Assembly: GCF_004365175.1 (NCBI RefSeq)
Contig: NZ_SOCE01000002.1
Location: 806,001 to 870,000 of the forward strand
Source of the DNA: Kribbella voronezhensis
GTDB lineage: Bacteria > Actinomycetota > Actinomycetes > Propionibacteriales > Kribbellaceae
DNA length: 64,000 nucleotides
Direction of reading: 5' to 3'
The notes under the pieces were generated by a model. The model made no database searches and was not told the DNA's origin. It saw only the letters and a list, made by a program, of their open reading frames with translations. Both the position numbers and the translations under genes were made by a program. This document shows, in pieces, positions 1 to 64,000 of this stretch. Positions within the stretch are counted from its first letter, which is position 1; every line of letters starts with the position of its first letter.

Positions 1-415
1 GCTCCAGTCGGCGCTGATCATCGGCACCGGCTCGCTGCTGTTCGGTGTCAGCTGGGGCAATCTGCCGGCGGCGATCGCGCTGGTCGTGACCTGGGCGCTG
101 GTCGGCACCGGCGCGGGCATGCTCAGTGGTGCGGTCTTCAAGACACCCGACCAGGCGTCGGCGATCGGCCCGGTCGTCGGGATCGCGTTCGCCATGCTCG
201 GCGGCTGCATGTGGCCGCTGGAGATCGTGCCGGCAACCGTGCGCACGGTCGGCCACGCGACACCGCACGCCTGGGCGGTGGACGCCTGGATCACCTTGCT
301 GTCCCGCGCCGGCGGCCTCGCGGACATCGCGACGGATCTGGCCGTGCTGGCCGGCTTCGCCGCCGGAATGCTCGCGCTGGCCGCCGTTCTGCTCCGGCGC
401 CGCCTGAGCAGCTAG
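1..415 (+). CDS. ABC-2 type transporter permease, C-terminal part
   Basis: The window begins inside this gene. The frame is open from base 2 and stops at TAG 413-415, leaving the last 137 residues. The visible part has about four hydrophobic membrane segments, a short MWPLEIVP-type stretch and a conserved-looking HATPHAWAVDAW segment before the final membrane helix, which ends in RRRLSS. This layout is typical of ABC-2 family permeases that pair with an ATPase encoded next to them, here presumably upstream and outside the window. The substrate cannot be told. The next gene is separated by about 135 bases and is probably transcribed independently. Confidence 0.8.
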   Translation, partial: LQSALIIGTGSLLFGVSWGNLPAAIALVVTWALVGTGAGMLSGAVFKTPDQASAIGPVVGIAFAMLGGCMWPLEIVPATVRTVGHATPHAWAVDAWITLLSRAGGLADIATDLAVLAGFAAGMLALAAVLLRRRLSS

Positions 416-450
416 TGCCTTCCATACACCACGGACACGCTTCAGAACTA

Positions 451-464
451 GGGGCCTCTGGCCC
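451..464. promoter_or_regulatory. putative DosR/OsdR-like box upstream of the PNPOx-like gene
   Basis: GGGGCCTCTGGCCC fits GGGNCNNNNGNCCC at every fixed position and lies 87-100 bases before the GTG at 551. The pattern resembles the core of the mycobacterial DosR (DevR) box. A match of this quality is expected by chance many times in a GC-rich 64 kb window, so the call rests on position and on the neighbouring gene type. Confidence 0.4.
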
Positions 465-550
465 TGTTCCGAACCGGGCCACTTCGGTTTTGATGGCACC
501 GACAGGTTGATGCCGGGGGTCGTCCGTGGTCTGCGGACCGGTGGGAAGAG

Positions 551-1003
551 GTGACCTTGACGGATTCGCCGGCGACGCACGCCGTGGGTGAGCAGGCTGA
601 GTTCGACCGGGCCGGGCTGGAGATCCTCACCGACGAGCAGTGCCTTGCGCTGTTGCCCACGGTTCCGGTCGGCCGCATCGTGTTCACCGAGGGAGCCCTG
701 CCGGCCGTGCAGCCGGTGAACTTCGTCGTCGACGATCGCTGCGTGATCATCCGGGCGATGACCGGCTCGAAGTTGGCTGCCGCGGCGGCTGGAGCGGTGG
801 TGGCCTTCGAGGTGGACGAGTACGACGCAACCACCGAGACCGGCTGGAGCGTGACCGCCGTCGGCCAGGCAACCGTCGTGACGAACCCGGCAGAACTCGA
901 CCGACTGTCGAAGCTGCCGTTGCGACCGTGGGCCGGACACCTGGACCACGTCATCCAGATCCGCATCGCCTTACTGCGCGGCCGCCGCCTACTTCGTACG
1001 TAG
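551..1003 (+). CDS. pyridoxamine 5'-phosphate oxidase-like flavin-binding protein
   Basis: A 150-residue protein of the PNPOx-like split-barrel family. The N-terminal part carries the usual VGRIVF and LPAVQPVNF strands, followed by a GSKLAAA segment and a GWSVTAVGQA strand, and the C-terminus has LRPWAGHLDHVIQI, the order seen in this family. Members bind FMN, F420 or a related cofactor and act as small oxidoreductases, or only bind the cofactor. The exact reaction is unknown. The GTG at 551 is preceded by GGGAAGAG. Homologues of this type occur in the mycobacterial DosR regulon, and a matching box lies upstream at 451-464. Confidence 0.85.
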   Translation: MTLTDSPATHAVGEQAEFDRAGLEILTDEQCLALLPTVPVGRIVFTEGALPAVQPVNFVVDDRCVIIRAMTGSKLAAAAAGAVVAFEVDEYDATTETGWSVTAVGQATVVTNPAELDRLSKLPLRPWAGHLDHVIQIRIALLRGRRLLRT

Positions 1004-1036
1004 GACGGCGACCGGCTCGCGTCCGCCGACCTGAGT

Positions 1037-1134
1037 GGCGAGGGAAGTCCACCGCCGCTACCGCTGCGGATCGAGTTGTACGGTGCACGGCTGTTGGCCG
1101 CTTCTCCGTACCCTTGCGCCTGACTTCCCTCGCC
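1037..1134. repeat. 98-bp segment bounded by perfect 13-bp inverted repeats
   Basis: GGCGAGGGAAGTC at 1037-1049 is the exact reverse complement of GACTTCCCTCGCC at 1122-1134. The arms are 72 bases apart, inside the 324-base gene-free stretch 1004-1327. No ORF or flanking target duplication was seen. It could be a long-range RNA stem downstream of the PNPOx-like gene or a small decayed element. Confidence 0.6.
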
Positions 1135-1165
1135 TACCTCCATTCCAGCTCTCCGCCGCGGCGCG

Positions 1166-1244
1166 GATCAGGGCCGAAGGTCACTGCTTCGGAGGACTCA
1201 CGGCGGCCGTGGCCCTGGCCCGCGCGATCAGGGCCGAAGGTCTG
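1166..1244. promoter_or_regulatory. duplicated GGGCCGAAGGTC boxes upstream of the SHOCT gene
   Basis: The 17-mer GATCAGGGCCGAAGGTC occurs at 1166-1182 and again at 1226-1242, exactly 60 bases apart. Each copy contains a DosR-like core, GGGCCGAAGGTCAC at 1171-1184 (one mismatch to GGGNCNNNNGNCCC) and GGGCCGAAGGTCTG at 1231-1244 (two mismatches). They lie about 145 and 85 bases before the start at 1328. Apart from these and the 13-bp inverted repeat, I see nothing in 1004-1327. Confidence 0.45.
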
Positions 1245-1327
1245 GCCGGGGGAGTCCTAAGCCTCTGATCGCCGGCGGCGGAGCGGCAGACGGTGGGTGT
1301 GTAGACATCGACTGTTGGGAGACGACG

Positions 1328-1582
1328 ATGAGGTACCACGACGACTGGGGCTGGGGCTGGATGATGGTGGTGATGCCGTTGCTGTGGATCGCGCTGACGG
1401 CGGTGATCGTGTGGGCGGTGCTCCAGGTCGTCCACCGGCCGACGGGATCGGCACCGACCCTGCCAGGTCGCGAAACGCCGCAGGAGATCCTGGACCGGCG
1501 CTTCGCGTCCGGTGAGATCGACGCCGATACCTACACCAAGGCGAAGGCCCACCTCAGCGGCCGAGACGTGCGCACGCCGTGA
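1328..1582 (+). CDS. small membrane protein with C-terminal SHOCT domain
   Basis: An 84-residue protein. Residues 1-12 are rich in Trp, His and Asp, residues about 13-36 form one membrane helix, and residues about 52-77 (PQEILDRRFASGEID onward) match the SHOCT motif, a short alpha-hairpin found at the ends of many bacterial membrane proteins and thought to mediate oligomerisation. GGGAGACGACG precedes the ATG at 1328. The duplicated GGGCCGAAGGTC boxes upstream suggest stress control. The function of the protein is not known. It converges on hsp20 across a strong hairpin. Confidence 0.8.
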   Translation: MRYHDDWGWGWMMVVMPLLWIALTAVIVWAVLQVVHRPTGSAPTLPGRETPQEILDRRFASGEIDADTYTKAKAHLSGRDVRTP

Positions 1583-1605
1583 CAGCGGCGGCAGCACGGA
1601 CGTGC

Positions 1606-1636
1606 GGCCGGGGTGGTCCAGCGGACCACCCCGGCC
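1606..1636. terminator. bidirectional hairpin terminator between SHOCT and Hsp20 genes
   Basis: GGCCGGGGTGGTCC at 1606-1619 pairs perfectly with GGACCACCCCGGCC at 1623-1636, a 14-bp stem with a 3-base loop. It lies between two convergent genes. There is no T-tract, as is common in actinobacteria. Confidence 0.8.
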
Positions 1637-1648
1637 ACGTGCGTCACC

Positions 1649-2077
1649 TCAGCCCTTGTCGACCGAGATGTGCTTCGCCGTCGGCAGCTTCTCCGGCGCG
1701 ATCGGCGCCTTGATCTCCAGGATGCCGTCGCGGTACGACGCGTTCACGTCGTCCTCGACTGTGCCGGCCGGCAGCCGCAGCGTGCGGGTGAAGGTGCCGT
1801 AGTGGAACTCCGAGCGTCCACTCTCCTTCTTCTCCTCACGCCGTTCCGCCTTGACGGTCAACAGGCCGTCCTCGATCGAGATGTCGACGTCCTTGTCCGG
1901 GTCGATCCCCGGCAACTCCGCCCGCAGTACGTAGTGCCCGTCCTGGTCGAACTCCTCGACCCGGATCATCTGCGCACCGGTGAACGAACGGAAGGCCGGG
2001 AACGTGGGGAACTCGGTCTCCATCCAGTCGAACAGGTCCGCGAACGTGCCGCGCTCGCGCTTTGCCAGTGTGGTCAT
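1649..2077 (-). CDS. Hsp20/alpha-crystallin family small heat shock protein
   Basis: A 142-residue ATP-independent holdase. The alpha-crystallin domain spans roughly residues 37-130, with the strand motif YVLRAELPGIDPDKDVDISI, a short variable loop (REEKKESGRSEFHYGTFTRT) and the terminal GILEIKAPI strand. It prevents aggregation of unfolded cytosolic proteins. The ATG at 2077 is preceded on the minus strand by AGGAGGCGGTGG. Two DosR-like boxes lie 60-95 bases upstream, recalling the tandem boxes of mycobacterial hspX. It is a single-gene unit ending at the hairpin 1606-1636. Confidence 0.95.
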   Translation of the reverse strand: MTTLAKRERGTFADLFDWMETEFPTFPAFRSFTGAQMIRVEEFDQDGHYVLRAELPGIDPDKDVDISIEDGLLTVKAERREEKKESGRSEFHYGTFTRTLRLPAGTVEDDVNASYRDGILEIKAPIAPEKLPTAKHISVDKG

Positions 2078-2136
2078 CGACCACCGCCTCCTTTTCTCCT
2101 CACCTCCAGTCCACCTCGGCCACCACCCCCACCACA

Positions 2137-2172
2137 GGGCCCATCGGCCACCCTGCCGGTGACCAAAGGCCG
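2137..2172 (-). promoter_or_regulatory. two putative DosR-like boxes upstream of hsp20
   Basis: GGGCCCATCGGCCA at 2137-2150 (one mismatch to GGGNCNNNNGNCCC) and GTGACCAAAGGCCG at 2159-2172 (two mismatches) lie 60-95 bases before the Hsp20 start, one box per two helical turns. Inferred from position and motif only. Confidence 0.35.
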
Positions 2173-2256
2173 TAGCGGGAGCCGCTCCGCGCCGGTCGCC
2201 GCAGCGAGGGCCCGAGCGGCTCAGGCGGGTGCGAACCTGCCGGGAGCGACCGTCGG

Positions 2257-3606
2257 TCAGTGCACGCTGACGAGTTCGGAGGGGACGGGGAGATCGTCGA
2301 GGTTGTTGACGACAGTGGTCGCGCCGGCCGCCTGGAGGTCCTGCGGATGGCCGGTGAGATCCAGCCCGATGGTGAGGCCGAAGCCGCCGGCGCGGCTTGC
2401 GGCGATGCCTGCCGGTGAGCTTTCGACGACGACGGTCCGTCGTGGCCGGACGCCGAGGCGGCGCGCCGCGAGCAGGTAGCCCGCTGGATCGGGTGGGCCG
2501 GGCAGGCGCAGATCGGTCCAGGTGACCCGGTCGATCCGGATCTGGAACGTGTCCGCGAGTCCCGCGGCTTCGAGGAGCCCGGCGCAGTCGCGGTCGGCCG
2601 AAATCACCGCGCGATCCACTTGGCCGGCGTCCAGCCGCTCGATCAGCCGCCGGGTCGCCGCGGTGTCACTGACGACGCAGTCCAGCCCGAAGACGACCGC
2701 GTCGTACCGCTCGGGATCGATCGACAGCTCGTCCGCGGCGTGCTTGCCGGCGTTGCGCCGGGCCAGTACGACGGCCGCCACGACCAGCAGGCCACCTCCG
2801 AACACCAAGGCGAGCGGAGCTGCGGCGCGACCGGAGAACCAGGTGGTCACGGCGACCGGCAGGATCTGTACCAGCCCGATCGCGCCGACGATCACCACGA
2901 CGATCTCGCGCCAGAGCACCCCGGCGCAGATGAGTCCGATGGTCGTCACCAGCGAGAAGACGATCGCAGCGTCCTCGGGCATCGTGAACATCGCGCCGAA
3001 CACCAGGCCGGCGGCGGCGATCCCTTGGGTCAGGCGCTTGGCGGCGAACAGCCCAGCACGCCCGGCTGCCAGCCAGGCCGCTGAGACGACCCAGATTGCG
3101 ATGCCGGGCCAGGCAGCGCCGTGCAGGTGAGCACCGGCGGTGCCCGCCGCGATCAAGGTGCCCACGAAGGTTGCGAACTGTTGGAGCGCGGTCGGCTTCG
3201 CTGCCCAGAGTCCGGCGGCGTACAAAGCTGTGGCCACACCGGTCAGCAACGCGGTGTCCAGCGTTGGCCAGTGCAGCGCTTCGTGACCCAGCAAGGCCCA
3301 GAAGGCGGCGCCTGCGGCCGTCGACAGGAACCACAGAATCGCCCGCAGGCGCAGGGTGACAGCGTCGGCTCGCGCCGGAATCAGTTGGCCGGCAGCAAGG
3401 AGAGCCAGCGCGGTCGTGGCCACGATGACCAGCCGCGTGACGGTTCCGAGGTCGGGCCAGTACTGCGCCATGACCAGCATCGCGCCGACCAGCACCACCA
3501 CACCACCCAGATAGGCGAGTGCCTCGATCAGCACAGGGGTACGGCGAGTCGCCGGCCGCCCGGACAGTCGCGGCGGCGCTCCCGTTGATTCGCGCAACGG
3601 TCTCAT
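2257..3606 (-). CDS. polytopic membrane protein fused to a degenerate HAD-like domain
   Basis: A 449-residue fusion from the ATG at 3606. Residues about 20-290 form around ten hydrophobic helices resembling DUF2157-type membrane proteins. The cytosolic remainder is a HAD-superfamily domain of the beta-phosphoglucomutase type. In the position of HAD motif I (usually FDxDG) it reads VVFGLDCVVSDTA: the nucleophilic Asp is Gly, so phosphatase activity is unlikely. Later motifs are recognisable (VISADRD, RTVVVESSPAGIAASRAGG). An in-frame TTG at 3660 could extend the N-terminus by 18 residues, but a putative DosR-like box at 3642-3655 would then be coding. Function unknown; a ligand-sensing or scaffolding role is possible. 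Confidence 0.75.
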   Translation of the reverse strand: MRPLRESTGAPPRLSGRPATRRTPVLIEALAYLGGVVVLVGAMLVMAQYWPDLGTVTRLVIVATTALALLAAGQLIPARADAVTLRLRAILWFLSTAAGAAFWALLGHEALHWPTLDTALLTGVATALYAAGLWAAKPTALQQFATFVGTLIAAGTAGAHLHGAAWPGIAIWVVSAAWLAAGRAGLFAAKRLTQGIAAAGLVFGAMFTMPEDAAIVFSLVTTIGLICAGVLWREIVVVIVGAIGLVQILPVAVTTWFSGRAAAPLALVFGGGLLVVAAVVLARRNAGKHAADELSIDPERYDAVVFGLDCVVSDTAATRRLIERLDAGQVDRAVISADRDCAGLLEAAGLADTFQIRIDRVTWTDLRLPGPPDPAGYLLAARRLGVRPRRTVVVESSPAGIAASRAGGFGLTIGLDLTGHPQDLQAAGATTVVNNLDDLPVPSELVSVH

Positions 3607-3641
3607 GATCTGAGCGTCGCGAGATCTCCCCGGCTCGCACA

Positions 3642-3655
3642 GAGGCGAAAGTCCT
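3642..3655 (-). promoter_or_regulatory. weak DosR-like box before the membrane-HAD gene
   Basis: On the minus strand this reads AGGACTTTCGCCTC, two mismatches from GGGNCNNNNGNCCC, and keeps the GGACTTT half-site. It lies 36-49 bases before the ATG at 3606. Confidence 0.25.
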
Positions 3656-3687
3656 GCCAAGGACCGCCACGTCCCAGGCGGGTTCGC

Positions 3688-4245
3688 TCAGCGCGTGCCG
3701 ACCAGGCGCCACCAGGAAGGGTCGTCGGCAGGGGTCAGGAGATCGGGGTCGGCCAGGACCTCGTCGCGGTGGATGCCGGGGAGGACGTGGTAGTGGATGG
3801 AGCCTGGTTCACTGACGAGTTCGAGGATGCGCCAGAGGGCGCGAGCGTAGGCTTCCGCGGATTCGGCTCCGTCCCATTCGTAGAAGCCACGGTAGGTGGC
3901 GGACTCGTCGTGGGCCAGCCACAGCTTGGAGATCAGGCCTGGGAACCCGGCGAACAAGGGAGTGTTGCACCACGACTCCCACCGGAACAGCGTGTGACCG
4001 GCACCGCGCACCCCACGCAATCGGAAGGCGACCACGAGGACGCACGGATCGGCTGCGGGCGGGCGGTCGATGACAGTCTCCCGGTACACCCTGCCCTCGG
4101 TTCCGTCGGCGAACCGCAGCAACGTCCCGACGTGCTCGCGCGGTTGGTGAATGCGTCGCTGGAGCAGCAGTTGGAGTGTGGTCACCAGACAGCGGCCGAC
4201 CGCGGCCAGCGCGACCTTCTTCGGCAGCGGACGTTGCTCGGTCAT
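3688..4245 (-). CDS. conserved hypothetical protein, possible monooxygenase-like fold
   Basis: A 185-residue soluble protein without signal peptide or membrane helix. I do not recognise a firm family. The stretch from residue about 80 (PCVLVVAFRLRG, then SKLWLAHDES, then RGFYEWDGAESAEAYARAL) resembles YdhR/ABM-like ferredoxin-fold proteins that take part in ring oxidation or haem handling, and the lone-domain length would allow that. The ATG at 4245 has AGGAGGG four bases upstream. A perfect GGGNCNNNNGNCCC site lies 69-82 bases before the start, suggesting stress control. Confidence 0.7.
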   Translation of the reverse strand: MTEQRPLPKKVALAAVGRCLVTTLQLLLQRRIHQPREHVGTLLRFADGTEGRVYRETVIDRPPAADPCVLVVAFRLRGVRGAGHTLFRWESWCNTPLFAGFPGLISKLWLAHDESATYRGFYEWDGAESAEAYARALWRILELVSEPGSIHYHVLPGIHRDEVLADPDLLTPADDPSWWRLVGTR

Positions 4246-4313
4246 GGGCCCTCCTGTCAGGACGCCGGACTTCTTCCGCCAGTCATCGTCTGCCGGCGAA
4301 CCGAGCCGCGGCA

Positions 4314-4327
4314 GGGTCGGAGGACCC
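4314..4327 (-). promoter_or_regulatory. putative DosR-like box, perfect match
   Basis: GGGTCGGAGGACCC is fully symmetric in its fixed positions and fits GGGNCNNNNGNCCC without mismatch. It lies 69-82 bases before the start at 4245. Confidence 0.45.
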
Positions 4328-4345
4328 GAAAATGTCCCTCGGACG

Positions 4346-4987
4346 TCAGGCTTGCGGGCCGAGCAGGTGCAGGTTCTTCCCGATGAGGCCGTCGACGCCG
4401 AGCCGGTGGGCGTCGCGTACGGCGTACTCGGTGTCGACCGGCCAGGTCAGGACGACGGTCGCGCTCCGCCGCAGCTCGGTGACGATCTCCGGGGTGAGCA
4501 GTCGGCGGTGGACGCACACGCCGTACGCCGGCCGGGTGCGCAGCCTGGCTCGCAACCGGCGTAACCCGCGTCGGCTGCCGGCCGACAGCACGAGCCGCAC
4601 GTGTTCCAAGTCGCGAAAAGCGTCGAGCATCCACCAGTGTTGCGTGCACACGGTGACCACGGCGTCCGGCATGACGTGGCGCAACAGCGTCGCCAGCCTG
4701 CCCGCAAGACGAGGATGGATTCCCTTCAGATCGAGCAGCAACCGGTGATCGCCGTCGAGTGCCGCCAGCAGCTCGTGAGCTTCGAGGAGCGGGGCGTCCC
4801 GGCGGCGGAGCAGCTCGCCGCGCTCCCACAACCACCACGGGCCGAGCGACTTGTGATGCCGTACCTCGAGACGCCCCCGGTAGGCGTGCACATCGGCTTC
4901 GACCAGGTCCGCGCCGGCTTCGAGCGCGGATCGCAGCGTGCCGAGCTCGTTACCGGCTCGGTGCGCCACCACGATTCGCCGAGTCAC
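4346..4987 (-). CDS. glycerophosphodiester phosphodiesterase-like protein
   Basis: A 213-residue TIM-barrel protein of the GDPD family, which hydrolyses glycerophosphodiesters to glycerol 3-phosphate and an alcohol. Visible motifs are AHR near residues 8-10, LVEADVHAYRG near 29-38 (the ExD metal pair) and EVRHHK near 41-46. The usual PENT after HRG is altered here to GNELGTL, so the substrate may differ. I start it at GTG 4987, which forms a GTGA overlap with the stop of the upstream flippase-like gene. A longer frame to 5071 would overlap that gene by 88 bases and is less likely. No signal peptide, so it probably works inside the cell on lipid-derived head groups. Confidence 0.8.
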   Translation of the reverse strand: MTRRIVVAHRAGNELGTLRSALEAGADLVEADVHAYRGRLEVRHHKSLGPWWLWERGELLRRRDAPLLEAHELLAALDGDHRLLLDLKGIHPRLAGRLATLLRHVMPDAVVTVCTQHWWMLDAFRDLEHVRLVLSAGSRRGLRRLRARLRTRPAYGVCVHRRLLTPEIVTELRRSATVVLTWPVDTEYAVRDAHRLGVDGLIGKNLHLLGPQA

Positions 4988-5889
4988 GGCGAGCTCGCCG
5001 CCGGTTCGGTGAACCAGCCACGCCAGCGGAGGAAGAAGCAGCTGCCGCCGAACAGCACCGCGGGAACCCAATAGAGCAAGGCAGTCAGCGCCACCGCCCC
5101 GAAGGCGTCGGTCCAGGAGACCCCGATCGATGCCAGGCCTGCGACCAGCGCACCTTCACGTGGGCTTGCACCATGGACGCCGGGCAGCACGCCGGCGATC
5201 TGACTGGCACCGAACACAGCGACCAACTGGAAGGCCGACACGGAGTCGCCGACGGCGTGGATCGCACCGATCAGCAGCCCGAGAATCGTTGCCTGGTAGC
5301 CGATCGACAGCACGACGCCGACCGCGAACACCCGCGGTGACGGCCACGGCCAGCGACCGGCCAGGTCGGGACGCCGCCGCCGTACGACGAGGGCCACGGC
5401 GAGCACCACGGCCGCGAGGCCGAGTGCGACGACCAGCACGCTCCACGGCAGAGCCACTCCGCAGACGGCCACAGCGACGATCAGTCCGACCGCACCGACG
5501 AACCGGTCCAGAGCGACCCCGGCGACCGCAGCCGAGCGTCGTGCGCCGGTGGTCTCCAACCGGTGCACCCGCCACAGGTCGGCGCCCGCGTGCCACGGTG
5601 AGATCAGGCCGAGGATCTCGCTTTCCGCGTAGGCCCGCAGGTGCCATCGGCGGGTCTGGCCGCTGGTCGACACGGCGTGCCAGCGCAACGGGCACAGAAC
5701 GTACTTGCCGACCGCGAACGGGATCAGGCCGATGACCGCGGGAAGCAGTGTCGGATGCGGAACGCGGTCGACGTTCCAGAGGGCCAGTCCGGCCGCGGCC
5801 ACCAGCGCGGCGACCCGGACAGCGCGGCTGGCGACAATCGTGCGACCGAGCCGCAGGATGCGCGCGATCCGCCTGTCGCTGATGTGCAC
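4984..5889 (-). CDS. lysylphosphatidylglycerol synthase TM region/flippase-like membrane protein
   Basis: A 301-residue polytopic protein of the UPF0104/LPG_synthase_TM family, related to the membrane part of MprF and to AglD. About seven to eight helices are visible; between them are family-type stretches such as ALDRFVGAVGLIVAVAV, PGVHGASPREGALVAGL and the charged LRWHAV segment. Members are thought to move or modify lipids, but no enzyme domain is attached. The GTG start at 5889 has AAGGAGCCC upstream. It is translationally coupled to the GDPD-like gene, so the pair may act in phospholipid turnover. Confidence 0.85.
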   Translation of the reverse strand: MHISDRRIARILRLGRTIVASRAVRVAALVAAAGLALWNVDRVPHPTLLPAVIGLIPFAVGKYVLCPLRWHAVSTSGQTRRWHLRAYAESEILGLISPWHAGADLWRVHRLETTGARRSAAVAGVALDRFVGAVGLIVAVAVCGVALPWSVLVVALGLAAVVLAVALVVRRRRPDLAGRWPWPSPRVFAVGVVLSIGYQATILGLLIGAIHAVGDSVSAFQLVAVFGASQIAGVLPGVHGASPREGALVAGLASIGVSWTDAFGAVALTALLYWVPAVLFGGSCFFLRWRGWFTEPAASSP

Positions 5890-6057
5890 AACGGGCTCCT
5901 TCAGGGCTCATACCCGGCGCTCACCTCTAGCTGCCCCAGGACGCCGTGCAAAGACCATAACTGCCAGGTCCAAGCCGTGCGGCTCGTCGGCCACGGATCG
6001 GCGGTGATGTGCGACACGCCCAGTGCCCGACGGGCATCGCGAATCGGGCGCACAGGG

Positions 6058-6071
6058 GTGCCATTGGTCCC
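6058..6071 (+). promoter_or_regulatory. putative DosR-like box upstream of the PAP2 gene
   Basis: GTGCCATTGGTCCC has one mismatch to GGGNCNNNNGNCCC and lies 84-97 bases before the ATG at 6155, in the 265-base divergent region 5890-6154. That region also holds a TGCCCG-A-CGGGCA palindrome at 6024-6036. Confidence 0.3.
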
Positions 6072-6154
6072 GCAGGCGAAGGCGGTCCGGCCCTGGGGAC
6101 AGGACGGTGAGTGGACGAAAGTGGCATCACGAGCATCCGAAGGGGGAGTGAGTG

Positions 6155-7075
6155 ATGGCGGCGCAGAGCCGGAGGACCGGGCCGCGGCTGCCACACCGCG
6201 CCTACCAGATCGCGCGGGAGGTGGCCCTGATCGCCACCGCCATCGTGTTGTACTTCGGTGTCCGGGGGCTGATCGAGACCCGGGTCGACCTCGCCTACCG
6301 CAATGCCGAGAACGTGATCGCGCTCGAACGGTCCGCCGGCGTCTTCGCCGAGCCCGCACTGCAGGCCGCGGCCGGTCAGCACGCGTGGCTGATCGACGCG
6401 GTCAGCTACTTCTACATCTACGGACACTGGCCGGTGCTGCTGACCGCTCTGCTGTGGCTGCTGATCCGGCATCGCGACGCCTACCGGACCTTCCGCAACG
6501 CGATGCTGATCTCCGGCGGGATCGGCCTGGTGATCTTCGCGCTGTTCCCGGTCGCGCCGCCGCGCTTCCTGGTCGGTTACGGCTTCATCGACACGGTCAC
6601 CCAGCAGACCTCGGCGTACCGGGTTCTGCAGCCGCCGGCGTTCGTCAACCAGTACGCCGCCGTGCCGAGCCTGCATTTCGGCTGGAACCTGCTGATGGGG
6701 ATCGCGATCGCCGGTCTGGCCGGTCACTGGTTGCTGCGGTTGTTCGGCTGGCTGATGCCGGCGGCGATGCTCGCCTCGATCGTGCTGACCGCGAACCACT
6801 ACCTCTTCGACGGCCTGGTCGGCGGCGTGATCGCCCTTCTCGGCCTGCTCATCGCCTCCCGGCTGGCCAAGAACCAGGCCCACCGGCCATCAGCGGCCAC
6901 CGGCGCGTCCGGCGAGCGCCCGGACAATGGGCGCCCGGCCAATGAGCGCCCGACCGTTGAGCGCCCGGACAATGGGCGACCCGACATCGAGCGCCCGGAC
7001 AGCGAGCGCCCGACCGACGAGATTCCGGCCGGCAAGCGTCCGGTGCCGGAGCGAGGGGATCAGCCATGCGCATGA
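6155..7075 (+). CDS. PAP2-superfamily membrane enzyme (inositolphosphotransferase-like) with repetitive tail
   Basis: A 306-residue membrane protein. Six or so helices occupy residues 20-245, with the PAP2_3-type elements PVAPPRFL, YAAVPSLHFGWNLL (core SLHFG) and NHYLFDGLVGG, whose histidines form the phosphotransfer site. This subfamily includes Aur1-like inositol phosphorylceramide synthases and phosphatidic acid phosphatases. The last 60 residues are a hydrophilic Arg/Pro-rich tail built from ERPDNGRP-like repeats, probably cytoplasmic. The ATG at 6155 is preferred over GTG 6152 because AGGGGGAG sits six bases before it. The gene overlaps the DUF3048 gene by 10 bases. Confidence 0.85.
   Translation: MAAQSRRTGPRLPHRAYQIAREVALIATAIVLYFGVRGLIETRVDLAYRNAENVIALERSAGVFAEPALQAAAGQHAWLIDAVSYFYIYGHWPVLLTALLWLLIRHRDAYRTFRNAMLISGGIGLVIFALFPVAPPRFLVGYGFIDTVTQQTSAYRVLQPPAFVNQYAAVPSLHFGWNLLMGIAIAGLAGHWLLRLFGWLMPAAMLASIVLTANHYLFDGLVGGVIALLGLLIASRLAKNQAHRPSAATGASGERPDNGRPANERPTVERPDNGRPDIERPDSERPTDEIPAGKRPVPERGDQPCA
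6914..7020 (+). repeat. degenerate tandem repeat encoding the PAP2 tail
   Basis: Units built on GAGCGCCCGGACAATGGGCG recur about every 12-30 bases, encoding ERPDNGRP, NERPTVERPDNGRP, IERPD, SERPTDE. Within the coding frame, so copy changes in multiples of three would only alter tail length. Confidence 0.85.
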
Positions 7076-8169
7076 GCAAGTTCTTCGCCAGCACTCGGGC
7101 CCGGGTCGGGCTGGCGGCGGTGGCGATCGCCGCGGTCCTCCTGGGCGTCGGCTGGTACGTCGTCCGGGACGGATCGTCGACAGGGCCTTCCGGCGCACCA
7201 CCCACGACGGCATCGGCTCCCGTCGACGACAGCAGCCCCGCCGGCGACGGCGCCGTGAACATGGACGGCCGAGCTCCTCTGACCGGCCTGCCCGTGACGA
7301 AGGCGCTGAATCACCCCGCCGTCACGGTGAAGGTCTCCAACACGCCGGACGCGCATCCGCAGCGCGGTCTCGGCTCCGCCGACATCGTCTTCGTCGAGCC
7401 GATCACCGGCGCTACGACGCGGCTCGCGGCGATCTTCCACTCGCAGTTGCCCCCGCAGGTCGGCCCGGTGCGCTCGCTGCGGCCGATGGATGCGCCGCTG
7501 ATCAGCCCGACAAAGGGCGTCATCGCGAACACGATGGCCGACCACTGGGTGCAGCAGTACATCGACCGGGTCGCCGGTCTGGCGAACCTGGGCACCTTAC
7601 GGGTCCCGAGCGGCACCTACTTCATCGACCGCACCCGCCGCGCGCCCAACCACGTCTTCGCCCAGCCGGCCCGGCTGCTCGAGCTGACCGATCGGGTCGC
7701 CCCGCCACCGCCGTACTTCAGCTATGCCGGGGACGTCGCCCACTCCTCGCCGCTGAGCAGCGGGCGGACGGCGACGTCGGTGACCGTCGGGTACGGCGGT
7801 TCGGCGACGGCGACCTGGCGGTACGACGGTGCTTCCGGCCGCTGGTTGCGCGCGGAGAAGTGGGCGGCGCACCGCCTCGAGGACGGGAACCAGGTCTCCG
7901 CGCAGAATGTCATCGTCCTGCACGCCCAGCGCGACCTGAGTTTCCCCCAGGCCAAGTCGTCGATGACGATCCTCGACCTCACCGACGCGTCCGGATCGCT
8001 CCAGCTGTTCACCGGCGGCAAGGTGGTCGACGGCCACTGGACGAAGGCCGGCGTTGACCGGCCCTTCACCTTCACCACCACGACCGGCAAGGCCTTGCTG
8101 CTCGCGCCCGGCACGACCTGGGTCGAATGCGCCCTGCCAGGCATGCCCATCCAGACGGCCGCGAGCTGA
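7066..8169 (+). CDS. DUF3048 (YerB-like) secreted or membrane-anchored protein
   Basis: A 367-residue protein with a hydrophobic N-terminal anchor (residues about 13-32, no lipobox Cys) and a Ser/Thr/Pro linker. The DUF3048 domain starts near APLTGLP and includes PAVTVKVSNTPDAHPQRGL, ADIVFVEPITGATTRLAAIF, GPVRSLRPMDAPL and, at the end, TGKALLLAPGTTWVECAL, all in the normal order. The biochemical role of the family is unknown; it works outside the membrane. GAGGGG precedes the ATG at 7066. The 10-base overlap with the PAP2 gene indicates one operon. Confidence 0.9.
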   Translation: MRMSKFFASTRARVGLAAVAIAAVLLGVGWYVVRDGSSTGPSGAPPTTASAPVDDSSPAGDGAVNMDGRAPLTGLPVTKALNHPAVTVKVSNTPDAHPQRGLGSADIVFVEPITGATTRLAAIFHSQLPPQVGPVRSLRPMDAPLISPTKGVIANTMADHWVQQYIDRVAGLANLGTLRVPSGTYFIDRTRRAPNHVFAQPARLLELTDRVAPPPPYFSYAGDVAHSSPLSSGRTATSVTVGYGGSATATWRYDGASGRWLRAEKWAAHRLEDGNQVSAQNVIVLHAQRDLSFPQAKSSMTILDLTDASGSLQLFTGGKVVDGHWTKAGVDRPFTFTTTTGKALLLAPGTTWVECALPGMPIQTAAS

Positions 8170-8193
8170 GAACCCGCGCAAACGAGGGCCGGC

Positions 8194-8502
8194 TCATGAG
8201 GTACGACGGCGCGGGGCGGCACCCGCTCTGCCGGCGCTGGAGAAGGCGATGGCGACGCCGAGGATGAAGCCCGAGTCGTACCAGTTGCCGTTGTTGTGCA
8301 CGTCGTAGATGCTCACGTCGTCGGTGAAGAGGGACACGATGAACGTGATCGGGCTGATCGCGCCGTGCCAGAGTCCGAGCCAGAAGCCGGCGATGCGGGG
8401 GGCATCGATCTGGGCCACGTTGTTGGGACCGGCCGCGCAGGCCGTCACGACGAGGAGACCGGCGACGGCGAGGACGAGGAAGATGCGGTGTCTGGTGGTC
8501 AT
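8194..8502 (-). CDS. small membrane-associated lipoprotein-like hypothetical
   Basis: A 102-residue protein from the ATG at 8502. Residues 1-21 look like a lipoprotein signal (LLVVTACAAG, possible lipid-modified Cys near residue 22). Then come FWLGLWHGAISPITFIVSLF, a second hydrophobic stretch, and IYDVHNNGNWYDSGFILGVAIAF, a pattern that recurs in a small conserved family of unknown function. The C-terminus is basic. A longer frame upstream to 8709 lacks family-like sequence and overlaps the divergent VOC gene, so I reject it. Confidence 0.75.
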   Translation of the reverse strand: MTTRHRIFLVLAVAGLLVVTACAAGPNNVAQIDAPRIAGFWLGLWHGAISPITFIVSLFTDDVSIYDVHNNGNWYDSGFILGVAIAFSSAGRAGAAPRRRTS

Positions 8503-8677
8503 ACCTTCAGGTTCGCGACCCAGCCGTGGTTGCACTGCTGACTTAGGTCCCGGGTGGTGCAGTCGTCGGTCAGGTTCTTCGGGCCTGGATGACGTTCCGG
8601 CGTGGTAGACATCGCGGGTGCCTGAGGGCGCGGAATGGCCGGTGCGGTCGAGGACCGCAGGACTGGGAGGTTGTCGG

Positions 8678-9082
8678 ATGGGTGTGAAGGAACTCCGGTT
8701 GGTGGTCACGGCGACGGACTACGACGAGGCGGTCGCGTTCTACCGCGACGTACTGGGGCTGGCCGAGCGTGAGTCGTACTCGTCCGAGGACGGCCGGGTG
8801 ATGATCCTGGAGGCCGGTCGCGCGACGCTGGAGATCGCCGACCCGAACCAGGCGGACTTCATCGACAAGGTCGAGGTCGGACGGCGGGTGGCGGGCAAGT
8901 TTCGCGTCGCGCTGGAGGTCGACGACTCCGCCGCCGTCACCGCCCAGCTCGCCGGGGCAGGTGCCAGCGTGATCGCCGAGCCCACCCGAACGCCCTGGAA
9001 CTCCCTCAACGCCCGCCTCGAAACCCCCGGCGGCATCCAGCTCACGCTCTTCACCGAACTCGGTGACGAAGAGCCGGCTTAG
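8678..9082 (+). CDS. VOC-family (glyoxalase/bleomycin resistance-like) protein
   Basis: A 134-residue vicinal-oxygen-chelate fold protein. It shows both beta-alpha-beta-beta-beta modules: ELRLVVTATDYDEAVAFYRDVLGL at the start and RVALEVDDSAAVTAQLAGAGA, then LETPGGIQLTLFTE, in the second half. The C-terminal Glu is in the usual metal-ligand strand, but the N-terminal strand reads LRLVV, without the normal ligand His, so metal binding is uncertain. GGGAGG lies ten bases before the ATG at 8678. Substrate unknown. Confidence 0.85.
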   Translation: MGVKELRLVVTATDYDEAVAFYRDVLGLAERESYSSEDGRVMILEAGRATLEIADPNQADFIDKVEVGRRVAGKFRVALEVDDSAAVTAQLAGAGASVIAEPTRTPWNSLNARLETPGGIQLTLFTELGDEEPA

Positions 9083-9111
9083 CGCACCACGAAGTTGCCG
9101 TGGGCCTCGGA

Positions 9112-9360
9112 TCAGCCCGGTTCGCCGTGGAGTTTGCGGCGGGTGATGACGACGAGGTCGACGGCGGCTACCACGGCCAGCAGGGCCGCGACGAGGATCA
9201 GGGGCAGCGGCAGGTCGAGCAGGGCGAAGACGATTGCCGCGGCGGCACAGACGAGCAGGCCGAAGGTCGCGAGGATCAGGCGCAGCGTCAACGCGCTGCG
9301 CGGGGGAGGCGGTACGCCGTACTGGTTGGTCACGGCCGCCCAACGCTCGTCATGCCGCAT
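9112..9360 (-). CDS. DUF6343 family small membrane protein
   Basis: An 82-residue protein from the ATG at 9360 with two membrane helices (residues about 25-45 and 47-68), followed by a basic tail VVITRRKLHGEPG. This matches the DUF6343 family of actinobacteria: a short N-terminal lead, the ALTLRLILATFGLLVC helix and the RRKxxGEP end. No function is known. A longer frame to 9459 would run through the hairpin-forming tandem repeat at 9382-9431 and is rejected. Confidence 0.75.
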   Translation of the reverse strand: MRHDERWAAVTNQYGVPPPPRSALTLRLILATFGLLVCAAAAIVFALLDLPLPLILVAALLAVVAAVDLVVITRRKLHGEPG

Positions 9361-9381
9361 CCGGTACCCCGGCGGCGCGCC

Positions 9382-9431
9382 GCCACGCGCGCGGGGTTTC
9401 CGCCCCGCCACGCGCGCGGGGTTTCCGCCCC
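9382..9431. repeat. two exact tandem copies of a 25-bp hairpin unit
   Basis: The 25-mer beginning GCCACGCGCGCGGGG and ending TTTCCGCCCC is present at 9382-9406 and, identically, at 9407-9431. Each copy can fold as GCGGGG-TTTCCG-CCCCGC. The array lies between divergent genes (DUF6343 and NIPSNAP), 43 bases before the ATG at 9474. Confidence 0.9.
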
Positions 9432-9473
9432 GGCCCGTCGGGCACCCGACAGCCGACAAGAAGGAGATTCGGG

Positions 9474-9776
9474 ATGATCACCTGTGTGGTCGAGTACGTC
9501 ATCGATCCGGCGAAGATCGAGGCGTTCGAGGAGTTCGGCCGGCGCTGGATCGAACTGGTCGACCGGCACGGCGGCACCCATCACGGCTACTACCTGCCGT
9601 CCGAAGGCGCGAGCGACCGGGCCCTGGCCTTGTTCAGCTTCCCGAGCCTGGCGGAGTACGAGCAGTACCGCGCGCTCTTCGGCGTCGATCCCGATTTCGT
9701 CGCCGCGGACAAGATCCGGGACGAGAGCGGCTGTGTACTGCGTTACGACCGCACGTTCATGCGTCCATTGACCTGA
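9474..9776 (+). CDS. NIPSNAP family protein
   Basis: A 100-residue ferredoxin-like (dimeric alpha/beta barrel) protein. The sequence starts ITCVVEYVIDPAKIEAFEEFGRRW, continues with a GTHHGYYLPSEG turn and LALFSFPSLAEYEQYRALF, and ends with VLRYDRTFMRPL, which is the NIPSNAP pattern. The biochemical role of bacterial members is unclear; they may act as small oxygenase-like or binding proteins. AAGGAG lies seven bases before the ATG at 9474. The 25-bp hairpin repeats sit just upstream and may be part of its 5' leader. Confidence 0.85.
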   Translation: MITCVVEYVIDPAKIEAFEEFGRRWIELVDRHGGTHHGYYLPSEGASDRALALFSFPSLAEYEQYRALFGVDPDFVAADKIRDESGCVLRYDRTFMRPLT

Positions 9777-9840
9777 TTGACCGGCGCCGACCTGGGTACC
9801 TGGTGCCCAGTAATCGAGCGGTTGTTCGACAGGAGGAATC

Positions 9841-10041
9841 ATGGATGTCAACCCGGTGCCCGAGAAGGATCCTGAGGACTGGACGACGGGGGACGAGCCG
9901 ATGACCGGGCCGCAGGCGTCGTACCTCGAGACGCTGGCGCAGGAGGCGGGCGTCGAAGTGCCGGTCGAACTCACCAAGGCCGACGCGTCCCGGATGATCG
10001 ACGAGCTGCAGGCCCGGACCGGCCGGGGTGCCGACAGCTGA
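9841..10041 (+). CDS. DUF3072 family small protein
   Basis: A 66-residue acidic protein. Its core, MTGPQASYLETLAQEAG followed by LTKADASRMIDELQ, is the DUF3072 signature: a two-helix unit similar to the small domains used for DNA or protein contacts. No enzymatic residues are evident. AGGAGGAATC precedes the ATG at 9841. It lies alone between two other small genes. Confidence 0.85.
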   Translation: MDVNPVPEKDPEDWTTGDEPMTGPQASYLETLAQEAGVEVPVELTKADASRMIDELQARTGRGADS

Positions 10042-10148
10042 GTCAGGAAAAGGTGATTAGGCCCGATCGCGGAGGGTACCGGCAGTCGCACAGAGCGTAA
10101 CAAAGTTGCGCAAGGCAAATGCCGAGGACGAAAGGGCGGAACCACCTG

Positions 10149-10388
10149 ATGAGTACCATCACACGACTGATCGCGGCCGCCGGGCTTGCAGTGACGGCCG
10201 TCGTGGGCACCACGACCGCGGCGCACGCACAGACCACCGTCACGACCGGCGTCCAGTCAGAAGGCGAAGTCGCATGCGGTTACGACTACGCCAAGTGCGT
10301 GCAGCAATGGTTCGAGTACGGGGAGAAGTACATCGTCACCCACATCTACTACCGCGGTGGCGGCTACCACTTCTACTGGTGGGGCTGA
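10149..10388 (+). CDS. small secreted protein of unknown function
   Basis: A 79-residue protein with a clear Sec signal peptide (residues 1 to about 28, ending AAHA before QTT). The mature part of some 50 residues has two Cys (ACGYDYAKC), many aromatic residues and an unusual tail YYRGGGYHFYWWG ending at the stop. The two Cys could form one disulfide. I do not recognise a family; it may be an actinobacterial peptide with a surface or signalling role. GGGCGGA lies before the ATG at 10149. Confidence 0.65.
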   Translation: MSTITRLIAAAGLAVTAVVGTTTAAHAQTTVTTGVQSEGEVACGYDYAKCVQQWFEYGEKYIVTHIYYRGGGYHFYWWG

Positions 10389-10466
10389 CGCCCGACTCCG
10401 GGATCCGGCCGCTGGCTTCCTCGACCTACTCCGCCCAGCCAGCGGCCGGTTCCCTGTCAGCGCTGA

Positions 10467-10697
10467 TCAGTCCGGCGGCTCCACCGGGTTCCCCTGCTCG
10501 CCGCTCGTGACGTCCTGCTCACTCGGCGGCTGCCGTCCGTCGTCCTCAACGGGGCCGGGAGAACGCCGTCCGTCATCGTGTTCGACGGTGTCGACGTCTG
10601 CCAACTCCGTCTCGATGTCACCGTTCTCCAACGCATCGTTGACTTCGGTATCACTGACTGTCTTCTGATCGTTCACGCCAGGTCGATCGAAGCTCAT
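10467..10697 (-). CDS. small acidic disordered hypothetical protein
   Basis: A 76-residue protein rich in Asp, Glu, Pro and Gly with no hydrophobic core (for example DALENGDIETELADVDTVEHDDG), so it is probably disordered. Two adjacent ATGs occur; the second, at 10697, is five bases from GGAGG and is preferred. It is on the same strand as, and 40 bases below, the DUF2945 gene, so it may be the last gene of the sigma factor operon. Function unknown. Confidence 0.55.
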   Translation of the reverse strand: MSFDRPGVNDQKTVSDTEVNDALENGDIETELADVDTVEHDDGRRSPGPVEDDGRQPPSEQDVTSGEQGNPVEPPD

Positions 10698-10737
10698 CAT
10701 CGCCTCCAGAGGTATGCCGTTCTTCGGCCAGGTGGTG

Positions 10738-10962
10738 TCAGGACTTCTTGCCGATCCGTCGTAACGCCGACGGTTTGTGGACCGCGGTGCCGCCCGACTT
10801 GTCGCTCCGGACGAGGTACTGCGGTTCGTCGGGGGAGGCGTCGACCGTCCGGCCACCGGCTTCGGTGCGCTCGGTGATCTTGCCTTCCACCTTCCCTTGC
10901 GCGGTACCGCCGTGGCTGTCCCACTCCACGGCATCGCCTTTGCGGAAAGACTCTTCGCTCAT
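10738..10962 (-). CDS. DUF2945 (HVA1 Tudor-like) protein
   Basis: A 74-residue protein matching the DUF2945/HVA1 family: FRKGDAVEWDSHGGTAQGKVEGKITE, then YLVRSDKSGGTAVHKPSALRRI. The fold is a small Tudor/SH3-like barrel. Members are common in stress-associated bacterial loci and in fungi; the biochemical role is not established. Its ATG overlaps the stop of the upstream membrane protein gene by four bases (ATGA), so the two are co-translated, downstream of the sigma factor. Confidence 0.85.
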   Translation of the reverse strand: MSEESFRKGDAVEWDSHGGTAQGKVEGKITERTEAGGRTVDASPDEPQYLVRSDKSGGTAVHKPSALRRIGKKS

Positions 10963-11318
10963 CGTTGCTCCCGGTTCGGTTTGCTGCGATGGCTGCGGTA
11001 GCGGACCACGATCACGCTGGCGGCAACCAGTAACACTGCGAGCAGACCTACGAAGACCAAGGGCGTCCCGGTCCAGTCGCTCGCGTCACCGTCGCTGTCG
11101 CCGGCCGGAAGCGGGCTCGGGCTGGCAGCCGCTACCGAGGCGACCGTCACGGCCGCGGTGTCGCCGCTGGTGTTGCTGGCCGCAGTAGCGGTAGAGGCAG
11201 CGAGCCAGATCCCGCTCACCGCCAGAACGACAGCCGCGGCGACCAGCACGACCCGATCGCCGACGGACATCCGCCCCCGCGGAGTCGCGGGATCGGCTGA
11301 CGTCAGGTGATTGCTCAT
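10959..11318 (-). CDS. two-helix membrane protein downstream of the sigma factor
   Basis: A 119-residue protein with two membrane helices (residues about 20-40 and 80-102), an extracellular-looking Ala/Ser/Asp-rich segment between them and a basic C-terminus YRSHRSKPNREQR. I start it at ATG 11318; an ATG at 11384, three bases below the sigma factor stop, would add 22 residues of unremarkable sequence. A perfect 14-bp palindrome lies just before the chosen start. No known domain. An anti-sigma or sensory role is imaginable only from context. Confidence 0.6.
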   Translation of the reverse strand: MSNHLTSADPATPRGRMSVGDRVVLVAAAVVLAVSGIWLAASTATAASNTSGDTAAVTVASVAAASPSPLPAGDSDGDASDWTGTPLVFVGLLAVLLVAASVIVVRYRSHRSKPNREQR

Positions 11319-11332
11319 GACATCGGGGTAAC

Positions 11333-11346
11333 CGCGGACGTCCGCG
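11333..11346. promoter_or_regulatory. 14-bp perfect palindrome before the membrane protein gene
   Basis: CGCGGACGTCCGCG is self-complementary over all 14 bases and lies 15-28 bases before the start at 11318. It may be an operator; GC-rich palindromes of this size also arise by chance. Confidence 0.3.
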
Positions 11347-11387
11347 ACAAACCTCTGCGGCCCGAACTTATGCAACCTGTCCATGGC

Positions 11388-12197
11388 TCACGCGGTGAGG
11401 GCCGCGCGGAAGAGTTGCATGATCTCGTGCAGCAGCCGGGACACCTGCATCTGGCTGACACCGATCTCGGCGCCGATCTCGGCCTGGGTGCGATGTTCGA
11501 CGAACCGCCGGTGCAGGATCAGCCGCGACCGGTCCGGCAGGTCGGCGACCACCGGCCGCAGTGCCTCGACGTCGTCGACGAGTTCGTAGGTGTCGCGTTC
11601 GTCCGCGATGGTGTTGGCCAGTGACAACGTCGGTGACGCGACGACGTTGGCATCGAGCGAGGTCGGGTGGAAGCAGCCCTGCGCCCGTTGGGCGTCGAGG
11701 ATCTCGGCCACCGGGAGGTCGAGCGCGGTGGCGAGGTCGTCGGCGGTCGGCCAGCGCCGCAGCAGCAGGGCCAGTTCGCCCTCGGCTGCGTTGATCGCGG
11801 ACTGCACGTCCTGGATGTTGCGAGGCGGCCGGACCATCCAGGCCCGGTCGCGAAAGTACCGGCGGATCTCGCCGCGGATCGTCGGCAGTGCATAGGACCG
11901 GAAGTCGGTGTCGTCGCCGGGCCGGTAACCGCGCACGGCCTTAACCAGACCGACGCAGGCGACCTGGTGGACGTCCTCGGTGTCCACTCCTCGCCGGCAG
12001 TACCGCGCGGCCAGCGTCCGCGCCATCGGCAGGCCCGCCAGGATGGCTTCTTCGAGCAGCCGCGCCTTCTGGTACTCCGGTGCGCCTGCGGCAAGTCGCA
12101 GCAGCCGCTCCACTTCGGTGGCCTGCTGATCGCGCAGCGGGCGCGCCGGCGGCCGGACGGAAGTGCTGGGCTGGGGAACTGAATCGCTGATGGCCAT
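11388..12197 (-). CDS. SigB/SigF/SigG-family RNA polymerase sigma factor
   Basis: A 269-residue group 3 sigma factor. Region 2 is clear: DTEDVHQVACVGLVKAVRGY, then DFRSYALPTIRGEIRRYFRDR, which contacts the -10 element. Region 3 follows (RWPTADDLATALDL) and region 4 ends the protein (LPDRSRLILHRRF, TQAEIGAEIGVSQMQVSRLL) and contacts the -35 element. Such factors drive general stress or osmotic responses in actinobacteria and are usually held by an anti-sigma kinase. No RsbW-like gene is adjacent. Start taken at ATG 12197; GTG at 12206 is possible. The genes at 11318-10467 lie downstream on the same strand. Confidence 0.9.
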   Translation of the reverse strand: MAISDSVPQPSTSVRPPARPLRDQQATEVERLLRLAAGAPEYQKARLLEEAILAGLPMARTLAARYCRRGVDTEDVHQVACVGLVKAVRGYRPGDDTDFRSYALPTIRGEIRRYFRDRAWMVRPPRNIQDVQSAINAAEGELALLLRRWPTADDLATALDLPVAEILDAQRAQGCFHPTSLDANVVASPTLSLANTIADERDTYELVDDVEALRPVVADLPDRSRLILHRRFVEHRTQAEIGAEIGVSQMQVSRLLHEIMQLFRAALTA

Positions 12198-12294
12198 GGA
12201 GCACACCCACTCGCCGAACCGGCAGTGTGGCGAGGGGCTGGGCCACGGGCCGGATCGGGCACCCGTACCCAGCTTCTGCCAACCGAATCACGCT

Positions 12295-12330
12295 GTAGCG
12301 CTTCGAGTGCGATGCGAGAAGAAGCGCTAC
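12295..12330 (+). promoter_or_regulatory. 10-bp inverted repeat upstream of the heptose operon
   Basis: GTAGCGCTTC at 12295-12304 and GAAGCGCTAC at 12321-12330 are perfect inverted copies with a 16-base spacer, 64 bases before the start of the nine-gene operon and divergent from the sigma factor. This is a likely operator or promoter-associated site. Confidence 0.5.
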
Positions 12331-12393
12331 TCGACGTGTACGAGCGTTGTGCCCGGGTACCTCCGCTGCTCCCCGGCGAAGGAGGTCAAGCAC

Positions 12394-14028
12394 ATGCGGG
12401 TTCTGGGCGTCAATGCGATCTTCCACGATCCGTCGGCCGCACTGGTCGTCGACGGACGGGTCGTCGCCGCCGCTGAGGAGGAACGATTCAGTCGGCGCAA
12501 GCACGGAAAACGGCCGGTTCCATGGTCGGCGTGGGAACTGCCCGAGCAGTCCATGCGCTGGTGTCTGGACACTGCCGGCCTGCGACCTGAAGACCTCGAC
12601 GCGGTCGGCTACTCGTTCGACCCGTCACTGTGCGTAGACCTGGCCGGGCTCGGCGTCTCCGATCCGGGCGACGCGACCCGGCTCGACTATGCCCGCCGGG
12701 CACCGCGCTTCCTTGCGGCCGCCCTGCCGGGGCTCGATCCGGCGAAGGTCAGGTTCGTTCCTCATCACGTCGCCCATGCGGCTTCGGCCGGCTTGGCAGC
12801 GCCGTACCAGCGCAGCGCCTGTCTGGTGCTCGACGGTCGCGGCGAGCGGGCGTCCCACCTGGCCGGTCTGTACGACGGACCTGAACTGCAGGTCCTCGCC
12901 GCCCAGGACCTGCCGCATTCGCTCGGGCTGCTGTACGAGGACCTGACCGAGCACCTGGGTTTCCTGCGCTCGAGCGACGAGTACAAGGTGATGGCGCTCG
13001 CGTCGTACGGAAAACCGCGGCATCTGGCGGACTTTCGCGAGTTGGTCCGGACGACGGGCGACGGTGGTTTCGTCACCGAGCCGGTGGACTGGTCGGCGTA
13101 CGCGCCCAAGGCGCAGGATGGCATGGAGTTGAGCGACGCCCAGGCCGACCTCGCCTGCAGTGTCCAGCGCCGGCTGGAGGAGGTTCTGCTGGAGCTGACC
13201 GGCTGGCTGCACGAACAGACCGGTGCGAAGGCGCTCACGATGGCCGGCGGTACCGCGCTGAACTGCGTGGCCAATTCGGTGATCGCCCGGCAAGGTCCTT
13301 ACGACCACGTGTGGGTGCAGCCCGCAGCAGGTGATGCCGGTACGGCGCTCGGCGCGGCACTGCATCTCAGCGCAACCGATGGCCGGCCGGACCCGATGCC
13401 GACGGCGGCGCTTGGTCGTGGCTGGAGCGACGACGCACTGGCCGCTCGCCTCCGCCAGGCCGCGTTGCCGTTCGAAACACCGGACGACCTGGCCGCCGTG
13501 GTCGGCCAGGCCCTCGCGGACGACCAGATCGTCGCGTGGTACCAGGGCCGTTCGGAGTACGGGCCGCGGGCGCTCGGTCACCGGTCCCTGCTCGCTCATC
13601 CGGGGCGGCGGCAGAATCTGGAGCGACTCAACGAGATCAAGGGACGCGAGCAGTTCCGCCCGGTGGCGCCGCTGGTTCTCGCGGAGCGGGCGGCGGCCAT
13701 CTTCGACGGACCGTTGCCGAGCCCGTACATGCTGTTCGTGCACGAGGTCGCGTCGGCCTGGCGAGAGCGCATCCCGGCCGTGGTGCACGTCGACGGCACG
13801 GCGCGAATCCAGACGGTCGACCGGGCCGACGAACCGTTGCTCGCGGAGCTGTTGACCGAGTTCGAGCGACGGACCGGGCTGCCGGTCCTGGTGAACACGA
13901 GCCTCAACACGGCCGGCCGGCCGATGGTGGACAGCCCGTCGGACGCGCTCGAACTGTTCGGCTCGACGCCGGTCGGCCTGCTGGTGCTGGGACCTCACGT
14001 CGTCCGCCGGGCCGAGGCGTTCCGATGA
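12394..14028 (+). CDS. carbamoyltransferase (NodU/CmcH family)
   Basis: A 544-residue enzyme that moves a carbamoyl group from carbamoyl phosphate to a hydroxyl of a sugar or antibiotic by way of carbamoyl-adenylate. Residues 1-350 form the Kae1-like domain, with the metal-site motif PHHVAHA at 123-129 and an EEERFSRRKH stretch near residue 29. The C-terminal half has GRSEYGPRALGHRS at 385-398, which binds carbamoyl phosphate/ATP. The ATG at 12394 has GGAGG eight bases upstream; longer frames lack homology. It is the first gene of the heptose operon and overlaps the next gene by ATGA, so its acceptor is probably the operon's glycan. Confidence 0.93.
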   Translation: MRVLGVNAIFHDPSAALVVDGRVVAAAEEERFSRRKHGKRPVPWSAWELPEQSMRWCLDTAGLRPEDLDAVGYSFDPSLCVDLAGLGVSDPGDATRLDYARRAPRFLAAALPGLDPAKVRFVPHHVAHAASAGLAAPYQRSACLVLDGRGERASHLAGLYDGPELQVLAAQDLPHSLGLLYEDLTEHLGFLRSSDEYKVMALASYGKPRHLADFRELVRTTGDGGFVTEPVDWSAYAPKAQDGMELSDAQADLACSVQRRLEEVLLELTGWLHEQTGAKALTMAGGTALNCVANSVIARQGPYDHVWVQPAAGDAGTALGAALHLSATDGRPDPMPTAALGRGWSDDALAARLRQAALPFETPDDLAAVVGQALADDQIVAWYQGRSEYGPRALGHRSLLAHPGRRQNLERLNEIKGREQFRPVAPLVLAERAAAIFDGPLPSPYMLFVHEVASAWRERIPAVVHVDGTARIQTVDRADEPLLAELLTEFERRTGLPVLVNTSLNTAGRPMVDSPSDALELFGSTPVGLLVLGPHVVRRAEAFR

Positions 14029-15479
14029 CGACCTGGTCGGTGGTGATTCCGACGGTGGGCAGGCAGGGCCTGTTCGACCTGCTGGACGACCTCGCTGGTC
14101 AGGTCCACCAGCCCGATGCGATCTACGTCGTCGACGACCGGCGCGAACCGGAGGGCCGCTTGCCGGTCGACGCGACGATCCTCACGGCCGGTGGTCATGG
14201 CCCGGCCCGGGCGCGGAACCTCGGCTGGCGGGCCGCCGGCACGGAGTGGATCGCCTTCCTCGACGACGATGTCCGGCTCTCCGGCACCTGGTCGGAGGAT
14301 CTGCTCGCGGATCTCGCGAGCGCGGCCCCGTCGACCGCCGGGATCCAGGGCGCCATCGTCGTACCGCGGCCCACGGATCGGCCGGGCACCGACTGGGAGC
14401 GCTCGACGGCCGGGCTGGAGACAGCGCGGTGGGCCACGGCCGACATGGCCTATCGACGCCAGGCGTTGCAGGACGTCGACGGTTTCGACGAGAGATTTCC
14501 GCGGGCCTACCGCGAGGACGCCGAACTGGCGCTCCGGGTACGCCGGGCCGGCTGGATCTTGACGCGCGGCGGCCGCTATGTGATCCATCCCGTGCGTCGT
14601 GAAGGCTTCTGGGTCAGTGTCCGCGTGCAGCGCGGCAACGCCGACGACGCCTTGCTGCGAGCGATCTACGGCCGCCACTGGCGCCGGCTGGCGGAGTGCC
14701 CGCCGGGACGCTTCAAGGCACACCTGGCCGCCGTTGGCGCAGCGGTGCTGGCGACGAAGTACCGGCGACTCGGGGCGGTCGCCTGGCTGGGGCTGACCCT
14801 CGAGTTCATCGCCCGCCGGATCGTACCGGGGCCACGGAGTCCCGATGAGATCGCCCGGATGACCGTGACCTCGGTGGTGCTGCCCTTCGCCGCTGTCTGG
14901 CACCGGTTGTCGGGAATGTGGCGGCACCGGGGCAGTACGGCGTGGCCCGGACCGGTCCGGGCGGTGCTCTTCGACCGGGACGGCACGCTGGTCGAAGACG
15001 TTCCCTACAACGGCGATCCGGAGCGGGTCGAATTGGTTCGGCACGCCCGTGAATCGGTCGAGCGACTGCGCACCGCGGGTCTGCAGGTCGGCGTGGTGAC
15101 CAATCAGTCCGGGATCGGCCGCGGCCTGCTGACGGCCGAGCAGGTAGCGGACGTGAATCGCCGGATCGACGACCTGATCGGGCCTTTCCAGACCTGGCAG
15201 GTCTGCCCACACGCACCCGCCGACGGCTGCGCGTGCCGTAAGCCGGCCGCGGGACTGGTCCTGTCCGCGGCCGCCGAACTGGGCGTGCCGCCGCGTCAGA
15301 TCGTGGTGATCGGTGACATCGCGGCCGATCTGGCCGCCGCCGAGGCGGCCGGCGCGCGGTCCGTCCTGGTGCCGAACCGGCAGACCAGGGCCGACGAAAT
15401 ACTGGAGGCCCGCACGACCGCCCCCGACCTGGCCGCCGCGGTCGACCACGTCCTCGCCGCTTCCGGGGCAGGCCGCTGA
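14025..15479 (+). CDS. GT2 glycosyltransferase fused to GmhB-like heptose bisphosphate phosphatase
   Basis: A 484-residue two-domain protein. Residues 1 to about 230 are a GT-A family 2 glycosyltransferase (VVIPTVGRQ at 6-14, DDD at 80-82, EDAELALRVRRAGW later), followed by a linker helix region to about 300. Residues 313-484 are a HAD phosphatase of the D-glycero-D-manno-heptose-1,7-bisphosphate type: DRDGT at 317-321 with both catalytic Asp, VVTNQSGIGRG, and a zinc site from C394, H396, C402 and C404. It would remove the C7 phosphate between the two HldE steps. Starts at the ATGA overlap with the carbamoyltransferase. Confidence 0.92.
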   Translation: MTTWSVVIPTVGRQGLFDLLDDLAGQVHQPDAIYVVDDRREPEGRLPVDATILTAGGHGPARARNLGWRAAGTEWIAFLDDDVRLSGTWSEDLLADLASAAPSTAGIQGAIVVPRPTDRPGTDWERSTAGLETARWATADMAYRRQALQDVDGFDERFPRAYREDAELALRVRRAGWILTRGGRYVIHPVRREGFWVSVRVQRGNADDALLRAIYGRHWRRLAECPPGRFKAHLAAVGAAVLATKYRRLGAVAWLGLTLEFIARRIVPGPRSPDEIARMTVTSVVLPFAAVWHRLSGMWRHRGSTAWPGPVRAVLFDRDGTLVEDVPYNGDPERVELVRHARESVERLRTAGLQVGVVTNQSGIGRGLLTAEQVADVNRRIDDLIGPFQTWQVCPHAPADGCACRKPAAGLVLSAAAELGVPPRQIVVIGDIAADLAAAEAAGARSVLVPNRQTRADEILEARTTAPDLAAAVDHVLAASGAGR

Positions 15480-16480
15480 TGCGAACGGTCCTGATCACGC
15501 GGCTCGACAACGACGGGGACGTGCTGCTCGCCGGACCGGCGATCCGGGCCGTCGCGGCGACCGATCGGGTCGTGTTGCTGGTCTCGCCGTCCGGGGAACA
15601 AGCGGCCCGGCTGCTGCCAGGTGTCTCGGACCTGCTGGTCTGGCCCTGTCCGTGGACCGGCTTCAGCCCGCCCGCGGTGAACCGGCGCAGCGTGAACACC
15701 TTGATCGAGGTCCTTTCGCTGGCCCACCTCGGTGCGGCGTTCGTCTTGACCTCGTACCACCAGAGTTCGTTGCCGATGGCCCTGATCCTGCGGATGGCCG
15801 GGATCAAGAACATCGCGGCCGCCTCCGAGGACTACCCGGGCGCGCTGCTCGACCTCCGCCACCGCGCGCCGGCCGGCCACGAGGTCGTCCGGCAACTCTC
15901 GCTGGTCAGGGCCGCCGGGTACGAACTGCCTCCGGGTGACGACGGCGGCCTCGCGGTGCGGCAGACCAGGCGGGTACGACGGCCGGACCGCCCGTACGTC
16001 GTTGTTCACCCCGGCGCCTCGGTGTCGGCTCGCGCGGCCCGGCCGGAGTGGCTCGCCGATGTGGTCGATGCGCTGGTTGCCGCCGGCCACGAGGTCGTGG
16101 TGACCGGCTCACCGGCCGAGCGGGACCTCACCAAAGTGGTTGCTGGGAGCAATGGAATCGACCTGGGTGGCCAGACGGACTACGGCCAGTTGGCCGAGGT
16201 ACTGCAGGCCGCTTCCTGTGTGGTCGTCGGCAACACGGGGCCGGCGCATCTCGCCGCCGCGGTCCGTACGCCGGTGGTCTCGTTGTTCGCCCCGGTCGTC
16301 TCGGCGGAGCAGTGGGCGCCGTGGCGGGTGCCTTCCATCCTGCTCGGCGACCAGCAAGCGGAGTGCCGGGGCAGCAGGGCCCGCGAGTGCCCGATCCCGG
16401 GTCATCCCTGTCTGAGTGGCATCGCGGTCGACGAGGTAGTCGTTGCCGTCAGCAAGTTGATCGAGGAGGGAGCGGGATGA
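15479..16480 (+). CDS. GT9 heptosyltransferase-like glycosyltransferase
   Basis: A 333-residue GT-B enzyme of family 9, the ADP-heptose:acceptor heptosyltransferases. It opens with RTVLITRLDNDGDVLLAGPAIRAV, typical of the family's N-terminal loop, and in the second half has VVVHPGASVSARA, VVVTGSPAERDL and the donor-binding VVGNTGPAHLAAAVRTPVVSLF region. It shares one base with the previous stop (TGATG). Cytosolic, acting on a lipid- or protein-linked acceptor or a small molecule. The second GT9 of the operon lies at its end. Confidence 0.9.
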   Translation: MRTVLITRLDNDGDVLLAGPAIRAVAATDRVVLLVSPSGEQAARLLPGVSDLLVWPCPWTGFSPPAVNRRSVNTLIEVLSLAHLGAAFVLTSYHQSSLPMALILRMAGIKNIAAASEDYPGALLDLRHRAPAGHEVVRQLSLVRAAGYELPPGDDGGLAVRQTRRVRRPDRPYVVVHPGASVSARAARPEWLADVVDALVAAGHEVVVTGSPAERDLTKVVAGSNGIDLGGQTDYGQLAEVLQAASCVVVGNTGPAHLAAAVRTPVVSLFAPVVSAEQWAPWRVPSILLGDQQAECRGSRARECPIPGHPCLSGIAVDEVVVAVSKLIEEGAG

Positions 16481-17433
16481 GAATCCTCGCCTGGCATGTG
16501 CACGCGGCCTGGATGACGTCCTTCGTCCAAGGGCCGCACGAGTACTACGTTCCGGTGCTGCCCGATCGCAGTGCGGACGGCAAGGGCAGAGCCCAGACCT
16601 ACGACTGGCCGGACACCGTCCGCGAGATCACTCCCGAGGAACTGCGGACCACCGACCTCGACGTGGTGCTGCTCCAGCGTCCGTGCGAGGTGGAGCTGTT
16701 CGCGCGCTGGGCCGGGCGCGCGCTGGGGCGTCACGGCGTACCGGCTGTGTATGTCGAGCACAACACACCACGAGGAGATGTCGCCGACTGGCAGCATCCA
16801 CTGGCGGCGCGGGCTGATGTGCCGATCGTGCATGTCACCGAGTTCAACCGGACGGTGTGGGACAACGGCATCGCGCCGGCCTTCGTGATCGAGCACGGCG
16901 TTCCCGACTACGGCTACGGCTACGTCGGCGACGACGACTCACTGGTTGCCGCGATCAACGAACCGGTACGCCGGTGGCGGGTGGCCGGCACCGATCTGGT
17001 CGCCCGCGTCACCCAGCAGGTGCCGGTCAGTGTCTACGGGATGGGCACTGCGGAACTACCGGCGCGGATCCCCGGACTGGCTGGTGTCGACGACCTCTCG
17101 CAAGCCGAACTGCACGAGCGGATGGGCCGGCACTTCGGCTACCTGCACCCGTATCGATGGACCAGCCTGGGGCTGTCGCTGATCGAGGCGATGATGCTCG
17201 GGCTCCCGGTCCTGGCGATCGGTGCGACCGCCGCGTACGAGGCGGTGCCACCGGAGGCCGGTCTGGTCAGCACCGCCCCGGACCGGTTGATCGAGACCGC
17301 GCAGCGCTGGCGCCGGGATCCGGCCGAGGCGCGGGCCCGCGGTCAGGCCGGGCGCGCCCATGCGCTGCGGCAGTTCGGACTCGCTCGATTCCTGGATGAC
17401 TGGGACGGATTGTTGAAGGAGGTCTGCCGATGA
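16477..17433 (+). CDS. GT-B glycosyltransferase (family 1/4-like)
   Basis: A 318-residue glycosyltransferase. The N-terminal half has MRILAWHVHAAWMTSFVQGPHEYYVP and VVLLQRPCEVELF; the C-terminal half has FGYLHPYRWTSLGLSLIEAMMLGLPVLA, where the LSLIEAM helix corresponds to the EX7E-type donor-binding motif of GT4 enzymes, with the first Glu missing. This family often sits beside GmhA/HldE genes in actinobacteria. Donor and acceptor unknown. Joined to both neighbours by ATGA overlaps. Confidence 0.85.
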   Translation: MRILAWHVHAAWMTSFVQGPHEYYVPVLPDRSADGKGRAQTYDWPDTVREITPEELRTTDLDVVLLQRPCEVELFARWAGRALGRHGVPAVYVEHNTPRGDVADWQHPLAARADVPIVHVTEFNRTVWDNGIAPAFVIEHGVPDYGYGYVGDDDSLVAAINEPVRRWRVAGTDLVARVTQQVPVSVYGMGTAELPARIPGLAGVDDLSQAELHERMGRHFGYLHPYRWTSLGLSLIEAMMLGLPVLAIGATAAYEAVPPEAGLVSTAPDRLIETAQRWRRDPAEARARGQAGRAHALRQFGLARFLDDWDGLLKEVCR

Positions 17434-18635
17434 GGATCGCTTTGGTGTCGGAACACGCGAGTCCGCTGGCTGTCCTGGGCGGCGCCGACGCCGGTGGGCA
17501 GAACGTCCACGTGGCCGCGCTCGCGTCGGCCCTGGCTGATCGCGGCCACGACGTGGAGGTCTACACCCGCAGCGACGACGCAACGCTCCCGGAGCGGGTT
17601 CCGTTCGGACCCGGCGTCGACGTCGTCCACGTGCCGGCCGGACCGCCCGAACCGGTCGCGAAGGACGACCTGCTGCCGTACATGCCGGCGTTCGGCCGGT
17701 GGCTCGGAACACGCTGGTCGTCGGCCGTACCCGATGTCGTGCACGCGCACTTCTGGATGTCCGGTCTCGCCTGCGACCACGCTCGCCGGCTCACCGCGTT
17801 CCCGTTCGCGCAGACCTTTCATGCGCTGGGGGTGGTGAAACGACGTCACCAAGGTGACCGGGACACCAGTCCACCCGGCCGCCTGGAGATCGAGGCGACG
17901 CTGACCCGTACTGCGGACGCGGTGATCGCCACGGCGACGGACGAGGTGCGTGAACTGCTGGAACTGGGAGCGCCGGCCGAGTCGCTGCACGTCGTACCGT
18001 GTGGGGTCGAGCTGTTCGGTGGTGGTGCTGCCGACGACCGGTGGTGGCGAACCGGGCCGGGCGGACGGATCCTGTCCCTCGGGCGGCTGGTCGAGCGCAA
18101 GGGTGTCGACACCGTGATCGCGGCGCTGGCCGAGGTCCCCGGTGCCGAGCTGGTGGTGGCCGGCGGCCCTGTGGTTGCCTTTGACAACGACCCGGAGGTG
18201 CGCAGGCTGCGTGCCGAGGCTGATCGGCTCGGGGTGGCCGATCGGGTGCGGTTCATCGGTCCGGTGGCCCGCGGTGATGTCGCGGGGCTGATGTTGTCGG
18301 CGGACGTGGTGGCCTGCACCCCGTGGTACGAGCCGTTCGGCATCGTGCCGTTGGAGGCGATGGCCTGCGCCCGGCCAGTGGTCGGTGCGGCGGTCGGAGG
18401 GCTGCTGGACACCGTGGTGGACGGCGTCACCGGCCTCCTGGTTCCTCCTCGGGATCCCGGCCGGCTCGCGGCGGCCCTGCGTGACCTGCTGTCCGATCCC
18501 GGCCGGCGTGAACGGCTCGGCCGAGCAGGAGCCGCCCGGGTACGGCGTAACTACACGTGGCCGCGGGTCGCCGCGGCCACCGAGGAGATCTACCGGCGCA
18601 TCGGTGCGTCGGTCATCACCGGGAGGGTGTCCTGA
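17430..18635 (+). CDS. GT4 glycosyltransferase
   Basis: A 401-residue retaining GT-B enzyme of family 4. N-terminal GGADAGGQNVHVAALASALADRGHDVEVYTR is the acceptor-domain signature, also seen in sucrose-phosphate-synthase-like members. The donor domain has LGRLVERKGVDTVIAAL, DRVRFIGPV, and EPFGIVPLEAMACARPVVG with the EX7E pair. It probably adds a further sugar in the assembly of the operon's glycan. ATGA overlap with the gene before, TGATG with gmhA after. Confidence 0.9.
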   Translation: MRIALVSEHASPLAVLGGADAGGQNVHVAALASALADRGHDVEVYTRSDDATLPERVPFGPGVDVVHVPAGPPEPVAKDDLLPYMPAFGRWLGTRWSSAVPDVVHAHFWMSGLACDHARRLTAFPFAQTFHALGVVKRRHQGDRDTSPPGRLEIEATLTRTADAVIATATDEVRELLELGAPAESLHVVPCGVELFGGGAADDRWWRTGPGGRILSLGRLVERKGVDTVIAALAEVPGAELVVAGGPVVAFDNDPEVRRLRAEADRLGVADRVRFIGPVARGDVAGLMLSADVVACTPWYEPFGIVPLEAMACARPVVGAAVGGLLDTVVDGVTGLLVPPRDPGRLAAALRDLLSDPGRRERLGRAGAARVRRNYTWPRVAAATEEIYRRIGASVITGRVS

Positions 18636-19243
18636 TGGCGCGCTTCGGAACCGTCGCAGAGCACCTCGGCCACCTGCGCAACGGCCTGGCCAGCCTCGAC
18701 CGGCAGGCCGGCCTGATCGACAGCTGGGGACAACAGCTCACCACCGCGTTCGTCGCCGGTCACAAATTGCTTGCTGCTGGCAACGGTGGGAGCGCGGCCG
18801 AGGCGCAGCACCTGACCGCCGAGCTGGTTGGCCGGTTCGAGTGTGACCGTGCGCCGCTGCCGGCGATCGCGCTGCACGCGGAGACGTCCAGTCTGACAGC
18901 GATCTGCAACGACTTCGGGCCGGACGGGATCTTCGCCCGCCAGGTCAGGGCCCACGGCCGCCCGGGCGATGTCCTGATCCTGCTGTCGACGAGTGGCCGG
19001 AGCCGCAACCTGCTGGCCGCCGCGGCTGACGCACGGGACCGGCAGATGCAGGTCTGGGCGATGACCGGGCCGGGCCGCAGTCCGCTGTCGGACCTGGCCG
19101 ACCAGACCCTGGCCGTCGAGACAGCGGCACCGACCGCGGTCCAGGAGATCCACCTGATCGCCGTCCACGCGCTCTGCGCGGCGGTCGAGCGACATCTGCC
19201 GTCGGTGCGGTGGGCGGACCAGGCCGCCGAGGTGTCCCGATGA
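18635..19243 (+). CDS. gmhA: phosphoheptose isomerase (GmhA-like SIS protein)
   Basis: A 202-residue SIS-domain protein. Phosphoheptose isomerase converts sedoheptulose 7-phosphate to D-glycero-D-manno-heptose 7-phosphate, the first step of ADP- or GDP-heptose synthesis. The signature GNGGSAAEAQH is at residues 49-59, with LVGRFECDRAPLPAIAL after it (acidic residues that bind zinc in GmhA), LLSTSGRSRNLL in the phosphate loop and QEIHLIAVHALC near the end. The start at 18635 overlaps the GT4 stop by one base. HldE and the fused GmhB in the same operon complete the steps to ADP-heptose. Confidence 0.92.
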   Translation: MARFGTVAEHLGHLRNGLASLDRQAGLIDSWGQQLTTAFVAGHKLLAAGNGGSAAEAQHLTAELVGRFECDRAPLPAIALHAETSSLTAICNDFGPDGIFARQVRAHGRPGDVLILLSTSGRSRNLLAAAADARDRQMQVWAMTGPGRSPLSDLADQTLAVETAAPTAVQEIHLIAVHALCAAVERHLPSVRWADQAAEVSR

Positions 19244-20589
19244 CCGCGCGCGTGGTCGTGCTGGGGGATGTCCTGCTGGATCGGGACATCGAGGGTGAGG
19301 TCCGGCGGATCATGCCGGATGCTCCGGCCCCCGTGGTTGAGATCGGGTCGGAAAGAGATCGCGCCGGTGGCGCCGGTCTGGCAGCCGTGCTGCTGGACCG
19401 GCCAGGGATTTCGGTGCACCTGCTGACCGCGCTGGCCGATGACGAGCCCGCGAAGCGTTTGCTCAACCTTCTGACGCAGCGGATCCCGGTCACGTCGGTG
19501 CTGACCTCACCCGGCACCCGGTGCAAGACCAGGATCCGCAGCGGTGGGCAGTCCTTGCTGAGGATGGATGTCGAGGCCTCGGCGAGCAGTGACGGCAGCT
19601 GCGACATCGCCGCCCTGGAAGCGGCCCTGGACGAAGCGGATGCGCTGCTCGTGTCCGACTACGGCGGCGGCGTGCTGAACCACCCCGAGGTACGACGCGT
19701 TCTCCTCGACTGGGCAGGTCGCCGGCCAATGGTGTGGGACCCGCATCCGCGCGGAGCCGAGCCGGTAGCCGGGGCGACCGTGGTGACACCGAACAAGGCC
19801 GAAGCCGTCCGGTTCGGGTCCGCGGGAGTCGAGCACCCCGACCGGCTGGCCGTGGAGCTTCGCGAGCGATGGCAAGCCTGGTCGGTCGCCGTGACGGACG
19901 GCGGCAACGGCGTGTTCACGGCGAGCGGGGGAGCGCAGGCCCAGTTCACTCCGGTGCCGTTCAGATATCGCGGTGACAGTTGCGGCGCCGGAGACCGGTT
20001 CGCGGGCACGGTCGCTGCCAGACTCGGCGCGGGCGCGACGACGAGCGAGGCGGTCGAAGCCGCCGTACAGGACACTGCGGACTGGCTTGCTGCCGGGGGA
20101 GTGCAGGCGACCGCGGAGACCGTGTCTGTGGCGCAGAGCCTCGACGCCGAGGCGGTGGTCCGGCGGGTGCGTGCGGCCGGGGGAACAGTCGTGGCCACCG
20201 GCGGCTGCTTCGACATCCTGCATGCCGGCCACATCGCCTCGCTCGAGGCCGCAAGGAGCCTCGGTGACGCCCTGGTCGTTCTGCTGAACTCCGACGACAG
20301 CGTCCGGCGGCTCAAGGGCGACGGCCGGCCGGTGAACTCGACGGAGGACCGGTGCCGGGTCCTCACTTCCCTGCGGTGCGTGGATGCCGTGGTCGTCTTC
20401 GACGACGACGATCCGCGCGCGGCCCTGCAGCGACTGCGCCCGGACATCTGGGCCAAAGGTGGCGACTACACCGCCGAGATGTTGCCCGAGAACCCTCTGG
20501 TGACCAGCTGGGGTGGCCGAGTCGTCCTGATGCCGTACCTGCCGGGCCGCTCGACCACCGCGATCCTCGAGAAAGGAACCACCCGATGA
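19240..20589 (+). CDS. hldE: bifunctional heptose kinase/nucleotidylyltransferase (HldE)
   Basis: A 449-residue fusion. Residues 1 to about 300 are a PfkB-type kinase that would phosphorylate heptose 7-phosphate at C1: substrate loop near GGAGLAAV (43-50) and the catalytic GAGD at 249-252. Residues about 315-449 are a cytidylyltransferase-like domain, with TGGCFDILHAGH at 320-331, NSDDSVRRLKG and WAKGGDYTAEMLPE, which transfers AMP from ATP to heptose 1-phosphate. GmhB-type dephosphorylation, needed between the two, is supplied by the fusion at 14025-15479. ATGA overlaps on both sides. Confidence 0.92.
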   Translation: MTARVVVLGDVLLDRDIEGEVRRIMPDAPAPVVEIGSERDRAGGAGLAAVLLDRPGISVHLLTALADDEPAKRLLNLLTQRIPVTSVLTSPGTRCKTRIRSGGQSLLRMDVEASASSDGSCDIAALEAALDEADALLVSDYGGGVLNHPEVRRVLLDWAGRRPMVWDPHPRGAEPVAGATVVTPNKAEAVRFGSAGVEHPDRLAVELRERWQAWSVAVTDGGNGVFTASGGAQAQFTPVPFRYRGDSCGAGDRFAGTVAARLGAGATTSEAVEAAVQDTADWLAAGGVQATAETVSVAQSLDAEAVVRRVRAAGGTVVATGGCFDILHAGHIASLEAARSLGDALVVLLNSDDSVRRLKGDGRPVNSTEDRCRVLTSLRCVDAVVVFDDDDPRAALQRLRPDIWAKGGDYTAEMLPENPLVTSWGGRVVLMPYLPGRSTTAILEKGTTR

Positions 20590-21272
20590 GTCTGGACCGA
20601 GTAGCCGTCACCGGTGGCGCGAGTGGACTTGGCGCCGCCGTCGTTCGCGCAGTACGCAAGCACGGCGGGACTGCCGTGGCCGTCGACCGGCAGAAGCCGG
20701 GCGACGACGTCGGCTGGGTCGAGGCCGACCTCGCCGATCCTGCCTCCGCCGAAGGGGCGCTGGCGGCCGCGGAGGAACAGCTCGGCGGACCGTTGACCGG
20801 TGTGGTCACGGCCGCTGGAGTCGACGCCTGTGGCCGGATCGAGCAGGTCGACCTGCAGGACTGGGTGCGGGTGATCAACGTCAATCTGATCGGTACTGCG
20901 GCGATCGCCCGAGCCGCCGTCCCTCGACTCGAGCAGACCCGCGGCCGGCTCGTCACGGTGGCGTCGACCCTGGGGTTGCGGGCCCTCAGCGACGCGACGG
21001 CGTACTGCGCCTCCAAGTTCGGCGTGGTCGGGTTCACCCGGGCACTTGCCGTCGAGACGGCCGGGCGGGTGGGCGTGACCATGCTGGTGCCGGGCGGCAT
21101 GCAGACCGCGTTCTTCGACGGCCGCCCCGAGCAGTACAAGCCCGGACCGGATGCCATGCTCAACGATCCCGCCAACGTCGCCGACGCGGTGGTCTTCGCG
21201 CTCGGTCAACCCGCCGGTGTCGAGATCCGCGAACTGGTGATCTGCCCGTCCGTCGAACCTTCCTGGCCGTAG
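20586..21272 (+). CDS. short-chain dehydrogenase/reductase
   Basis: A 228-residue classical SDR. TGGASGLG at 9-16 binds NAD(P); VTAAGVDACG replaces the usual NNAG strand; the catalytic YCASK follows ATA about two thirds along. In a heptose operon it may oxidise or epimerise a sugar nucleotide or a downstream sugar. It is not an HldD-type epimerase, which belongs to the extended SDRs. Joined to hldE by ATGA and to the second GT9 by a TAGTG overlap, so it is clearly part of the operon. Confidence 0.88.
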   Translation: MSLDRVAVTGGASGLGAAVVRAVRKHGGTAVAVDRQKPGDDVGWVEADLADPASAEGALAAAEEQLGGPLTGVVTAAGVDACGRIEQVDLQDWVRVINVNLIGTAAIARAAVPRLEQTRGRLVTVASTLGLRALSDATAYCASKFGVVGFTRALAVETAGRVGVTMLVPGGMQTAFFDGRPEQYKPGPDAMLNDPANVADAVVFALGQPAGVEIRELVICPSVEPSWP

Positions 21273-22204
21273 TGCCCCGGCCGGTCCTGGTCCTGCGAGC
21301 CCTCGGCCTCGGCGACGCGCTCACGGCCGTCCCGGCGCTGAGGGGCCTCAGACGCCTGTACGCCGGCCGCCCGCTGCTGCTGGCGGGCCGGCAGCCCGTG
21401 TCCAGCTGGCTTTGGGGGTTGGGACTGGTCGACGAGGTGGTGCCGACCGACGGGCTGTCCGGGCCACCGCCCGGGCGCTCGCTCGGCCGGCACACCGCGG
21501 TCAACCTGCACGGCCGTGGACCGGAGAGTCATCTGTTGCTCCAGGCAAGCACCCCGGACCACCTGCTGGCGTTCGACTGCGCTGCCGCGGGTCATCACAG
21601 TCCAAGCCGCTGGGGACTCGATGAGCACGAGGTGGATCGCTGGTGCCGGCTGGTGGGGGACGCCGGCGGCTCGTGTTCTCGCGAGGATCTTCGGCTGTCG
21701 GTGCAGGCCGCGCCGGACGAAGCGGTCGTGGTCCATCCAGGAGCCGCCAGCGTCGCGCGGCAGTGGCCGCCACACAGGTGGACCAAGGTCATCCGGGGAT
21801 TGCGCGAGGACGGGCAGCACGTAGTACTGACTGGTTCGGAAGTGGAATTGTGCGGGTTGCTGGCTCGGGAAACAGGCGCCGAGGATTTGGCTGGACGGTT
21901 GTCGCTCGAAGAGCTGGCCGGTCGGGTTGCCGCGGCGGCGGTGCTGTTGTCCGGCGACACCGGAGTCGCCCACCTTGCGACCGCGGTCGGGACCAGATCG
22001 GTGACCTTGTTCGGCCCGACACCGCCACTGTGGTGGGGCCCTGCGATCGACCCCGACCGGCACACCGTCATGTACCACGGTGGGTCGCCAGGCGACCCGC
22101 ATGCCGATCAACCCGACCCGGCCTTGCTCCGGATCACCGTCCCTGAAGTGCTGCGGGCCGCTCGGGATCAAGTGCTTCGCGGAACCAGGCAACCGTCGAC
22201 CTGA
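21272..22204 (+). CDS. second GT9 heptosyltransferase-like glycosyltransferase
   Basis: A 310-residue GT9 enzyme. The N-terminal [25 protein letters not shown] and the C-terminal [29 protein letters not shown] and [28 protein letters not shown] elements are all present, the last being the nucleotide-heptose site. GTG start at 21272 within TAGTG. It is the last gene of the operon, and its final 71 bases overlap the 3' end of the convergent epimerase gene. Two GT9s suggest that two heptose residues, or heptose in two contexts, are transferred. Confidence 0.9.
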
Positions 22205-23105
22205 GCCCCTCTTCCCAGTCCACCTGGGGTTTCCAGCCGAGCAACTGCTCGGCCAGCGTGGTGTCGGGCCGTCGTACGGCGGGGTCGTCGACCGGGCGAT
22301 CGATGAACTCGATCGCGGACCGTGAACCGGTCGCCGCGACGACGTCCTCAGCGATGCGCAGGACGGAGCGTTCGTCGGGATTCCCGATGTTGACCGGCCC
22401 GGGGTGTGTGCTGAAGGCCAGCCCGAGAATGCCGCTGACCGTGTCGTCGACATGGCAGACCGAGCGGGTCTGGCTGCCGTCCCCGGCGACGGTGAGCGGT
22501 TCGCCGGCCAGCGCCTGGCGGATGAAGGTCGGGATCGCGCGGCCGTCGCTCGGCCGCATCCGCGGGCCGTAGGTGTTGAAGATCCGCACGATCGCCGTGT
22601 CCAGGCCCTCGCTGGTCCGGTAGGCGGTGGTGAGCGCCTCGGCGTACCGCTTGGCCTCGTCGTACACGCCGCGTGGGCCGATCGGATTCACGTGGCCCCA
22701 GTACGACTCGGGCTGGGGATGGACCTGCGGGTCGCCGTACACCTCGGAGGTGCTGGCCAACAGGATGCGGGCCCCCTTCTCCTTGGCCAGGCCGAGTGCG
22801 TGCCAGGTGCCGATCGCGCCGACCTTCAGGGTCTGGATCGGCAACCGGAGATAGTCGATCGGCGAGGCCGGACTCGCGAAGTGCAGCACCAGGTCGACCG
22901 GGCCGGGAACGTGCACGAACTCGGTCAGGTCGGTCCGCGTGCAGGTGAACGCGGGATCGTCGAGCAGGTGGGCGACGTTGCCGGGCGATCCGGTGAGGAA
23001 GTTGTCCAGACAGGTCACCTGGTGGCCCTGCTGGAGCAAGCGCTCACAGAGATGACTGCCGAGGAATCCGGCCCCGCCGGTGACCACCACGTGCTTTTCG
23101 TCCAT
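22134..23105 (-). CDS. NAD-dependent epimerase/decarboxylase, UDP-xylose synthase-like
   Basis: A 323-residue extended [12 protein letters not shown] at 9-17 binds [16 protein letters not shown] at 74-86 is characteristic of UDP-glucuronate decarboxylases, STSEVYGD at 118-125 carries the catalytic Ser/Glu, and Y148xxxK152 (YDEAK) is the active pair; [18 protein letters not shown] follows. It could make UDP-xylose from UDP-glucuronate, or act on another sugar nucleotide such as ADP-heptose. Convergent with, and overlapping by 71 bases, the last GT9. It is divergent from the topoisomerase gene. Likely supplies a donor for the neighbouring glycosyltransferases. Confidence 0.9.
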
Positions 23106-23178
23106 AGCCCGGGGTACCCGTCACCGCGGCTTGGAAACCGAGGACGCGCCGGTGAATCGGCCGGGGTACAGGTGCGGC

Positions 23179-24195
23179 ATGCGACTGCGTCGAAGCCATC
23201 CTGACAAGCCGGGGTACACCCGCCGGCGCCGCGGCAGCGGCTTCAGCTATCACGACGCCGAGGGCGGCCGGATCGAGGACGCCGACGTGATCGAGCGGAT
23301 CCGGACCCTGGCGATCCCACCCGCCTGGCGCGACGTGTGGATCTGCCCCTATCCGAACGGGCACATCCAGGCGATCGGCACCGACCAGGCCGGCCGGCGG
23401 CAGTACCTGTACCACGACGACTGGCGCACGGCGCAGGACGGCGACAAACACGACCGGGTACGCCGGCTCGCCCGCAAGCTGCCGGCGTTCCGCGAGGCCG
23501 TCGACGCCGACCTCTGCGCCGGCGGCCTCGGGCGGAGTCGTGTGCTGGCGGTTGCGCTGAGAATGCTCGACTACGGCGTCTTCCGGACCGGCAACACGCA
23601 GTACGCCGAGGAGTACGGCAGCCGTGGCGCGTCCACTCTGCTGCGCGACGACGTCCGGGTCAGCAAGGGCAAGGTCGTCTTCGACTTCGTGGCCAAGGGC
23701 GGCCAGCAGCGCAAGATCGCGTTGGACGACGACCGCCTGGTGGCCGCCGTACGGTCACTCAAACGGGCTCGCCACGACAGCCCGCGACTGCTGGTCTACC
23801 GCGACGAGTCCGGGTACCACGAGATCGACGCGGGGATGGTCAACGACCGCTTCCACGAACTGGTCGGGGACGACTACACGGTCAAGGACCTGCGGACCTG
23901 GACCGCCACGGTGCACGCCGCGGTCGACCTGGCCGAGGCGGATCCGCCGGCCACCAAGAAGGCGCTGAACGCCGCGGTGAAGGACATGCTCGAAGAGGTC
24001 TCCGATCATCTCGGCAACACCCCGACCGTCGCCCGCGCCTCCTATGTCGATCCGCGGGTCGTCGAGCAGTACGAACACGGGCGGACGATCGCGGACGCCG
24101 TCGAGAAGGTGGGCACCGACCTCGACGACGACAAGACCCGTGCCGTCGTGGAGCGCTCGGTGAACAAGCTGCTGGACCAGGACGCCCGTGCCTGA
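23179..24195 (+). CDS. type IB DNA topoisomerase
   Basis: A 338-residue poxvirus-like topoisomerase IB, which relaxes supercoils of either sign by a 3'-phosphotyrosyl link. N-terminal domain: GFSYHDAEGGRI, IPPAWRDVWICPYPNGHIQAIGTDQAGRRQYLYHDDW. Catalytic domain: FRTGNTQYAEEYGSRGASTLL, KDLRTWTATVHAA with the active-site Arg, and the nucleophile Tyr289 in SYVDPRV. Start at ATG 23179, with AGGTG upstream; the longer frame begins inside the divergent gene. Common in actinobacteria but not essential. No operon partner. Confidence 0.95.
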   Translation: MRLRRSHPDKPGYTRRRRGSGFSYHDAEGGRIEDADVIERIRTLAIPPAWRDVWICPYPNGHIQAIGTDQAGRRQYLYHDDWRTAQDGDKHDRVRRLARKLPAFREAVDADLCAGGLGRSRVLAVALRMLDYGVFRTGNTQYAEEYGSRGASTLLRDDVRVSKGKVVFDFVAKGGQQRKIALDDDRLVAAVRSLKRARHDSPRLLVYRDESGYHEIDAGMVNDRFHELVGDDYTVKDLRTWTATVHAAVDLAEADPPATKKALNAAVKDMLEEVSDHLGNTPTVARASYVDPRVVEQYEHGRTIADAVEKVGTDLDDDKTRAVVERSVNKLLDQDARA

Positions 24196-24290
24196 TCGGT
24201 TGTGGCTCCGGCCCGTTTCGATCGGCCGCGGAGGGGAACCGCAGAGCTGTCCGTTGACAGCCAGCAGAGTTCGGTGAGGAGTTGAAGACG

Positions 24291-24704
24291 ATGACCAAAG
24301 CACGGGATCTGATGACAGCCGGTGCCGAGTGTGTCGGTGAGAACGAGACACTGGTCGACGCGGCTCGCAAGATGCGCGACCTCGATGTCGGCGCTCTGCC
24401 GATCTGTGGCGAGGACAACCGGTTGAAGGGTGTGCTGACCGATCGCGACATCGTGGTCCGTTGCCTGGCCGACGGCGGCGACCCGGCGACGGCGCTGGCC
24501 GGCCAGTTCGGGCAGGGCAAGCCGGTCACGATCGGCGCGGACGACAGCATCGAGGAGGCGCTGGCGACGATGAGCAAGCACCAGGTCCGCCGGCTGCCGG
24601 TGATCGACGGCCACGACCTGGTCGGCATGCTCGCCCAGGCGGACATCGCGCGCGCCATGCCCGACGCGGCAACCGGCGACGTCGTCCAGGACATCTCGCA
24701 GTAG
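24291..24704 (+). CDS. tandem CBS-domain protein, Hrp1 (Rv2626c)-like
   Basis: A 137-residue protein made of two CBS motifs: residues about 1-62 (ARDLMTAGAECVGENETL, DVGALPICGEDNRLKGVLTDRDIV) and 70-130 (DSIEEALATMSKHQVRRLPVIDGHDLVGMLAQADIA). The pair forms an adenosyl-ligand binding module. Length and sequence pattern closely follow the mycobacterial hypoxia-response protein Hrp1, a DosR-regulon member. ATG at 24291 with GAGGAG upstream; a TTG at 24282 is less likely. It ends at the hairpin 24736-24763. I found no convincing DosR-like box just upstream. Confidence 0.9.
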   Translation: MTKARDLMTAGAECVGENETLVDAARKMRDLDVGALPICGEDNRLKGVLTDRDIVVRCLADGGDPATALAGQFGQGKPVTIGADDSIEEALATMSKHQVRRLPVIDGHDLVGMLAQADIARAMPDAATGDVVQDISQ

Positions 24705-24735
24705 GACGTCCGCCAGTAGGACTCCCGCGGGCGAA

Positions 24736-24763
24736 GAGGTGACACGGTCAGCCGTGTCACCTC
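24736..24763. terminator. bidirectional hairpin terminator between CBS and PhoX genes
   Basis: GAGGTGACACGG (24736-24747) pairs with CCGTGTCACCTC (24752-24763), a perfect 12-bp stem and 4-base loop, between convergent genes. Confidence 0.85.
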
Positions 24764-24778
24764 CTCGGCGTTGGTTGC

Positions 24779-26212
24779 TCAGCCGAGGTAGTCGCGCCAA
24801 GGGCCGGTGATGGCCAGCGTGATGCCCGGGGTCTGGATGTTGACGAACAGCACCTTGCCGTCCGCGGAGAAGGTCGGCCCGGTGAACTCGGAGTCGTTGA
24901 GCATGTTCCGGGCGATCGCGTACGTCGGGCCGCCCGGCGTCGCGCTCAGCACGTGGCTGCTCGCGTTGCCGTCCTCGGCGAGGATGAGCGAGCCCCACGG
25001 CGTGACGGTGACGTTGTCCGGCCCGTCGAAGTTGAGGTCCGCGTAGCCGACACCGTTCTCGGCGGCCGGGTTCGACGGGAAGTAGGTGACCAGCTGGATG
25101 GTCTTCGACTTGTAGTTGTAGAACCAGACCATGCCGTCGTGCGGGACGGCGTCGGCCGGTACATCCGTCGTACCGGACTTGGCGTAGGAGTTCACGACGT
25201 ACACGCCGTCGTGGGTTCCGTAGACGCCCTCGAACTTCTTGCCGCGGGTGACCTGGCCGTCGGTGAACTGCTTGCGGGTCGAGACGGAGACCGCGTCGCG
25301 GTCCGGCACCGGCACCCACGCGACCCGGAACGGGCGCAGCAACTGGGCCGAGGTCAGGTAGGCGACGTCCGGGATCGGCTTGCCGTCGTCACCCAGGATG
25401 GCCATCGCCTCCAGCTTGCCGAAGCCGGCGTTCTGCAGGTCCTTCCAGCTGTCCTTGCCGAGCCGGTAGCCGGCCGGGGCGCTCCAGCGGTAGAACGATC
25501 CGTTCGGGCCCGACGCGTCCTCGGACAGGTAGATGTGCTGCCGGTCCTGGTCGATCGCGAGCGCCTCGTGAGCGTAGCGGCCGAGTGCCTTGAGCGGCAC
25601 GGGGTGAGCGGTCCTGCCGTCGGCCCAGACCTCGAACACATAGCCGTGGTCCTTCAGCCGGGTCGTGCCGTTCGCCTTGTTCTCGGTCTCCTCGCACGTC
25701 ATCCAGGTGCCCCACGGGGTCGGGCCGCCGGCGCAGTTGGTCAGCGTGCCGGAGATGCCGACCCACTCACCGTGGTTGGTGCCGTCACGGTCGACGGAGA
25801 TGACGGTGCAGCCGCCGGCCGCGCCGACGCCCTCGTCGTACACGGTGCCAGGGATCTGCGGTACGCCGAGGGCGGAGTTCGCGCCGATCTCGTGGTTCTG
25901 GATCAGGGTGTAGCCCCTGGGCCCAGCAGCGAAGGCCGCCGTACCGTCGTGCAGTTCCGGGGTGGGCTGGCCGCTCTTCAGCTTCGTCTCGCCGGCGCGG
26001 GTGACGACGGTGTACTTGAAGCCGGGCGGCAGGGCGAGCAGACCCTTCGGGTCGTCCATCAGCGGCGGGAACGGGCGGTGCGCCGGGTACGGCCGCGAGG
26101 CGGGCGCGGGCGTGGCCTCGGCGAGCGAGGGGACGGCGCCGACGGCGGCGAATCCGACACCCGTGGCGCCGACGGCGGCACCCCGCAGGACGGAACGGCG
26201 ATCGAGGGACAT
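24779..26212 (-). CDS. PhoX-family alkaline phosphatase (DUF839), Tat-exported
   Basis: A 477-residue secreted enzyme. The N-terminus has a Tat signal, SLDRRSVLRGAAVGATGVGFAAVGA, with twin Arg at 5-6, followed by a Ala/Pro spacer. The PhoX beta-propeller follows with GYTLIQNHEIG, GGPTPWGTWMTCEE, LKALGRYAHEAL, YLSEDA, WFYNYKSKTI and FDGPDNVTVTPWGSLILAEDG, which supply Ca/Fe ligands. It releases phosphate from organic esters outside the cell. ATG at 26212 with AGGAGC six bases upstream; a longer frame is antisense noise. Whether phosphate starvation controls it cannot be seen. Confidence 0.92.
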   Translation of the reverse strand: MSLDRRSVLRGAAVGATGVGFAAVGAVPSLAEATPAPASRPYPAHRPFPPLMDDPKGLLALPPGFKYTVVTRAGETKLKSGQPTPELHDGTAAFAAGPRGYTLIQNHEIGANSALGVPQIPGTVYDEGVGAAGGCTVISVDRDGTNHGEWVGISGTLTNCAGGPTPWGTWMTCEETENKANGTTRLKDHGYVFEVWADGRTAHPVPLKALGRYAHEALAIDQDRQHIYLSEDASGPNGSFYRWSAPAGYRLGKDSWKDLQNAGFGKLEAMAILGDDGKPIPDVAYLTSAQLLRPFRVAWVPVPDRDAVSVSTRKQFTDGQVTRGKKFEGVYGTHDGVYVVNSYAKSGTTDVPADAVPHDGMVWFYNYKSKTIQLVTYFPSNPAAENGVGYADLNFDGPDNVTVTPWGSLILAEDGNASSHVLSATPGGPTYAIARNMLNDSEFTGPTFSADGKVLFVNIQTPGITLAITGPWRDYLG

Positions 26213-26348
26213 GGCGGAGCTCCTTGCATTGAAGTCGGTCGTACTGCGCCCCGATCCTTCACCCGACCGGCAGCGCCCAGGCAAACACCACCTGAACAAT
26301 CACCTTTCCCACCGTTCATCATTTTGTGTTGTCACCTGACTACAACGA

Positions 26349-27845
26349 GTGTCCCTGACACCCGGCACCGGTCCGCGGCCGAGACCGTTGTCATCGGCAA
26401 CTACCGCCCGCGGCAGAGCCTGCTGTCGTTTGCTAAAGCTGGCGACGAGATTTCGTGGAGGAGAGCAGACGTGCGGTCTGGTCGCGCCGATCATCCAAGC
26501 ACTGAACGCGATCGAGTCCGGTGACGTCGCGGAGGAACACTTCACCACGGTCGGCGACGACTGGGACATCGAGGAGCGCACGGTCGCCCAGCTCGATCGG
26601 CTCGGTCTGGGCGGCCTCGAACTCGACCACAGCCTGAGCACAGTCAGCGGAGGCCAGGTCATCTCACTCGGCCTGGCCGCCCAGCTGCTCAAGCGACCGG
26701 ACGTCCTGCTGCTCGACGAGCCGACCAACAATCTCGATCTGGTTGCCCGGAGCAAGCTGTACGACGTACTGGACGAGTGGGCCGGATGCCTTCTCGTGGT
26801 CAGTCACGATCGCGTGCTGCTCGACCGGATGGACCGGATCGCCGAACTGGACCGAGGTGAACTCCGCGCGTACGGCGGCAACTTCACGGCGTACGAACAA
26901 GCGGTCGAGGCGGCTCGTGAGGTCGCGGAGAAGAACCTGCGGAACGCCGAGCAGGAGGTCAAACGCGAGAAGCGCGAACTCCAGCAGGCCCGGGAGCGCG
27001 CGGCGCGGCGGGCCGGCAACGCGAGCAAGAACCTCGGCAACGCGGGTCTCCCGAAGATCTTCGCCGGAACGATGAAGCGCAACGCGCAGGAGTCGGCAGG
27101 CAAGGCGAACGAGACCCACACCGCGCGGGTGAACGACGCCAAGGCGCGCCTCGACGAGGCGGGCCGCGCGGTCCGCGACGACCAGCGGATCGCGTTGGAA
27201 CTGCCCGCGACGAACGTGCCGGCCGGGCGAACGGTCTTTCACGGCGAAGGCCTCCGCGTCACGCTGGGCGGTCGCGAGATCATCGGCGGCGCCGACCTCA
27301 CCATTCGCGGCCCGGAGCGAATCGCCCTGACCGGTCCCAACGGCGCCGGCAAGTCCACGCTGCTCAGGCTGATCCACGGCGACCTGACTCCGGACGCGGG
27401 TGAGCTCAAGCGCGCGGACGGCCGCATCGCCTACCTGTCCCAGCGCCTGGATCTTCTCGATCTCGACCGCACCATCGCCGAGAATCTCGCCACCTTCGCG
27501 CCGGGGCTGCCCGAAGGTCAGCGGCTGAATCTCCTGGCCCGCTTCTTGTTCCGTGGCTCGCGCATCCACCTGCAGGCCGGCGTACTGTCCGGTGGTGAAC
27601 TCCTGCGGGCGACGCTCGCCTGCGTCCTGTACGCCGAACCGGCACCCCAGCTGCTCCTGCTGGACGAGCCCACCAACAACCTCGACCTGGTCAGTGTGAG
27701 CCAGCTCGAAAGCGCGCTGGACGCGTACGAAGGCGCGTTCGTCGTCGTCAGCCACGACGAGCGCTTCCTCGCCGGACTCAAGGTGTCCCGATGGCTCCGG
27801 CTCGAGCACCAGAAGTTGCTTGAGGCAAGCGCTCCGGACGCCTGA
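26349..27845 (+). pseudogene. ABC-F family ATPase with decayed first Walker A site
   Basis: A 498-codon frame from GTG 26349. From residue about 70 on it is a good ABC-F protein: STVSGGQV signature, LLLDEPTNNLDL Walker B and VVSHDR of ATP site 1; a charged linker helix (EKNLRNAEQEVKREKRELQQ); then a complete site 2 with GPNGAGKST, VLSGGELL and LLLDEPTNNLDL. The N-terminus should contain a first Walker A, but none exists in this frame. A trace (TVVIGNYRPRQSLL, compare a normal VVIGxNGxGKSxLL) lies in another frame near 26389-26430, so the 5' end seems frameshifted and mutated. ABC-F proteins protect or tune the ribosome. Could be annotated elsewhere as a normal CDS. Confidence 0.65.
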
Positions 27846-27870
27846 CTCCGCCTTGCTGACAAGACAGACG

Positions 27871-27902
27871 CGACGGCCCCGGACCATCGTCCGGGGCCGT
27901 CG
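27871..27902. terminator. bidirectional hairpin terminator
   Basis: CGACGGCCCCGGAC (27871-27884) and GTCCGGGGCCGTCG (27889-27902) make a perfect 14-bp stem with loop CATC between the convergent ABC-F and tannase-family genes. Confidence 0.9.
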
Positions 27903-27914
27903 TGGTGGAGCTGG

Positions 27915-29486
27915 TCAGCGGGTGCCGCAGTGGGAGTCCTGCGTGAGCATCGGGTAGCGGCAGATGTCCTGGGTGGTCGTGCCGTCCGGCGATGTCACCG
28001 GCAGGGTGGCCGGTGCGTCACCCTTCTCGACCCAGTTGACCAGGGCGTCGAGGTCGGCGCCCGGCTTGACCAGCGGACCGGTGCTGTAGAGCTTGGTGCC
28101 GCAGTGATCCACGCCGGGGAGCAGGAACAGGCGGTAGAAGTCGTCCACGCGCTTGGTTCCACCGAAGAGCGCGTCCACCTGCCGGCGGTAGTGGACCGTG
28201 CCAAGGGTCGGGATCAGCTGGTCGGACTGGCCGTGCCAGGTCAGCAGCTTGCCGCCGGCCTTGGCGAACTTCGACAGGTTGGGGTTGTTGTCGGCGATGA
28301 CAGCGTCGTACTGCGTGGTCGCCGAGGCGAACACTCGCTCGAAGGTCGCGTAGGTGAGCTTGGTGCTGTCGAACGACGGGTTCTTCGTCACGAAGTACTT
28401 CGCCCACTGATCCGGAACCGTGAACGGTTTGTTGTAGGCGGCAATGAAGTCGAAGGAGGAGCCCTTGTTCTGGCCGTACCAGAGCTTCTTGCCCCAGGGC
28501 GTGACCGGACCGGCCCAGAGCTTGTCGACAGCGACGGCGAGCGCCTTGCTGATGGTGAGTTCCTTGCCGTCGCAGAGCACCTTCGTGCCGATCAGGCGGC
28601 GCGCGTCCCAGGTGCAGGTCGCCGGGTTGTCGATGACGCCGTCCTTGACCCCGTCGAGAGTGTCGCAGGCAGCGACCGCGGCGCTGGTGAACGCGTCCAG
28701 TTCACACTTGGTCGGTGCGACGTGCTCCTCGTTGAAGACCGCTTGCGACCACAGGGTGGCGATCTCGAACCGGTTCCAGTCGACCGCGGGCGCGTTGGCG
28801 AGGATGCCCTGGAAGTCGGTGGGGTGGTACTCGGCCTCGGCGTACCCCTGGCGGCCACCGGTCGAGCAACCGGTGAAGTACGAGTAGCTCGCGGCGCGCT
28901 GGTAGAACTTCGCGGTCACGTCCTTGCCGATCACGGCGAGGTCGTGCACCGAGCGGGACGCGAAGTTGGTGAGCAGACCGGTGTTGGTCCTGCCGTCCGC
29001 GGTCAGCCCCCAACTGGCATCGAGGCCGTCCTTGACGCCGGCGTCGGTGGCTGCACCGACATACCCCTTCTTGACCGCGCCGATCAGCGGGATGCTCAGG
29101 TCGCTGATGTCGCCCGCCGAGTAGCCGCTGCCGCCCGTGGCCTGGAAGCGGCCGTTCCAGTTCTTCGCGTCCTGGGGGAGGGAGACCTTGATGGTGACGG
29201 TGTCGTTCGCGCCGGGATGGGTCACCACGATGCGTACGTCACACCAGGCCGGTACGTCGGTGATCGGGTCGGCGGGCGGATAGGCGTTCGGGAAGGTGAA
29301 GTCGCCGCCCGGCCTGGCCACCGCGTCGACCGACACCACCTTCGTGCCGGTGGGCGCGGCGACCGGGACGGGCGCGCAGGTTGTCGTAGCGGGGGAGTTG
29401 TCGGCCGCGGCGCTGGACGCCACGGGAAGGATGACCGCGGCGGCCGGCATCACCGCAGCGATCAGCATGATCAGGGGTCGCTTCAT
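27915..29486 (-). CDS. secreted tannase/feruloyl esterase family hydrolase
   Basis: A 523-residue exported protein. Residues 1 to about 27 are a Sec signal peptide. The alpha/beta-hydrolase part has GNGG-type FQATGGSGYSAGD, the nucleophile motif GCSTGGRQGYAEAE (Ser in CSTGG), VDWNRFEIATLWSQ, and the catalytic His in LLPGVDHCGT near the end, with paired Cys flanking, as in the tannase family where a disulfide joins the active-site Ser and His regions. It would cleave aromatic (gallate, ferulate or similar) esters from plant matter. ATG at 29486. Confidence 0.92.
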   Translation of the reverse strand: MKRPLIMLIAAVMPAAAVILPVASSAAADNSPATTTCAPVPVAAPTGTKVVSVDAVARPGGDFTFPNAYPPADPITDVPAWCDVRIVVTHPGANDTVTIKVSLPQDAKNWNGRFQATGGSGYSAGDISDLSIPLIGAVKKGYVGAATDAGVKDGLDASWGLTADGRTNTGLLTNFASRSVHDLAVIGKDVTAKFYQRAASYSYFTGCSTGGRQGYAEAEYHPTDFQGILANAPAVDWNRFEIATLWSQAVFNEEHVAPTKCELDAFTSAAVAACDTLDGVKDGVIDNPATCTWDARRLIGTKVLCDGKELTISKALAVAVDKLWAGPVTPWGKKLWYGQNKGSSFDFIAAYNKPFTVPDQWAKYFVTKNPSFDSTKLTYATFERVFASATTQYDAVIADNNPNLSKFAKAGGKLLTWHGQSDQLIPTLGTVHYRRQVDALFGGTKRVDDFYRLFLLPGVDHCGTKLYSTGPLVKPGADLDALVNWVEKGDAPATLPVTSPDGTTTQDICRYPMLTQDSHCGTR

Positions 29487-29640
29487 GCCCGCATCCTGAC
29501 CCGTCAGCAACCACCGTCGCCCCAGTGAGAACCACTGGCCAACCCCCTGGGCGCCGGCTTTGTCGGAGACGAGCCGCCCCGGGATATCGACAGAGCCAAG
29601 TAGGGCAGGTCTATTTCCACCTACACTTTCACGGAGGAGC

Positions 29641-30411
29641 GTGAACAGTATGGCCGCTGACCGGAAGTGGGAACCTTTCAATCCGCCGGCTGAGGCACGC
29701 GTGCGGGAGATGGTGGGCTGGCTGTCCTATGTCCAGGCAGTCGGGCCACCGGTTCCCGCCGTGGACCCGCGCCTCTCGCAGCAGGTGCCGGCCCTGCTCG
29801 TGCCCGGCTTCCTCGCGGGTGACTGGTCGCTGATTCCGCTGGCGCGGCATCTGCGGCGCTCCGGGCACGCCACCTTCACCAGTGGTATCGCGCTCAACTC
29901 CGGCTGCACCGAGATGCTGCTGGGCCTCCTCGAACGCCGGCTGGAGCAAGTGGTCCAGGAGGCGGGCAGACCCGTCGTCCTGGTGGGTCAGAGCCGTGGC
30001 GGGACACTCTGCCGGATGCTGGCGATCCGTCGGCCGGACCAGGTGGCCGGCCTCGTCACCCTGGCCTCGCCGTTGCTCCATCAACTGGCGACGACACGGG
30101 ACCTGGTCGCCCAGGTGAACCTGCTGGCTCGCCTGAATGTTCGCGGTTGGCCGTGGCTCGTGTCGTCCGACTGCCTGACCGGCGGCTGCGCGGAGCGGAC
30201 GAGCGCTCTGCTGGAGTCCCCTTGGCCGACCGGGCTGCCGTTCATCTCGGTGTACTCACGGCAGGACGGCGTGGTGGACTGGCGGGCCTGTCTCGACCCC
30301 GCCGCGGAGCAGATCGAGGTTCGCAGTACCCACAACGGGATGGGCGCCGACCGGGCTGTTCAGCGACTGCTGACCGCCAGATTGCGGACTCTCAGCGATC
30401 AGCAGCCTTGA
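29641..30411 (+). CDS. alpha/beta hydrolase (lipase-like)
   Basis: A 256-residue protein (253 if translation starts at ATG 29650). Alpha/beta-hydrolase elements: PALLVPGFLAGDWS (oxyanion region), VVLVGQSRGGTLCR with the nucleophile Ser in GQSRGG, VYSRQDGVVDWRACL with the acid, and RSTHNGMGAD with the His. No signal peptide; probably an intracellular esterase or lipase. GGAGGAGC lies directly before GTG 29641, which I take as start. Its last 20 bases overlap the 3' end of the WS/DGAT gene, and the locus is otherwise lipid-related. Confidence 0.82.
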   Translation: MNSMAADRKWEPFNPPAEARVREMVGWLSYVQAVGPPVPAVDPRLSQQVPALLVPGFLAGDWSLIPLARHLRRSGHATFTSGIALNSGCTEMLLGLLERRLEQVVQEAGRPVVLVGQSRGGTLCRMLAIRRPDQVAGLVTLASPLLHQLATTRDLVAQVNLLARLNVRGWPWLVSSDCLTGGCAERTSALLESPWPTGLPFISVYSRQDGVVDWRACLDPAAEQIEVRSTHNGMGADRAVQRLLTARLRTLSDQQP

Positions 30412-31831
30412 CCAGGAGGGCAAGTTCCTCGGCCGTCCAGTCCGCGATGCGTTGCACGTCCGGCACCTGATCGCGGTCCGCGACGACGCCGACGTGGAGC
30501 CGTCCGCAGTAGCTCAGCACGGTGATGTTCAGGCCCAGGCCATCGGTGATGCCCGCCAGCGGCACCACCGACTCCACCTTCGCGCCCGCGAGGTACAGGG
30601 TCTGTTGCGGCCCTGGCACGTTGGAGATATTCACGTTCATCGCCGGTGGCAGAACCGGCCAGGCGTTGAGCCGGGTGAGTAGTTGCGCGGTCTGTACGAA
30701 GAGAACCGGCGGCACCAGCCGGACCGTATCGACGAGCGCGTCCGGCGCGGTCGTGCCGAGATCACGCAACGCGGCCAGCATCGCGGCATGCGCACCGTTC
30801 AGCCGGGCGACCGGATCATCCACCCCGGTCGGGATCGGCACCACGACGGCGCTCAGGGCGTTGCCAAAGGCAACCGATCGGTCGCCGCGCAGCGACACCG
30901 GTACGACGGCGGTCAGTGGTTGGGCCGGAAGCTCGTCGCGCTCCAGCAGCCAGCGACGCAGCGCACCGGCCGCGAGCGCCATCACCACGTCGTTCACGCT
31001 CACCGTGAACCGGTTCTTCACGAACTTCACGTCGTCGAGCGCGAGGGTGGCGATGCCGATCCGGCGATGCCGGGAGATCCGGCGGTTGAACGACGTACGC
31101 GGTGCCCTCGCGACCGGCGTGTGCCTGCGTTCGCGCCGTACCAACGCGAGGCTCGCGCCGACCAGCCGGGCTCCGGGCATGGTGCCGAAGACCGGCAACT
31201 CGTCCAGGCCGGACAACATCGCCGGTACGCCGGACACTGCCCGCCACGGCTGGCGGACGAAACCGGCCAGGCCGCGCGCCAGCATCGACACCGAGGACGG
31301 CGGCGGTGGGACCGGGGGTGCTGTGAGGCCGGCAGCAGGTGGTGGATGCGGCTCGGTGTCCGTGAGAGTGGCCACCATCTGTGCTCCCGCGCGACCATCG
31401 GCGGCCGCGTGGTGGACCTTGGTCAGTACGGCGGCCCGGCCGCCGGCGAGTCCTTGGATCAGGTACATCTCCCACAGTGGCCGCGAGCGGTCCAGCGGCC
31501 GGGAGAAGATCCGCGCGACCTGCTCGCGCAGCAGGTCGTCGTCACCCGGCGACGGCAACGCGATCTCCTGCACGTGATAGTCCAGGTCGCTGTCGGCCTC
31601 GACCCAGTACGGACGGTCGAGTCCGAGGGGGACCCGGACCACCCTCCACTGGAAGGCCGGTATCAGTGGCAGACGCTCGCGCACGACGTCGCGCAGGCGG
31701 TCGATCGTCAGCCGTCCGCCGGGCAGCGCGGCCGGATCGATCGTGATCAGAGCCGCGGTATGGGTGCTGACCCGCGCGTTCTCCGCAGCCAGGTACATCG
31801 CGCCGAGGTCGTCCACCTGTCGCATCGTCAC
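30392..31831 (-). CDS. wax ester synthase/diacylglycerol acyltransferase (WS/DGAT)
   Basis: A 479-residue bifunctional acyltransferase making triacylglycerol or wax ester from acyl-CoA at the membrane. Motif HHxxxDG is present as HHAAADG at 140-146; PLWEMYLIQGL precedes it, and the C-terminal domain has NDVVMALAAGALRRWL and NVNISNVPGP, both conserved. The start is GTG 31831, forming GTGA with the stop of the E2-like gene, so the two are translationally coupled. The mycobacterial homologue Tgs1 is DosR-controlled; here a perfect GGGNCNNNNGNCCC site lies upstream of the E2-like gene. Confidence 0.95.
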   Translation of the reverse strand: MTMRQVDDLGAMYLAAENARVSTHTAALITIDPAALPGGRLTIDRLRDVVRERLPLIPAFQWRVVRVPLGLDRPYWVEADSDLDYHVQEIALPSPGDDDLLREQVARIFSRPLDRSRPLWEMYLIQGLAGGRAAVLTKVHHAAADGRAGAQMVATLTDTEPHPPPAAGLTAPPVPPPPSSVSMLARGLAGFVRQPWRAVSGVPAMLSGLDELPVFGTMPGARLVGASLALVRRERRHTPVARAPRTSFNRRISRHRRIGIATLALDDVKFVKNRFTVSVNDVVMALAAGALRRWLLERDELPAQPLTAVVPVSLRGDRSVAFGNALSAVVVPIPTGVDDPVARLNGAHAAMLAALRDLGTTAPDALVDTVRLVPPVLFVQTAQLLTRLNAWPVLPPAMNVNISNVPGPQQTLYLAGAKVESVVPLAGITDGLGLNITVLSYCGRLHVGVVADRDQVPDVQRIADWTAEELALLVKAADR

Positions 31832-32724
31832 GTCTTCCCGGGAACAGCCTCGTCCGCGCCGCGCTCCTGCCGTACGGCGTCCTCCGGTGAACCGAGGTGA
31901 TGCCGTGGGTCCTCCAGTCGGCAGGCCAGCAACTCGGCGGACCGGGCGGCGTACAGGCCGTCCACGATCCGCTCGTCGAACGTCCAGCGCAGAGCGAGCA
32001 TCGGCCTGACCTGAACCGTTCCTGCCACGGCCACCGGCACGGGCCGCACCCTTCCCACCACGAGGAACAACGGGCAGTTGCCGTGCTGGTAGAGGTGGTG
32101 GAACGCCGCGTCGGTCTTGAGGCTGCCCAGGTTCGAGACGACAGCCGATGCGTACAACGGGTCCGAGTGGGTCAGCGCACTCGGCAGCACGCCTCGTTCG
32201 TCAAGCCAGTGAGTCACGCTGATCGCCGCGTCGAGCAGTGGCGTCGGCAGGCCGAGGAACAGTCTCACCTCCTTGTCGACCTCGGCGCCGGCACCGGTGC
32301 GCGCCTCGGTCACCGCCGTGTCGAGACTGCGGATCACGCCGGCCAGGCTTTCGTTGGGCTCGAACCGCCGTTTCAGCATCTCCAGTGGCGCGTCGTCGGT
32401 CATCTCCTTCTTGGCGCCGAAGGACAGCAGTACCCCGTCGCGGTCGTAGAACCGGCGACGGGCGATGAACCTGTTCAGCCGGGGCCGGTCGTACAGCAGT
32501 TGAGCCACCTGGCTCAGGACCAGGACGAAAAGGCTGAGATGTGGGCCCCCCGCCTCGTTCCAGCGCCGTACCCAGGCCTGGGCCGCACCGATGTCGACGT
32601 TCTGCTCGAAGTAGACCTCCGAGTCCGTGCGTCTGCGCATGATGAACGGCATGATGGCGCGCTCGTCGGGTACGTCAGTGACGAGTCGGCCGTCGGTCCG
32701 GGGCAGTCTGATCCGCAGTGTCAT
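31828..32724 (-). CDS. E2-type (2-oxoacid dehydrogenase) acyltransferase-like protein, active His replaced
   Basis: A 298-residue protein resembling the catalytic domain of dihydrolipoamide acyltransferases, without lipoyl or subunit-binding domains. Near the C-terminus VVSNLGSLKTDAAFHHLY and FLVVGRVRPVPV are E2-like, but the catalytic block reads FDERIVDG where E2 enzymes have DHRxxDG: His is Glu. A normal acyl transfer mechanism is therefore unlikely. AAGGAGG precedes the ATG at 32724, within the last 50 bases of the ceramidase-like gene. Coupled to WS/DGAT, which shares the same CAT-like superfamily, so a partner or regulatory subunit role is possible. Confidence 0.85.
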   Translation of the reverse strand: MTLRIRLPRTDGRLVTDVPDERAIMPFIMRRRTDSEVYFEQNVDIGAAQAWVRRWNEAGGPHLSLFVLVLSQVAQLLYDRPRLNRFIARRRFYDRDGVLLSFGAKKEMTDDAPLEMLKRRFEPNESLAGVIRSLDTAVTEARTGAGAEVDKEVRLFLGLPTPLLDAAISVTHWLDERGVLPSALTHSDPLYASAVVSNLGSLKTDAAFHHLYQHGNCPLFLVVGRVRPVPVAVAGTVQVRPMLALRWTFDERIVDGLYAARSAELLACRLEDPRHHLGSPEDAVRQERGADEAVPGKT

Positions 32725-34666
32725 GGCGTCCTCCTTCGCTTTCGATGGTGAACACCCGCGAGGCACCCGAGTAGGGCCGAAGGACCCGATCGCGGACCTC
32801 GCCGTACCAGCGGATCCGGTGCTCGCCCGGCGGTTCACCGGCGGGAACCGTCCAGGCGACGACGGCCACCTGGCCGCGCCGGCCGCGGCGCCACCGGAAG
32901 GTGGTGGACCAGTCGCCGTCGTCGGCGACTGTCACCCAGCCGGTTCCGTCGTAGCGCTGGACCTCCAGGTAGGTACCGTTCCGACGCAGATCGTTGTTCG
33001 GATAGGCGGCTGCGAAGACCGCCGTGACCGTGTCCCCAGGGCGATAGCGGAACCGCGGTTCCACGAGGACATCGCCGAAGGCGCGACCGGGCGGTGGGCG
33101 GTCGTGAGGTATCCGGAGCCGGGCGTGCCGTTGCCGACCGCTCAGGTCCGGTTCGGGTACGCCGTACCGCGTCGGCCGGCCGTCCCGCATCGCCGCTGCG
33201 AGTTCGGCCGCGACCTGTACCAGAGCAGGCAGGGTCCAGCGACCGAACAGTGTGCTGCCGCCTTCGTACTGCTGGGTGTCGTACTCCTCAGGAGTGGTCA
33301 CGTAATGCAGGTAGCCGTTGCTGTAGCCGGCCACCAGTACGTCAGCGAGGTCGGCGGACACGATCGAAGCGACGGCACGACGCAGGCGTAAGCCCGCAAC
33401 GACCGTGACCTCGGCCGGGATGCCGATCAGGTAGAGCTGACCGATCCGCAGCAACTGGATCACTGCCGTGCGCGCGACGTAGGGACCGAGCAGGTCGAGC
33501 GCACGCCCACCGACGACCATCGCCTTCGGCGCCTGGGTGTCCCGCAGCCGCGGCGATCGGGCGTAGACCCGCCGGGAAAGCCAGTCCCAGAAGGGATTGC
33601 GGCCTTCGGTGAAGCCGCGGAACGCCGGACCGTCCTCCAGACTGCCGGCCAGCGCCGAGGCACCGCCGATCGGGTTGCCCGTGCGGTGCATCGCACCGTC
33701 ACCGGTGTACTCCGGCCGGATCACGACCGAGGCGAGGTCGATCTGTGTCATCCGGTGGTCGACTCCGTCGGTCAGGCGTCGGCCCGGCGCCGACATCAGC
33801 GCGGCGGCAGCCTCGTACTGGCGCAGTCCGATGATGCGGGTGTTTTCCACGTCGCTGGTGGTCGGACCGCAGCCGGGGCGCAGGTCGAGGTTCGGGGTCT
33901 GGTCGCCGGCATTGGTCTGGGCGAACGCGGCAACGAAGTCGCCGGATCGGCGGGCACGGTAGTCGACGCCCTCCACCTGCCGCTCCCAGTGGTAGGCGGC
34001 GTATCCCTTGTTGTCTCCGCTGATCAAGGTGTTGGTGTTCGTCATGCTGGTGTTGTGGGTGGCGAACCAGTTGATCGCGGCCACCGGTTCGCCGTCGCGA
34101 TCGATGCGTAGCAGGGTCGTCTGCGGATCGATGCCGGTCGGGAACTGCTCCCGGTCCGCCGCAGGATTGTTGTCAAAGGCAACTTTAGAGCGATTGGCGC
34201 TCGCGTCCCACAAGTGCCCGTGGGCAAGCGTGAGTACCGCGGGGGACAGGTCGTTGTGGGCCCGCCGGACCGCCTCGGTCATGCCGTCGACGATGGCGGT
34301 GAAGGTCTTCGGCCGGAAGCCGCCGGTGTTCGAGTGGTACAGCCGATGATGCGAGTAGCCACCTGGTCCGCTGTGCGTGTGCGTGGCGGTGACCATGGTG
34401 TTCTGCTCGGTGTAGAGATCGCCGTACGAGCGGGCCAGGGCGCGCAGCAGCGCGCGGTGGATACTGCCGAAGACCATCGGCAGGTCGTTGACCACGAGCA
34501 GCACCCGCCGCCCGCTCGCCGGGTCCATCACGACAAAAGCCCTGGAGCGCAGCCGCAGGTGAATACCGTCGCTGCGCTGCCAGAACTTTCCGTACCCGAG
34601 CATGCCGCTCTCCACCGGCTCACCATTGATATCGGCAATGCCGCGGCCGACGAGGTACCCGGTCAT
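32675..34666 (-). CDS. neutral/alkaline ceramidase-like amidase
   Basis: A 663-residue protein of the neutral ceramidase family, which cleaves N-acyl sphingosine. Zinc-site motifs are present: THTHSGPGGY around H96/H98 and NWFATHNTSM around H204. The amidase signature, usually NxGDVSPN with catalytic Ser, reads NAGDQTPN, placing Thr257 where Ser is expected. The C-terminal Ig-like domain is present. No signal peptide is seen, unlike most family members; the ATG at 34666 lies one base after the stop of the upstream SDR gene. It may act on intracellular N-acyl lipids. Confidence 0.9.
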   Translation of the reverse strand: MTGYLVGRGIADINGEPVESGMLGYGKFWQRSDGIHLRLRSRAFVVMDPASGRRVLLVVNDLPMVFGSIHRALLRALARSYGDLYTEQNTMVTATHTHSGPGGYSHHRLYHSNTGGFRPKTFTAIVDGMTEAVRRAHNDLSPAVLTLAHGHLWDASANRSKVAFDNNPAADREQFPTGIDPQTTLLRIDRDGEPVAAINWFATHNTSMTNTNTLISGDNKGYAAYHWERQVEGVDYRARRSGDFVAAFAQTNAGDQTPNLDLRPGCGPTTSDVENTRIIGLRQYEAAAALMSAPGRRLTDGVDHRMTQIDLASVVIRPEYTGDGAMHRTGNPIGGASALAGSLEDGPAFRGFTEGRNPFWDWLSRRVYARSPRLRDTQAPKAMVVGGRALDLLGPYVARTAVIQLLRIGQLYLIGIPAEVTVVAGLRLRRAVASIVSADLADVLVAGYSNGYLHYVTTPEEYDTQQYEGGSTLFGRWTLPALVQVAAELAAAMRDGRPTRYGVPEPDLSGRQRHARLRIPHDRPPPGRAFGDVLVEPRFRYRPGDTVTAVFAAAYPNNDLRRNGTYLEVQRYDGTGWVTVADDGDWSTTFRWRRGRRGQVAVVAWTVPAGEPPGEHRIRWYGEVRDRVLRPYSGASRVFTIESEGGRHDTADQTAPDRRPTRH
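32774..32787 (-). promoter_or_regulatory. putative DosR-like box before E2-like/WS-DGAT pair
   Basis: GGGCCGAAGGACCC fits GGGNCNNNNGNCCC fully and shares GGGCCGAAGG with the duplicated boxes at 1171 and 1231. It lies 50-63 bases before the ATG at 32724, but inside the ceramidase-like coding region (codons for RVLRPY), so it may be fortuitous. Confidence 0.4.
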
Positions 34667-34667
34667 C

Positions 34668-35420
34668 TCAGCGGGCCAGGTAGCCGCCGTCGATGTCCAG
34701 TTCGAGCCCGGTGACGAACGACGCGTCGTCGCTGGCCAGGTAGGCGACACCGGCGGCTATCTCGTCCGGACGGCCGAGCCGGCCCATCGGCGTCAACTGG
34801 GTCATCACGTCCCAGAACGGCGTACCGCGGGCCTGGTCGAGGATCGGGGTGTCGATGAAACCGGGGTGGATCGAGTTCACCCGGATGCCCTCGGTGGCCC
34901 AGTGCAGGGCGGCGTTCTTGGTCAGGGTCCGCACCGCGCCCTTGGCCGCGTGGTAGGCCGGCGACGTACCGAAACCGCCGCTGATGCCGAAGATCGAGCT
35001 GATGTTGATCACCGAGGCGTGGCCGGAAGCCTTCAGGTACGGCGCGGCCGTCCGCATCCCGAGGAAGACACCGGTCTGGTCGACGTCGATGGTGTGCTGC
35101 CAGTCCTTCAGGGTGGTGTCCTCGATACTCGCCAGATCGCCCATGCCCGCGTTGTTGACCAGGATGTCGAGCCCGCCGAACTCCTCGGCGGCCCTGGCGC
35201 AGGCCGTCTCCCAATCGGCCTCGCTGGCGACGTCGTGCCGGACGAACACGGCGCGCGCACCGGAGTCCCGGAGGGCTTCGGCCAAGGCTTCGCCGGCGTC
35301 GGTCTGGATGTCGGTGACCAGGACGGCCGCGCCCTCCGCGGCCAGCCGCCATGCGGTCGCCTTGCCGATCCCGCTGGCCGCGCCGGTCACCAGCGCAACC
35401 CGATCATCGAGCCTGCCCAT
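34668..35420 (-). CDS. short-chain dehydrogenase/reductase
   Basis: A 250-residue classical SDR. VTGAASGIGKATA binds the dinucleotide, LVTDIQTD with its Asp suggests NAD preference, NNAG and ISSIFGISGG are present, and the catalytic pair is in YHAAKGAV. LELDIDGGYLAR ends the protein. ATG 35420 has GAGGAG six bases upstream. It is the first gene of a four-gene lipid operon (SDR, ceramidase-like, E2-like, WS/DGAT) and could oxidise or reduce a long-chain alcohol or ketone. Confidence 0.9.
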   Translation of the reverse strand: MGRLDDRVALVTGAASGIGKATAWRLAAEGAAVLVTDIQTDAGEALAEALRDSGARAVFVRHDVASEADWETACARAAEEFGGLDILVNNAGMGDLASIEDTTLKDWQHTIDVDQTGVFLGMRTAAPYLKASGHASVINISSIFGISGGFGTSPAYHAAKGAVRTLTKNAALHWATEGIRVNSIHPGFIDTPILDQARGTPFWDVMTQLTPMGRLGRPDEIAAGVAYLASDDASFVTGLELDIDGGYLAR

Positions 35421-35441
35421 GTCGTTCTCCTCAGGTGTCGA

Positions 35442-35466
35442 GAGCCGGCCCGGGAAGGGCCGGCTC
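35442..35466. terminator. hairpin between the 2TM and SDR genes
   Basis: GAGCCGGCCC (35442-35451) pairs with GGGCCGGCTC (35457-35466), a 10-bp stem and 5-base loop, just after the stop of the 2TM gene on the minus strand. A run of nine G follows on the plus strand. Confidence 0.7.
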
Positions 35467-35485
35467 CGGGGGGGGGTGGGTCTGG

Positions 35486-35779
35486 TCAGTGGCGGTGCGC
35501 GATGCGGTCCATCGCGTTCTGGACGGCGGTTTCGCTCGGCTGGGGCGACAACACGTCCCAGGCGTGGAAGATCACGCCGATACCCCAACCGAACATCGGG
35601 AACGCCGGCCAGAAGAAGCTCGCACTGGTCAGGTACCAGATGACCACCAGGAAGGTGTTCACCGTCAGGTAGGCGAGGATGTGCCCGCTCAGCTCACGCC
35701 GCTTGCGCAGTTCCTCCACCGCCTGTTGCCGCAACTTCTCGTCATCGGTCCGAACCGACCCCAGTGGCTGCTCGTCCAT
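35486..35779 (-). CDS. 2TM domain-containing small membrane protein
   Basis: A 97-residue protein of the 2TM family: a charged N-terminal helix (EKLRQQAVEELRKRRELSGH), two membrane helices (residues about 33-52 and 60-76 with FPMFGWGIGVIFHAWDV between and after), and a short tail. The function of the family is unknown; it is often fused to histidine kinases or helix-turn-helix regulators, but here stands alone. A DosR-like box at 35834-35847 lies 55-68 bases upstream, shared with the divergent hydrolase. Confidence 0.85.
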   Translation of the reverse strand: MDEQPLGSVRTDDEKLRQQAVEELRKRRELSGHILAYLTVNTFLVVIWYLTSASFFWPAFPMFGWGIGVIFHAWDVLSPQPSETAVQNAMDRIAHRH

Positions 35780-35833
35780 GACTGCCTCCTAGTTCCTCAC
35801 TTCAACCCTCGGACGATCCCTGGTGCCGTTACA

Positions 35834-35847
35834 GGGCCCGAAGTCCT
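35834..35847. promoter_or_regulatory. putative DosR-like box in divergent region
   Basis: GGGCCCGAAGTCCT has one mismatch to GGGNCNNNNGNCCC. It lies between divergent genes, 55-68 bases from the 2TM start and 76-89 bases from the hydrolase start. Confidence 0.35.
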
Positions 35848-35922
35848 GTCCTCGGCGTGCCTTCCGCCTCTGCTGAGGTGCCGGTCGGGCGCGAAGGCTG
35901 GAAGTTGGGGCGAGGAGGAACG

Positions 35923-37068
35923 ATGTCGACGCAGCTGGGCCCGGAGGCGGGCGGCAGAACCGGATCCCGTACTTTCGCGACGCGCGTGCTGGACCGTGGT
36001 AATCGCAGACAGCGAGCCGTGATCGCTGTCGTGCTGGGCCTGATCGCCGTTCCGGTCGGCGTCGGGCTCGGCATACCGCATTTGAAGGCTGGTGTCGGCT
36101 TCACGACGATCGCCGGTCTGATGATTCTCGTGGGCGGCTTGGTACTGATCTGTGCCGGCGGTGCATTGCTGGTCCGGCTCACCCGAGGTTGGCGCCGGGT
36201 GCTCGTCGTGCCGGCGTTGCTGGCGACTTTGGTGGTCTCCTTGTACTCACTCGGTCAGGCGGTCGCGGCGACGAACGTGCCGCGGACCGAGCTCGGCGAG
36301 CTCAGTCCGGCCGATTTCGGTCTGACCTTCAGCGACGCCCGCTTCCGCACGACTGACGACGTACTGCTGTCCGGTTGGTACCTGCCGTCCGAGAACAGTG
36401 CCGCGGTCGTCCTGCTGCACGGAGCCGGGTCGACCCGATCGGACGTCCTGGCGCACGCGGTCGTGCTGGCCGGGCACGGGTACGGCGTACTGCTGTTCGA
36501 CGCTCGCGGGCATGGCCGAAGCGGTGGCCGGGCGATGGACTTCGGCTGGTACGGCGATGAGGACATTGCCGCGGCAGTGTCGTTCCTGCAGGCCCGGCCC
36601 GAGGTGGATGACAGCCGGATCGCAGCGGTGGGGGTTTCGATGGGCGGCGAAGAGGCGATCGGCGCGGCGGCCGGCGACCAGCGCATCCGTGCCGTCGTGG
36701 CCGAGGGTGCGACCGGGCGAGTAGCCGGCGACAAGGCGTGGCTGTCGGAGCAGTTCGGCTGGCGCGGAACGCTTCAAGAAGGGCTCGAGTCGCTGACCTA
36801 CGGCATCACCGATCTGCTGACCGCGGCCGAGCCCCCCATCGCTCTGCGCGCCGCGGTGGCCGCCTCTGGTCGCCCGGTACTTCTGATCGCGGGCGGCGCC
36901 GAACCGGACGAGCCGAAGGCCGCCCGCTACATCCAGTCGGCGGCGCCCACAACCGTCCGTGTCTGGGTCGTTCCGAACGCCGGCCACGGCGCAGCCCTCA
37001 CCACCAACCCAGCCGAATGGACCGACCACACGATCGACTTCCTCACCACCGCCCTCCAGCCGCGCTGA
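35923..37068 (+). CDS. membrane-anchored alpha/beta hydrolase
   Basis: A 381-residue protein. Three membrane helices occupy residues about 30-130, then an alpha/beta-hydrolase domain: VVLLHGAGSTRSD (oxyanion), LLFDARGHGRSGG, the nucleophile in VGVSMGGEEAIG, and VPNAGHGAAL with the catalytic His. Similar to YqjL/BAAT-like dienelactone-type hydrolases facing the outside or the membrane. ATG at 35923 with GAGGAGG five bases upstream. Substrate unknown. Confidence 0.85.
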   Translation: MSTQLGPEAGGRTGSRTFATRVLDRGNRRQRAVIAVVLGLIAVPVGVGLGIPHLKAGVGFTTIAGLMILVGGLVLICAGGALLVRLTRGWRRVLVVPALLATLVVSLYSLGQAVAATNVPRTELGELSPADFGLTFSDARFRTTDDVLLSGWYLPSENSAAVVLLHGAGSTRSDVLAHAVVLAGHGYGVLLFDARGHGRSGGRAMDFGWYGDEDIAAAVSFLQARPEVDDSRIAAVGVSMGGEEAIGAAAGDQRIRAVVAEGATGRVAGDKAWLSEQFGWRGTLQEGLESLTYGITDLLTAAEPPIALRAAVAASGRPVLLIAGGAEPDEPKAARYIQSAAPTTVRVWVVPNAGHGAALTTNPAEWTDHTIDFLTTALQPR

Positions 37069-37130
37069 CCGGTACCGCAGGTCGACACTTCGGCCCTGCG
37101 AAGGGGGCGTCCACAGAACAGCTCGGCGAA

Positions 37131-37144
37131 GGGACTTTCGGCAC
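37131..37144 (+). promoter_or_regulatory. putative DosR-like box before USP/P-ATPase operon
   Basis: GGGACTTTCGGCAC has one mismatch to GGGNCNNNNGNCCC and keeps the GGGACTTT half found in mycobacterial DosR boxes. It lies 85-98 bases before the GTG at 37229. Confidence 0.45.
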
Positions 37145-37228
37145 CTCGGTGCATGACCGGCGCCCCTGATCCCGCGACCGGCCAAGCCACAGACTCGGAG
37201 GGCCGCATCGATTCAGGAGGAACGACCC

Positions 37229-38113
37229 GTGACGGTATCGGAGATCTTCGTAGGCGTCGACGCCTCCTGGCGTGAGACCGGAGCGCTCGACTGGGCCCTG
37301 CAGGAGGCGGCTCTCGACAATGCCTCCTTGCGGGCAGTGCACGTGATCGACGAGCAGATCGGAACCGGCCTGTTCCATCCCCCTGTCCAACTGGACGAGG
37401 CGGCGGCCGAACTGGTCAAGAACGTTCAGCACTACCTCGACAACTCCACGTCGGCGGTGCCCCGGGAGGCCGAGTCCGTGATCGGGCCGCCCGACACCAC
37501 CTTGGCGAAGATCGCCGCGGGCAGCCGCATGCTGGTGGTCGGTCGCCGCGGCATGGGCACCTTCCAGCGGTTGCTGATCGGATCGACCTCGGAGGCCGTG
37601 GCCTATCAGGCGAGCGTGCCGGTGGTCGTGATACCGACCGGATGGAAACCCGTCCAGCTGCATGCGCCGGTCGTCGTCGGCCTGAACGACTCCGGTGAGA
37701 ACGATCCCGCGATCGACTTCGCGGTTCGGCAGGCCGTTGCCCGGCACGTGGCCTTGCGGATGGTCCACGCCTGGGTGCAGCCGACCGATTACGGCTGGAG
37801 CTCGAGCAACATCGAAAGTGTCAGTGAGGCCTGGGAAGAGAGCGCCGAACGTCACTTCGAGACGATCGCCGACCAGTTGCAGGACACCTATCCGATGCTC
37901 GAGATCACCTTGGAGATCAGCCGGCTGCATCCGGTCCAGGCTCTTGTCGAGTCCGCCGAGGCCAGTGGGGCGCAGCTGATCGTCGTTGGTGGACACAATC
38001 GCCACCGACTCACCGGTGCACTGCTCGGGGCAGTCGTCCGCGGCGTTCTGCAGCACGCGACCTGCCCGGTCGCGGTCGTCCACGCCCCAGCGAACCAGCC
38101 CACAGCCAGCTGA
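37229..38113 (+). CDS. tandem-domain universal stress protein
   Basis: A 294-residue protein with two USP domains (about 4-140 and 150-290). Both contain an ATP-loop: VVGRRGMGTFQRLLIGSTSEAV in the first, matching G2xG9xGS, and VVGGHNRHRLTGALLGAV in the second, with the last Ser replaced. Tandem USPs bind ATP and are linked to hypoxia and dormancy in mycobacteria. GTG start with AGGAGG eight bases upstream. The P-type ATPase follows after five bases, so they form an operon. Confidence 0.93.
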   Translation: MTVSEIFVGVDASWRETGALDWALQEAALDNASLRAVHVIDEQIGTGLFHPPVQLDEAAAELVKNVQHYLDNSTSAVPREAESVIGPPDTTLAKIAAGSRMLVVGRRGMGTFQRLLIGSTSEAVAYQASVPVVVIPTGWKPVQLHAPVVVGLNDSGENDPAIDFAVRQAVARHVALRMVHAWVQPTDYGWSSSNIESVSEAWEESAERHFETIADQLQDTYPMLEITLEISRLHPVQALVESAEASGAQLIVVGGHNRHRLTGALLGAVVRGVLQHATCPVAVVHAPANQPTAS

Positions 38114-38118
38114 CGGCG

Positions 38119-40764
38119 ATGACCTTGTACGCCGCGCGGTCCGTGCCATCGGGCGACCTCGTGGAGCTGGCCGATGCTGCGGCGAGTCCCTTGGAAGACG
38201 TCCTCGGCATGCTGCACCTGAGGCCGGAGTCGGGGCTGTCCGGCGATGAGGTCCAGCGTCGTACGGCGGTCTTCGGACCCAACGCGGTCAGTTCACATCG
38301 TGCTCGCTGGCTGCCGGTGCTCTGGCACCAGCTGCGGTCGCCGCTGCTCGGCCTGCTGGTCGCCGCTGCGATCGCGTCGTACGTCGTCGGCGAGCGGGGC
38401 AGCGCGATCATCATCTGTGCCATCCTCGCGGTGTCCGTAGGACTCGGCTTCGGCAACGAGTTTCGCGCCGAGAAGGCGGCAGAGGCGCTGCACTCGCAGA
38501 TCCGTCACCAGGCTGTCGTCGTGCGGGACGCCCGAGAGGTCGCGGTCGACGTGACGGCGCTGGTGCCTGGCGACGTGGTCCGGTTGCGGCTGGGGGAGGT
38601 CGTTCCCGCCGATGTCCGGCTGCTGTCGGTGAACGGACTTCAGTGCGACGAGTCCGTCCTGACCGGCGAATCTCTGCCGGTCAGCAAGTCGACCGCTCCG
38701 GTGGCGGCCGGAACGTCGCTCGCCGACTTGTCGAGCTGCGCGTTGATGGGCACCGTCGTGCACTCGGGAAGCGGCAGCGGTGTGGTGCTGAGCACCGGCG
38801 GGAGGACCGAGTTCGGCAAGATCGCGGCCGGCCTGGACACCCATCCACTCGACACCGAGTTCCAGGTCGGTCTGGCCAGGTTCTCGATGCTGCTCGTGTA
38901 CGTCGGCGCCGCGTTGACCACCTTGATCTTCGGCCTCAACCTCGTGCTGCACAAGCCGCTCCTGGACGCCCTGCTGTTCTCGCTGGCCATCGCGGTCGGG
39001 ATCACTCCCCAGTTGCTCCCGGCCGTGGTGTCGACCAGTCTGGCGGCGGGATCGCGCCGGATGATCCGGCTCAAGGTGCTGGTCAAGAGGCTGGTCTGCA
39101 TCGAGGATCTCGGCGATATCGACACCTTGTTCACGGACAAGACCGGCACCCTGACCTTGGGCCGGATCGATTTCATGCGCGCCGTCGCGGCCGGCGGCGA
39201 AACCACGGACGCGGTACTGCGCTGGGGCCTGCTCTGTACCGAGAGCGCAGCAGCGGCCGGAAATCCGCTCGACCAGGCACTGTGGGGTTCCCCGGCGGCC
39301 GGCGCACAGCGCGCCGCACTGGCCGGCTTCAGCCAGATCGCGATCCTGCCGTTCGATCACGAACGCCGGCTGGTCTCGGTCGTCGTCAAGGATCCAGCCG
39401 GCCGACTGCTGCTGATCACCAAAGGGGCGCCGGAAGCGGTCCTGGCCCGCTGCCTCGGCGTACCGGCGGAGACCGAAGCGTCCCTGCAAGCCGAATTCGC
39501 CGACGGCAACAGGGTCGTCGCCGTCGCGATCCGGCCGCTGGATCGGCCACAGTCCGCGGTGACCGCCGCCGATGAGCACGGCCTGCGGCTGGCCGGCCTG
39601 TTGGTGTTCCTGGATCCTCCGAAGCCCGACGCCGCCGCTGCACTCCGGCGGCTCGCCGGTCTCGGGATCAGTGTCAAGATCGTCACCGGCGACAACGGGC
39701 TGGTGGCCAGCAAGGTGTGCCGGGACATCGGACTCGGATCGGGCGAGGTGCTCACCGGCGCCGACATCGATGCCCTGACCGATGCCCAGCTCGCCAAGGC
39801 GGTGCAGACCACCATGGTCTTCGCCCGGGTCAGTCCCGAGCACAAGGCCCGGATCGTCCGGACCCGGCGGCGCAGCGGTGGCGGGGTCGCCTTCCTCGGT
39901 GACGGCGTCAATGACGCGTTGGCCCTGCACGCCGCCGACGTCGGCATCTCGGTCGACTCCGCGGTGGACGTTGCCAAGGACGCCGCGGACGTGATCCTGC
40001 TCGCCAAGGATCTCGACGTACTGGCCGACGGCGTGGCGGAGGGGCGCCGGATCTTCGCGAACACCATCAAGTACGTCCTGATGGGGACATCCAGCAACTT
40101 CGGCAACATGGCCTCGGCCGCGGGCGCCTCGCTGTTCCTGTCGTTCCTGCCGATGCTGCCGTCACAGATTCTGCTGAACAACCTCCTGTACGACAGCAGC
40201 CAGCTGGCCATTCCGACCGACAACGTCGACGAGGAGCAACTCCGGCGTCCTTCGCACTGGGACATCGGTTTCATTCGCCGCTTCATGATCTCGTTCGGCC
40301 CGCTCAGCTCGTTGTTCGACTTCGTCACCTTCGGCGTGATGCTCTGGGTCTTCCACTCCGGTCCGGCCCAGTTCCGCTCGGGCTGGTTCGTCGAGTCGCT
40401 CGCCACCCAGACACTGGTCATCTTCGCGATCCGGACCCGCCGGGTGCCGTTCTTCCGCAGCCACCCGAGCCTGCCGCTCACCCTGGCCGCGTTGTCGGTG
40501 GTCACGGTCGGGGCCGTCCTGCCGGCGACACCCGCCGCGCACGCACTGGGGTTCCAGCCGCTGCCCGGTGCGTTCTTCGCTGCCCTGGTCGCCATGGTGA
40601 TCGGGTATCTGGTCCTGATCGAGGCCGGCAAACGCGTCTTCTACGGCGCGATCCGGCCGCCGCTTCCCCCGGTAGCGGCTCCGGACCGGCGACGTCACCT
40701 CCGCCGTCGCGCCGGCCACTTCAGTACCGCGTCGCGACAGCGAACCGGTCCTGCCTCGACATGA
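38119..40764 (+). CDS. MgtA-like P-type cation ATPase
   Basis: An 881-residue P-type ATPase, type IIIB-like. The N-terminal cation ATPase domain is followed by TGES at about 181-184 (actuator), the phosphorylation loop DKTGTLT starting at D340, KGAPEAV in the nucleotide domain and GDGVNDAL at about 594. Membrane segment 4 has AIAVGITPQLLPAVVSTSLA, typical of MgtA/MgtB. It likely moves Mg2+ or another divalent cation. A Pro/Arg-rich tail ends the protein. It lies five bases behind the USP gene; a similar ATPase (CtpF) belongs to the mycobacterial DosR regulon. Confidence 0.93.
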   Translation: MTLYAARSVPSGDLVELADAAASPLEDVLGMLHLRPESGLSGDEVQRRTAVFGPNAVSSHRARWLPVLWHQLRSPLLGLLVAAAIASYVVGERGSAIIICAILAVSVGLGFGNEFRAEKAAEALHSQIRHQAVVVRDAREVAVDVTALVPGDVVRLRLGEVVPADVRLLSVNGLQCDESVLTGESLPVSKSTAPVAAGTSLADLSSCALMGTVVHSGSGSGVVLSTGGRTEFGKIAAGLDTHPLDTEFQVGLARFSMLLVYVGAALTTLIFGLNLVLHKPLLDALLFSLAIAVGITPQLLPAVVSTSLAAGSRRMIRLKVLVKRLVCIEDLGDIDTLFTDKTGTLTLGRIDFMRAVAAGGETTDAVLRWGLLCTESAAAAGNPLDQALWGSPAAGAQRAALAGFSQIAILPFDHERRLVSVVVKDPAGRLLLITKGAPEAVLARCLGVPAETEASLQAEFADGNRVVAVAIRPLDRPQSAVTAADEHGLRLAGLLVFLDPPKPDAAAALRRLAGLGISVKIVTGDNGLVASKVCRDIGLGSGEVLTGADIDALTDAQLAKAVQTTMVFARVSPEHKARIVRTRRRSGGGVAFLGDGVNDALALHAADVGISVDSAVDVAKDAADVILLAKDLDVLADGVAEGRRIFANTIKYVLMGTSSNFGNMASAAGASLFLSFLPMLPSQILLNNLLYDSSQLAIPTDNVDEEQLRRPSHWDIGFIRRFMISFGPLSSLFDFVTFGVMLWVFHSGPAQFRSGWFVESLATQTLVIFAIRTRRVPFFRSHPSLPLTLAALSVVTVGAVLPATPAAHALGFQPLPGAFFAALVAMVIGYLVLIEAGKRVFYGAIRPPLPPVAAPDRRRHLRRRAGHFSTASRQRTGPAST

Positions 40765-40899
40765 CGTCGAGGCAGAGTCACTCTGCGTGGGCCCGGCTCA
40801 TCGGTTTTGCTCCGGCTCGCGTAACCGAAGGCGTGGGAGCGAACCGGTGCCGACCGGGTGGTAGAGCTCTGGACGGGAATTGGGGGCATACTGGGGTTG

Positions 40900-41127
40900 A
40901 TGGAGCCCTCCCGCGCGACGACGCGTCGTCACCTGTCCACGAGTCCCTTCAAGCCTCGGGTGCCCGAGCCGGTCAAGACGTTCGAAGAAGGTGACCGGGT
41001 CTCCCACGACAAGGAGGGCCTCGGGCGGATCACTGCGGTCGAGGGCACCCACGCGGTCGTCGTCGACCTGGGCGGCGGCAGGCTGCTGCGCGTGGTCTCC
41101 CCGTTCGACAAACTGCATCTCCTCTGA
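40900..41127 (+). CDS. small KOW/Tudor-like hypothetical protein
   Basis: A 75-residue basic protein. After a 25-residue Arg/Ser/Thr-rich lead, the core KTFEEGDRVSHDKEGLGRITAV, then HAVVVDLGGGRLLRVVSPFDKL, looks like a short SH3/KOW barrel similar to the N-terminal part of CarD-type proteins and seen as a lone small protein in many actinobacteria. Start at ATG 40900; a GTG at 40858 is possible. It may contact nucleic acid or RNA polymerase, but this is only a fold-level guess. Confidence 0.65.
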   Translation: MEPSRATTRRHLSTSPFKPRVPEPVKTFEEGDRVSHDKEGLGRITAVEGTHAVVVDLGGGRLLRVVSPFDKLHLL

Positions 41128-41185
41128 CCGGCGCTCGTTCCGCGCCGCCGGCGTCACCTGTTTCGAGTCTGCGCGATGAACCCGG

Positions 41186-41860
41186 TCAGAGCAGTCCGGC
41201 GTCGTGGAGGCGGTTGGCTATCTGGACCCGGTTGGTGGCTGCGAACTTGACCATGATGCGGGACACGTGGGCCTTGACCGTGGCCATGCTGAGGTAGAGC
41301 TCTTCGGCGATCTGGGCGTTGGCCTTGCCTTCGCCGACGGCGATGGCGACCTCGCGTTCGCGGTCGGTGAGAGTCTCGGTGAGAGCTTGCGCGTCGAGAG
41401 CCCGCCGCGGTTCGGGGTTGGTCTCCCGCAGCCGGGTGATCAGTTGCGCCGTGACGCTGGGGGAGAGCATGTGGCCGCCGGCAGCCACCTTGTGCACGGC
41501 CGCGACGATCTCCGCCGGCGGGGTGTGCTTGAGCAGGAACCCACTGGCGCCGTCGCGGAGAGCACGTAGTACGTAGTCGTCGGCGTCGAAGGTCGTCAGC
41601 ACGATCACCTTGGGCGGCGCCGGGCGGCTCATCAGCCGGGTGAGCGCCTCGAGACCGTCCAGCCGCGGCATCCGGATGTCCAGCAGTACGACGTCGGGCG
41701 CCACCCGCGCGACGAGTTCGAGCCCGGCCTGGCCGTCGTCCGCTTCACCGGCCAACTCGATCCCGGCGTCGTCGCGCAGGATCATCGCGAGCGCGGTGCG
41801 TACCAGCGCGTCGTCGTCGATGATCACGACACGGATCGGGTCACCGGCAGCTTCGGTCAT
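41186..41860 (-). CDS. NarL/LuxR-family response regulator
   Basis: A 224-residue regulator. Receiver domain: acidic pocket IIDDDA near residue 13-18, phosphoacceptor D61 in VVLLDIRMPRLDG, VLTTFDADDYV switch Thr, and K in FLLKHTPP. The C-terminal LuxR helix-turn-helix reads LTDREREVAIAVGEGKANAQIAEEL, then ATVKAHVSRIM. ATG 41860 overlaps the kinase stop (ATGA), so the two are translated together. The divergent ABC exporter next door is a likely target. Confidence 0.95.
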   Translation of the reverse strand: MTEAAGDPIRVVIIDDDALVRTALAMILRDDAGIELAGEADDGQAGLELVARVAPDVVLLDIRMPRLDGLEALTRLMSRPAPPKVIVLTTFDADDYVLRALRDGASGFLLKHTPPAEIVAAVHKVAAGGHMLSPSVTAQLITRLRETNPEPRRALDAQALTETLTDREREVAIAVGEGKANAQIAEELYLSMATVKAHVSRIMVKFAATNRVQIANRLHDAGLL

Positions 41861-43020
41861 GCCGGCCACGGTAACCAGGCGCGGACCACGAAGTCTCCGT
41901 CGGAGCTCGTATGCTCCAGGCGGCCACCGATCAGTTCTGCGCGCTCGGTGAGCCCGAGCAGGCCGAGACCGGAGCCGGGCGTAGTACTCGTTGCGGCGCC
42001 GAGCCGCAGCGGGTTGCGTACCTCGAGCATCAGTTGCCCACCCGGCCGCCCACTCAGCGTGACGTCGACGGCCGTGTCCGGTGCGTGCTTGCGAGCATTC
42101 GTCAGGCTCTCCTGAACCATCCGGTACGCGTTGCGTCCGATCGCCTCGGGCGCGTCGGCCAGGTTCTCGATCTCGTTGTGCAGTCGGACTCTCGCGCCCG
42201 ATCCGGTGGCCTCCCGGACCAGCGCCGGCAGGTCGACCAGCGTCGGTTGCGGCGGCTCCGGTGGCGCGTCCGAATCGAGCGTCCGCAGAACTCCCAGGAT
42301 CTCGTGCAGGTCGTTCAGGGCACGATGGGCGCTCTGGCGGGTGATGGCTGCCGCGTTGGCCACTTCGTCGTCGCTCAGACTGCGGCAGTACTCCAGTGCG
42401 CCCGCGTGCAAGGCGACCAGCGACAGACGATGGGCCAGTACGTCGTGCATCTCGCGCGCGATCCGGGCGCGCTCGGTGACGTGGGCCTGCTGGATCCGCA
42501 GGTCCTGCTCGCGTTCGGCGCGGTCGGCTCGTTCCCGCAGCGTTGCGAGCAGGTCTCGCCGGGCGCCGACGTACATGCCGATCGCGATGACCGCGCTCAC
42601 GAAGACGAGGGTGAAGGCCACCGAGACGGCCAGACCTTTCTGGCCGGGCTGGGTCTCGAAGTACACGATCGAGGCGACGAGCCCCACCACCGCCAGGGGC
42701 ACGATCTCCGGCAGTTTCCGTCGGGTCGCGAGGGACAAGGCGGTGACGACCACCGCTCCCGATGCCGCCGACGAGACCCCACCGATGGCGCTGACCAGCA
42801 GGGCGATCGCCAGTGGGTAGCGCCGTCGCCAGCGCATCAACACCACGCTGAGGACGCCGAGGCAGAGGTCGAAGACGAGGTAGGGGCGGAGCACCCAGTC
42901 ATAGGCATTGGCGAGGGTTGCCACCCAGAAGACGGCGCCGGCGACGACGGCGAAGAGGTAGCGCCACCTCGACTGCCAGCGGGTCAGCGGAGGTGGTGGC
43001 GCGGCTTGGAAGGCGTCCAC
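41857..43020 (-). CDS. NarL-type sensor histidine kinase
   Basis: A 387-residue membrane kinase. Residues about 20-150 hold four to five helices with hardly any extracellular loop, so it probably senses membrane state. The HisKA_3 box follows, with the phosphorylated His192 in REMHDVLAHRLSL, then a short coil and a HATPase domain (LADAPEAIGRNAYRMVQESLTNARKHAP; GSGLGLLGLTERAELIGG). This architecture is that of DesK/LiaS-like kinases and lacks the GAF domains of DosS/DosT. Coupled to the response regulator by ATGA. Confidence 0.93.
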   Translation of the reverse strand: MDAFQAAPPPPLTRWQSRWRYLFAVVAGAVFWVATLANAYDWVLRPYLVFDLCLGVLSVVLMRWRRRYPLAIALLVSAIGGVSSAASGAVVVTALSLATRRKLPEIVPLAVVGLVASIVYFETQPGQKGLAVSVAFTLVFVSAVIAIGMYVGARRDLLATLRERADRAEREQDLRIQQAHVTERARIAREMHDVLAHRLSLVALHAGALEYCRSLSDDEVANAAAITRQSAHRALNDLHEILGVLRTLDSDAPPEPPQPTLVDLPALVREATGSGARVRLHNEIENLADAPEAIGRNAYRMVQESLTNARKHAPDTAVDVTLSGRPGGQLMLEVRNPLRLGAATSTTPGSGLGLLGLTERAELIGGRLEHTSSDGDFVVRAWLPWPA

Positions 43021-43174
43021 GGCCTCACCGTACGGGACCGGCCTGTCTCAAGGCAGAGACCGCGGTCGGGGTCCGGCCCCCTACTACGGGCTACCCCGAG
43101 GCCTGTCCCGTGGTCTGCCGCGATGGCACTGCGGCTGATGTGCGAGGGCTGCCCTCGGCGCCAGGCTCGACCTC

Positions 43175-44074
43175 ATGATCACAGTCGAAGAACTCAGCAA
43201 GCGGTACGGCGCGTATCAGTCCGTCGACCGAGTCTCCTTCCAGGCACGGCCCGGATCCGTCACCGGATTCCTCGGTCCCAACGGCGCCGGCAAGTCGACC
43301 ACGATGCGGATGATGACCGGGCTGACGCCGCCGTCGGCCGGTCGCAGCACGATCCTCGGTGTCCCGTACGCCGACCTGCCCAACCCGGGCCGCCATGTCG
43401 GGGTCCTGCTCGACGCCTCCGCGCAGCACGCCGGCCGGACCGGCCGCGAGATCCTCCGGCTCGGCGCCCTGCTGATGGGCCTGCGCCGGCAACGCGTCGA
43501 CGAGTCGCTCGAGCTCGTCGGCCTGTCCGGCGACGAGGGCGACCGCCGGATCGGCGACTACTCCCTCGGCATGCGGCAGCGGCTCGGCATCGCGCACGCG
43601 CTCCTCGGCGATCCGCAGGTGCTGATCCTGGACGAACCCGCCAACGGACTCGACCCGGCCGGGATCCACTGGATGCGGGGACTGCTGAAAGGCTTTGCCG
43701 ACCGTGGCGGGACGGTCCTGCTCTCCTCGCACCTGCTGCACGAGATCGAGATCATCGCCGACCACCTGGTCGTCATCGGCCGCGGGGTCATCGTTGCCGA
43801 CGGCACCAAAGCGGACCTGCTGAGCGCCGCGGGAACCCTGGTTCGCGGGCTCGATCCGGCCGCCTTGGCGACGTGCCTCGACGCGGCCGCCTTGAGCTAC
43901 CGGAGCACCCAGGACGGCGCGTACGTCGTACAGGCCAGTCGTGAGCAGGTCGCCGCGGCCACCGCGCAGTACGGCGTTGTTGTGACCGAGTTGCGCGGCG
44001 CGGACGGCGCCGGACTCGAGGACATGTTCTTGCAGCTCACCGCCGACGACGCACGAGAGAAGGTCACCGCATGA
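43175..44074 (+). CDS. ABC transporter ATP-binding protein
   Basis: A 299-residue ATPase. Walker A GPNGAGKST at 34-42, Q-loop region HVGVLLDASAQHAGRTG, signature YSLGMRQRLGIAHAL and Walker B VLILDEPANGLDP; the C-terminal 90 residues form the accessory domain common in antibiotic or lipid exporters of the BcrA/CcmA type. It energises the permease that follows with an ATGA overlap. The gene is divergent from the two-component system (154-base gap), a layout typical of sensors that control an ABC exporter. Confidence 0.93.
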   Translation: MITVEELSKRYGAYQSVDRVSFQARPGSVTGFLGPNGAGKSTTMRMMTGLTPPSAGRSTILGVPYADLPNPGRHVGVLLDASAQHAGRTGREILRLGALLMGLRRQRVDESLELVGLSGDEGDRRIGDYSLGMRQRLGIAHALLGDPQVLILDEPANGLDPAGIHWMRGLLKGFADRGGTVLLSSHLLHEIEIIADHLVVIGRGVIVADGTKADLLSAAGTLVRGLDPAALATCLDAAALSYRSTQDGAYVVQASREQVAAATAQYGVVVTELRGADGAGLEDMFLQLTADDAREKVTA

Positions 44075-44868
44075 GTACCGCGACTTCGCCCGACCTGTTG
44101 GTCTCCCCGGATCCGGCTGTTGTTGCCGTTCCCTTCAACCGACTGCTGCGAGTGGAGCTGCGCAAGCTCGTCGACACCCGGGCAGGGTTCTGGCTGCTCA
44201 CCGCCATCGGCCTGATCACGGTCGCGGTCATCGCCGTGTTCTTGTTCGTCGCCGATCCGGACGAGTTGACGTTCCTGAACTTCGTCGGCGCGGCCGCGAC
44301 GCCGCAGAGCATCCTGCTTCCGGTGCTCGGGATCCTCGCGGTCACCGCCGAGTGGAGTCAGCGCACCGGCCTGGTCACCTTCACCCTCGAACCGAGCCGG
44401 ATGCGGATCGCCGTCGCCAAGCTGCTCGCCGTGACGTTGGTCGGGCTCGCCGCGGTGGTCGTGGCGCTCGGTGTCGCCGCGCTCAGCAATGTCGCCGGGA
44501 TGGTGTTCCTGGACGGCGCCGGCACCTGGGACGTGGGCGCCGCCAACGTGCGCGACTTCTTCGCCCTGCAGTTGATCGGCATCGTGCAAGGCTTCGCCTT
44601 CGGCATGCTGCTGATGAACACCGCGGCCGCGATCGTCTTGTACTACGTGATCCCGATCGCCTGGAACCTGCTCTTCTCGATGGTCGACGCACTCGGAAAG
44701 GTCGCTCCCTGGCTCGACCTCAACACCGCCATGGCACCGACCTTCGCCCGGCAGACCTTCACCCCCACGGACTGGGCCCACATCGCCGTCTCCGGCACCA
44801 TCTGGGTCGTCATCCCGCTGGCCGTCGGCCTCCTGCGGCTCCTCCGCCGCGAGGTCAAGTCCGCCTGA
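44071..44868 (+). CDS. ABC transporter permease (ABC-2 type)
   Basis: A 265-residue membrane subunit with six hydrophobic segments, beginning with RLLRVELRKLVDTRAGFWLL, a typical ABC-2 start, and including SQRTGLVTFTLEPSRMRIAVAKLLAV between helices 2 and 3. It pairs with the ATPase encoded just upstream (ATGA overlap). The transported compound is unknown; peptide antibiotics or lipids are usual for this type beside a NarL/LiaS-type system. Confidence 0.9.
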   Translation: MSTATSPDLLVSPDPAVVAVPFNRLLRVELRKLVDTRAGFWLLTAIGLITVAVIAVFLFVADPDELTFLNFVGAAATPQSILLPVLGILAVTAEWSQRTGLVTFTLEPSRMRIAVAKLLAVTLVGLAAVVVALGVAALSNVAGMVFLDGAGTWDVGAANVRDFFALQLIGIVQGFAFGMLLMNTAAAIVLYYVIPIAWNLLFSMVDALGKVAPWLDLNTAMAPTFARQTFTPTDWAHIAVSGTIWVVIPLAVGLLRLLRREVKSA

Positions 44869-44901
44869 CGACCCCGGACCCGGTACCGGTCTGGCCAGAT
44901 G

Positions 44902-44916
44902 GTTGCTTCAAGCAAC
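44902..44916. promoter_or_regulatory. 15-bp palindrome before the repeat-protein gene
   Basis: GTTGCTT-C-AAGCAAC is a perfect 7-bp inverted repeat around one base, 33 bases after the permease stop and 80 bases before the GTG at 44996. It is AT-richer than its surroundings and could be an operator or a short hairpin. Confidence 0.35.
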
Positions 44917-44995
44917 TTAACGCTGTTCGCCATCAGGCGCCGATGGTCGTACCTTGGGAGGAAGCGCAGCGCGCTGTCCGGGCTTGGGGGCTACG

Positions 44996-46012
44996 GTGAC
45001 GAGGACGAGCAAGAGCGAGATCGAGGCGGCGGAGCGGTCGTGCCGACCGGAGATCGACTCCGCGCAGGCCGCCCAGACGCCGAAGGCGGCGTTCAACCTC
45101 GGGGTCCACTGCGAGGACCGGGGCGACCTCGCCGGGGCCGAGCGGGCCTATCGGCAGGCGATTGCCTCCGGGAACGCCGACCACGCGCCGAAGGCGGCCG
45201 TGAACCTCGGAGTTCTCTGTGAGGGCCGCGGCGACTTCGTCGGCGCGGAGGAGGCGTTCCAGGTGGCGATCGACTCCGGGCATGCCGACTTCGCCCCGAT
45301 GGCGGCCGTCAACCTGGGCGTGCTCCGAGACGATCGGGACGGCGCCGAGCGGGCCTACCAGCTGGCGATCGACTCCGGCCACGCCGACCAGGCCCCGAAG
45401 GCGGCCGTCAACCTCGGGGTCCTTCGTGAGCGCCGGGGTGACTACGTCGGAGCCGAGCAGGCCTATCAGGTGGCGATCGACTCCGGGCACCGTGACATGG
45501 CCCCGACGGCGGCAGTCAACCTCGGCGTACTCCGCGAACGCGGGGGAGACCTCGAGGGGGCGGAGCAGGCCTACCGGCTGGCGATCGATTCCAGGCACAC
45601 CGACCGCGCGCCGAAGGCGGCCGTCAACCTGGGAGTGCTCTGCGAGCGCCGGGAAGATTTCGCCGGGGCCGAGCTCGCCTACCGGGTGGTGATCGACTCC
45701 GGCCACGCCGACCAGGCGCCGCAGGCGGCGGTGAACCTCGGGGTCCTCTGCCATGGTCGTGACGACTTCGACGGAGCGGAGTCGGCGTTCCAGTTGGTGA
45801 TCGCCTCCGGGCATGCGGACCTGGCACCGAAGGCGGCGTTCAACCTGGCGGTACTCCGTGAGGGGCAGGGCGACCTGGCCGGAGCCCAGCGCGCCTGTCA
45901 GCTCGCCATCGACTCCGGTCATCCGCTGGCCGCGTCGTGCGCCCGGGAAATGATGACCGAGCTGCAGAGACGCTCCGGCGCGAGTGCTGCGATCTGCGAC
46001 CGCACCCCTTAG
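44996..46012 (+). CDS. TPR/Sel1-like protein of eight 36-residue repeats
   Basis: A 338-residue solenoid protein. After about 30 residues it consists of eight consecutive units of the form AAVNLGVLxExRGDxxGAExAYQxAIDSGHADxAPK, each 36 residues except the third, which has 33. The units match the TPR/Sel1-like helix pair pattern, so the protein is a scaffold for protein contacts. GTG 44996 is preferred (GGGGG five bases upstream); a TTG at 44954 is possible. No signal peptide. The next gene also encodes a repeat protein, 13 bases downstream. Confidence 0.85.
   Translation: MTRTSKSEIEAAERSCRPEIDSAQAAQTPKAAFNLGVHCEDRGDLAGAERAYRQAIASGNADHAPKAAVNLGVLCEGRGDFVGAEEAFQVAIDSGHADFAPMAAVNLGVLRDDRDGAERAYQLAIDSGHADQAPKAAVNLGVLRERRGDYVGAEQAYQVAIDSGHRDMAPTAAVNLGVLRERGGDLEGAEQAYRLAIDSRHTDRAPKAAVNLGVLCERREDFAGAELAYRVVIDSGHADQAPQAAVNLGVLCHGRDDFDGAESAFQLVIASGHADLAPKAAFNLAVLREGQGDLAGAQRACQLAIDSGHPLAASCAREMMTELQRRSGASAAICDRTP
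45086..45937 (+). repeat. eight 108-bp tandem coding repeats
   Basis: Each unit is 108 bases at DNA level, starting at the codons for AAxNL. The third copy is shorter by nine bases (residues between LRDDR and DGAE). Neighbouring copies keep long identical stretches such as GCGATCGACTCCGG. Confidence 0.85.
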
Positions 46013-46025
46013 CCTCGACAGGGAG

Positions 46026-46847
46026 ATGGCGACAACCGACGAGCCCGTACGACGTACCGAGCTGCGCGCCGACTGCGCGCGGTGTGCCGGGCTGTGCTGT
46101 GTGGCGCTGGCACTGACCTCGTCGGCCGACTTCGCCATCGACAAGCCCGCGGGGGAACCGTGCCCGAACCTGAAACACGACTTCCGCTGCGGCATCCACG
46201 CGCGGCTGCGAGACGGTGGCTTCCCGGGCTGCACCGTGTACGACTGTTTCGGTGCCGGCCAGAAGGTCACGCAGGTGACCTACGGGGGCCGCGACTGGCG
46301 GCGGGCAGCGGACTCGGGCGCGCAGATGTTCGGGGTGTTCGCGGTGATGCGACTGCTGCACGAGCTGCTCTGGTACCTGACCGAGGCGCTGGAGTTGGCG
46401 CCTTCGCTGGAACCCGAACTGCGGCGTGCGGTCGACGGTACCGAACGCCTGACTCTCGGCAGCGCCGAGTCGCTCGAGGACCTCGACGTCATCGCCTGTC
46501 GCTCGCAGATCAACTCCCTGCTGCTGCGGACCAGCGAACTCGCACGTGCCGGAGTCTCGCAGACACCGCAGAACCACCGTGGCGCAGACCTGATGGGTGC
46601 GAAGTTGCGTGGTGCGGACCTGCGCGGCGCGGACCTGCGCAGCGCCTATCTGGTCTCGGCAGACCTCCGCGAGGCAGACCTGACGGCGGCGGACCTCATC
46701 GGTGCGGATCTGCGGGACGCCGACCTGCGCGGCGCGAACCTCGCGCGGAGCATCTTCCTCACCCAGATGCAGGTCAACGCGACCCGCGGCGACGCCGGTA
46801 CGACGCTTCCGCCGCGGCTGATCCGCCCCTCGCACTGGTCGAGGTGA
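46026..46847 (+). CDS. pentapeptide-repeat protein with N-terminal Cys cluster
   Basis: A 273-residue protein. Residues about 12-70 contain a Cys-rich region, CARCAGLCC, then further Cys in GEPCPNLKHDFRCGIH and GCTVYDCFG, which could bind zinc or an Fe-S cluster. A helical middle follows, and residues about 180-250 are a run of A(D/N)LxxA pentapeptides (GADLMGAKLRGADLRGADLRSAYL), a right-handed quadrilateral beta-helix. The same combination is known from actinobacterial hypotheticals. Start at ATG 46026; GTG 45984 is possible. Function unknown; 13 bases after the TPR-like gene. Confidence 0.85.
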   Translation: MATTDEPVRRTELRADCARCAGLCCVALALTSSADFAIDKPAGEPCPNLKHDFRCGIHARLRDGGFPGCTVYDCFGAGQKVTQVTYGGRDWRRAADSGAQMFGVFAVMRLLHELLWYLTEALELAPSLEPELRRAVDGTERLTLGSAESLEDLDVIACRSQINSLLLRTSELARAGVSQTPQNHRGADLMGAKLRGADLRGADLRSAYLVSADLREADLTAADLIGADLRDADLRGANLARSIFLTQMQVNATRGDAGTTLPPRLIRPSHWSR

Positions 46848-46918
46848 GCACGGGTACTGCCCCCACCGATAACTTCCGCGGCCCGCCGCGCATCAAGTAG
46901 GTGTCCTAAGGGGGCACC

Positions 46919-47656
46919 GTGAAATCTCTTCACAGAAAGAAACATCGTCCGCTGGTCGGCAGTTTGCTGACCGCGACGGTGGCGGCAGGTTTGTTGTTGG
47001 TGGGGACTCCGGCCGCGTCGGCCGAGAACACGACCACGGTTCTGCCGCCGGTCTTCACCCACGTACGGGTCTCCTGCAACGAGGCCGGTGGTGAGGTCGA
47101 GGCAGACCTGCGCAATCCGAACAAGACCAGCCAGGACTACATGGTCGGGATCCATGCGGGCGAGATCTACTACACCTATGTCGTGTCGCCGCCCGCACGT
47201 GGAGTCGCGCCGGTCGATTTCGGCGGCCTGCCCGACGATGCGTACGCAATGCAAGCCGAGAACGCCGGCGGGAAGATCGTCGCCCGTGCCCGGATCCGTG
47301 TGCACTGCGAGGTGAAGCCACCGACCAGCACTCCAACGCCCACCCGCACGCCGACCGCAACGCCAACTCGCACGCCAACGGCAACGCCCACGGGTAGGCC
47401 GACCTCGACGCCATCGAGCACGCCGACTGTGTCGGAGACGCCGGCCACCTCACCGACCAGGGGTACGACGAGCGCCGTACCGTCCACGCCGATCGCGCTA
47501 CCGACTGCGGTGGATGCAGGTCTCGCCGGTCCTGTCGCGCAGGCCGGCTCCAACCACCGGGCCGCCTACGCCGTCGGCCTGATCGTCACAGGCGGGATCA
47601 CGGCTGGTCTGGGCTGGTTCCTTCTCTGGCAACGTCGCCGTCTGCGTCAGCTCTGA
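46919..47656 (+). CDS. secreted Thr/Pro-rich surface protein with C-terminal membrane anchor
   Basis: A 245-residue exported protein. Signal peptide to about residue 35 (ends ASAEN), a globular domain of about 95 residues (one Cys pair, VSCNEAGGEVEADLRNPN ... RVHCEVK, of immunoglobulin-like appearance), a 65-residue Thr/Pro/Ser stalk with TPTRTPTATPT repeats, and a final membrane helix followed by QRRRLRQL. There is no LPXTG, so it is held by the helix. Similar proteins decorate the cell surface of actinobacteria. GTG start. The last 59 bases overlap the convergent glycosidase-like gene. Confidence 0.82.
   Translation: MKSLHRKKHRPLVGSLLTATVAAGLLLVGTPAASAENTTTVLPPVFTHVRVSCNEAGGEVEADLRNPNKTSQDYMVGIHAGEIYYTYVVSPPARGVAPVDFGGLPDDAYAMQAENAGGKIVARARIRVHCEVKPPTSTPTPTRTPTATPTRTPTATPTGRPTSTPSSTPTVSETPATSPTRGTTSAVPSTPIALPTAVDAGLAGPVAQAGSNHRAAYAVGLIVTGGITAGLGWFLLWQRRRLRQL
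47336..47395 (+). repeat. 12-bp coding repeats in the Thr/Pro stalk
   Basis: ACGCC recurs every 12 bases at 47336, 47348, 47360, 47372 and 47384, encoding alternating TPTR and TPTA units. Confidence 0.8.
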
Positions 47657-49757
47657 AGTCGATCTCGACAGTGGACCCGGTGGGAGCACCGGGATGACGC
47701 AACCACAACACACCGACCTCGGCGTCGTACCGGAGGTCGGTGAGTTGGGCCCCATCAACTCGAACAGCTGCCGGCTCGGCCACTACGCGCAGCGCGGTTG
47801 TCACCTGCACCCCGCGAGGTGCCTCGCAGCCGAAGCGGATCCCGGTCCGATCACTTGTCCACTCCACGATCCGGCCCGCGGAGGCGAGGAGCGGTTCGTC
47901 GTCGTAGGTGAGATCGCGGAGCCAGGTCAGCTCGCCTGGACCGAGCTCCCGATGCCGGACGATTCCCAGCTGCGGATCGAGCAGGTCGAGGTAGATGCCC
48001 TCGACAACATGAGAGCCGCCGGTCTCTTCGAGGACGGCTCCGACGAGGTACGGGCCGCGCTGCACCGACAGCCAGTTGCTCGGCTCCCAGCTGAGTCCGC
48101 CGGTCTCGGCAAGCTCGCGGATGGCCCCGACCAACTCGGTCGCGCGGGACGACGATTCGGTGAAGCCGGCCGGACGGGAGGCGAGGAACCGGACCTGGCC
48201 CTGACCGATCGGCTGTACGCCGTCGCGCAGGCGATCGGCGCCGAGCGCCTCGGCGAGATGGTCGACGCAGGTGTCGTAGCGACCGGTCCACCACGAGCGG
48301 ATCTCGTGGTACGGGTCGCTGCCGTCGCCGACGTACAGCAGGCTGCCGCCGCGGCTGACCCAACCGGCCAGCGCGTAATGGATGGCCGGCGTCAGTGGCT
48401 TCTGGAATTCGTAGCTGAGGACAAGGATGTCCACATCGTCCAGTGCGTCAGGTGTGTCGACCACGTTCTCCAGTTGGACCGGACAGACTTGCTGGCCGTC
48501 GTACAGAGGTGGCAGTGCCAGCCCGTAGAAGTCGGAGAAGTGCAACTGTTCGCGGCCCTCAAGTGCGAGTGCGTCCTGCAGACCGTCGTAGTGTCCGCTC
48601 TCGCCAGTGGGGGACCAGCGCTGGAACATCGCGGTGTCGGAGAGCGCGATCCCGATCCGCGGGCCGGGCCGGCGGACCGCGGGCCGGTCCAGGTCGCGCA
48701 GGCTGTTCATGGCGATCAGGTAACTGGTGGCGGTCTCCGGCGGGATGGGCTGTCGTTCGGTGGATCCCTCGCGCAGATAGGGGCGGTTGAAGATCCGGTG
48801 GGGCCACGGCGCGACCTCGTACCGCGAGACGCCCGGGTGCAGGAGGGAGGCGACGAGGGTGCGCTGGTAGTTGGCGAGGTAGTCCTCCCAGGTGCGGTCC
48901 GGGTGGTCCTCGATCGGGTCGTGCAGGAACCACAGGCGTCGGTCGGTGCCGCGGGTGAGGTCCTGTGCGATGCCGTACTCCAGGTACGCCGTCTCGAACG
49001 TCCGCTCGGCGACCTTCCCCGCGTACACGTTCGGCGTACGGGCGGTTCCGGTCCACACCTGCGCGATGGCGCCGTCGATCGAGGGCAGCGTGCGCAGGCG
49101 TGATTCGGGGCTGATGATCTGCCATTGCGTGTAGTTCAGAAGGCTGTGGGTGGGGATGTAGAAACGCACCTCCCGGCCCTGTTGGAGCGCCTCGTCACGC
49201 AGTACGGAGGTGACCCGGTCGAGGCTGCGGGAGAGCAGGTGCTGCTTGAGCTGGCCGGAACGGAACTGCGCCTCGGCGCTGCTGTGCGGAGGCTGCCACG
49301 GCTCCCGGAAGTAGGCCTGCCACTCGCGCCGGAAGGATTCCGAATAGCCGGCCCGGGCCCAGAACTCCGGCTCCTCGAGATGGATGCCTTCGACACCGAG
49401 TTCGATGATCGGGCGGAGCTTCTCCAGCAGGTACTCGGTGAAGCCGAACGTCGGCACCAGATACGGGATGTCGGTGCTCTGGCCGTGCAGGATCGGTGAC
49501 CCGTCGGCCACCGTCTGCGCGTCCGCCCAGTGGTCCGAGCCGTCCCACCGGCCGTCCAGATAGTCCTGGTACCTGCCCCATGAGATGCCGGTCATCAGGT
49601 GGACGCGATAGCCGGCCTCGCGCCACCGGGCGATGCGCTCCGGCGTGGTGTCGTCGAGGCCGTAGACCATGACGAAATCGGTGCGCAGGTCGATCGATTC
49701 GTCGTACGGCGCCTGTTCCTGGAACCCGGTCGCCTCGGCGGCGTTGCTGTCCGTCAT
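47598..49757 (-). CDS. large putative glycoside hydrolase (GH-A/GH42-like), unassigned
   Basis: A 719-residue soluble protein. I do not recognise a named family. The first about 370 residues look like a TIM barrel: FVMVYGLDDTTPERIARWREAGYRVHLM, then LGVEGIHLEEPEFWARAGYS, where LEEPEF could hold a catalytic acid. The middle has VDILVLSYEFQKPLTPAIHYALAGWVSRGGSLLYVGDGSDPYHEIR, like the flavodoxin-like trimerisation domain of GH42 beta-galactosidases, and the end is beta-rich. Start at ATG 49757, with GGGAAGG upstream. It is downstream of sugar ABC transporter genes, so hydrolysis of an imported oligosaccharide is likely. Confidence 0.75.
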   Translation of the reverse strand: MTDSNAAEATGFQEQAPYDESIDLRTDFVMVYGLDDTTPERIARWREAGYRVHLMTGISWGRYQDYLDGRWDGSDHWADAQTVADGSPILHGQSTDIPYLVPTFGFTEYLLEKLRPIIELGVEGIHLEEPEFWARAGYSESFRREWQAYFREPWQPPHSSAEAQFRSGQLKQHLLSRSLDRVTSVLRDEALQQGREVRFYIPTHSLLNYTQWQIISPESRLRTLPSIDGAIAQVWTGTARTPNVYAGKVAERTFETAYLEYGIAQDLTRGTDRRLWFLHDPIEDHPDRTWEDYLANYQRTLVASLLHPGVSRYEVAPWPHRIFNRPYLREGSTERQPIPPETATSYLIAMNSLRDLDRPAVRRPGPRIGIALSDTAMFQRWSPTGESGHYDGLQDALALEGREQLHFSDFYGLALPPLYDGQQVCPVQLENVVDTPDALDDVDILVLSYEFQKPLTPAIHYALAGWVSRGGSLLYVGDGSDPYHEIRSWWTGRYDTCVDHLAEALGADRLRDGVQPIGQGQVRFLASRPAGFTESSSRATELVGAIRELAETGGLSWEPSNWLSVQRGPYLVGAVLEETGGSHVVEGIYLDLLDPQLGIVRHRELGPGELTWLRDLTYDDEPLLASAGRIVEWTSDRTGIRFGCEAPRGVQVTTALRVVAEPAAVRVDGAQLTDLRYDAEVGVLWLRHPGAPTGSTVEIDFRADADGDVAREGTSPDQP

Positions 49758-49790
49758 CCGGCCTTCCCGTTCGTCGTCGACTGCCGTCAA

Positions 49791-49844
49791 CGCCGGCCGG
49801 TTCCGGTGCGCCGCCGCAAGGGGGACGTCCGGAACCGGTCGGCG
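49791..49844 (-). terminator. long hairpin between MFS and glycosidase-like genes
   Basis: CGCCGGCCGGTTCCGG (49791-49806) pairs with CCGGAACCGGTCGGCG (49829-49844), 16 positions with one mismatch, around a 22-base loop. It could end the MFS transcript or attenuate read-through into the next gene. Confidence 0.55.
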
Positions 49845-49849
49845 GGTGG

Positions 49850-51445
49850 TCAGACGACCGCGGGTGGGACGTTCTTTTCGGCGAGGCGGTTCTGCTCGCG
49901 TTTGCGGGGGAGCATGAGGGCCGGGACCAGGGTGAGGGCGACGAGCACCCAGGCGACCCAGTAGGTGTGCGAGAACGCCGACGCCGCGTCGACCAGGCCG
50001 CGGGCGATGGCGGCGGGGTCGAGGTGCAGTGCGGCGACGTTGTCGGGGCGGGTGTTGGACAGGATCGCCGCCTGGGTCTCGCGCAGTCCGCCGCCCAGCC
50101 CGGGGATCTGCTGGGTGCCGGGGATGATCGGCGAGTCGTTGAGCTGGTTGGTGAGGATGACCGACATCGTCGCCACGCCACAGGAGGACGCGATCTGCTG
50201 GCTGATGTTCAGCAGCGTCGAGCCGCGCGCGACCTGGGCTCCGGTCAGCGTCCGCAGCGCGGTGGTGAACAGCGGCATCATCGTCGCGCCCATCCCGAAA
50301 CCCATCACGACCAGCATGGCGATGATCAGCCCGTACGACGTGGTCGCGGTGATCTGGGTGAGGCCGAACATCCCCACGACGATCAGCGCGATCCCGACCG
50401 GCACGATCCGGCCGACCGGGATCTTGTCGACCAGCCGGCCGGCGATCGGCATCGTGACCATCGCACCGAGTCCCTGCGGTGCCACCAGCAGGCCCGCGTG
50501 CAGGGTCGACTCACCGCGGATCTGCTGGAAGTACGTCGGCACCAGCAGCAGGCCGCCGAAGAACGCTGCGGCGAACAGGAACATCGTGATGATCGAGACG
50601 GTCAGGTTGCGGTCGCGGAACAGCCGCAGGTCGAGCAGCGGGTGCTCCGGCCGGAACGAGTGCCAGACGAAGGTCGCCATCAGCACCACGCCGATCAGCA
50701 TCGAGACCCACACCCTCGGCGCGCCGAAGTCGCCGCCCTTGGCCGGCAGCGAGGAGACCCCGAAGAGGAACAGCGCGAGACCCGGCGACATCAGCGCCAC
50801 CCCGAGGAAGTCGAAGGACTCCGAGCGCTCCGCGTGGTCCGGCGCCAGCGCGTACCACGCGTAGATCAGCGCGATCACACCGAGCGGCACGTTGATCAGG
50901 AAGATCCAGTGCCAGCTCGCCACCTGGATCAGCCAGCCACCCAGGATCGGGCCGAGGATCGGCCCGAGCAGCATCGGTACGCCGAGGATCGCCATCAGCC
51001 GGCCCATCCGGTGCGGTCCGGCGGCCCGGGTCATGATGGTCATGCCGAGTGGCATCAACATGCCACCGCCCAGGCCCTGCAGGACCCGGAAGCCGATCAG
51101 CATGTCGATGCTCGACGCGGTCGCGCACAGGGCAGAGCCGGCGGTGAAGAGGAAGATCGCGGTCATGTAGAGCCGCTTGGTGCCGAACCGGTCGGCGGCC
51201 CAGCCGGTCAGCGGGATCACGGTCGCGAGCGCGAGCGTGTACGCCGTCACGGTCCAGGCGACGGTCGAGTAGGCGACCGGGCTCTGCGGTGAGCCGAACG
51301 TGTCCTGGAAGGTCGGCAGTGCGACGTTCACCACAGTGATGTCGAGAATGGACATGATCGCCCCGAGCACCACAACACCGGCGATCTTCAGAACGGCGGC
51401 GTCGATGTTGTCGGGGTAGTCGGTCTGGGCTGCTGGCTGGCTCAC
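49850..51445 (-). CDS. DHA2-family MFS efflux transporter (EmrB/QacA-like)
   Basis: A 531-residue transporter with 14 predicted helices. Motif C region and family signatures are visible: SILDITVVNVALPTFQ in helix 1, GWAADRFGTKRLY (motif A), RVLQGLGGGMLMPLGMTIM and GPILGGWLIQVASWHWIFLINVPLG. It would expel drugs or other hydrophobic compounds by proton antiport. GTG 51445 has AGGGGAG five bases upstream; the reading frame runs further up through a permease gene but that part is noise. It lies 92 bases behind the sugar permease genes on the same strand. Confidence 0.92.
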   Translation of the reverse strand: MSQPAAQTDYPDNIDAAVLKIAGVVVLGAIMSILDITVVNVALPTFQDTFGSPQSPVAYSTVAWTVTAYTLALATVIPLTGWAADRFGTKRLYMTAIFLFTAGSALCATASSIDMLIGFRVLQGLGGGMLMPLGMTIMTRAAGPHRMGRLMAILGVPMLLGPILGPILGGWLIQVASWHWIFLINVPLGVIALIYAWYALAPDHAERSESFDFLGVALMSPGLALFLFGVSSLPAKGGDFGAPRVWVSMLIGVVLMATFVWHSFRPEHPLLDLRLFRDRNLTVSIITMFLFAAAFFGGLLLVPTYFQQIRGESTLHAGLLVAPQGLGAMVTMPIAGRLVDKIPVGRIVPVGIALIVVGMFGLTQITATTSYGLIIAMLVVMGFGMGATMMPLFTTALRTLTGAQVARGSTLLNISQQIASSCGVATMSVILTNQLNDSPIIPGTQQIPGLGGGLRETQAAILSNTRPDNVAALHLDPAAIARGLVDAASAFSHTYWVAWVLVALTLVPALMLPRKREQNRLAEKNVPPAVV

Positions 51446-51537
51446 GGTTCTCCCCTCGGCACGGATCCCAATGGGGCCGACATTACGCGCCCCCGTACCG
51501 CCGCGACGAGCATTTTCTTGGTCGGAGACGAACCGGT

Positions 51538-52368
51538 TCAGCCCTTCTGGGCGGTGGTGGCGACCCCGTCGAGGATGTAGCGCTGGCCGAAGGCGAACAA
51601 CACGATCATCGGTACGACGGCGATCACGCTCGCCGCGATCGCGATCTCCCACTCGTAGTGACCGGACAGGGCGAAGGCGTCGATCAGCTGTTTCAGGCCG
51701 CGCGGCATGGTGAAGTACTCCGGCGTCTGCAGGTAGATCAGCGGCTTCATCAGGTCCGACCAGCTGGCCTTGAACTCGAAGACGAAGACGATCACCAGCG
51801 CCGGTTTGCACAGCGGGAAGGCGATCCGCCGGAACATCGACAGGTAGCCGCAGCCGTCCACCCGGGCCGCCTCGAACAGTTCCCGCGGGATGCCGAGGAA
51901 GAACTGGCGGAGCAGGAAGATGTAGAAGGCCGAGCCGAACAGGTTCTGCGCCCACAGCGGGATCTGGGTGTCGATCAGGCCGAGCCGGTTCCAGATCAGG
52001 TACACCGGGATCATCGTCACGGCGCCCGGCAGCATCATCGTCGACAACACGATGCCGAACAGCAGGTTCCGGCCGCGGAACCGGAAGTAGGCGAAGCCGA
52101 AGGCGACCAGCGCGCTGGACAGCGTCACCGTCGCGGCAGCCATGAAGCCGACCGTCAGCGAGTTGACCAGCCACCGCATCACCGGGCCCGCGTCCCACAC
52201 CCGAACGTAGTTCTGCGGCTGGAAGACCGCCGGGATCAGCCGGTTGTCGAACACCTGGGAGCGCGGTTTGAGCGACGCGCTGATCAGCCAGACCAGGGGA
52301 TAGACGAACAGGAAGGTCGCGGCGACCAGCGCGACCAGGAACGGCAGGCGGCGCCAGGGAATCGTCAT
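51538..52368 (-). CDS. carbohydrate ABC transporter permease (MalG-like)
   Basis: A 276-residue permease with six helices. The EAA loop, which contacts the ATPase, is EAARVDGCGYLSMFRRIAFPLCKPAL, matching the MalG/CUT1 consensus. It forms the membrane channel with the gene upstream; the stop of that gene and this ATG are separated by three bases. No ATPase gene is in the locus, so a shared MsiK-type ATPase is likely, as is usual in actinobacteria. Confidence 0.93.
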   Translation of the reverse strand: MTIPWRRLPFLVALVAATFLFVYPLVWLISASLKPRSQVFDNRLIPAVFQPQNYVRVWDAGPVMRWLVNSLTVGFMAAATVTLSSALVAFGFAYFRFRGRNLLFGIVLSTMMLPGAVTMIPVYLIWNRLGLIDTQIPLWAQNLFGSAFYIFLLRQFFLGIPRELFEAARVDGCGYLSMFRRIAFPLCKPALVIVFVFEFKASWSDLMKPLIYLQTPEYFTMPRGLKQLIDAFALSGHYEWEIAIAASVIAVVPMIVLFAFGQRYILDGVATTAQKG

Positions 52369-52371
52369 GCC

Positions 52372-53277
52372 TCAGCGCTCCCCGTGGTAGTAGACGTACC
52401 GGTTGCCGATCCGGACCTGGACGAAGGTGATGCCCAGGATGATCACGAAGAGCAGCCAGGCCATCGCCGAGGCGAAGCCCATCTTGAAGAACTGGAAGGC
52501 GTTCTGGAACAGGTAGACCATGTAGACCAGCGACTCCTCCGACGCGGCGGCCTTCTGCTGCGGCCCGTAGAACATCGTGTACGCCTGGTCGAACATCTGC
52601 ATCGCCGCGATCGTGTTGGTGATGACCGTGAAGAAGAGTGCGCCCGAGATCATCGGCACGGTGATCCGGAAGAGCCGGGTCACCGGTCCGGCGCCGTCCA
52701 GTTCGGCCGCCTCGTACAACTGCCGCGGTACGCCGTTGAGCGCGGCGAGGTAGATCACCACGGTGCCGCCGAGGGTCCACAGACTGACGATCGCGAGCGA
52801 CGGTTTCAGCCAGTTCGGGTCGGTGGTCCAGTTCGGGCCGTTGATCCCGAACCAGCCGAGGACCTTGTTCACCAGGCCTTGCTGGCCGTTCAGCAACAGC
52901 AGGAACATCGCACCGGCGGCGACCGCGGGTGTCATCTCGGGCAGGTAGAACGCGGTCCGGAAGAACCCGCTGGCCCGGCCGACCCGCTGCAGCATCAGCG
53001 CGAGCCCGAGAGCCGCGACGGTGCCGAGCGGTACGAACATCGCCGCGTACACGAAGGTGTTGCTCAGCGACTTCAGCACCCGCGGGTCGTCGAACAGCGC
53101 ACGATAGTTGTCGAAGCCGACCGGGCGAGGACTGCGGATCATCTGGTAGTCGGTGAAGGACAGCACCAGGCTGGCGATCATCGGACCGGCCGTGAAGATC
53201 AGGAAGCCGGCCACCCAGGGGAGGACGAAGAACCAGCCGGCCCGGTTCTCCCGGCGTACCAGCTCACTGCGCGGCAT
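52372..53277 (-). CDS. carbohydrate ABC transporter permease (MalF-like)
   Basis: A 301-residue CUT1 permease with six helices. EAA motif: EAAELDGAGPVTRLFRITVPMISGAL. The N-terminus RRENRAGWFFVLPWVAGFLIF is typical. ATG 53277 overlaps the binding-protein stop by one base (TGATG), so binding protein and permease are co-translated. Pairs with the MalG-like permease. Confidence 0.93.
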   Translation of the reverse strand: MPRSELVRRENRAGWFFVLPWVAGFLIFTAGPMIASLVLSFTDYQMIRSPRPVGFDNYRALFDDPRVLKSLSNTFVYAAMFVPLGTVAALGLALMLQRVGRASGFFRTAFYLPEMTPAVAAGAMFLLLLNGQQGLVNKVLGWFGINGPNWTTDPNWLKPSLAIVSLWTLGGTVVIYLAALNGVPRQLYEAAELDGAGPVTRLFRITVPMISGALFFTVITNTIAAMQMFDQAYTMFYGPQQKAAASEESLVYMVYLFQNAFQFFKMGFASAMAWLLFVIILGITFVQVRIGNRYVYYHGER

Positions 53278-54644
53278 CAGCCCTGACTCGCCTTGTCGAA
53301 GGCCGCCTTCGCTTCGGTCTGCGCCTGATCGAGCGCGGCCTGCGGTGTCGCCGTACCGCCGAGGGCCTTGCCGACGGCGCTCTTCCAGGCCGCCTCGATC
53401 TCCGCCCCGGCCGCGGACGGATTGAGCGGCTTGGCCACGTCGAGGCTGGCGTAGTAGTTGTTGATCGCCTGGTCGAAGCCCGGATCGCCGGTGGGCTTCA
53501 GGTACTTCGCCTTGATCTGCTCGTCGGCGACCTTGTTGCCGGTGAACAAGCCGGTGAAGAACGTCTTGTCCTTGGCGACGGTCTGCATCCGGGCCTCGGC
53601 CGCCTTCTGCCAGGTGTCCACCGCGGTCAGCGTCTTGGCCCACTTGCAGGCCGCGTCCTGATTCTTGGCGCCTTTGGGGACGACCCAGGCCGAGCCGCCC
53701 AGCGTACTGATCGGCTTGCCCTGGCGGTCGGTGAACATCGTCGACTGCAGTTTCAGCCCGTTGCGCCGGGAGTCGAGCAGCACGTTCAGGTACCAGTTCT
53801 CGATCGGCATCACCCCGAGCTGGTCCTGGGTGAACTGGTTCTTCTCACCGAAGATGTCGAAGGTGTCGCGGAAGGTCTTGAAGTTCGACCAGCCGCCCTG
53901 GTCGTTGACCAGCTTGATCGCATACGTCAGCGCTTCGACGGCCTTGGGGTCGTTCAGGTTCGGCTCGCCGCCCGGTTTGATCAGCTCGGCGCCGTTGTTC
54001 AGCGCCCAGAGCGGGAAGAAGTCGGGCATCCGCGGGTCGTAGCCGATCCGCGCCGGCCGCCCGTTCTTGGCCTTGTACAGCTTCTTCGCCGTCTGCTCCA
54101 GCTTGCCCCAGTCGGTGGTCTGGATGTCGGCCGTCTGTACTCCGGCGGACGCCAGTGCCGTGCTGTTGATCAGGTTCACGGTGACTGTGTAGAACTCCGG
54201 GATGCCGTAGGTCTTGTCCTTCAGTTTGACCTCGTTCAGCGCGGCCTCGCGGTACTGGCCGGTGTCGATGTCGTTGTTCTTGATGCAGTCGTCGAGCGGC
54301 AGGATCGCGCCCTTGGCGGCGTACGTGCCGACCAGATTCCGGGCCATGTAGACGACATCCGGCGCATTGCCGCTGGAAACCGCGGTGAGGAACTGCTGGG
54401 CATCGAAGTCGCCTTTGTTGTTCTTCACCGTCACGGACGGATAAGCGGCCTTGAAGGCCGCGATGCGCGACTGCGCCACTTCGTCCTCACCGCTGAAACC
54501 CATCACATTCAGGGTTCCGGTGGGTGTGGAGCCGGCCGATCCGGCCTTGCCGCCGGTGTCGTCCTTGCCGCCGACCCCGGCGCAGGACGTGATGACCAGA
54601 GCTCCGGCGGCAATACCCGCCAACGCCCACCCGCTGTTCTTCAT
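53277..54644 (-). CDS. extracellular sugar-binding lipoprotein of ABC transporter
   Basis: A 455-residue family 1 solute-binding protein. The N-terminal signal ends in a lipobox, ALVITSCAG, with the lipid-modified Cys at about 22, followed by a Gly/Asp/Lys linker. TGTLNVMGFSGEDEVAQSRIAAFKAAYPSV and VVYMARNLVGTYAAKGAILPLDD are classical. It delivers an oligosaccharide to the two permeases. ATG 54644 with GGGGAGG four bases before. First gene of the sugar operon; the ligand is unknown, but the putative glycosidase downstream should cleave it. Confidence 0.93.
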   Translation of the reverse strand: MKNSGWALAGIAAGALVITSCAGVGGKDDTGGKAGSAGSTPTGTLNVMGFSGEDEVAQSRIAAFKAAYPSVTVKNNKGDFDAQQFLTAVSSGNAPDVVYMARNLVGTYAAKGAILPLDDCIKNNDIDTGQYREAALNEVKLKDKTYGIPEFYTVTVNLINSTALASAGVQTADIQTTDWGKLEQTAKKLYKAKNGRPARIGYDPRMPDFFPLWALNNGAELIKPGGEPNLNDPKAVEALTYAIKLVNDQGGWSNFKTFRDTFDIFGEKNQFTQDQLGVMPIENWYLNVLLDSRRNGLKLQSTMFTDRQGKPISTLGGSAWVVPKGAKNQDAACKWAKTLTAVDTWQKAAEARMQTVAKDKTFFTGLFTGNKVADEQIKAKYLKPTGDPGFDQAINNYYASLDVAKPLNPSAAGAEIEAAWKSAVGKALGGTATPQAALDQAQTEAKAAFDKASQG

Positions 54645-54770
54645 GCTGCCTCCCCATTTCCGCAACCTTCAGTCCGCAGCACTGGTACCCAGACCTAGTA
54701 CTCGCCGTTAATAAGGCCGCCGAGCGGGAACCTCGCTGATTCGCAGTTCGCCCGCTCACAGGAGGCAACG

Positions 54771-55652
54771 ATGTTTTTCCACCGTCAGGAACTGCAGTTC
54801 AAATCCACCCCGGACCGCGCGGACGCCGTCTACGCGCGCAAGTTGCAGGAGGTGCTCGGCGGTCAGTACGGCGAGATCACCGTCGCGATGCAGTACATGT
54901 TCCAGGGCTGGAACATGCACACCCCCGGCAAGTACCGCGACCTGGTCTTCGGCGTCGGAGCCGAAGAGGTCGGCCATGTCGAGATGCTCGCGACGATGAT
55001 CGCGCAACTGCTGGAGAAGGCGCCGCTCGGTATCACCGACGACGCCGTCCAGGACGACCCGACGGTCGCGGCCGTGATCGGTGGCACCGACATCCAGCAC
55101 GCCATCGTCGCGGGGGCCGGCGCCCGCGCGGTCGACAGCATGGGTAACCCCTGGCAGGGCAGCTACATCACCGCCAGCGGCAACCTGCTGGCCGATTTCC
55201 AGGCCAACGCCAACGCCGAGATGCAGGGCCGGGTGCAGGTCGCCAGGCTCTACCACATGACCGACGACCACGGCGTCCGTGACCTGCTCTCGTTCCTGCT
55301 CGCTCGAGACACCATGCACCAGAACATGTGGCTGGCGGCCGCCGCCGAGCTGCGCGAGGAGGGCGCCGAACTACTCCCGGTCCCGAGCAACTTCCCGCAG
55401 AACAAGGAACACACCGAGGTCTCGTACCAGTACCAGAACTTCAGCGACGGTCCGGCCGCGAGTGAAGGCTCCTGGGCGAAGGGGCCGACACCCGACGGCA
55501 ACGGCGAGTTCACGTACCACGACGGGTCGACGACCAGCGCGCCGATGCCGGCGCCCACCCGGCCGGACGCGCGGTTCTACGGCACGACCGACCTGCCGAA
55601 CCTGATGGAGAAGACCGCGGGCAAGGTCCAGGACAAGCTCAAGAAGGAGTGA
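54771..55652 (+). CDS. manganese catalase
   Basis: A 293-residue non-haem catalase that splits hydrogen peroxide at a di-manganese site. The four-helix bundle ligands are visible: ELQFK near residue 9, GGQYGEITVAMQYMFQGW near 28-45, EEVGHVEM at about 64-71, and DLLSFLLARDTMHQNMW with the last Glu/His ligands. The C-terminal tail (TEVSYQYQNFSDGP, Pro-rich) is the usual extension. AGGAGG precedes the ATG by seven bases. Its end overlaps the convergent MFS gene by 14 bases. Confidence 0.95.
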   Translation: MFFHRQELQFKSTPDRADAVYARKLQEVLGGQYGEITVAMQYMFQGWNMHTPGKYRDLVFGVGAEEVGHVEMLATMIAQLLEKAPLGITDDAVQDDPTVAAVIGGTDIQHAIVAGAGARAVDSMGNPWQGSYITASGNLLADFQANANAEMQGRVQVARLYHMTDDHGVRDLLSFLLARDTMHQNMWLAAAAELREEGAELLPVPSNFPQNKEHTEVSYQYQNFSDGPAASEGSWAKGPTPDGNGEFTYHDGSTTSAPMPAPTRPDARFYGTTDLPNLMEKTAGKVQDKLKKE

Positions 55653-56880
55653 TCGTGACGTCTTCGGCAGTCCTGGACAGCCGAAGGGCTCGGTAAGCAG
55701 GCAGTGGGGAGAGCGCGGCGAGTGTCAAGGCGAGCCACAATGTCGGGCGGATGCCGAGCCACTCGCCGAGCACTCCGCCGAGCAGAGCTCCGACCGGGAA
55801 CAGGGCCATGATGAGCGTGCGGGCGCTGGCGTTCACCCGGCCGAGCAGTTCCGTGGGGCACAACTGCTGGCGCAGGCTGACCGAACTGATGGCGTAGACG
55901 ATCTGTCCGAGCTCGCTGACAGCAGTGCCGAGTACGACGAGGCTCACTGACAACCCAGGCCGGGCAAGTGGTCCGAGCAACGCGATCGGCCCGGGCACGA
56001 CCAACGACAACCAGACGATCCGCGCCGATCCGAAGCGGTTCGCCAACCGGGGAGTGAGGGCTGCGCCGAGCATCGCGGTGACCGAACCGACCGCGAGCAG
56101 TACGCCGACCGCTGCCGGTGACAGTCGCAGGGTGCGGACCAGGAAGATGTAGTTCACGGCGGAGGCCACGGCGAAGGAGAAGTTTCCGACCGCACTGGTC
56201 ACGGTCATGGCCCGCAGTACGGGGGATCGGCTCAGGAAACCAAGGCCCTCTTTGATCTGTCCTGATAGCCGGGAGTGCTCCGGCTGCGGGGTGGGCTGAG
56301 GTTCGCGGACCTTGATCGCCAGCAGACAGGCGGCGGAGACGGTCAGAGCCATTGCCTGGATCAGCAGGACATTCGCGGAGCCGAGCCGCCCGACCAGCCA
56401 GCCACCGAGACCAGGCCCGGCGACCTGTCCGGAGGCCCGGACTGTTTCCATCGCGGAGTTGCCGGCGATCAGTCGCTGCTTGCCGACCACGTCGGGCAGG
56501 TAGCTCTGGTAGCCGACGTCGAAGAAGACCCGGGCCACGCCGATCAGCAGCGAGACCACCACGAGTTGAGTGACGGTGAGCCTCCCGAGCCAGGCCGTCA
56601 CCGGGATCGAGATCAACAGGGCCGCGCGCGACAGGTCGCCGGCGACCAGGACCGGCCGGCGGCGTACCCGATCTATCCAGGCGCCGGCCGGCAGACCGAT
56701 CACCGCGAAGGCCACGGTGCCGGCCGCAGTCACCAGACCGACTTGCAGAGGCGAGGCCCGCAGGGTCGACACCGCCAGCAGCGGGACGGCGATGCCACTG
56801 ATCTGGGCACCGAACTGGCTGGTCGTCTGCCCGAGCAGCAACCACTGGAAATCACGCCGGGAACGTGAGCCTTTCCGCAC
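55639..56880 (-). CDS. MFS transporter (macrolide-efflux-like)
   Basis: A 413-residue transporter with 12 helices of the MefA/enterobactin-exporter-like group. FQWLLLGQTTSQFGAQISGIAVPLLA opens it, GLPAGAWIDRVRRRPVLVAGDL is motif A, and a charged loop (REPQPTPQPEHSRLSGQIKEGLGFL) separates the halves. It likely exports a drug-like compound. GTG 56880 with GGAGG seven bases upstream. Confidence 0.88.
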   Translation of the reverse strand: MRKGSRSRRDFQWLLLGQTTSQFGAQISGIAVPLLAVSTLRASPLQVGLVTAAGTVAFAVIGLPAGAWIDRVRRRPVLVAGDLSRAALLISIPVTAWLGRLTVTQLVVVSLLIGVARVFFDVGYQSYLPDVVGKQRLIAGNSAMETVRASGQVAGPGLGGWLVGRLGSANVLLIQAMALTVSAACLLAIKVREPQPTPQPEHSRLSGQIKEGLGFLSRSPVLRAMTVTSAVGNFSFAVASAVNYIFLVRTLRLSPAAVGVLLAVGSVTAMLGAALTPRLANRFGSARIVWLSLVVPGPIALLGPLARPGLSVSLVVLGTAVSELGQIVYAISSVSLRQQLCPTELLGRVNASARTLIMALFPVGALLGGVLGEWLGIRPTLWLALTLAALSPLPAYRALRLSRTAEDVTITPS

Positions 56881-56996
56881 GACAACCTCCGGGACGAGTG
56901 AGGAACGAACCCCACCCGAAACGCCGAAAATCGTCGCTAGGGGAGGGGAACATTACCAGACCGCCTCGGAGGTTGCCGGTTCCGTGCCGGCAAGGA

Positions 56997-57455
56997 TCAG
57001 CGTGCCGACCCCCTGGCCCCGACCGGTCGCCGGGACAGCACGACACCCAGGAGGACCATCGCGAGGCCCAGCAGGAGATGCAGCCAGTTGTCGGCCGTGT
57101 TGAGCGGTACGAAGTTGGCCGCGCTGGCATGGTCGATCACCAGGCCGTAGACCCACAGCACCAGGTAGATGATCCCGCCGCCGATCAGATAGTTACGCGC
57201 GCCCGCGACGGACCGGGCCAGCAGGAGACCGGCGATGCCGAACAGCAGATGCACGACGTTGTGCAGGATCGATACCTGGAACAGGCCCAGGAGTTTGGCA
57301 TCGGAGTGATGCCCGCCGAACATCATCGTGTCGTAGTTGGTGGTGATCCCCGGGATGAATCCCAGCACCCCGACGGCCAGAAAGGCCAGTGCGACCACCA
57401 CGGCTGCCTTTTGAACCGTGGTCCTGGTCAGGTTTCTCGATGCAGCGTCAACCAT
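56997..57455 (-). CDS. DUF4383 family membrane protein
   Basis: A 152-residue protein with four helices, fitting DUF4383: ALAFLAVGVLGFIPGITTNYDTM, HSDAKLLGLFQVSILHNVVHLLFGIAGLL and NTADNWLHLLLGLAMVLLGVVL, where two HNxxH/NxLH motifs are conserved. Function unknown. ATG 57455. The 228-base divergent region before the GAF-ANTAR gene holds two short inverted repeats. Confidence 0.9.
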   Translation of the reverse strand: MVDAASRNLTRTTVQKAAVVVALAFLAVGVLGFIPGITTNYDTMMFGGHHSDAKLLGLFQVSILHNVVHLLFGIAGLLLARSVAGARNYLIGGGIIYLVLWVYGLVIDHASAANFVPLNTADNWLHLLLGLAMVLLGVVLSRRPVGARGSAR

Positions 57456-57478
57456 GATGACGTCGTCCTTTCGCTGCA

Positions 57479-57517
57479 GCCGGTGATCGGTTCACCGGCG
57501 CGATGCCGAGCGGCATC
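57479..57517. promoter_or_regulatory. two short inverted repeats in the DUF4383/ANTAR divergent region
   Basis: GCCGGTGA-tcggt-TCACCGGC (57479-57499) and GATGCC-gagc-GGCATC (57502-57517) lie side by side, 24 bases before the DUF4383 start. Consecutive hairpins recall sites for dimeric regulators or RNA stem pairs. Confidence 0.4.
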
Positions 57518-57683
57518 TGCCGGCCCCCAGTGCCGCCGCGACGGCGTCGATTCGTCGAACTTGTGCAATCGTCCGACCGATTTCACCGCTGCCGGGACCG
57601 GGGCGTGGGAGGGTGGAGGCAGGCGGCCGGTGCGGACACCGGCCGGGACGGACAACAGGTGGGGACGGACGGGGTGACGGCGG

Positions 57684-58391
57684 ATGGCTGAGCTGGATCG
57701 GACCACCTTGCTGGCCCGGCTGGCGAGATTGATCGCCGACGACGACAACGGCCTGCAGCTGGAGACGCGTCTTTGCCGTGCCTATCTGGCGATGATGTCG
57801 GGAGACGGCGCGGCCCTCACGCTGTCCTACACCGAGCCGGAGCGGGTGACGCTCTGTACGACCGACGATCTGGCGGCCCGGCTGGAGGACCTGCAGGACG
57901 TGCTCGGCGAAGGGCCCGGGCCGACGGCGTACGTGACCGAGCAGATCGCGGTCGCCGACCTGCGGGCCGAGACCGGCCAGTGGCCGCTGTTCACCGACGC
58001 CGCGCGCAAGGTCCCGGGCGCCGCGGTCCTGTACGCCATCCCGATCCGGCCGTGGAACGACGGTGTCATCGGGGTGCTGACGATCCATCAGCACACGACG
58101 GAGTTGCCGGATGCGGGTCAGGCGCAGTTCCTGGCGAGCGCGATCGGTGCCGCCCTGGTCAAGGACCCACCGGTCGAGTTCTCCCTCGGCTCGGGGCCCT
58201 GGACGACCCGGTCGGAGATCCATCAGGCCACCGGCATGGTGGTGGCCCAGTTGCGGATCAGCCCCGACGACGCGCTCGCGCTGCTGCGGGCGCACGCGTT
58301 CTCCCACGACATCACCTTGGCGGCGGTGGCCGAACTCATCACCAGCCGGCGCCTGCACTTCACCGACGACGCCGAAAGCGAGACTCCATGA
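57684..58391 (+). CDS. GAF-ANTAR transcription antitermination protein (1)
   Basis: A 235-residue regulator. Residues about 15-165 form a GAF-like sensor domain (LEDLQDVLGEGPGPTAYVTEQIAVADLRAE; AIPIRPWNDGVIGVLTIHQH). Residues about 175-228 are an ANTAR domain (EIHQATGMVVAQLRISPDDALALLRAHAFSHDITLAAVAELI), a helix bundle that binds paired RNA hairpins and prevents termination. The signal is unknown. Overlaps the next ANTAR gene by ATGA. Confidence 0.92.
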   Translation: MAELDRTTLLARLARLIADDDNGLQLETRLCRAYLAMMSGDGAALTLSYTEPERVTLCTTDDLAARLEDLQDVLGEGPGPTAYVTEQIAVADLRAETGQWPLFTDAARKVPGAAVLYAIPIRPWNDGVIGVLTIHQHTTELPDAGQAQFLASAIGAALVKDPPVEFSLGSGPWTTRSEIHQATGMVVAQLRISPDDALALLRAHAFSHDITLAAVAELITSRRLHFTDDAESETP

Positions 58392-59089
58392 CTGCCGCTA
58401 CCGCTTCGCAAGCGTTCGTGGACGCCGCCGCGGCCATGGTCCAGCAAGACGATGTCGCCGACACCCTGACCCGGCTACTGGCCGACTGCGCGAAGTTCAC
58501 CGCCGCGGACGCGATCGGGCTCCTGGTCAAACACGAGGACGGCTCGCTGGAGATCCTGAGCGCCACCTCGCACCACGCGGCGCAGCTCGAGCTCTACCAG
58601 CTCCAGCAGGACTCCGGGCCATGCGTCGACGTGGCTCAGAACGGCTCCGCGTTGTCGGTCGCCGGCGATGCGGAGCTCGTCGAGCGCTGGGGTCGGGTGG
58701 GTGAGGCGATCATCGCCGCCGGATACCACGCCGTGCACGCGGTCCCACTGCGGTGGCACGGCCGGCTGATCGGTGCGATGAACGCCTTTCACAGCGCGCC
58801 GGAGACCGCCGACGGAGAGGCCGAGCAGCTGACCCAGGCCTTCGCGGACATCGCCGCCGTGGTGATCATCCAGTCCCACGAACTCACTCCCGGTCAGCTC
58901 GACGAGCGGATCCGGACGGCGCTGGCCGGCCGGACGGTGATCGAGCAGGCCAAAGGCGTCCTCGCCCAGCTCTCGCGCGTGGACATGGCCGCCGCCTACG
59001 ACCTGCTCGTCCGGCGAGCAACCGACGGCGGCGTCAGCCTGACCCAGGCGGCGAACGGGATCATCGGGGAAGCGCGCAAGCGGCCGTGA
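58388..59089 (+). CDS. GAF-ANTAR transcription antitermination protein (2)
   Basis: A 233-residue protein with the same layout: GAF (residues about 20-160: ADAIGLLVKHEDGSLEILSATSHHAAQLELYQLQQDSGPCVDVAQNG, then AIIAAGYHAVHAVPLRWHGRLIGAMNAFH) and ANTAR (residues about 172-228: VIEQAKGVLAQLSRVDMAAAYDLLVRRATDGGVSLTQAANGII). Made from the same message as protein 1, judged by the ATGA overlap at 58388-58391; the two may form a heterodimer. Confidence 0.93.
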   Translation: MTAATASQAFVDAAAAMVQQDDVADTLTRLLADCAKFTAADAIGLLVKHEDGSLEILSATSHHAAQLELYQLQQDSGPCVDVAQNGSALSVAGDAELVERWGRVGEAIIAAGYHAVHAVPLRWHGRLIGAMNAFHSAPETADGEAEQLTQAFADIAAVVIIQSHELTPGQLDERIRTALAGRTVIEQAKGVLAQLSRVDMAAAYDLLVRRATDGGVSLTQAANGIIGEARKRP

Positions 59090-59152
59090 TCAGTACTGCG
59101 CCGCCGGCGCGGCCGATCGCTTGGAACGACTCTGGAGGGGTACCGGCCGGAA

Positions 59153-59854
59153 ATGGATGATCGGGAACTGATGGAGGCTGCGGCCCGGCTGGTGAAGTCG
59201 CTGACGCCGGGCGACCTGGACCACACGCTGAGCCGGATCACGGCGGCGGCGGTCGAGGTCCTCCCGGAGGTGGAGTACGCGAGCATCACGGTCAAGCACA
59301 GCGACGGCCGGCTGGAGACGGTGGCGCCGACCGACGAGGTGCTGTGGGGTGTCGATGCAGCGCAGTACGACCTGCAGGAAGGGCCTTGTTACGAGGCGGC
59401 TGTCGACACGGCGCACGTCATCTCGCCCGACCTGGCCGCCGACGCGCGGTTCCCGCGGTACGCCACGACCGCCGTGGCGGTCGGGATCCGGGCCCAGGCA
59501 GGGCTCCGGCTCTTCGACGCACCGAGATCGCAGGGTGCGCTCAATCTCTACTCCACCGAAGTCGGTTCGTTCACGGACCTGGGATCGCTCGGGCAGCTCT
59601 TCGCCCATCAGTCGGCACTGGCGATCGGATACGCCCAGGAGGTCGACAACCTGCAGGTGGCGCTGCAGACCCGGCGGACGATCGGGCAGGCCATCGGGAT
59701 CCTGATGGAGCGCTACAGCCTGACCGACCAACGGGCGTTCGCCTTCCTGACCAGACTTTCCCAGCACGGCAACGTCAAGCTCAACCGGGTGGCCGAGCAG
59801 CTCGTCGGCGATGCCGAGAACAAGGGCGAACGCGGTACGGGCCAGGATCGCTGA
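59153..59854 (+). CDS. GAF-ANTAR transcription antitermination protein (3)
   Basis: A 233-residue GAF-ANTAR protein. GAF: PEVEYASITVKHSDGRLETVAPTDE, DLQEGPCYEAAVDTAHVISPDLA, RLFDAPRSQGALNLYSTE. ANTAR: RTIGQAIGILMERYSLTDQRAFAFLTRLSQHGNVKLNRVAEQLV. The sequence is closer to protein 4 (60747) than to proteins 1 and 2. GGAGGGG lies 12 bases before the ATG at 59153, a longer spacing than usual. It converges on the STAS-ANTAR gene with seven bases between. Confidence 0.92.
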   Translation: MDDRELMEAAARLVKSLTPGDLDHTLSRITAAAVEVLPEVEYASITVKHSDGRLETVAPTDEVLWGVDAAQYDLQEGPCYEAAVDTAHVISPDLAADARFPRYATTAVAVGIRAQAGLRLFDAPRSQGALNLYSTEVGSFTDLGSLGQLFAHQSALAIGYAQEVDNLQVALQTRRTIGQAIGILMERYSLTDQRAFAFLTRLSQHGNVKLNRVAEQLVGDAENKGERGTGQDR

Positions 59855-59861
59855 CCCGGCC

Positions 59862-60578
59862 TCAAGCCGTGTAGTTGCCGCTCCGGAGCCCGGCGGCGAT
59901 GTCGACCAGCAGCGCGTCGGTCGTGACCGGTTCGAGCTGTCCGCCTTGCCGCTGGCGCACCGCTGCCACGAAGTGCTCCGCGAGGACACGCAACGGAACT
60001 CTGCTGTTGCGCGAGTGCCAGGTGAGCATCGCGAACGCCGCGTCGGCCTCCAGCCCGTAGACCGCCATCAGGATCCCCTTCGCTTGATCGATGGTTGCCC
60101 GGGACAACAGCGCCCGGTGGAGCTGCCGTACTTCGGCCAGCAGGGTCTGCTGATCGGGCAGCGCGGCTCCCGGTGTGGCCAGCATCCCCTCGACGGCCTC
60201 GGCGACCGTCTCGAACGTCCGGAGCTGCTGGGGGCGATCACCGCAGAGCCGGTGCAGAAGCAGGCGCTGCGCCCGGCGGAAACCGGCGACCCCGACCGGT
60301 AACCCGGCCGCACTGTGGACGACGGCCTCGGCCAGCGCCGTCAGCCCGGTTTCGTCCGAAGGGGCGAGCGTCGTCGCGTCGATCAGGATGCGCTCGGGTC
60401 GCTGAGTCGACGCGTCGTGCAGGATCGAGCGCAGCGGCCGGCCCGAGCGGCTGGTGAGCCGGCCGATCAGCCGGGCGATCAGCAACGGGGGAGTGAAATC
60501 CAGGTCGACCTCGAGGTCGGAGCACGGCCGGGCCGCCCAGCGGAACCGTGGTCCGGGACTGTCAGGGGATGGTTGCAC
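59862..60578 (-). CDS. STAS-ANTAR hybrid regulator
   Basis: A 238-residue protein on the opposite strand. Residues about 20-120 look like a STAS/anti-sigma-antagonist-like domain (FTPPLLIARLIGRLTSRSGRPLRSIL; ERILIDATTLAPSDETGLTALAEAV), followed by an ANTAR domain (residues about 155-212: ATIDQAKGILMAVYGLEADAAFAMLTWHSRNSRVPLRVLAEHFV). It could link partner-switching stress signals to RNA antitermination. GTG start at 60578 with GAGG seven bases upstream. Confidence 0.88.
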   Translation of the reverse strand: MQPSPDSPGPRFRWAARPCSDLEVDLDFTPPLLIARLIGRLTSRSGRPLRSILHDASTQRPERILIDATTLAPSDETGLTALAEAVVHSAAGLPVGVAGFRRAQRLLLHRLCGDRPQQLRTFETVAEAVEGMLATPGAALPDQQTLLAEVRQLHRALLSRATIDQAKGILMAVYGLEADAAFAMLTWHSRNSRVPLRVLAEHFVAAVRQRQGGQLEPVTTDALLVDIAAGLRSGNYTA

Positions 60579-60746
60579 CGCAAATCCTCACTGGCGAGGT
60601 GGGATCCAGGCTGCGCACTCAACCTGTGTCCAAGGTAGGCAGGCCACGCGCTTTGCGTCCAGGCGAAGAGCGCCGTCGGCAACGGCCCGGATCAGGCGTA
60701 CTGTCGAAGACATCCCATTCAGCTCCTCCGGACGGAGGGCCAGGAC

Positions 60747-61436
60747 ATGGAGCTGCGCGAACTCATCGCCGTGATGACGGACGTCGCCGAGACGCTGCAG
60801 TTACCGATCGACCTGACCGATGCCCTCGCCGTGATCACCCGCTCGGCGGCGGAGTCCGTTCCCGGGGTCGATCACGTCAGCATCTCGGTGACGGCGAGGA
60901 ATCACCAGATCCAGACACTGGCCCCCACTGATCCGGTGGCCGTCCGTGCCGACGAACTGCAGTACACACTGCGGGAAGGTCCGTGTTACGAGGCGGTCCA
61001 CGGCCGGCCGGTCGTCCAGGTGGACGACCTCGCCACCGACCCGCGCTGGCCGAGCTACGGAGCCCAGGCGGCCTGCCTGTTCGGGCTGGGATCGCAGCTG
61101 GCCTTCCAGTTCGAGGCCGCACCACACGTCCGGGGCGCACTGAACCTGTACTTCGACCGTCCGTCCGCGATCGACCCCGAAACCCGCCAGTTCGGCATGA
61201 TGTTCGCCCGGCTGGTCGCGCTCGCGCTCGGCTGGGCCCGGCAAGGCGAGACGATGACCCGGGCGCTGCAGTCGCGCACCACGATCGGGCAGGCCGTCGG
61301 CATCCTGATGGAGCGCTACCGGCTGGACGACGACCGCGCCTTCTCCTTCCTGGTCCGCCTGTCCCAGTCGACCAACGTCAAACTCCACGACGTCGCCGCC
61401 GGCATCATCACCGACACCGTCAACCACGCCGGCTGA
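60747..61436 (+). CDS. GAF-ANTAR transcription antitermination protein (4)
   Basis: A 229-residue GAF-ANTAR protein very similar in plan to protein 3 (GVDHVSISVTARNHQIQTLAPTDPV; TLREGPCYEAVHGRPVVQVDDLA; RTTIGQAVGILMERYRLDDDRAFSFLVRLSQSTNVKLHDVAAGII). The shared ILMERYxLxDxRAF core suggests a local duplication. ATG 60747 after GGAGGGCCAGGAC. It is divergent from the STAS-ANTAR gene. Confidence 0.92.
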   Translation: MELRELIAVMTDVAETLQLPIDLTDALAVITRSAAESVPGVDHVSISVTARNHQIQTLAPTDPVAVRADELQYTLREGPCYEAVHGRPVVQVDDLATDPRWPSYGAQAACLFGLGSQLAFQFEAAPHVRGALNLYFDRPSAIDPETRQFGMMFARLVALALGWARQGETMTRALQSRTTIGQAVGILMERYRLDDDRAFSFLVRLSQSTNVKLHDVAAGIITDTVNHAG

Positions 61437-61475
61437 CCACCGTTAGTACGCCGTACCGCGGGGTACCGGCGCGGC

Positions 61476-62261
61476 ATGCCTACAGCGATAGTCACCGGTT
61501 CTGACAGCGGTATCGGCAAGGCGACCGCGGTCGCGCTGGCCAACGACGGCTTCGACGTCGGAGTGACCTGGCACAGCGACTCCGAGGGCGCCGAGCAGAC
61601 AGCCAAGGAGGTTCGGTCGCTCGGCCGCCGCGCCGAGGTGCGGCAGCTTGATCTGCTCGATCTGCCTGCGGCCGCTGACGTCATCGACGACCTGGCCGAC
61701 ACGCTGGGCGGTGTCGACGTGCTGGTCGCCAACAGCGGAACCGGCACCAGCGAACTGGCCGTGGAGCTGTCCTTCGACGACTGGCGGAAAGTGTTGTCGG
61801 TCGATCTCGACGGAGCCTTCCTCTGCCTGCAGAGGGCCGCCCGCCGGATGATCCAGCAGGGCCGTGGTGGCCGGCTGATCGCGGTGACGAGCGTGCACGA
61901 GCACCAGCCACGGGTCGGCTCGGCGCCGTACGACGCGGCCAAGGGCGGCCTCGGCCTGCTGATCAAGACGCTGGCGCTGGAACTGGGGGAGTACGGGATC
62001 ACCGCGAACGCGGTGGCGCCTGGTGAGATCGCCACCCCGATGACCGGCCAGGAAGACGAGGATCCGCGCGGTACGAAACGTCCCGGCGTACCGCTCGGCC
62101 GGCCCGGCGACGCGCGTGAGATCGCGGCCGTGATCGCCTTCCTGGCCTCACCGGGTGCTGCTTATGTGACCGGCGCGAGCATCGCCGCCGACGGCGGGAT
62201 GCTCAACATGGGCCCGATGGCAGGCAGCCACCTCACCTCCGACGACTGGCGCCGCCCCTGA
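61476..62261 (+). CDS. short-chain dehydrogenase/reductase
   Basis: A 261-residue classical SDR similar to glucose 1-dehydrogenase/3-oxoacyl reductase types. TGSDSGIGKATA near residues 7-18, LVANSGTG replacing NNAG, VTSVHEHQP with the catalytic Ser position, YDAAKGGLG pair, and a final AAYVTGASIAADGGML. The substrate is not evident. It stands alone, 40 bases behind the last ANTAR gene, and converges on the methyltransferase gene. Confidence 0.88.
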   Translation: MPTAIVTGSDSGIGKATAVALANDGFDVGVTWHSDSEGAEQTAKEVRSLGRRAEVRQLDLLDLPAAADVIDDLADTLGGVDVLVANSGTGTSELAVELSFDDWRKVLSVDLDGAFLCLQRAARRMIQQGRGGRLIAVTSVHEHQPRVGSAPYDAAKGGLGLLIKTLALELGEYGITANAVAPGEIATPMTGQEDEDPRGTKRPGVPLGRPGDAREIAAVIAFLASPGAAYVTGASIAADGGMLNMGPMAGSHLTSDDWRRP

Positions 62262-62318
62262 CGGACCGCGGGTCGCCGATCGGTGTACGGGGTCCGGGTC
62301 CGGTGAGGCGATGGTCGA

Positions 62319-62966
62319 TCAAGAGCGGTCGGCTTTCGCGCGGATGATCACGACTTCTTCCTCGTCGATGTCGGCGGGGATCGTGCCGGCCTGCTGCTGG
62401 GCGCGCATCAGCGGTCCGAGCGGTCCTCGGCGGCGGCTGCGCACCTCGACCTCGGTGAGCCCGGCTTGCTCGAGCCGGTTCACGGTCGTGTCGGTTCCGA
62501 TCAGGGAGGAGTGCACGAGGAGCAGGGTTCCGCTGGGTCGCAGGTGCTCAGGCGCCTGATCGCAGAGGTTGTCGAGGACGATCCGGCCGTCGTGACCGGC
62601 CTCCCACGCGCGACTCGGCCCGCGGCGCGGGACGTCGGGTCTCGGGGACGGCACGTACGGCGGGTTGCTCACGATCAGGTCGAACCGCTCGCCCGCCACG
62701 GGTGCGAAGGTTCGCCCGCGGCGCGTCCGGACGCGCACACCCGATCGCCTCGCGTTCAGCTTCACGGTGAGGAGTGCGCGGCGGGACACGTCGACGGCCG
62801 TCGTCGTCGCACCGCAGGCCGCCGCGGTGAGGGCGAGAACCCCACTGCCGGTGCAGACATCGAGCGCCAGTGAGCCCGGACCGATGTTCTCCTCGCGGAT
62901 GGCTTCGGCCAGCATCCAGGAGTCGGAGATCGGGGCGAACACCCCCGGCAAGGTCAGCAGCTTCAT
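62319..62966 (-). CDS. PrmC/HemK-like class I methyltransferase
   Basis: A 215-residue SAM-dependent methyltransferase. Motif I LALDVCTGSGVLALTAAACG, the acidic loop in TAVDVSRRAL and the catalytic NPPY in FDLIVSNPPYVPSPRPD are those of the N5-glutamine/adenine methyltransferase group; the protein is shorter than PrmC because the N-terminal helical domain is absent. Likely methylates Gln or Asn in a protein, or a small amine. ATG 62966 overlaps the stop of the GCS2-type gene (ATGA). Confidence 0.88.
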   Translation of the reverse strand: MKLLTLPGVFAPISDSWMLAEAIREENIGPGSLALDVCTGSGVLALTAAACGATTTAVDVSRRALLTVKLNARRSGVRVRTRRGRTFAPVAGERFDLIVSNPPYVPSPRPDVPRRGPSRAWEAGHDGRIVLDNLCDQAPEHLRPSGTLLLVHSSLIGTDTTVNRLEQAGLTEVEVRSRRRGPLGPLMRAQQQAGTIPADIDEEEVVIIRAKADRS

Positions 62967-64000
62967 GCCGGGAACACCTCCGCCAGCCAGGGAACGACCC
63001 GTTGCGGCCCGAGCGCTCGCAACTGCTTCACCGGTGGGTTCTCGACCATCGCCCGTACGCCGTCCAGGCCGCCGGCCGCGTAGTGCTCGGCGCCGTCGAT
63101 GAGGTCGTGCAGACAGCGACTGGTGGGCCGGGCCTCGCCGGTTCGAAGGTCGAGCAGCTCGCCGCCGACTCCGTCTCGCAGGGCGGCCCAGCGGTTCTCC
63201 GCGATCTTCCACGACGGCGTCGGTGGGCCGAGCTCGCCGAGGTGGTACCGGTCTGTCAGTTGGGCCGCGAGAGCTTGGACGAGCTGGGCGATCGCGCTGG
63301 TCTGCTCGGTGGTCGCCTGGACGTCGAGCACCCGGAGTTCGAGGGTGCCGTACCGAAGGTGCGGCCGGAGCTCCCACCACCATTCCGCGGCGTCCGCCAC
63401 CGCGCCGCCGCGGGCCAGCCAGGCCAGGTCGTCGGCGAACTGCTCCCAGGAGTCGATGATCGGCGGCACACCTTGACGCGGGAGTTGCGAGGCGATCACC
63501 GGGCGTATGGAGCACAGACCGGTGTCCCGTCCGGCGGCGAAGGGAGCGGAGGCCGCCAGGGCGGCCAGTTCGGGCAGGAGATCGCGCAGCGCGTGGTACA
63601 CCGCCAGCGTGCAATCGGCGTCGCCGAAGGCCAGGTGCACCTGCAACGACGAGACCAATTGCCGATTGATGACCTCGGGGTAGCGAGCGCTCAGGCCGGC
63701 GGCGCGCTCCGTACGGGACAGTGCGGTGGATCGGTCGAGGAGTGGATGGACGGGCGCCGCGATCGGGGCCAGCTCTGGATCGCAGGCGGCGGCGATCAGG
63801 GCTCGACAGGCGCGAAGCTCTTCGACAGCACCGGCGACATCGGTATGGACGGAGGTCGCGATCTCGAGCTGGCACGCCGGGAGCTCGGGTTTGACCCGGG
63901 GGTCGCCGACATCCTGGACCAGCCCCGCGGCATCTGCGGGCAGCCAGTTGTCCCGGCGTACCAGCAGAAGCTCCTCTTCGAAGCCCACGGTTCCCGGGAC
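62963..64000 (-). CDS. GCS2-type carboxylate-amine ligase (YbdK/EgtA-like), 5' end beyond window
   Basis: The visible 345 codons encode most of a glutamate-cysteine ligase type 2 protein, which makes an amide bond between a carboxylate such as Glu and an amine using ATP. TVGFEEELLLV at the start is the family's Mg2+/ATP strand, with QLEIATSVHTDV, SLQVHLAFGDADCTLAVYHALRDLLP, WWWELRPHLRYGTLELRVLDVQ and NRWAALRDGVGGELLD in order. GTG 63988 is in frame, but the frame stays open to base 64000, so the true start probably lies outside. Coupled to the methyltransferase. Confidence 0.9.
   Translation of the reverse strand, partial: VPGTVGFEEELLLVRRDNWLPADAAGLVQDVGDPRVKPELPACQLEIATSVHTDVAGAVEELRACRALIAAACDPELAPIAAPVHPLLDRSTALSRTERAAGLSARYPEVINRQLVSSLQVHLAFGDADCTLAVYHALRDLLPELAALAASAPFAAGRDTGLCSIRPVIASQLPRQGVPPIIDSWEQFADDLAWLARGGAVADAAEWWWELRPHLRYGTLELRVLDVQATTEQTSAIAQLVQALAAQLTDRYHLGELGPPTPSWKIAENRWAALRDGVGGELLDLRTGEARPTSRCLHDLIDGAEHYAAGGLDGVRAMVENPPVKQLRALGPQRVVPWLAEVFPA

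Follow-up and report, generated by a model that had tools for sequence, protein, structure and literature searches.

A DUF2157-type membrane protein of Kribbella carrying a cap-less and presumably inactive beta-PGM core

In the stretch of Kribbella voronezhensis DNA analysed here (64,000 nucleotides, referred to as the window), one gene joins a DUF2157-type membrane domain to a HAD tail whose source, judged by sequence, is clearly the beta-PGM of a GH65 disaccharide-phosphorylase operon. With moderate confidence, this gene is interpreted as a lineage-specific fusion in which the tail would be a folded, non-catalytic domain, serving at most for protein contact and not as a sugar-phosphate receptor. 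The relevant features, all on the reverse strand, are:

2257..3606 (-): fusion gene of 449 aa with ATG start, encoding a DUF2157-type ten-helix membrane domain and a cap-less beta-PGM-like HAD tail
2749..3543 (-): membrane domain, residues 22-286, ten predicted helices (PF09925, hydropathy, AlphaFold2)
2284..2721 (-): HAD tail, residues 296-441, relative of the GH65-operon beta-PGM with the cap (about 78 aa) deleted
2677..2691 (-): motif I, residues 306-310, FGLDC (FDLDG in free beta-PGM), nucleophile Asp replaced by Gly307
2494..2496 (-): motif III position, residue 371, Lys replaced by Pro
2419..2424 (-): motif IV, residues 395-396, Glu-Asp replaced by Glu-Ser
3639..3655 (-): weak DosR-like box AGGACTTTCGCCTCTGT, 32 nt 5' of the fusion start codon
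1649..2077 (-): Hsp20 gene directly 3' of the fusion gene on the same strand, a dormancy-type context

The fusion is a real coding sequence, since G+C at the three codon positions across the tail is about 0.77/0.52/0.86 (225-nt blocks) and full-length homologues of 47% and 42% identity, devoid of internal stops, are present in two other Kribbella genomes. These homologues and the single frame also rule out two overlapping genes. Separate genes in relatives, which a sequence-only reading of this DNA had named as a possible objection to its interpretation, do exist (DUF2157 alone, beta-PGM alone).

Residues 300-408 of the protein match the PF00702 HAD hydrolase family above its gathering score (E 8e-8), and the NCBIfam beta-PGM family matches the tail at 8.9e-13, which is under the model's own cut-off. 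In both sequence and fold, the tail is closest to beta-PGMs of HAD class C1 (M. tuberculosis Rv3400, PDB 8h5s, at 1e-14; L. lactis, PDB 1lvh), and a Foldseek search with an AlphaFold2 model returned mycobacterial beta-PGM first and OtsB2 second. This model, obtained from a two-row alignment, is poor (mean pLDDT 48, tail 55-82) and good only for a helix count and a rough fold match; to that extent, the structure prediction proposed earlier yielded ten helices and a beta-PGM-like tail fold with alternating strands and helices over residues 303-433. By profile, PDB, tree and fold matches alike, the window tail shares common descent and the core fold with beta-PGM. It differs from beta-PGM in lacking the cap, the motif I Asp, the motif III Lys and the motif IV Asp, and in being fused to a membrane domain.

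The origin of the tail can be traced within the genus. The window genome carries, 43 kb from the fusion, an intact beta-PGM gene of 252 residues which overlaps by 4 nt the start of a gene for a GH65 phosphorylase of 797 residues, and this beta-PGM and the window tail are 52-55% identical. In Kribbella sp. VKM Ac-2568 (genome G019), the fusion itself occupies the beta-PGM slot and ends within the first codons of GH65, again with a 4-nt overlap. Comparison of this fusion locus with the beta-PGM locus revealed DNA homology over 193 bp of promoter, which ends about 33 nt ahead of the start codon and picks up again about 33 nt into the beta-PGM frame, with about 920 inserted bases in between. The membrane segment has thus been inserted behind the promoter and ahead of the main part of beta-PGM. 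Phylogenetic analysis likewise groups the tails with operon beta-PGMs; support is modest, and the window tail and that of the third genome (G032) sit on long branches.

Full-length fusions occur in 3 of 38 Kribbella genomes, namely those of the window, G019 and G032. None was detected in 295 order-level genomes using the tail as query or in 395 class-level genomes, samples drawn from larger groups in which absence is no proof; a wider scan of genome contigs returned only Kribbella sp. VKM Ac-2568. A further genome (G033, L007 1489-2064, reverse strand) encodes a cap-less HAD protein of 192 residues with all motifs and a remnant of the fusion's last membrane helix; judged by its sequence, this protein is best regarded as a copy from which the membrane part has been lost. 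The GH65 subfamily is found in nine of the 38 genomes, and all seven genomes harbouring the DUF2157 subfamily, fused or not, are among these nine. The hypergeometric chance of this co-occurrence is about 3e-6 (36/12,620,256) if relatedness is ignored, and it may perhaps reflect nothing beyond shared island membership and relatedness. GH65 is located 43 kb from the fusion in the window genome and about 80 kb from it in G032.

The islands in question also carry genes for Acg-type nitroreductases, universal stress proteins, Hsp20 and cation ATPases, a gene set which recalls the mycobacterial DosR regulon, whose listed members include Rv2005c, Rv2006, Rv2031c and Rv2032 (PMC2867773). A DosR-like box, G[GT]GACCTTNGGCCCTG, is situated 31-33 nt 5' of the start codon of the G019 and G032 fusions, of the G033 gene and of two beta-PGM genes; strong boxes are paired in G019 and G033, and the GH65 genes of G012 and G013 are likewise preceded by such boxes. 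The box of the window fusion is a weak form at the distance shared with its relatives, an equally good site at 31-33 nt having a chance of about 2e-4. No convincing box was recognised upstream of tailless DUF2157 genes. Searching the window with simple DosR palindrome patterns (GGGACNNNNGTCCC) was of no use, whereas the genus-specific form did find boxes; a literature search for Kribbella together with DosR returned nothing. Further DosR-like boxes at window positions 1168, 1228, 35831 and 37131 stand before genes for a SHOCT-like small membrane protein, a small membrane protein and a universal stress protein. Elsewhere in the window, translations at 18635-20589 resemble a phosphoheptose isomerase and an HldE-type kinase, encoded inside a glycosyltransferase/carbamoyltransferase cluster (12.3-21.3 kb), which is unusual for an actinobacterium, and a run of short genes at 57684-61436 has translations resembling GAF and STAS regulatory proteins.

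M. tuberculosis OtsB1 (Rv2006) contains a beta-PGM joined to GH65. Known beta-PGM/GH65 pairs and fusions of this kind have their two partner genes and a DosR-type setting in common with the Kribbella case, but there the beta-PGM is soluble and linked to GH65, while that of the Kribbella fusion is damaged and attached to a membrane protein. In other actinobacteria, beta-PGM-like matches were encountered in open frames of 1,000 to 1,420 residues (L048, L049, L074, L077, L078 and L081), which are probably beta-PGM/GH65 fusions.

As regards the membrane half, AlphaFold2 secondary structure places ten helices, at low confidence, within residues 22-286, nine of which pass a hydropathy scan, the tenth being weak. 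PF09925 (DUF2157) matches the window protein with E 8.9e-5 and 22.7 bits, under the gathering score of 32.4, whereas the tailless orthologues L005 and L008 exceed it with 43.4 and 40.1. The membrane part without tail, matching the DUF2157 profile, is encoded in four genomes (G012, G013, G025 and G030) at 37-40% identity to that of the window. Judged by these matches, the window membrane half is of the same descent as the DUF2157 orthologues, though below the Pfam cut-off. Basic segments of membrane proteins reside on the cytoplasmic side (positive-inside rule). As the window protein has an arginine-rich N-terminus and a basic stretch past its last helix, both of its ends would be cytoplasmic. 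DUF2157 has been unified with the LiaI-LiaF-type membrane domain, which was called sensory (PMC11237479). The fusion resembles DUF2157 proteins (PF09925, with a LiaF-type TM region; PMC11237479) through its tailless orthologues, and differs from them in its sub-cut-off score, in lacking the N-terminal cytoplasmic stretch and in its extra HAD tail. Most likely, the membrane part does the main work of the fusion protein.

The sequence-only reading had drawn attention to motif I, FGLDC, with Gly in place of the nucleophilic Asp, and had described the protein as a dead HAD domain on a ten-helix membrane protein. The substitution was confirmed as Gly307, and the case for a dead domain is stronger than stated at the time, as three of the four motifs and the cap are lost; the changes at motif III (Pro371) and motif IV (Ser396) and the missing cap had been overlooked. 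General acid Asp309 of motif I and Ser336 of motif II are retained in the window tail, and the second motif I Asp and the motif II Ser are kept in all three fused tails. At motif III, where the Lys of HAD enzymes binds phosphate, Pro is found in the window and in G032, and Lys in G019 and in 24 of 24 free homologues. Motif IV reads Glu-Ser in the window, Glu-Ile in G019 and Ser-Gly in G032, compared to Glu-Asp in 24/24 free homologues, so that its second acid is absent from every fused tail. The C1 cap between motifs I and II, which in this class of HAD enzymes is the source of substrate specificity, is also absent from 3/3 fusions (about 78 residues relative to the window genome's own beta-PGM). 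With motif III Lys, motif IV Asp and cap all lost, the window tail looks dead even apart from Gly307. Both other fusions retain the motif I Asp (FDLD), as does the G033 protein; homologues with this Asp are what the sequence-only reading had named as evidence against itself. Gly is thus private to the window genome, which rules out loss of the nucleophile as a conserved family trait; the alignment of homologues suggested at the outset supports the dead domain, not the Gly as its common mark. The HAD tail would be inactive or badly impaired in every fused lineage, by different sets of mutations.

Evolutionary rates agree with faster evolution of the tail. Its dN/dS is 0.54-0.62 among the fusions (window-G019 0.58, window-G032 0.62) versus 0.09 between two intact operon beta-PGMs, and in every fusion pair it is higher than that of the membrane part (0.43-0.50), these rates being rough, with synonymous sites near saturation and three fusions only. 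Together with the different catalytic residues lost in each lineage, the long branches of the tails (0.86 and 1.73 vs 0.02-0.08 for free beta-PGM) and the very narrow distribution, they are what an accidental fusion would leave behind if the tail were a pure passenger, a decaying enzyme part with no role beyond being harmless to the membrane protein. This explanation is rather unlikely, as three lineages with about half of their residues different have all kept the frame open and the hydrophobic core exceeds neutral expectation in two of three tails, the two most diverged ones. Of 33 positions that almost every free homologue fills with a hydrophobic residue, 91% are preserved in the window tail, as opposed to 75% in neutral simulations (p about 0.03), and 94% in the G032 tail, as opposed to 70% (p below 0.003); the G019 tail was indistinguishable from neutral simulation. 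This points to selection, modest in strength, which would act on the fold of the tail and not on catalysis. Fold conservation is clear in the G032 tail only and marginal in the window tail, and part of it may have been inherited from the time before decay. The intact-looking, cap-less tail of the G033 protein would fit catalytic use in that genome and counts against the interpretation favoured here.

A sugar-phosphate receptor signalling via the membrane part, for which the earlier reading had proposed trehalose 6-phosphate or glucose 1-phosphate as ligands, is improbable. Pseudoenzymes often retain ligand binding, all three tails still have the Ser of motif II and the second Asp of motif I, and the membrane domain belongs to a group described as sensory (PMC11237479). 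Nevertheless, a receptor is disfavoured because specificity cap, phosphate-binding Lys and metal ligand are missing from the window tail; of the three fusions, none has the cap or the second motif IV acid, and only that of G019 retains the Lys. That the tail is still an enzyme using other residues, or that Gly stems from a sequencing error in an active protein, is very improbable: Asp to Gly is one base change (GAC to GGC) and five of the six catalytic residues are still present in the G019 tail, but the Gly codon has no bearing on the Lys-to-Pro and Asp-to-Ser changes at other motifs, no cap is present and the metal-binding Asp is gone from 3/3 fused tails. A sequencing error or frameshift as sole cause of the dead domain is ruled out, motifs III and IV being broken independently.

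The trehalose lead probably derives from likeness to the N-terminal accessory domain of mycobacterial OtsB2, which aligns with the window tail over 64 aa (PDB 5gvx, E 1e-9). Like the tail, this domain comprises a short HAD-like core with a broken motif IV (VVVSAHSAGV vs VVVEDALAGV) that is joined to another domain; in contrast to the tail, it is shorter and precedes a soluble phosphatase instead of following a membrane domain. From our alignment it looks like another HAD relic, and since OtsB2 without its N-terminal domain loses 70% of its activity (PMC11046441), it would set a precedent for a HAD relic that is of consequence to the protein to which it is attached.

For the preferred reading, a lineage-specific fusion with a folded, non-catalytic tail, the following course of events is proposed. 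A DUF2157-type membrane segment would have entered the first gene of a beta-PGM/GH65 operon within a DosR-like dormancy-type island, behind the beta-PGM promoter and with loss of the beta-PGM cap, giving rise to a ten-helix membrane protein with a beta-PGM core presumably exposed to the cytoplasm. Freed from catalysis, this core could then have lost different active-site residues in each lineage; in that of the window, the losses would comprise the nucleophilic Asp of motif I, the Lys of motif III and the second acid of motif IV. What remains may at most establish protein contact, for instance towards GH65 phosphorylase, the usual partner of beta-PGM, although such a docking role, suggested by operon and co-occurrence, is a guess. 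Its most specific version, in which the dead beta-PGM core is a membrane docking module that holds GH65 or an oligomer at the membrane in low-oxygen dormancy, is doubtful. If true, it would represent an adaptor that arose when an enzyme was broken on the spot, within the very operon to which it belonged.

Pseudoenzymes arising from domain fusion are known as such; new is the combination of a DUF2157-type domain with a cap-less beta-PGM, seen in three genomes of the soil bacterium Kribbella only. It constitutes a clear, small case of an enzyme turned non-enzyme, the new function of which is unproven, and it links the phosphorolysis of disaccharides in islands of the dormancy type with a so far uncharacterised subfamily of DUF2157 membrane proteins. 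Within a single genus, the stages are on display, from intact beta-PGM with GH65, via a fusion in the operon slot that lacks one catalytic residue, to two fusions elsewhere that lack three, and further to a released cap-less copy with all motifs (G033). Hence, the step from enzyme to pseudoenzyme becomes testable with a handful of proteins.

Follow-up and report, generated by a model that had tools for sequence, protein, structure and literature searches.

Actinobacteria encode many ANTAR proteins, the RNA targets and working form of which are mostly unknown. Five ANTAR genes (here A–E) lie side by side in a 64,000-nucleotide stretch of the Kribbella voronezhensis genome (contig NZ_SOCE01000002.1; hereafter the window), and the locus raises the question of which of their products, if any, act together. 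The initial annotation suggested a network of paired sensors. The part of that proposal that fits is A–B, for which we find recurrent pairing, gene overlap and co-diversification. A conserved A–B pair in many actinobacteria, one partner of which has a rebuilt RNA-reading surface, suggests one mixed complex.

Composition of the cluster

The five genes exactly span positions 57684–61436 (Table 1). The annotated cluster in less than 4 kb is thus real, all five products exceeding the curated Pfam cut-off for the ANTAR domain (PF03861, 27.3 bits) with scores of 36.7 (A), 47.8 (B), 67.4 (C), 68.6 (D) and 70.6 bits (E). NCBIfam gave nothing above cut-off for any of the five. The genome (8.03 Mb) has 16 ANTAR matches, 5 of them within the cluster; when 16 genes were placed uniformly 200,000 times, the densest 3.75 kb held three genes and never more.

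Table 1 Genes of the ANTAR cluster and hairpins in the leader of D (window coordinates)
Feature	Position	Strand	Description	Basis
A	57684..58391	+	GAF-ANTAR, divergent 'HQATG' ANTAR, 5' member of coupled pair	Pfam ANTAR, A-type alignment, AlphaFold2 model, A clade
B	58388..59089	+	GAF-ANTAR, 3' member of pair	Pfam GAF and ANTAR, overlap, B clade
C	59153..59854	+	Ordinary GAF-ANTAR, SQxxNxKL type	Pfam GAF_2 and ANTAR; subclade with other Kribbella genes
D	59862..60578	-	STAS-ANTAR hybrid	Pfam ANTAR, STAS in family, Foldseek, SpoIIAA profile alignment
E	60747..61436	+	Ordinary GAF-ANTAR	Pfam GAF, GAF_2 and ANTAR; subclade distinct from that of C
P1	60607..60626	-	Hairpin in D leader, stem of 7 bp including one G-U pair, A1/G4 hexaloop AGTGCG	Lead only
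P2	60586..60599	-	Hairpin in D leader, stem of 4 bp, non-A1/G4 hexaloop GCCAGT	Lead only

The ATG of B overlaps the stop codon of A (ATGA), in keeping with the translational coupling that had been proposed for two of the genes, and C follows B after a gap of 63 nt. D is convergent with C and divergent from E; its position on the opposite strand was absent from the initial annotation.

The division into four GAF-ANTAR proteins and one STAS-ANTAR protein is borne out by Pfam, structural models and fold matches. GAF domains score above the Pfam cut-offs in B, C and E. Pfam does not detect the GAF domain of A, which is a GAF-ANTAR protein by its AlphaFold2 model (pLDDT 85.7): the N-terminal part, before the ANTAR domain, matches solved GAF domains. 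Among the 50 VIA-align matches listed for A, which are to GAF domains, all but one stop at or before residue 177, so that the ANTAR fold of A rests on Pfam and the model helices, with no structural match.

D is a STAS fold fused to an ANTAR domain. Its own STAS domain falls under the Pfam threshold (E 0.2), and STAS matches are found in 6 of 6 members of the D family at E values up to 1 (best 1.2e-6); in a Foldseek search of the D model (pLDDT 82.9), the N terminus resembled SpoIIAA, RsbS and RsfB and the C terminus resembled EutV and PAL. The fold of the N-terminal domain is shared with the SpoIIAA/RsbV anti-sigma antagonists, but in D it is fused to ANTAR. We take the serine of the SpoIIAA D-S-x-G motif to be the acceptor of the phospho-switch, in agreement with the DASG/DSSG difference between SpoIIAA chains. 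This serine is absent from all six D-family members: in a profile alignment, the first Ser of D-S-S-G is replaced by Glu in four and by Ala in two. PAL has PAS and LOV inputs (both also appear in PDB names), as against STAS in D. By sequence, PAL of Nakamurella (PDB 6hmj), an RNA-binding receptor according to its PDB title, is the closest solved relative of the D ANTAR domain (E 2.7e-10).

A and B are a recurrent, co-diversified pair

A B-type gene comes next to an A-type gene, downstream and on the same strand, in 26 of the 33 Kribbella cases scanned. The corresponding figures are 22 of 29 for loci from other genera in the class and 4 of 7 for other classes of the phylum. These counts include 27 Kribbella loci (L078–L104, among them the A–B pairs L102 and L104), count the A-clade gene of L070 as A-type (both the motif and B are absent there) and leave out Kribbella A-type matches for which no locus was fetched. 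The A-type genes without an adjoining B-type gene (17 of 69) comprise 7 in genus g39, which account for all unpaired loci among the other genera in the class, 7 in Kribbella and 3 in other classes. Each of the seven g39 genomes has another A-type match with a second match directly after it on the same strand, as judged by positions only; an ordinary GAF-ANTAR gene comes next in two of the seven unpaired Kribbella cases. B without A also occurs, in the K. voronezhensis genome itself (locus L019). A start codon in the B frame overlaps or touches the stop codon of A in 35 of the 43 pairs measured.

In a quick tree of 67 hand-chosen rows, A, B and the other GAF-ANTAR proteins form three branches with SH-aLRT support of 98, 99 and 99; a tree of 172 rows supports A at 99 and B at 98. 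Distances among A proteins correlate with those among their B partners (Mantel r 0.87 for 46 pairs and 0.91 for 24 Kribbella pairs; p 0.0001 in both sets, the floor of the test), a correlation that species history explains in part, and to a smaller degree among the Kribbella pairs. The nearest A and the nearest B are concordant in only 30 of 46 pairs, and in 17 of 24 in Kribbella. Judged from these protein comparisons, A and B are separate clades that have co-diversified. A shared operon of any kind would also give co-inheritance and overlap, which do not in themselves prove contact.

One alternative is that A and B are independent homodimeric regulators that share an operon and respond to related signals. 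Such an arrangement accommodates the A-type genes without B and the solitary B genes, as well as an A ANTAR surface that is conserved in its own right and may read its own RNA; however, the constant order, the tight overlap and the matched subclades over genera and classes exceed the needs of co-regulation, and we consider it unlikely.

The RNA-contact surface of A is rebuilt

Two reports (PMC8934654 and PMC3369931) describe EutV, a REC-ANTAR protein of Enterococcus faecalis (PDB 6wsh and 6ww6), as a dimer that contacts RNA asymmetrically. In EutV, K149 and the aromatic residue at 164 hold the flipped loop nucleotide G4, and E160 is a further G4 contact. EutV resembles the proteins studied here in its ANTAR domain and in the dimer as the RNA-binding unit, but it is a homodimer with a REC input, and A–E share only one to four of its 11 RNA-contact residues (A 2, B 3, C 1, D 4 and E 1). 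At the G4-contact positions K149/E160/Y164, the residues are T, P and L in A; K, M and Y in B; I, D and F in C; K, A and F in D; and V, D and F in E. None of the five has the full set, and A has 0 of 3. The expectation that each protein binds two-hexaloop RNA is therefore not supported by this alignment: A has none of the residues with which EutV contacts G4, and K149 is missing from C and E. Low residue counts alone are compatible with RNA binding, since PAL, an RNA receptor that carries K149 and F164, matches EutV at only 2 of the 11 positions.

Residues were counted by tree clade (60 A, 47 B and 65 remaining proteins), replacing motif-picked classes that were circular at position 149. K149 occurs in 0 of 60 A proteins, where position 149 is mostly Thr, in 46 of 47 B proteins and in 7 of 65 of the rest. 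An aromatic residue stands at 164 in 7, 46 and 63 proteins, respectively, and at 172 in all 60 A proteins and in none of the others. Loss of K149 alone is not peculiar to A, because 58 of the 65 remaining proteins also lack it, and EutV is an imperfect guide, as E160 is rare in all clades here. Outside the motif used for selection, Q189, A197 and A203 are invariant in 24 A-type proteins, which suggests selection rather than decay.

Overlapping genes favour roughly equal amounts of their products. A could be an antagonist, a GAF-ANTAR protein that no longer binds RNA and locks B in an inactive heterodimer until a ligand binds A: K149 is gone and the aromatic residue at 164 mostly so, and the A–B overlap would supply the two proteins in roughly equal amounts. 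Against this stand R168 (57 of 60) and the aromatic residue at 172 (60 of 60), retained at EutV RNA-contact positions, and we regard antagonism as quite unlikely.

A putative A:B heterodimer

The reading that we prefer, and hold to be evenly balanced between right and wrong, is that A–B is a two-gene module with overlapping translation encoding a putative A:B heterodimer in which B reads G4. The two-domain asymmetry of the EutV dimer on its hexaloop would then be fixed in two genes. B would provide the pocket for the flipped G4, with K149 and the aromatic residue at 164 retained; A, with the G4 pocket lost, Arg168 retained, an aromatic residue at 172 and mostly Thr at 149, would be the second subunit, bringing in a GAF input of its own and probably making another kind of contact, to RNA or to protein. 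A ligand at either GAF domain would switch RNA binding and thereby alter transcription or translation of a target mRNA. Heterodimerization, RNA binding, ligands and targets of A–B are what we infer from the observed pair, its overlap, spread, co-diversification and residue pattern. If a co-inherited pair with one altered RNA face is true, searches for canonical EutV-like sites would be misdirected for part of the actinobacterial ANTAR proteins.

Among known systems, the actinobacterial protein SCO7423 combines GAF and ANTAR in one chain, as do A, B, C and E, but its gene is divergent from the MarR gene sco7424, and the available part of PMC12838073 describes no paired form. According to Ramesh et al. 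(2012), no GAF- or PAS-combined ANTAR protein had been characterized by then, and the word heterodimer is absent from PMC3369931. Judged by titles and abstract openings, searches of open-access literature brought up no paper on paired or heterodimeric ANTAR proteins; the terms STAS-ANTAR and adjacent or paired ANTARs likewise did not occur there.

Origin of C, D and E

C and E (proteins 3 and 4 of the initial annotation) had been taken for a local duplication. A clade uniting them, including their orthologues in G014 (K. monticola), was rejected (p-AU 7e-44, 22 rows). They share 45% identity, against 65% between C and its closest paralogue in the genome, about 158 kb distant, and 60–61% between E and its nearest paralogues, so the duplication does not stand.

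In the proposed scheme, C, D and E would be ANTAR sensors from other lineages gathered around A–B-type pairs. They could also be a mere gathering of paralogues in an ANTAR-rich genus, with no circuit past A–B, a reading compatible with the A:B heterodimer and one that could equally well prove true or false. Kribbella genomes carry 7–30 ANTAR genes each (26 genomes), a further ANTAR match lies within 5 kb of 12 of the 16 long-flanked pair loci (that of L075 being only a 93-aa frame), and the neighbour families of 14 pair loci are mostly locus-specific. On the other side, C, D and E are of different lineages and hence not fresh mutual duplicates, and A–B in G029 again has relatives of C and E as neighbours. 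The exceptions among the 14 loci are the ANTAR genes, a set common to K. voronezhensis, G014 and G029, and a family tentatively named CBS-domain-like, present in four.

RNA targets and the leader of D

The dual-hexaloop targets expected for these proteins were sought in 257 kb of the 8.03-Mb genome (the window and 11 other ANTAR loci), where canonical A1/G4 pairs were at shuffle level: 9 with stems of at least 4 bp against a shuffled mean of 9.7, and 0 with stems of at least 5 bp against 1.0. Looser pairs (P1 of at least 7 bp with A1/G4 and any second hexaloop) numbered 11 against 8.0 in shuffles, and 2 of the 11 have a ribosome-binding-site-like end. Single A1/G4 hexaloops with stems of at least 5 bp occur in 10 of 112 ANTAR-gene leaders (shuffled mean 5.1, maximum 9), some with script-picked starts and two, of D orthologues, with starts too far upstream; this excess is unspecific, because loops that carry G in place of both A1 and G4 or keep it there number as many as 12. 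Rfam gave nothing at gathering thresholds in the window and one chance-level match in the cluster, and no conserved RNA was found in the A leader, which is too divergent across 8 orthologues.

The 3' arm of P2 is the GAGG ribosome-binding site of D. P1 is kept in three D orthologues, that of K. voronezhensis included, with no covariation and a single one-sided change; in G009 its loop lacks A1 and the strand folds differently. Searched for in 38 Kribbella genomes with at most two mismatches, the element was found only before D in three genomes and at one two-mismatch site in G008, against two matches for a reversed control pattern, and thus gives no sign of trans targets. The D leader is distinguished only in that its hairpin pair lies over the ribosome-binding site and is conserved in three orthologues, and it is a weak lead towards autoregulation of D.

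A wider picture joins both parts of the locus: A–B would be an ancient, actinobacteria-wide heterodimeric ANTAR class that arose by gene duplication, in which B takes the flipped G4, A makes a new RNA contact through the aromatic residue at the loop-plug position 172, and two GAF signals meet at one loop; a pair of hexaloops covering the ribosome-binding site of D would let D govern its own translation. We regard this combination as doubtful. Actinobacterial ANTAR-target RNAs have dual hexaloops that can extend over the ribosome-binding site (Mehta and Ramesh 2021, PMC8164766). The D leader differs from these RNAs in a second loop without A1/G4 and in the lack of covariation, and hairpin pairs of its kind are overall no commoner than expected by chance; it shares with them the covered ribosome-binding site.

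The ANTAR cluster

All five proteins encoded at 57684–61436 score above the ANTAR cut-off of Pfam, confirming the cluster proposed by the initial annotation, and its composition of four GAF–ANTAR proteins and one STAS–ANTAR protein holds as well. For A, the GAF domain emerges only from the AlphaFold2 model (pLDDT 85.7), which matches solved GAF domains. By structure match, the model of D (pLDDT 82.9) resembles SpoIIAA, RsbS and RsfB at one end and, at the other, EutV (an Enterococcus faecalis REC–ANTAR protein) and PAL (a Nakamurella LOV receptor with an ANTAR domain). All six members of the D family match Pfam STAS at E values up to 1, the best being 1.2e-6. The genome (8.03 Mb) contains 16 ANTAR matches, 5 of them in the cluster; when 16 genes were placed uniformly 200,000 times, at most 3 fell within any 3.75 kb. 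Across 26 Kribbella genomes, the number of ANTAR genes ranges from 7 to 30.

Genes of the cluster and hairpins of the D leader
Feature	Position	Strand	Description
Gene A	57684–58391	+	GAF–ANTAR; ANTAR by Pfam, GAF by AlphaFold2 model and fold match
Gene B	58388–59089	+	GAF–ANTAR; both domains by Pfam
Gene C	59153–59854	+	GAF–ANTAR; both domains by Pfam
Gene D	59862–60578	-	STAS–ANTAR; ANTAR by Pfam, STAS by model and family matches
Gene E	60747–61436	+	GAF–ANTAR; both domains by Pfam
P1	60626–60607	-	D leader hairpin with A1/G4 hexaloop (A at position 1, G at position 4)
P2	60599–60586	-	D leader hairpin; GAGG ribosome-binding site forms the 3′ arm

A and B are a conserved pair

Genes A and B overlap in the sequence ATGA, and the arrangement is widespread. 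Among the distinct A-type genes (homologues of A) of the fetched Kribbella loci and the window, matches without a fetched locus being uncounted, 26 of 33 are followed by a same-strand B-type gene, 2 by an ordinary GAF–ANTAR gene and 5 by neither. In other genera of the class, represented by the best-scoring A-profile match of each genome, the pair is present in 22 of 29 loci (including L131, where Asp replaces the His of the A motif, and two loci in which B extends past the end of the fetched stretch). The seven pairless loci all belong to one genus, g39, and each of these seven genomes has, judged by positions only, another A-type match directly followed by a second match on the same strand. 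In five g39 loci (L106, L107, L108, L111 and L113), A comes directly after an ordinary GAF–ANTAR gene and has no B-type gene behind it; in L106–L108 and L111 a third ANTAR gene stands before the other two.

In other classes of the phylum (8 of 11 places fetched), the pair occurs at four of seven A-type genes, the eighth place holding a B-type gene alone. A start codon in the B frame overlaps or touches the A stop codon in 35 of the 43 pairs measured. A-profile matches at E ≤1e-40 were found in 55 of 197 sampled genomes of the class, the weak ones near the limit being possibly B-type, as one match in the other classes proved to be. The K. voronezhensis genome also carries an orphan B-type gene (L019:8300–9007, C1:406812; 37% identity to B); the surrounding 18 kb, as fetched, contain no A-type match. 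Of the pair loci, 16 have long flanks; the second gene is an ordinary GAF–ANTAR in two of these, and in 12 of the 16 a further ANTAR match (in one case only a 93-residue frame) lies within 5 kb. In another A–B lineage (L076, L077, L050 and L104), an ordinary GAF–ANTAR gene sits immediately upstream in the same orientation, so that three ANTAR genes follow one another.

A and B form separate clades that have diversified in step. A tree of 67 hand-chosen rows, built by a quick method, sets A, B and the remaining GAF–ANTARs each apart by a single branch (SH-aLRT 98, 99 and 99), and a 172-row tree gives an A clade of 60 rows (99) and a B clade of 47 rows (98), which take in six rows labelled otherwise by motifs. 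Pairwise distances within A correlate with those within B, at r 0.87 over 46 pairs and r 0.91 over the 24 pairs from Kribbella; p is 0.0001 in both tests, the lowest value that 9,999 permutations allow. The nearest A and nearest B are concordant in only 30 of 46 pairs (17 of 24 in Kribbella). Matching A and B types occur in several parallel lineages inside one genus, a pattern that species history alone explains less easily.

Unequal residues at the RNA-contact positions of EutV

Residues were mapped onto the RNA contacts of EutV (PMC8934654) and counted by tree clade (60 A, 47 B and 65 other ANTARs). In that protein, Y164 stacks on the flipped G4 and M172 is plug-like in the loop, and E160A and Y164A reduce affinity 60-fold and 55-fold, respectively. 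K149 is found in 0/60 A, 46/47 B and 7/65 other ANTARs; an aromatic residue at 164 in 7/60, 46/47 and 63/65. Position 172 is aromatic in all 60 A, Arg in 36/47 B and Gln in 52/65 others, and R168 is present in 57/60 A. What sets A apart is thus not the missing K149, which is absent from most other GAF–ANTARs here too; A combines an aromatic at plug position 172 with loss of the aromatic that stacks at 164. Q189, A197 and A203, outside the motif used for row selection, are invariant across 24 aligned A proteins, and the ANTAR domain of A appears to be under a constraint of its own. The count of EutV-like residues is not decisive for RNA binding, because PAL agrees with EutV at only 2 of 11 contact positions.

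The minimal RNA-binding unit of EutV is a dimer (PMC3369931), in which the two ANTAR domains can make unequal contacts with a single hexaloop (PMC8934654). Coupled paralogues, one with a G4 pocket and the other without, would be the expected look of a fixed asymmetric dimer. For this resemblance we rank an A:B heterodimer first, giving it about an even chance, ahead of separate A and B homodimers and of A inhibiting B. While the protein family is a known one, the conserved unequal pair is new; searches of the open-access literature turned up no account of ANTARs that are paired or heterodimeric.

Possible RNA targets and the leader of D

Rfam at gathering thresholds found nothing in the window, and canonical A1/G4 dual hexaloops showed no excess in 257 kb of the genome scanned on both strands. 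The best lead for an RNA target is P1 with P2. In the window and in K. monticola, whose D orthologue is 84% identical, each of them forms a hexaloop hairpin; in a third Kribbella genome (G029) P1 does so and P2 folds differently, and in a fourth (G009) neither does. The element is kept in three orthologues and, at ≤2 mismatches, occurs elsewhere in the 38 Kribbella genomes at a single two-mismatch site. Against an RNA element stand the absence of covariation in the hairpins, a chance number of similar hairpin pairs, modest fold z-scores (-1.1, -1.1 and -2.9; -0.8 in G009) and loss of A1 of the P1 loop in G009. The element could equally well be the operator of a DNA-binding protein, though an RNA stem from the + strand would carry a disrupting C–A mismatch.

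D itself is rare. At 1e-20 it is found in five of the 38 Kribbella genomes, and weak matches, several spanning the ANTAR part only, occur in five other genomes of a 296-genome sample of the class. Unlike SpoIIAA, which has Ser first in its D-S-S-G motif, D has Glu there (family: Glu 4/6, Ala 2/6).

Origin of C and E

C and E had been taken for a local duplication. They belong instead to different supported subclades that each include genes of other Kribbella genomes, and their joint placement is rejected (p-AU 7e-44). Their closest paralogues in the genome lie outside the cluster (65% identity for C, 60–61% for E), whereas C and E share 45%. In G029, genes related to C, A, B and E are likewise grouped. 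Close to the ANTAR cluster, the window (51541–55649) and G029 (L058) each carry an ABC transporter and a Mn-catalase.
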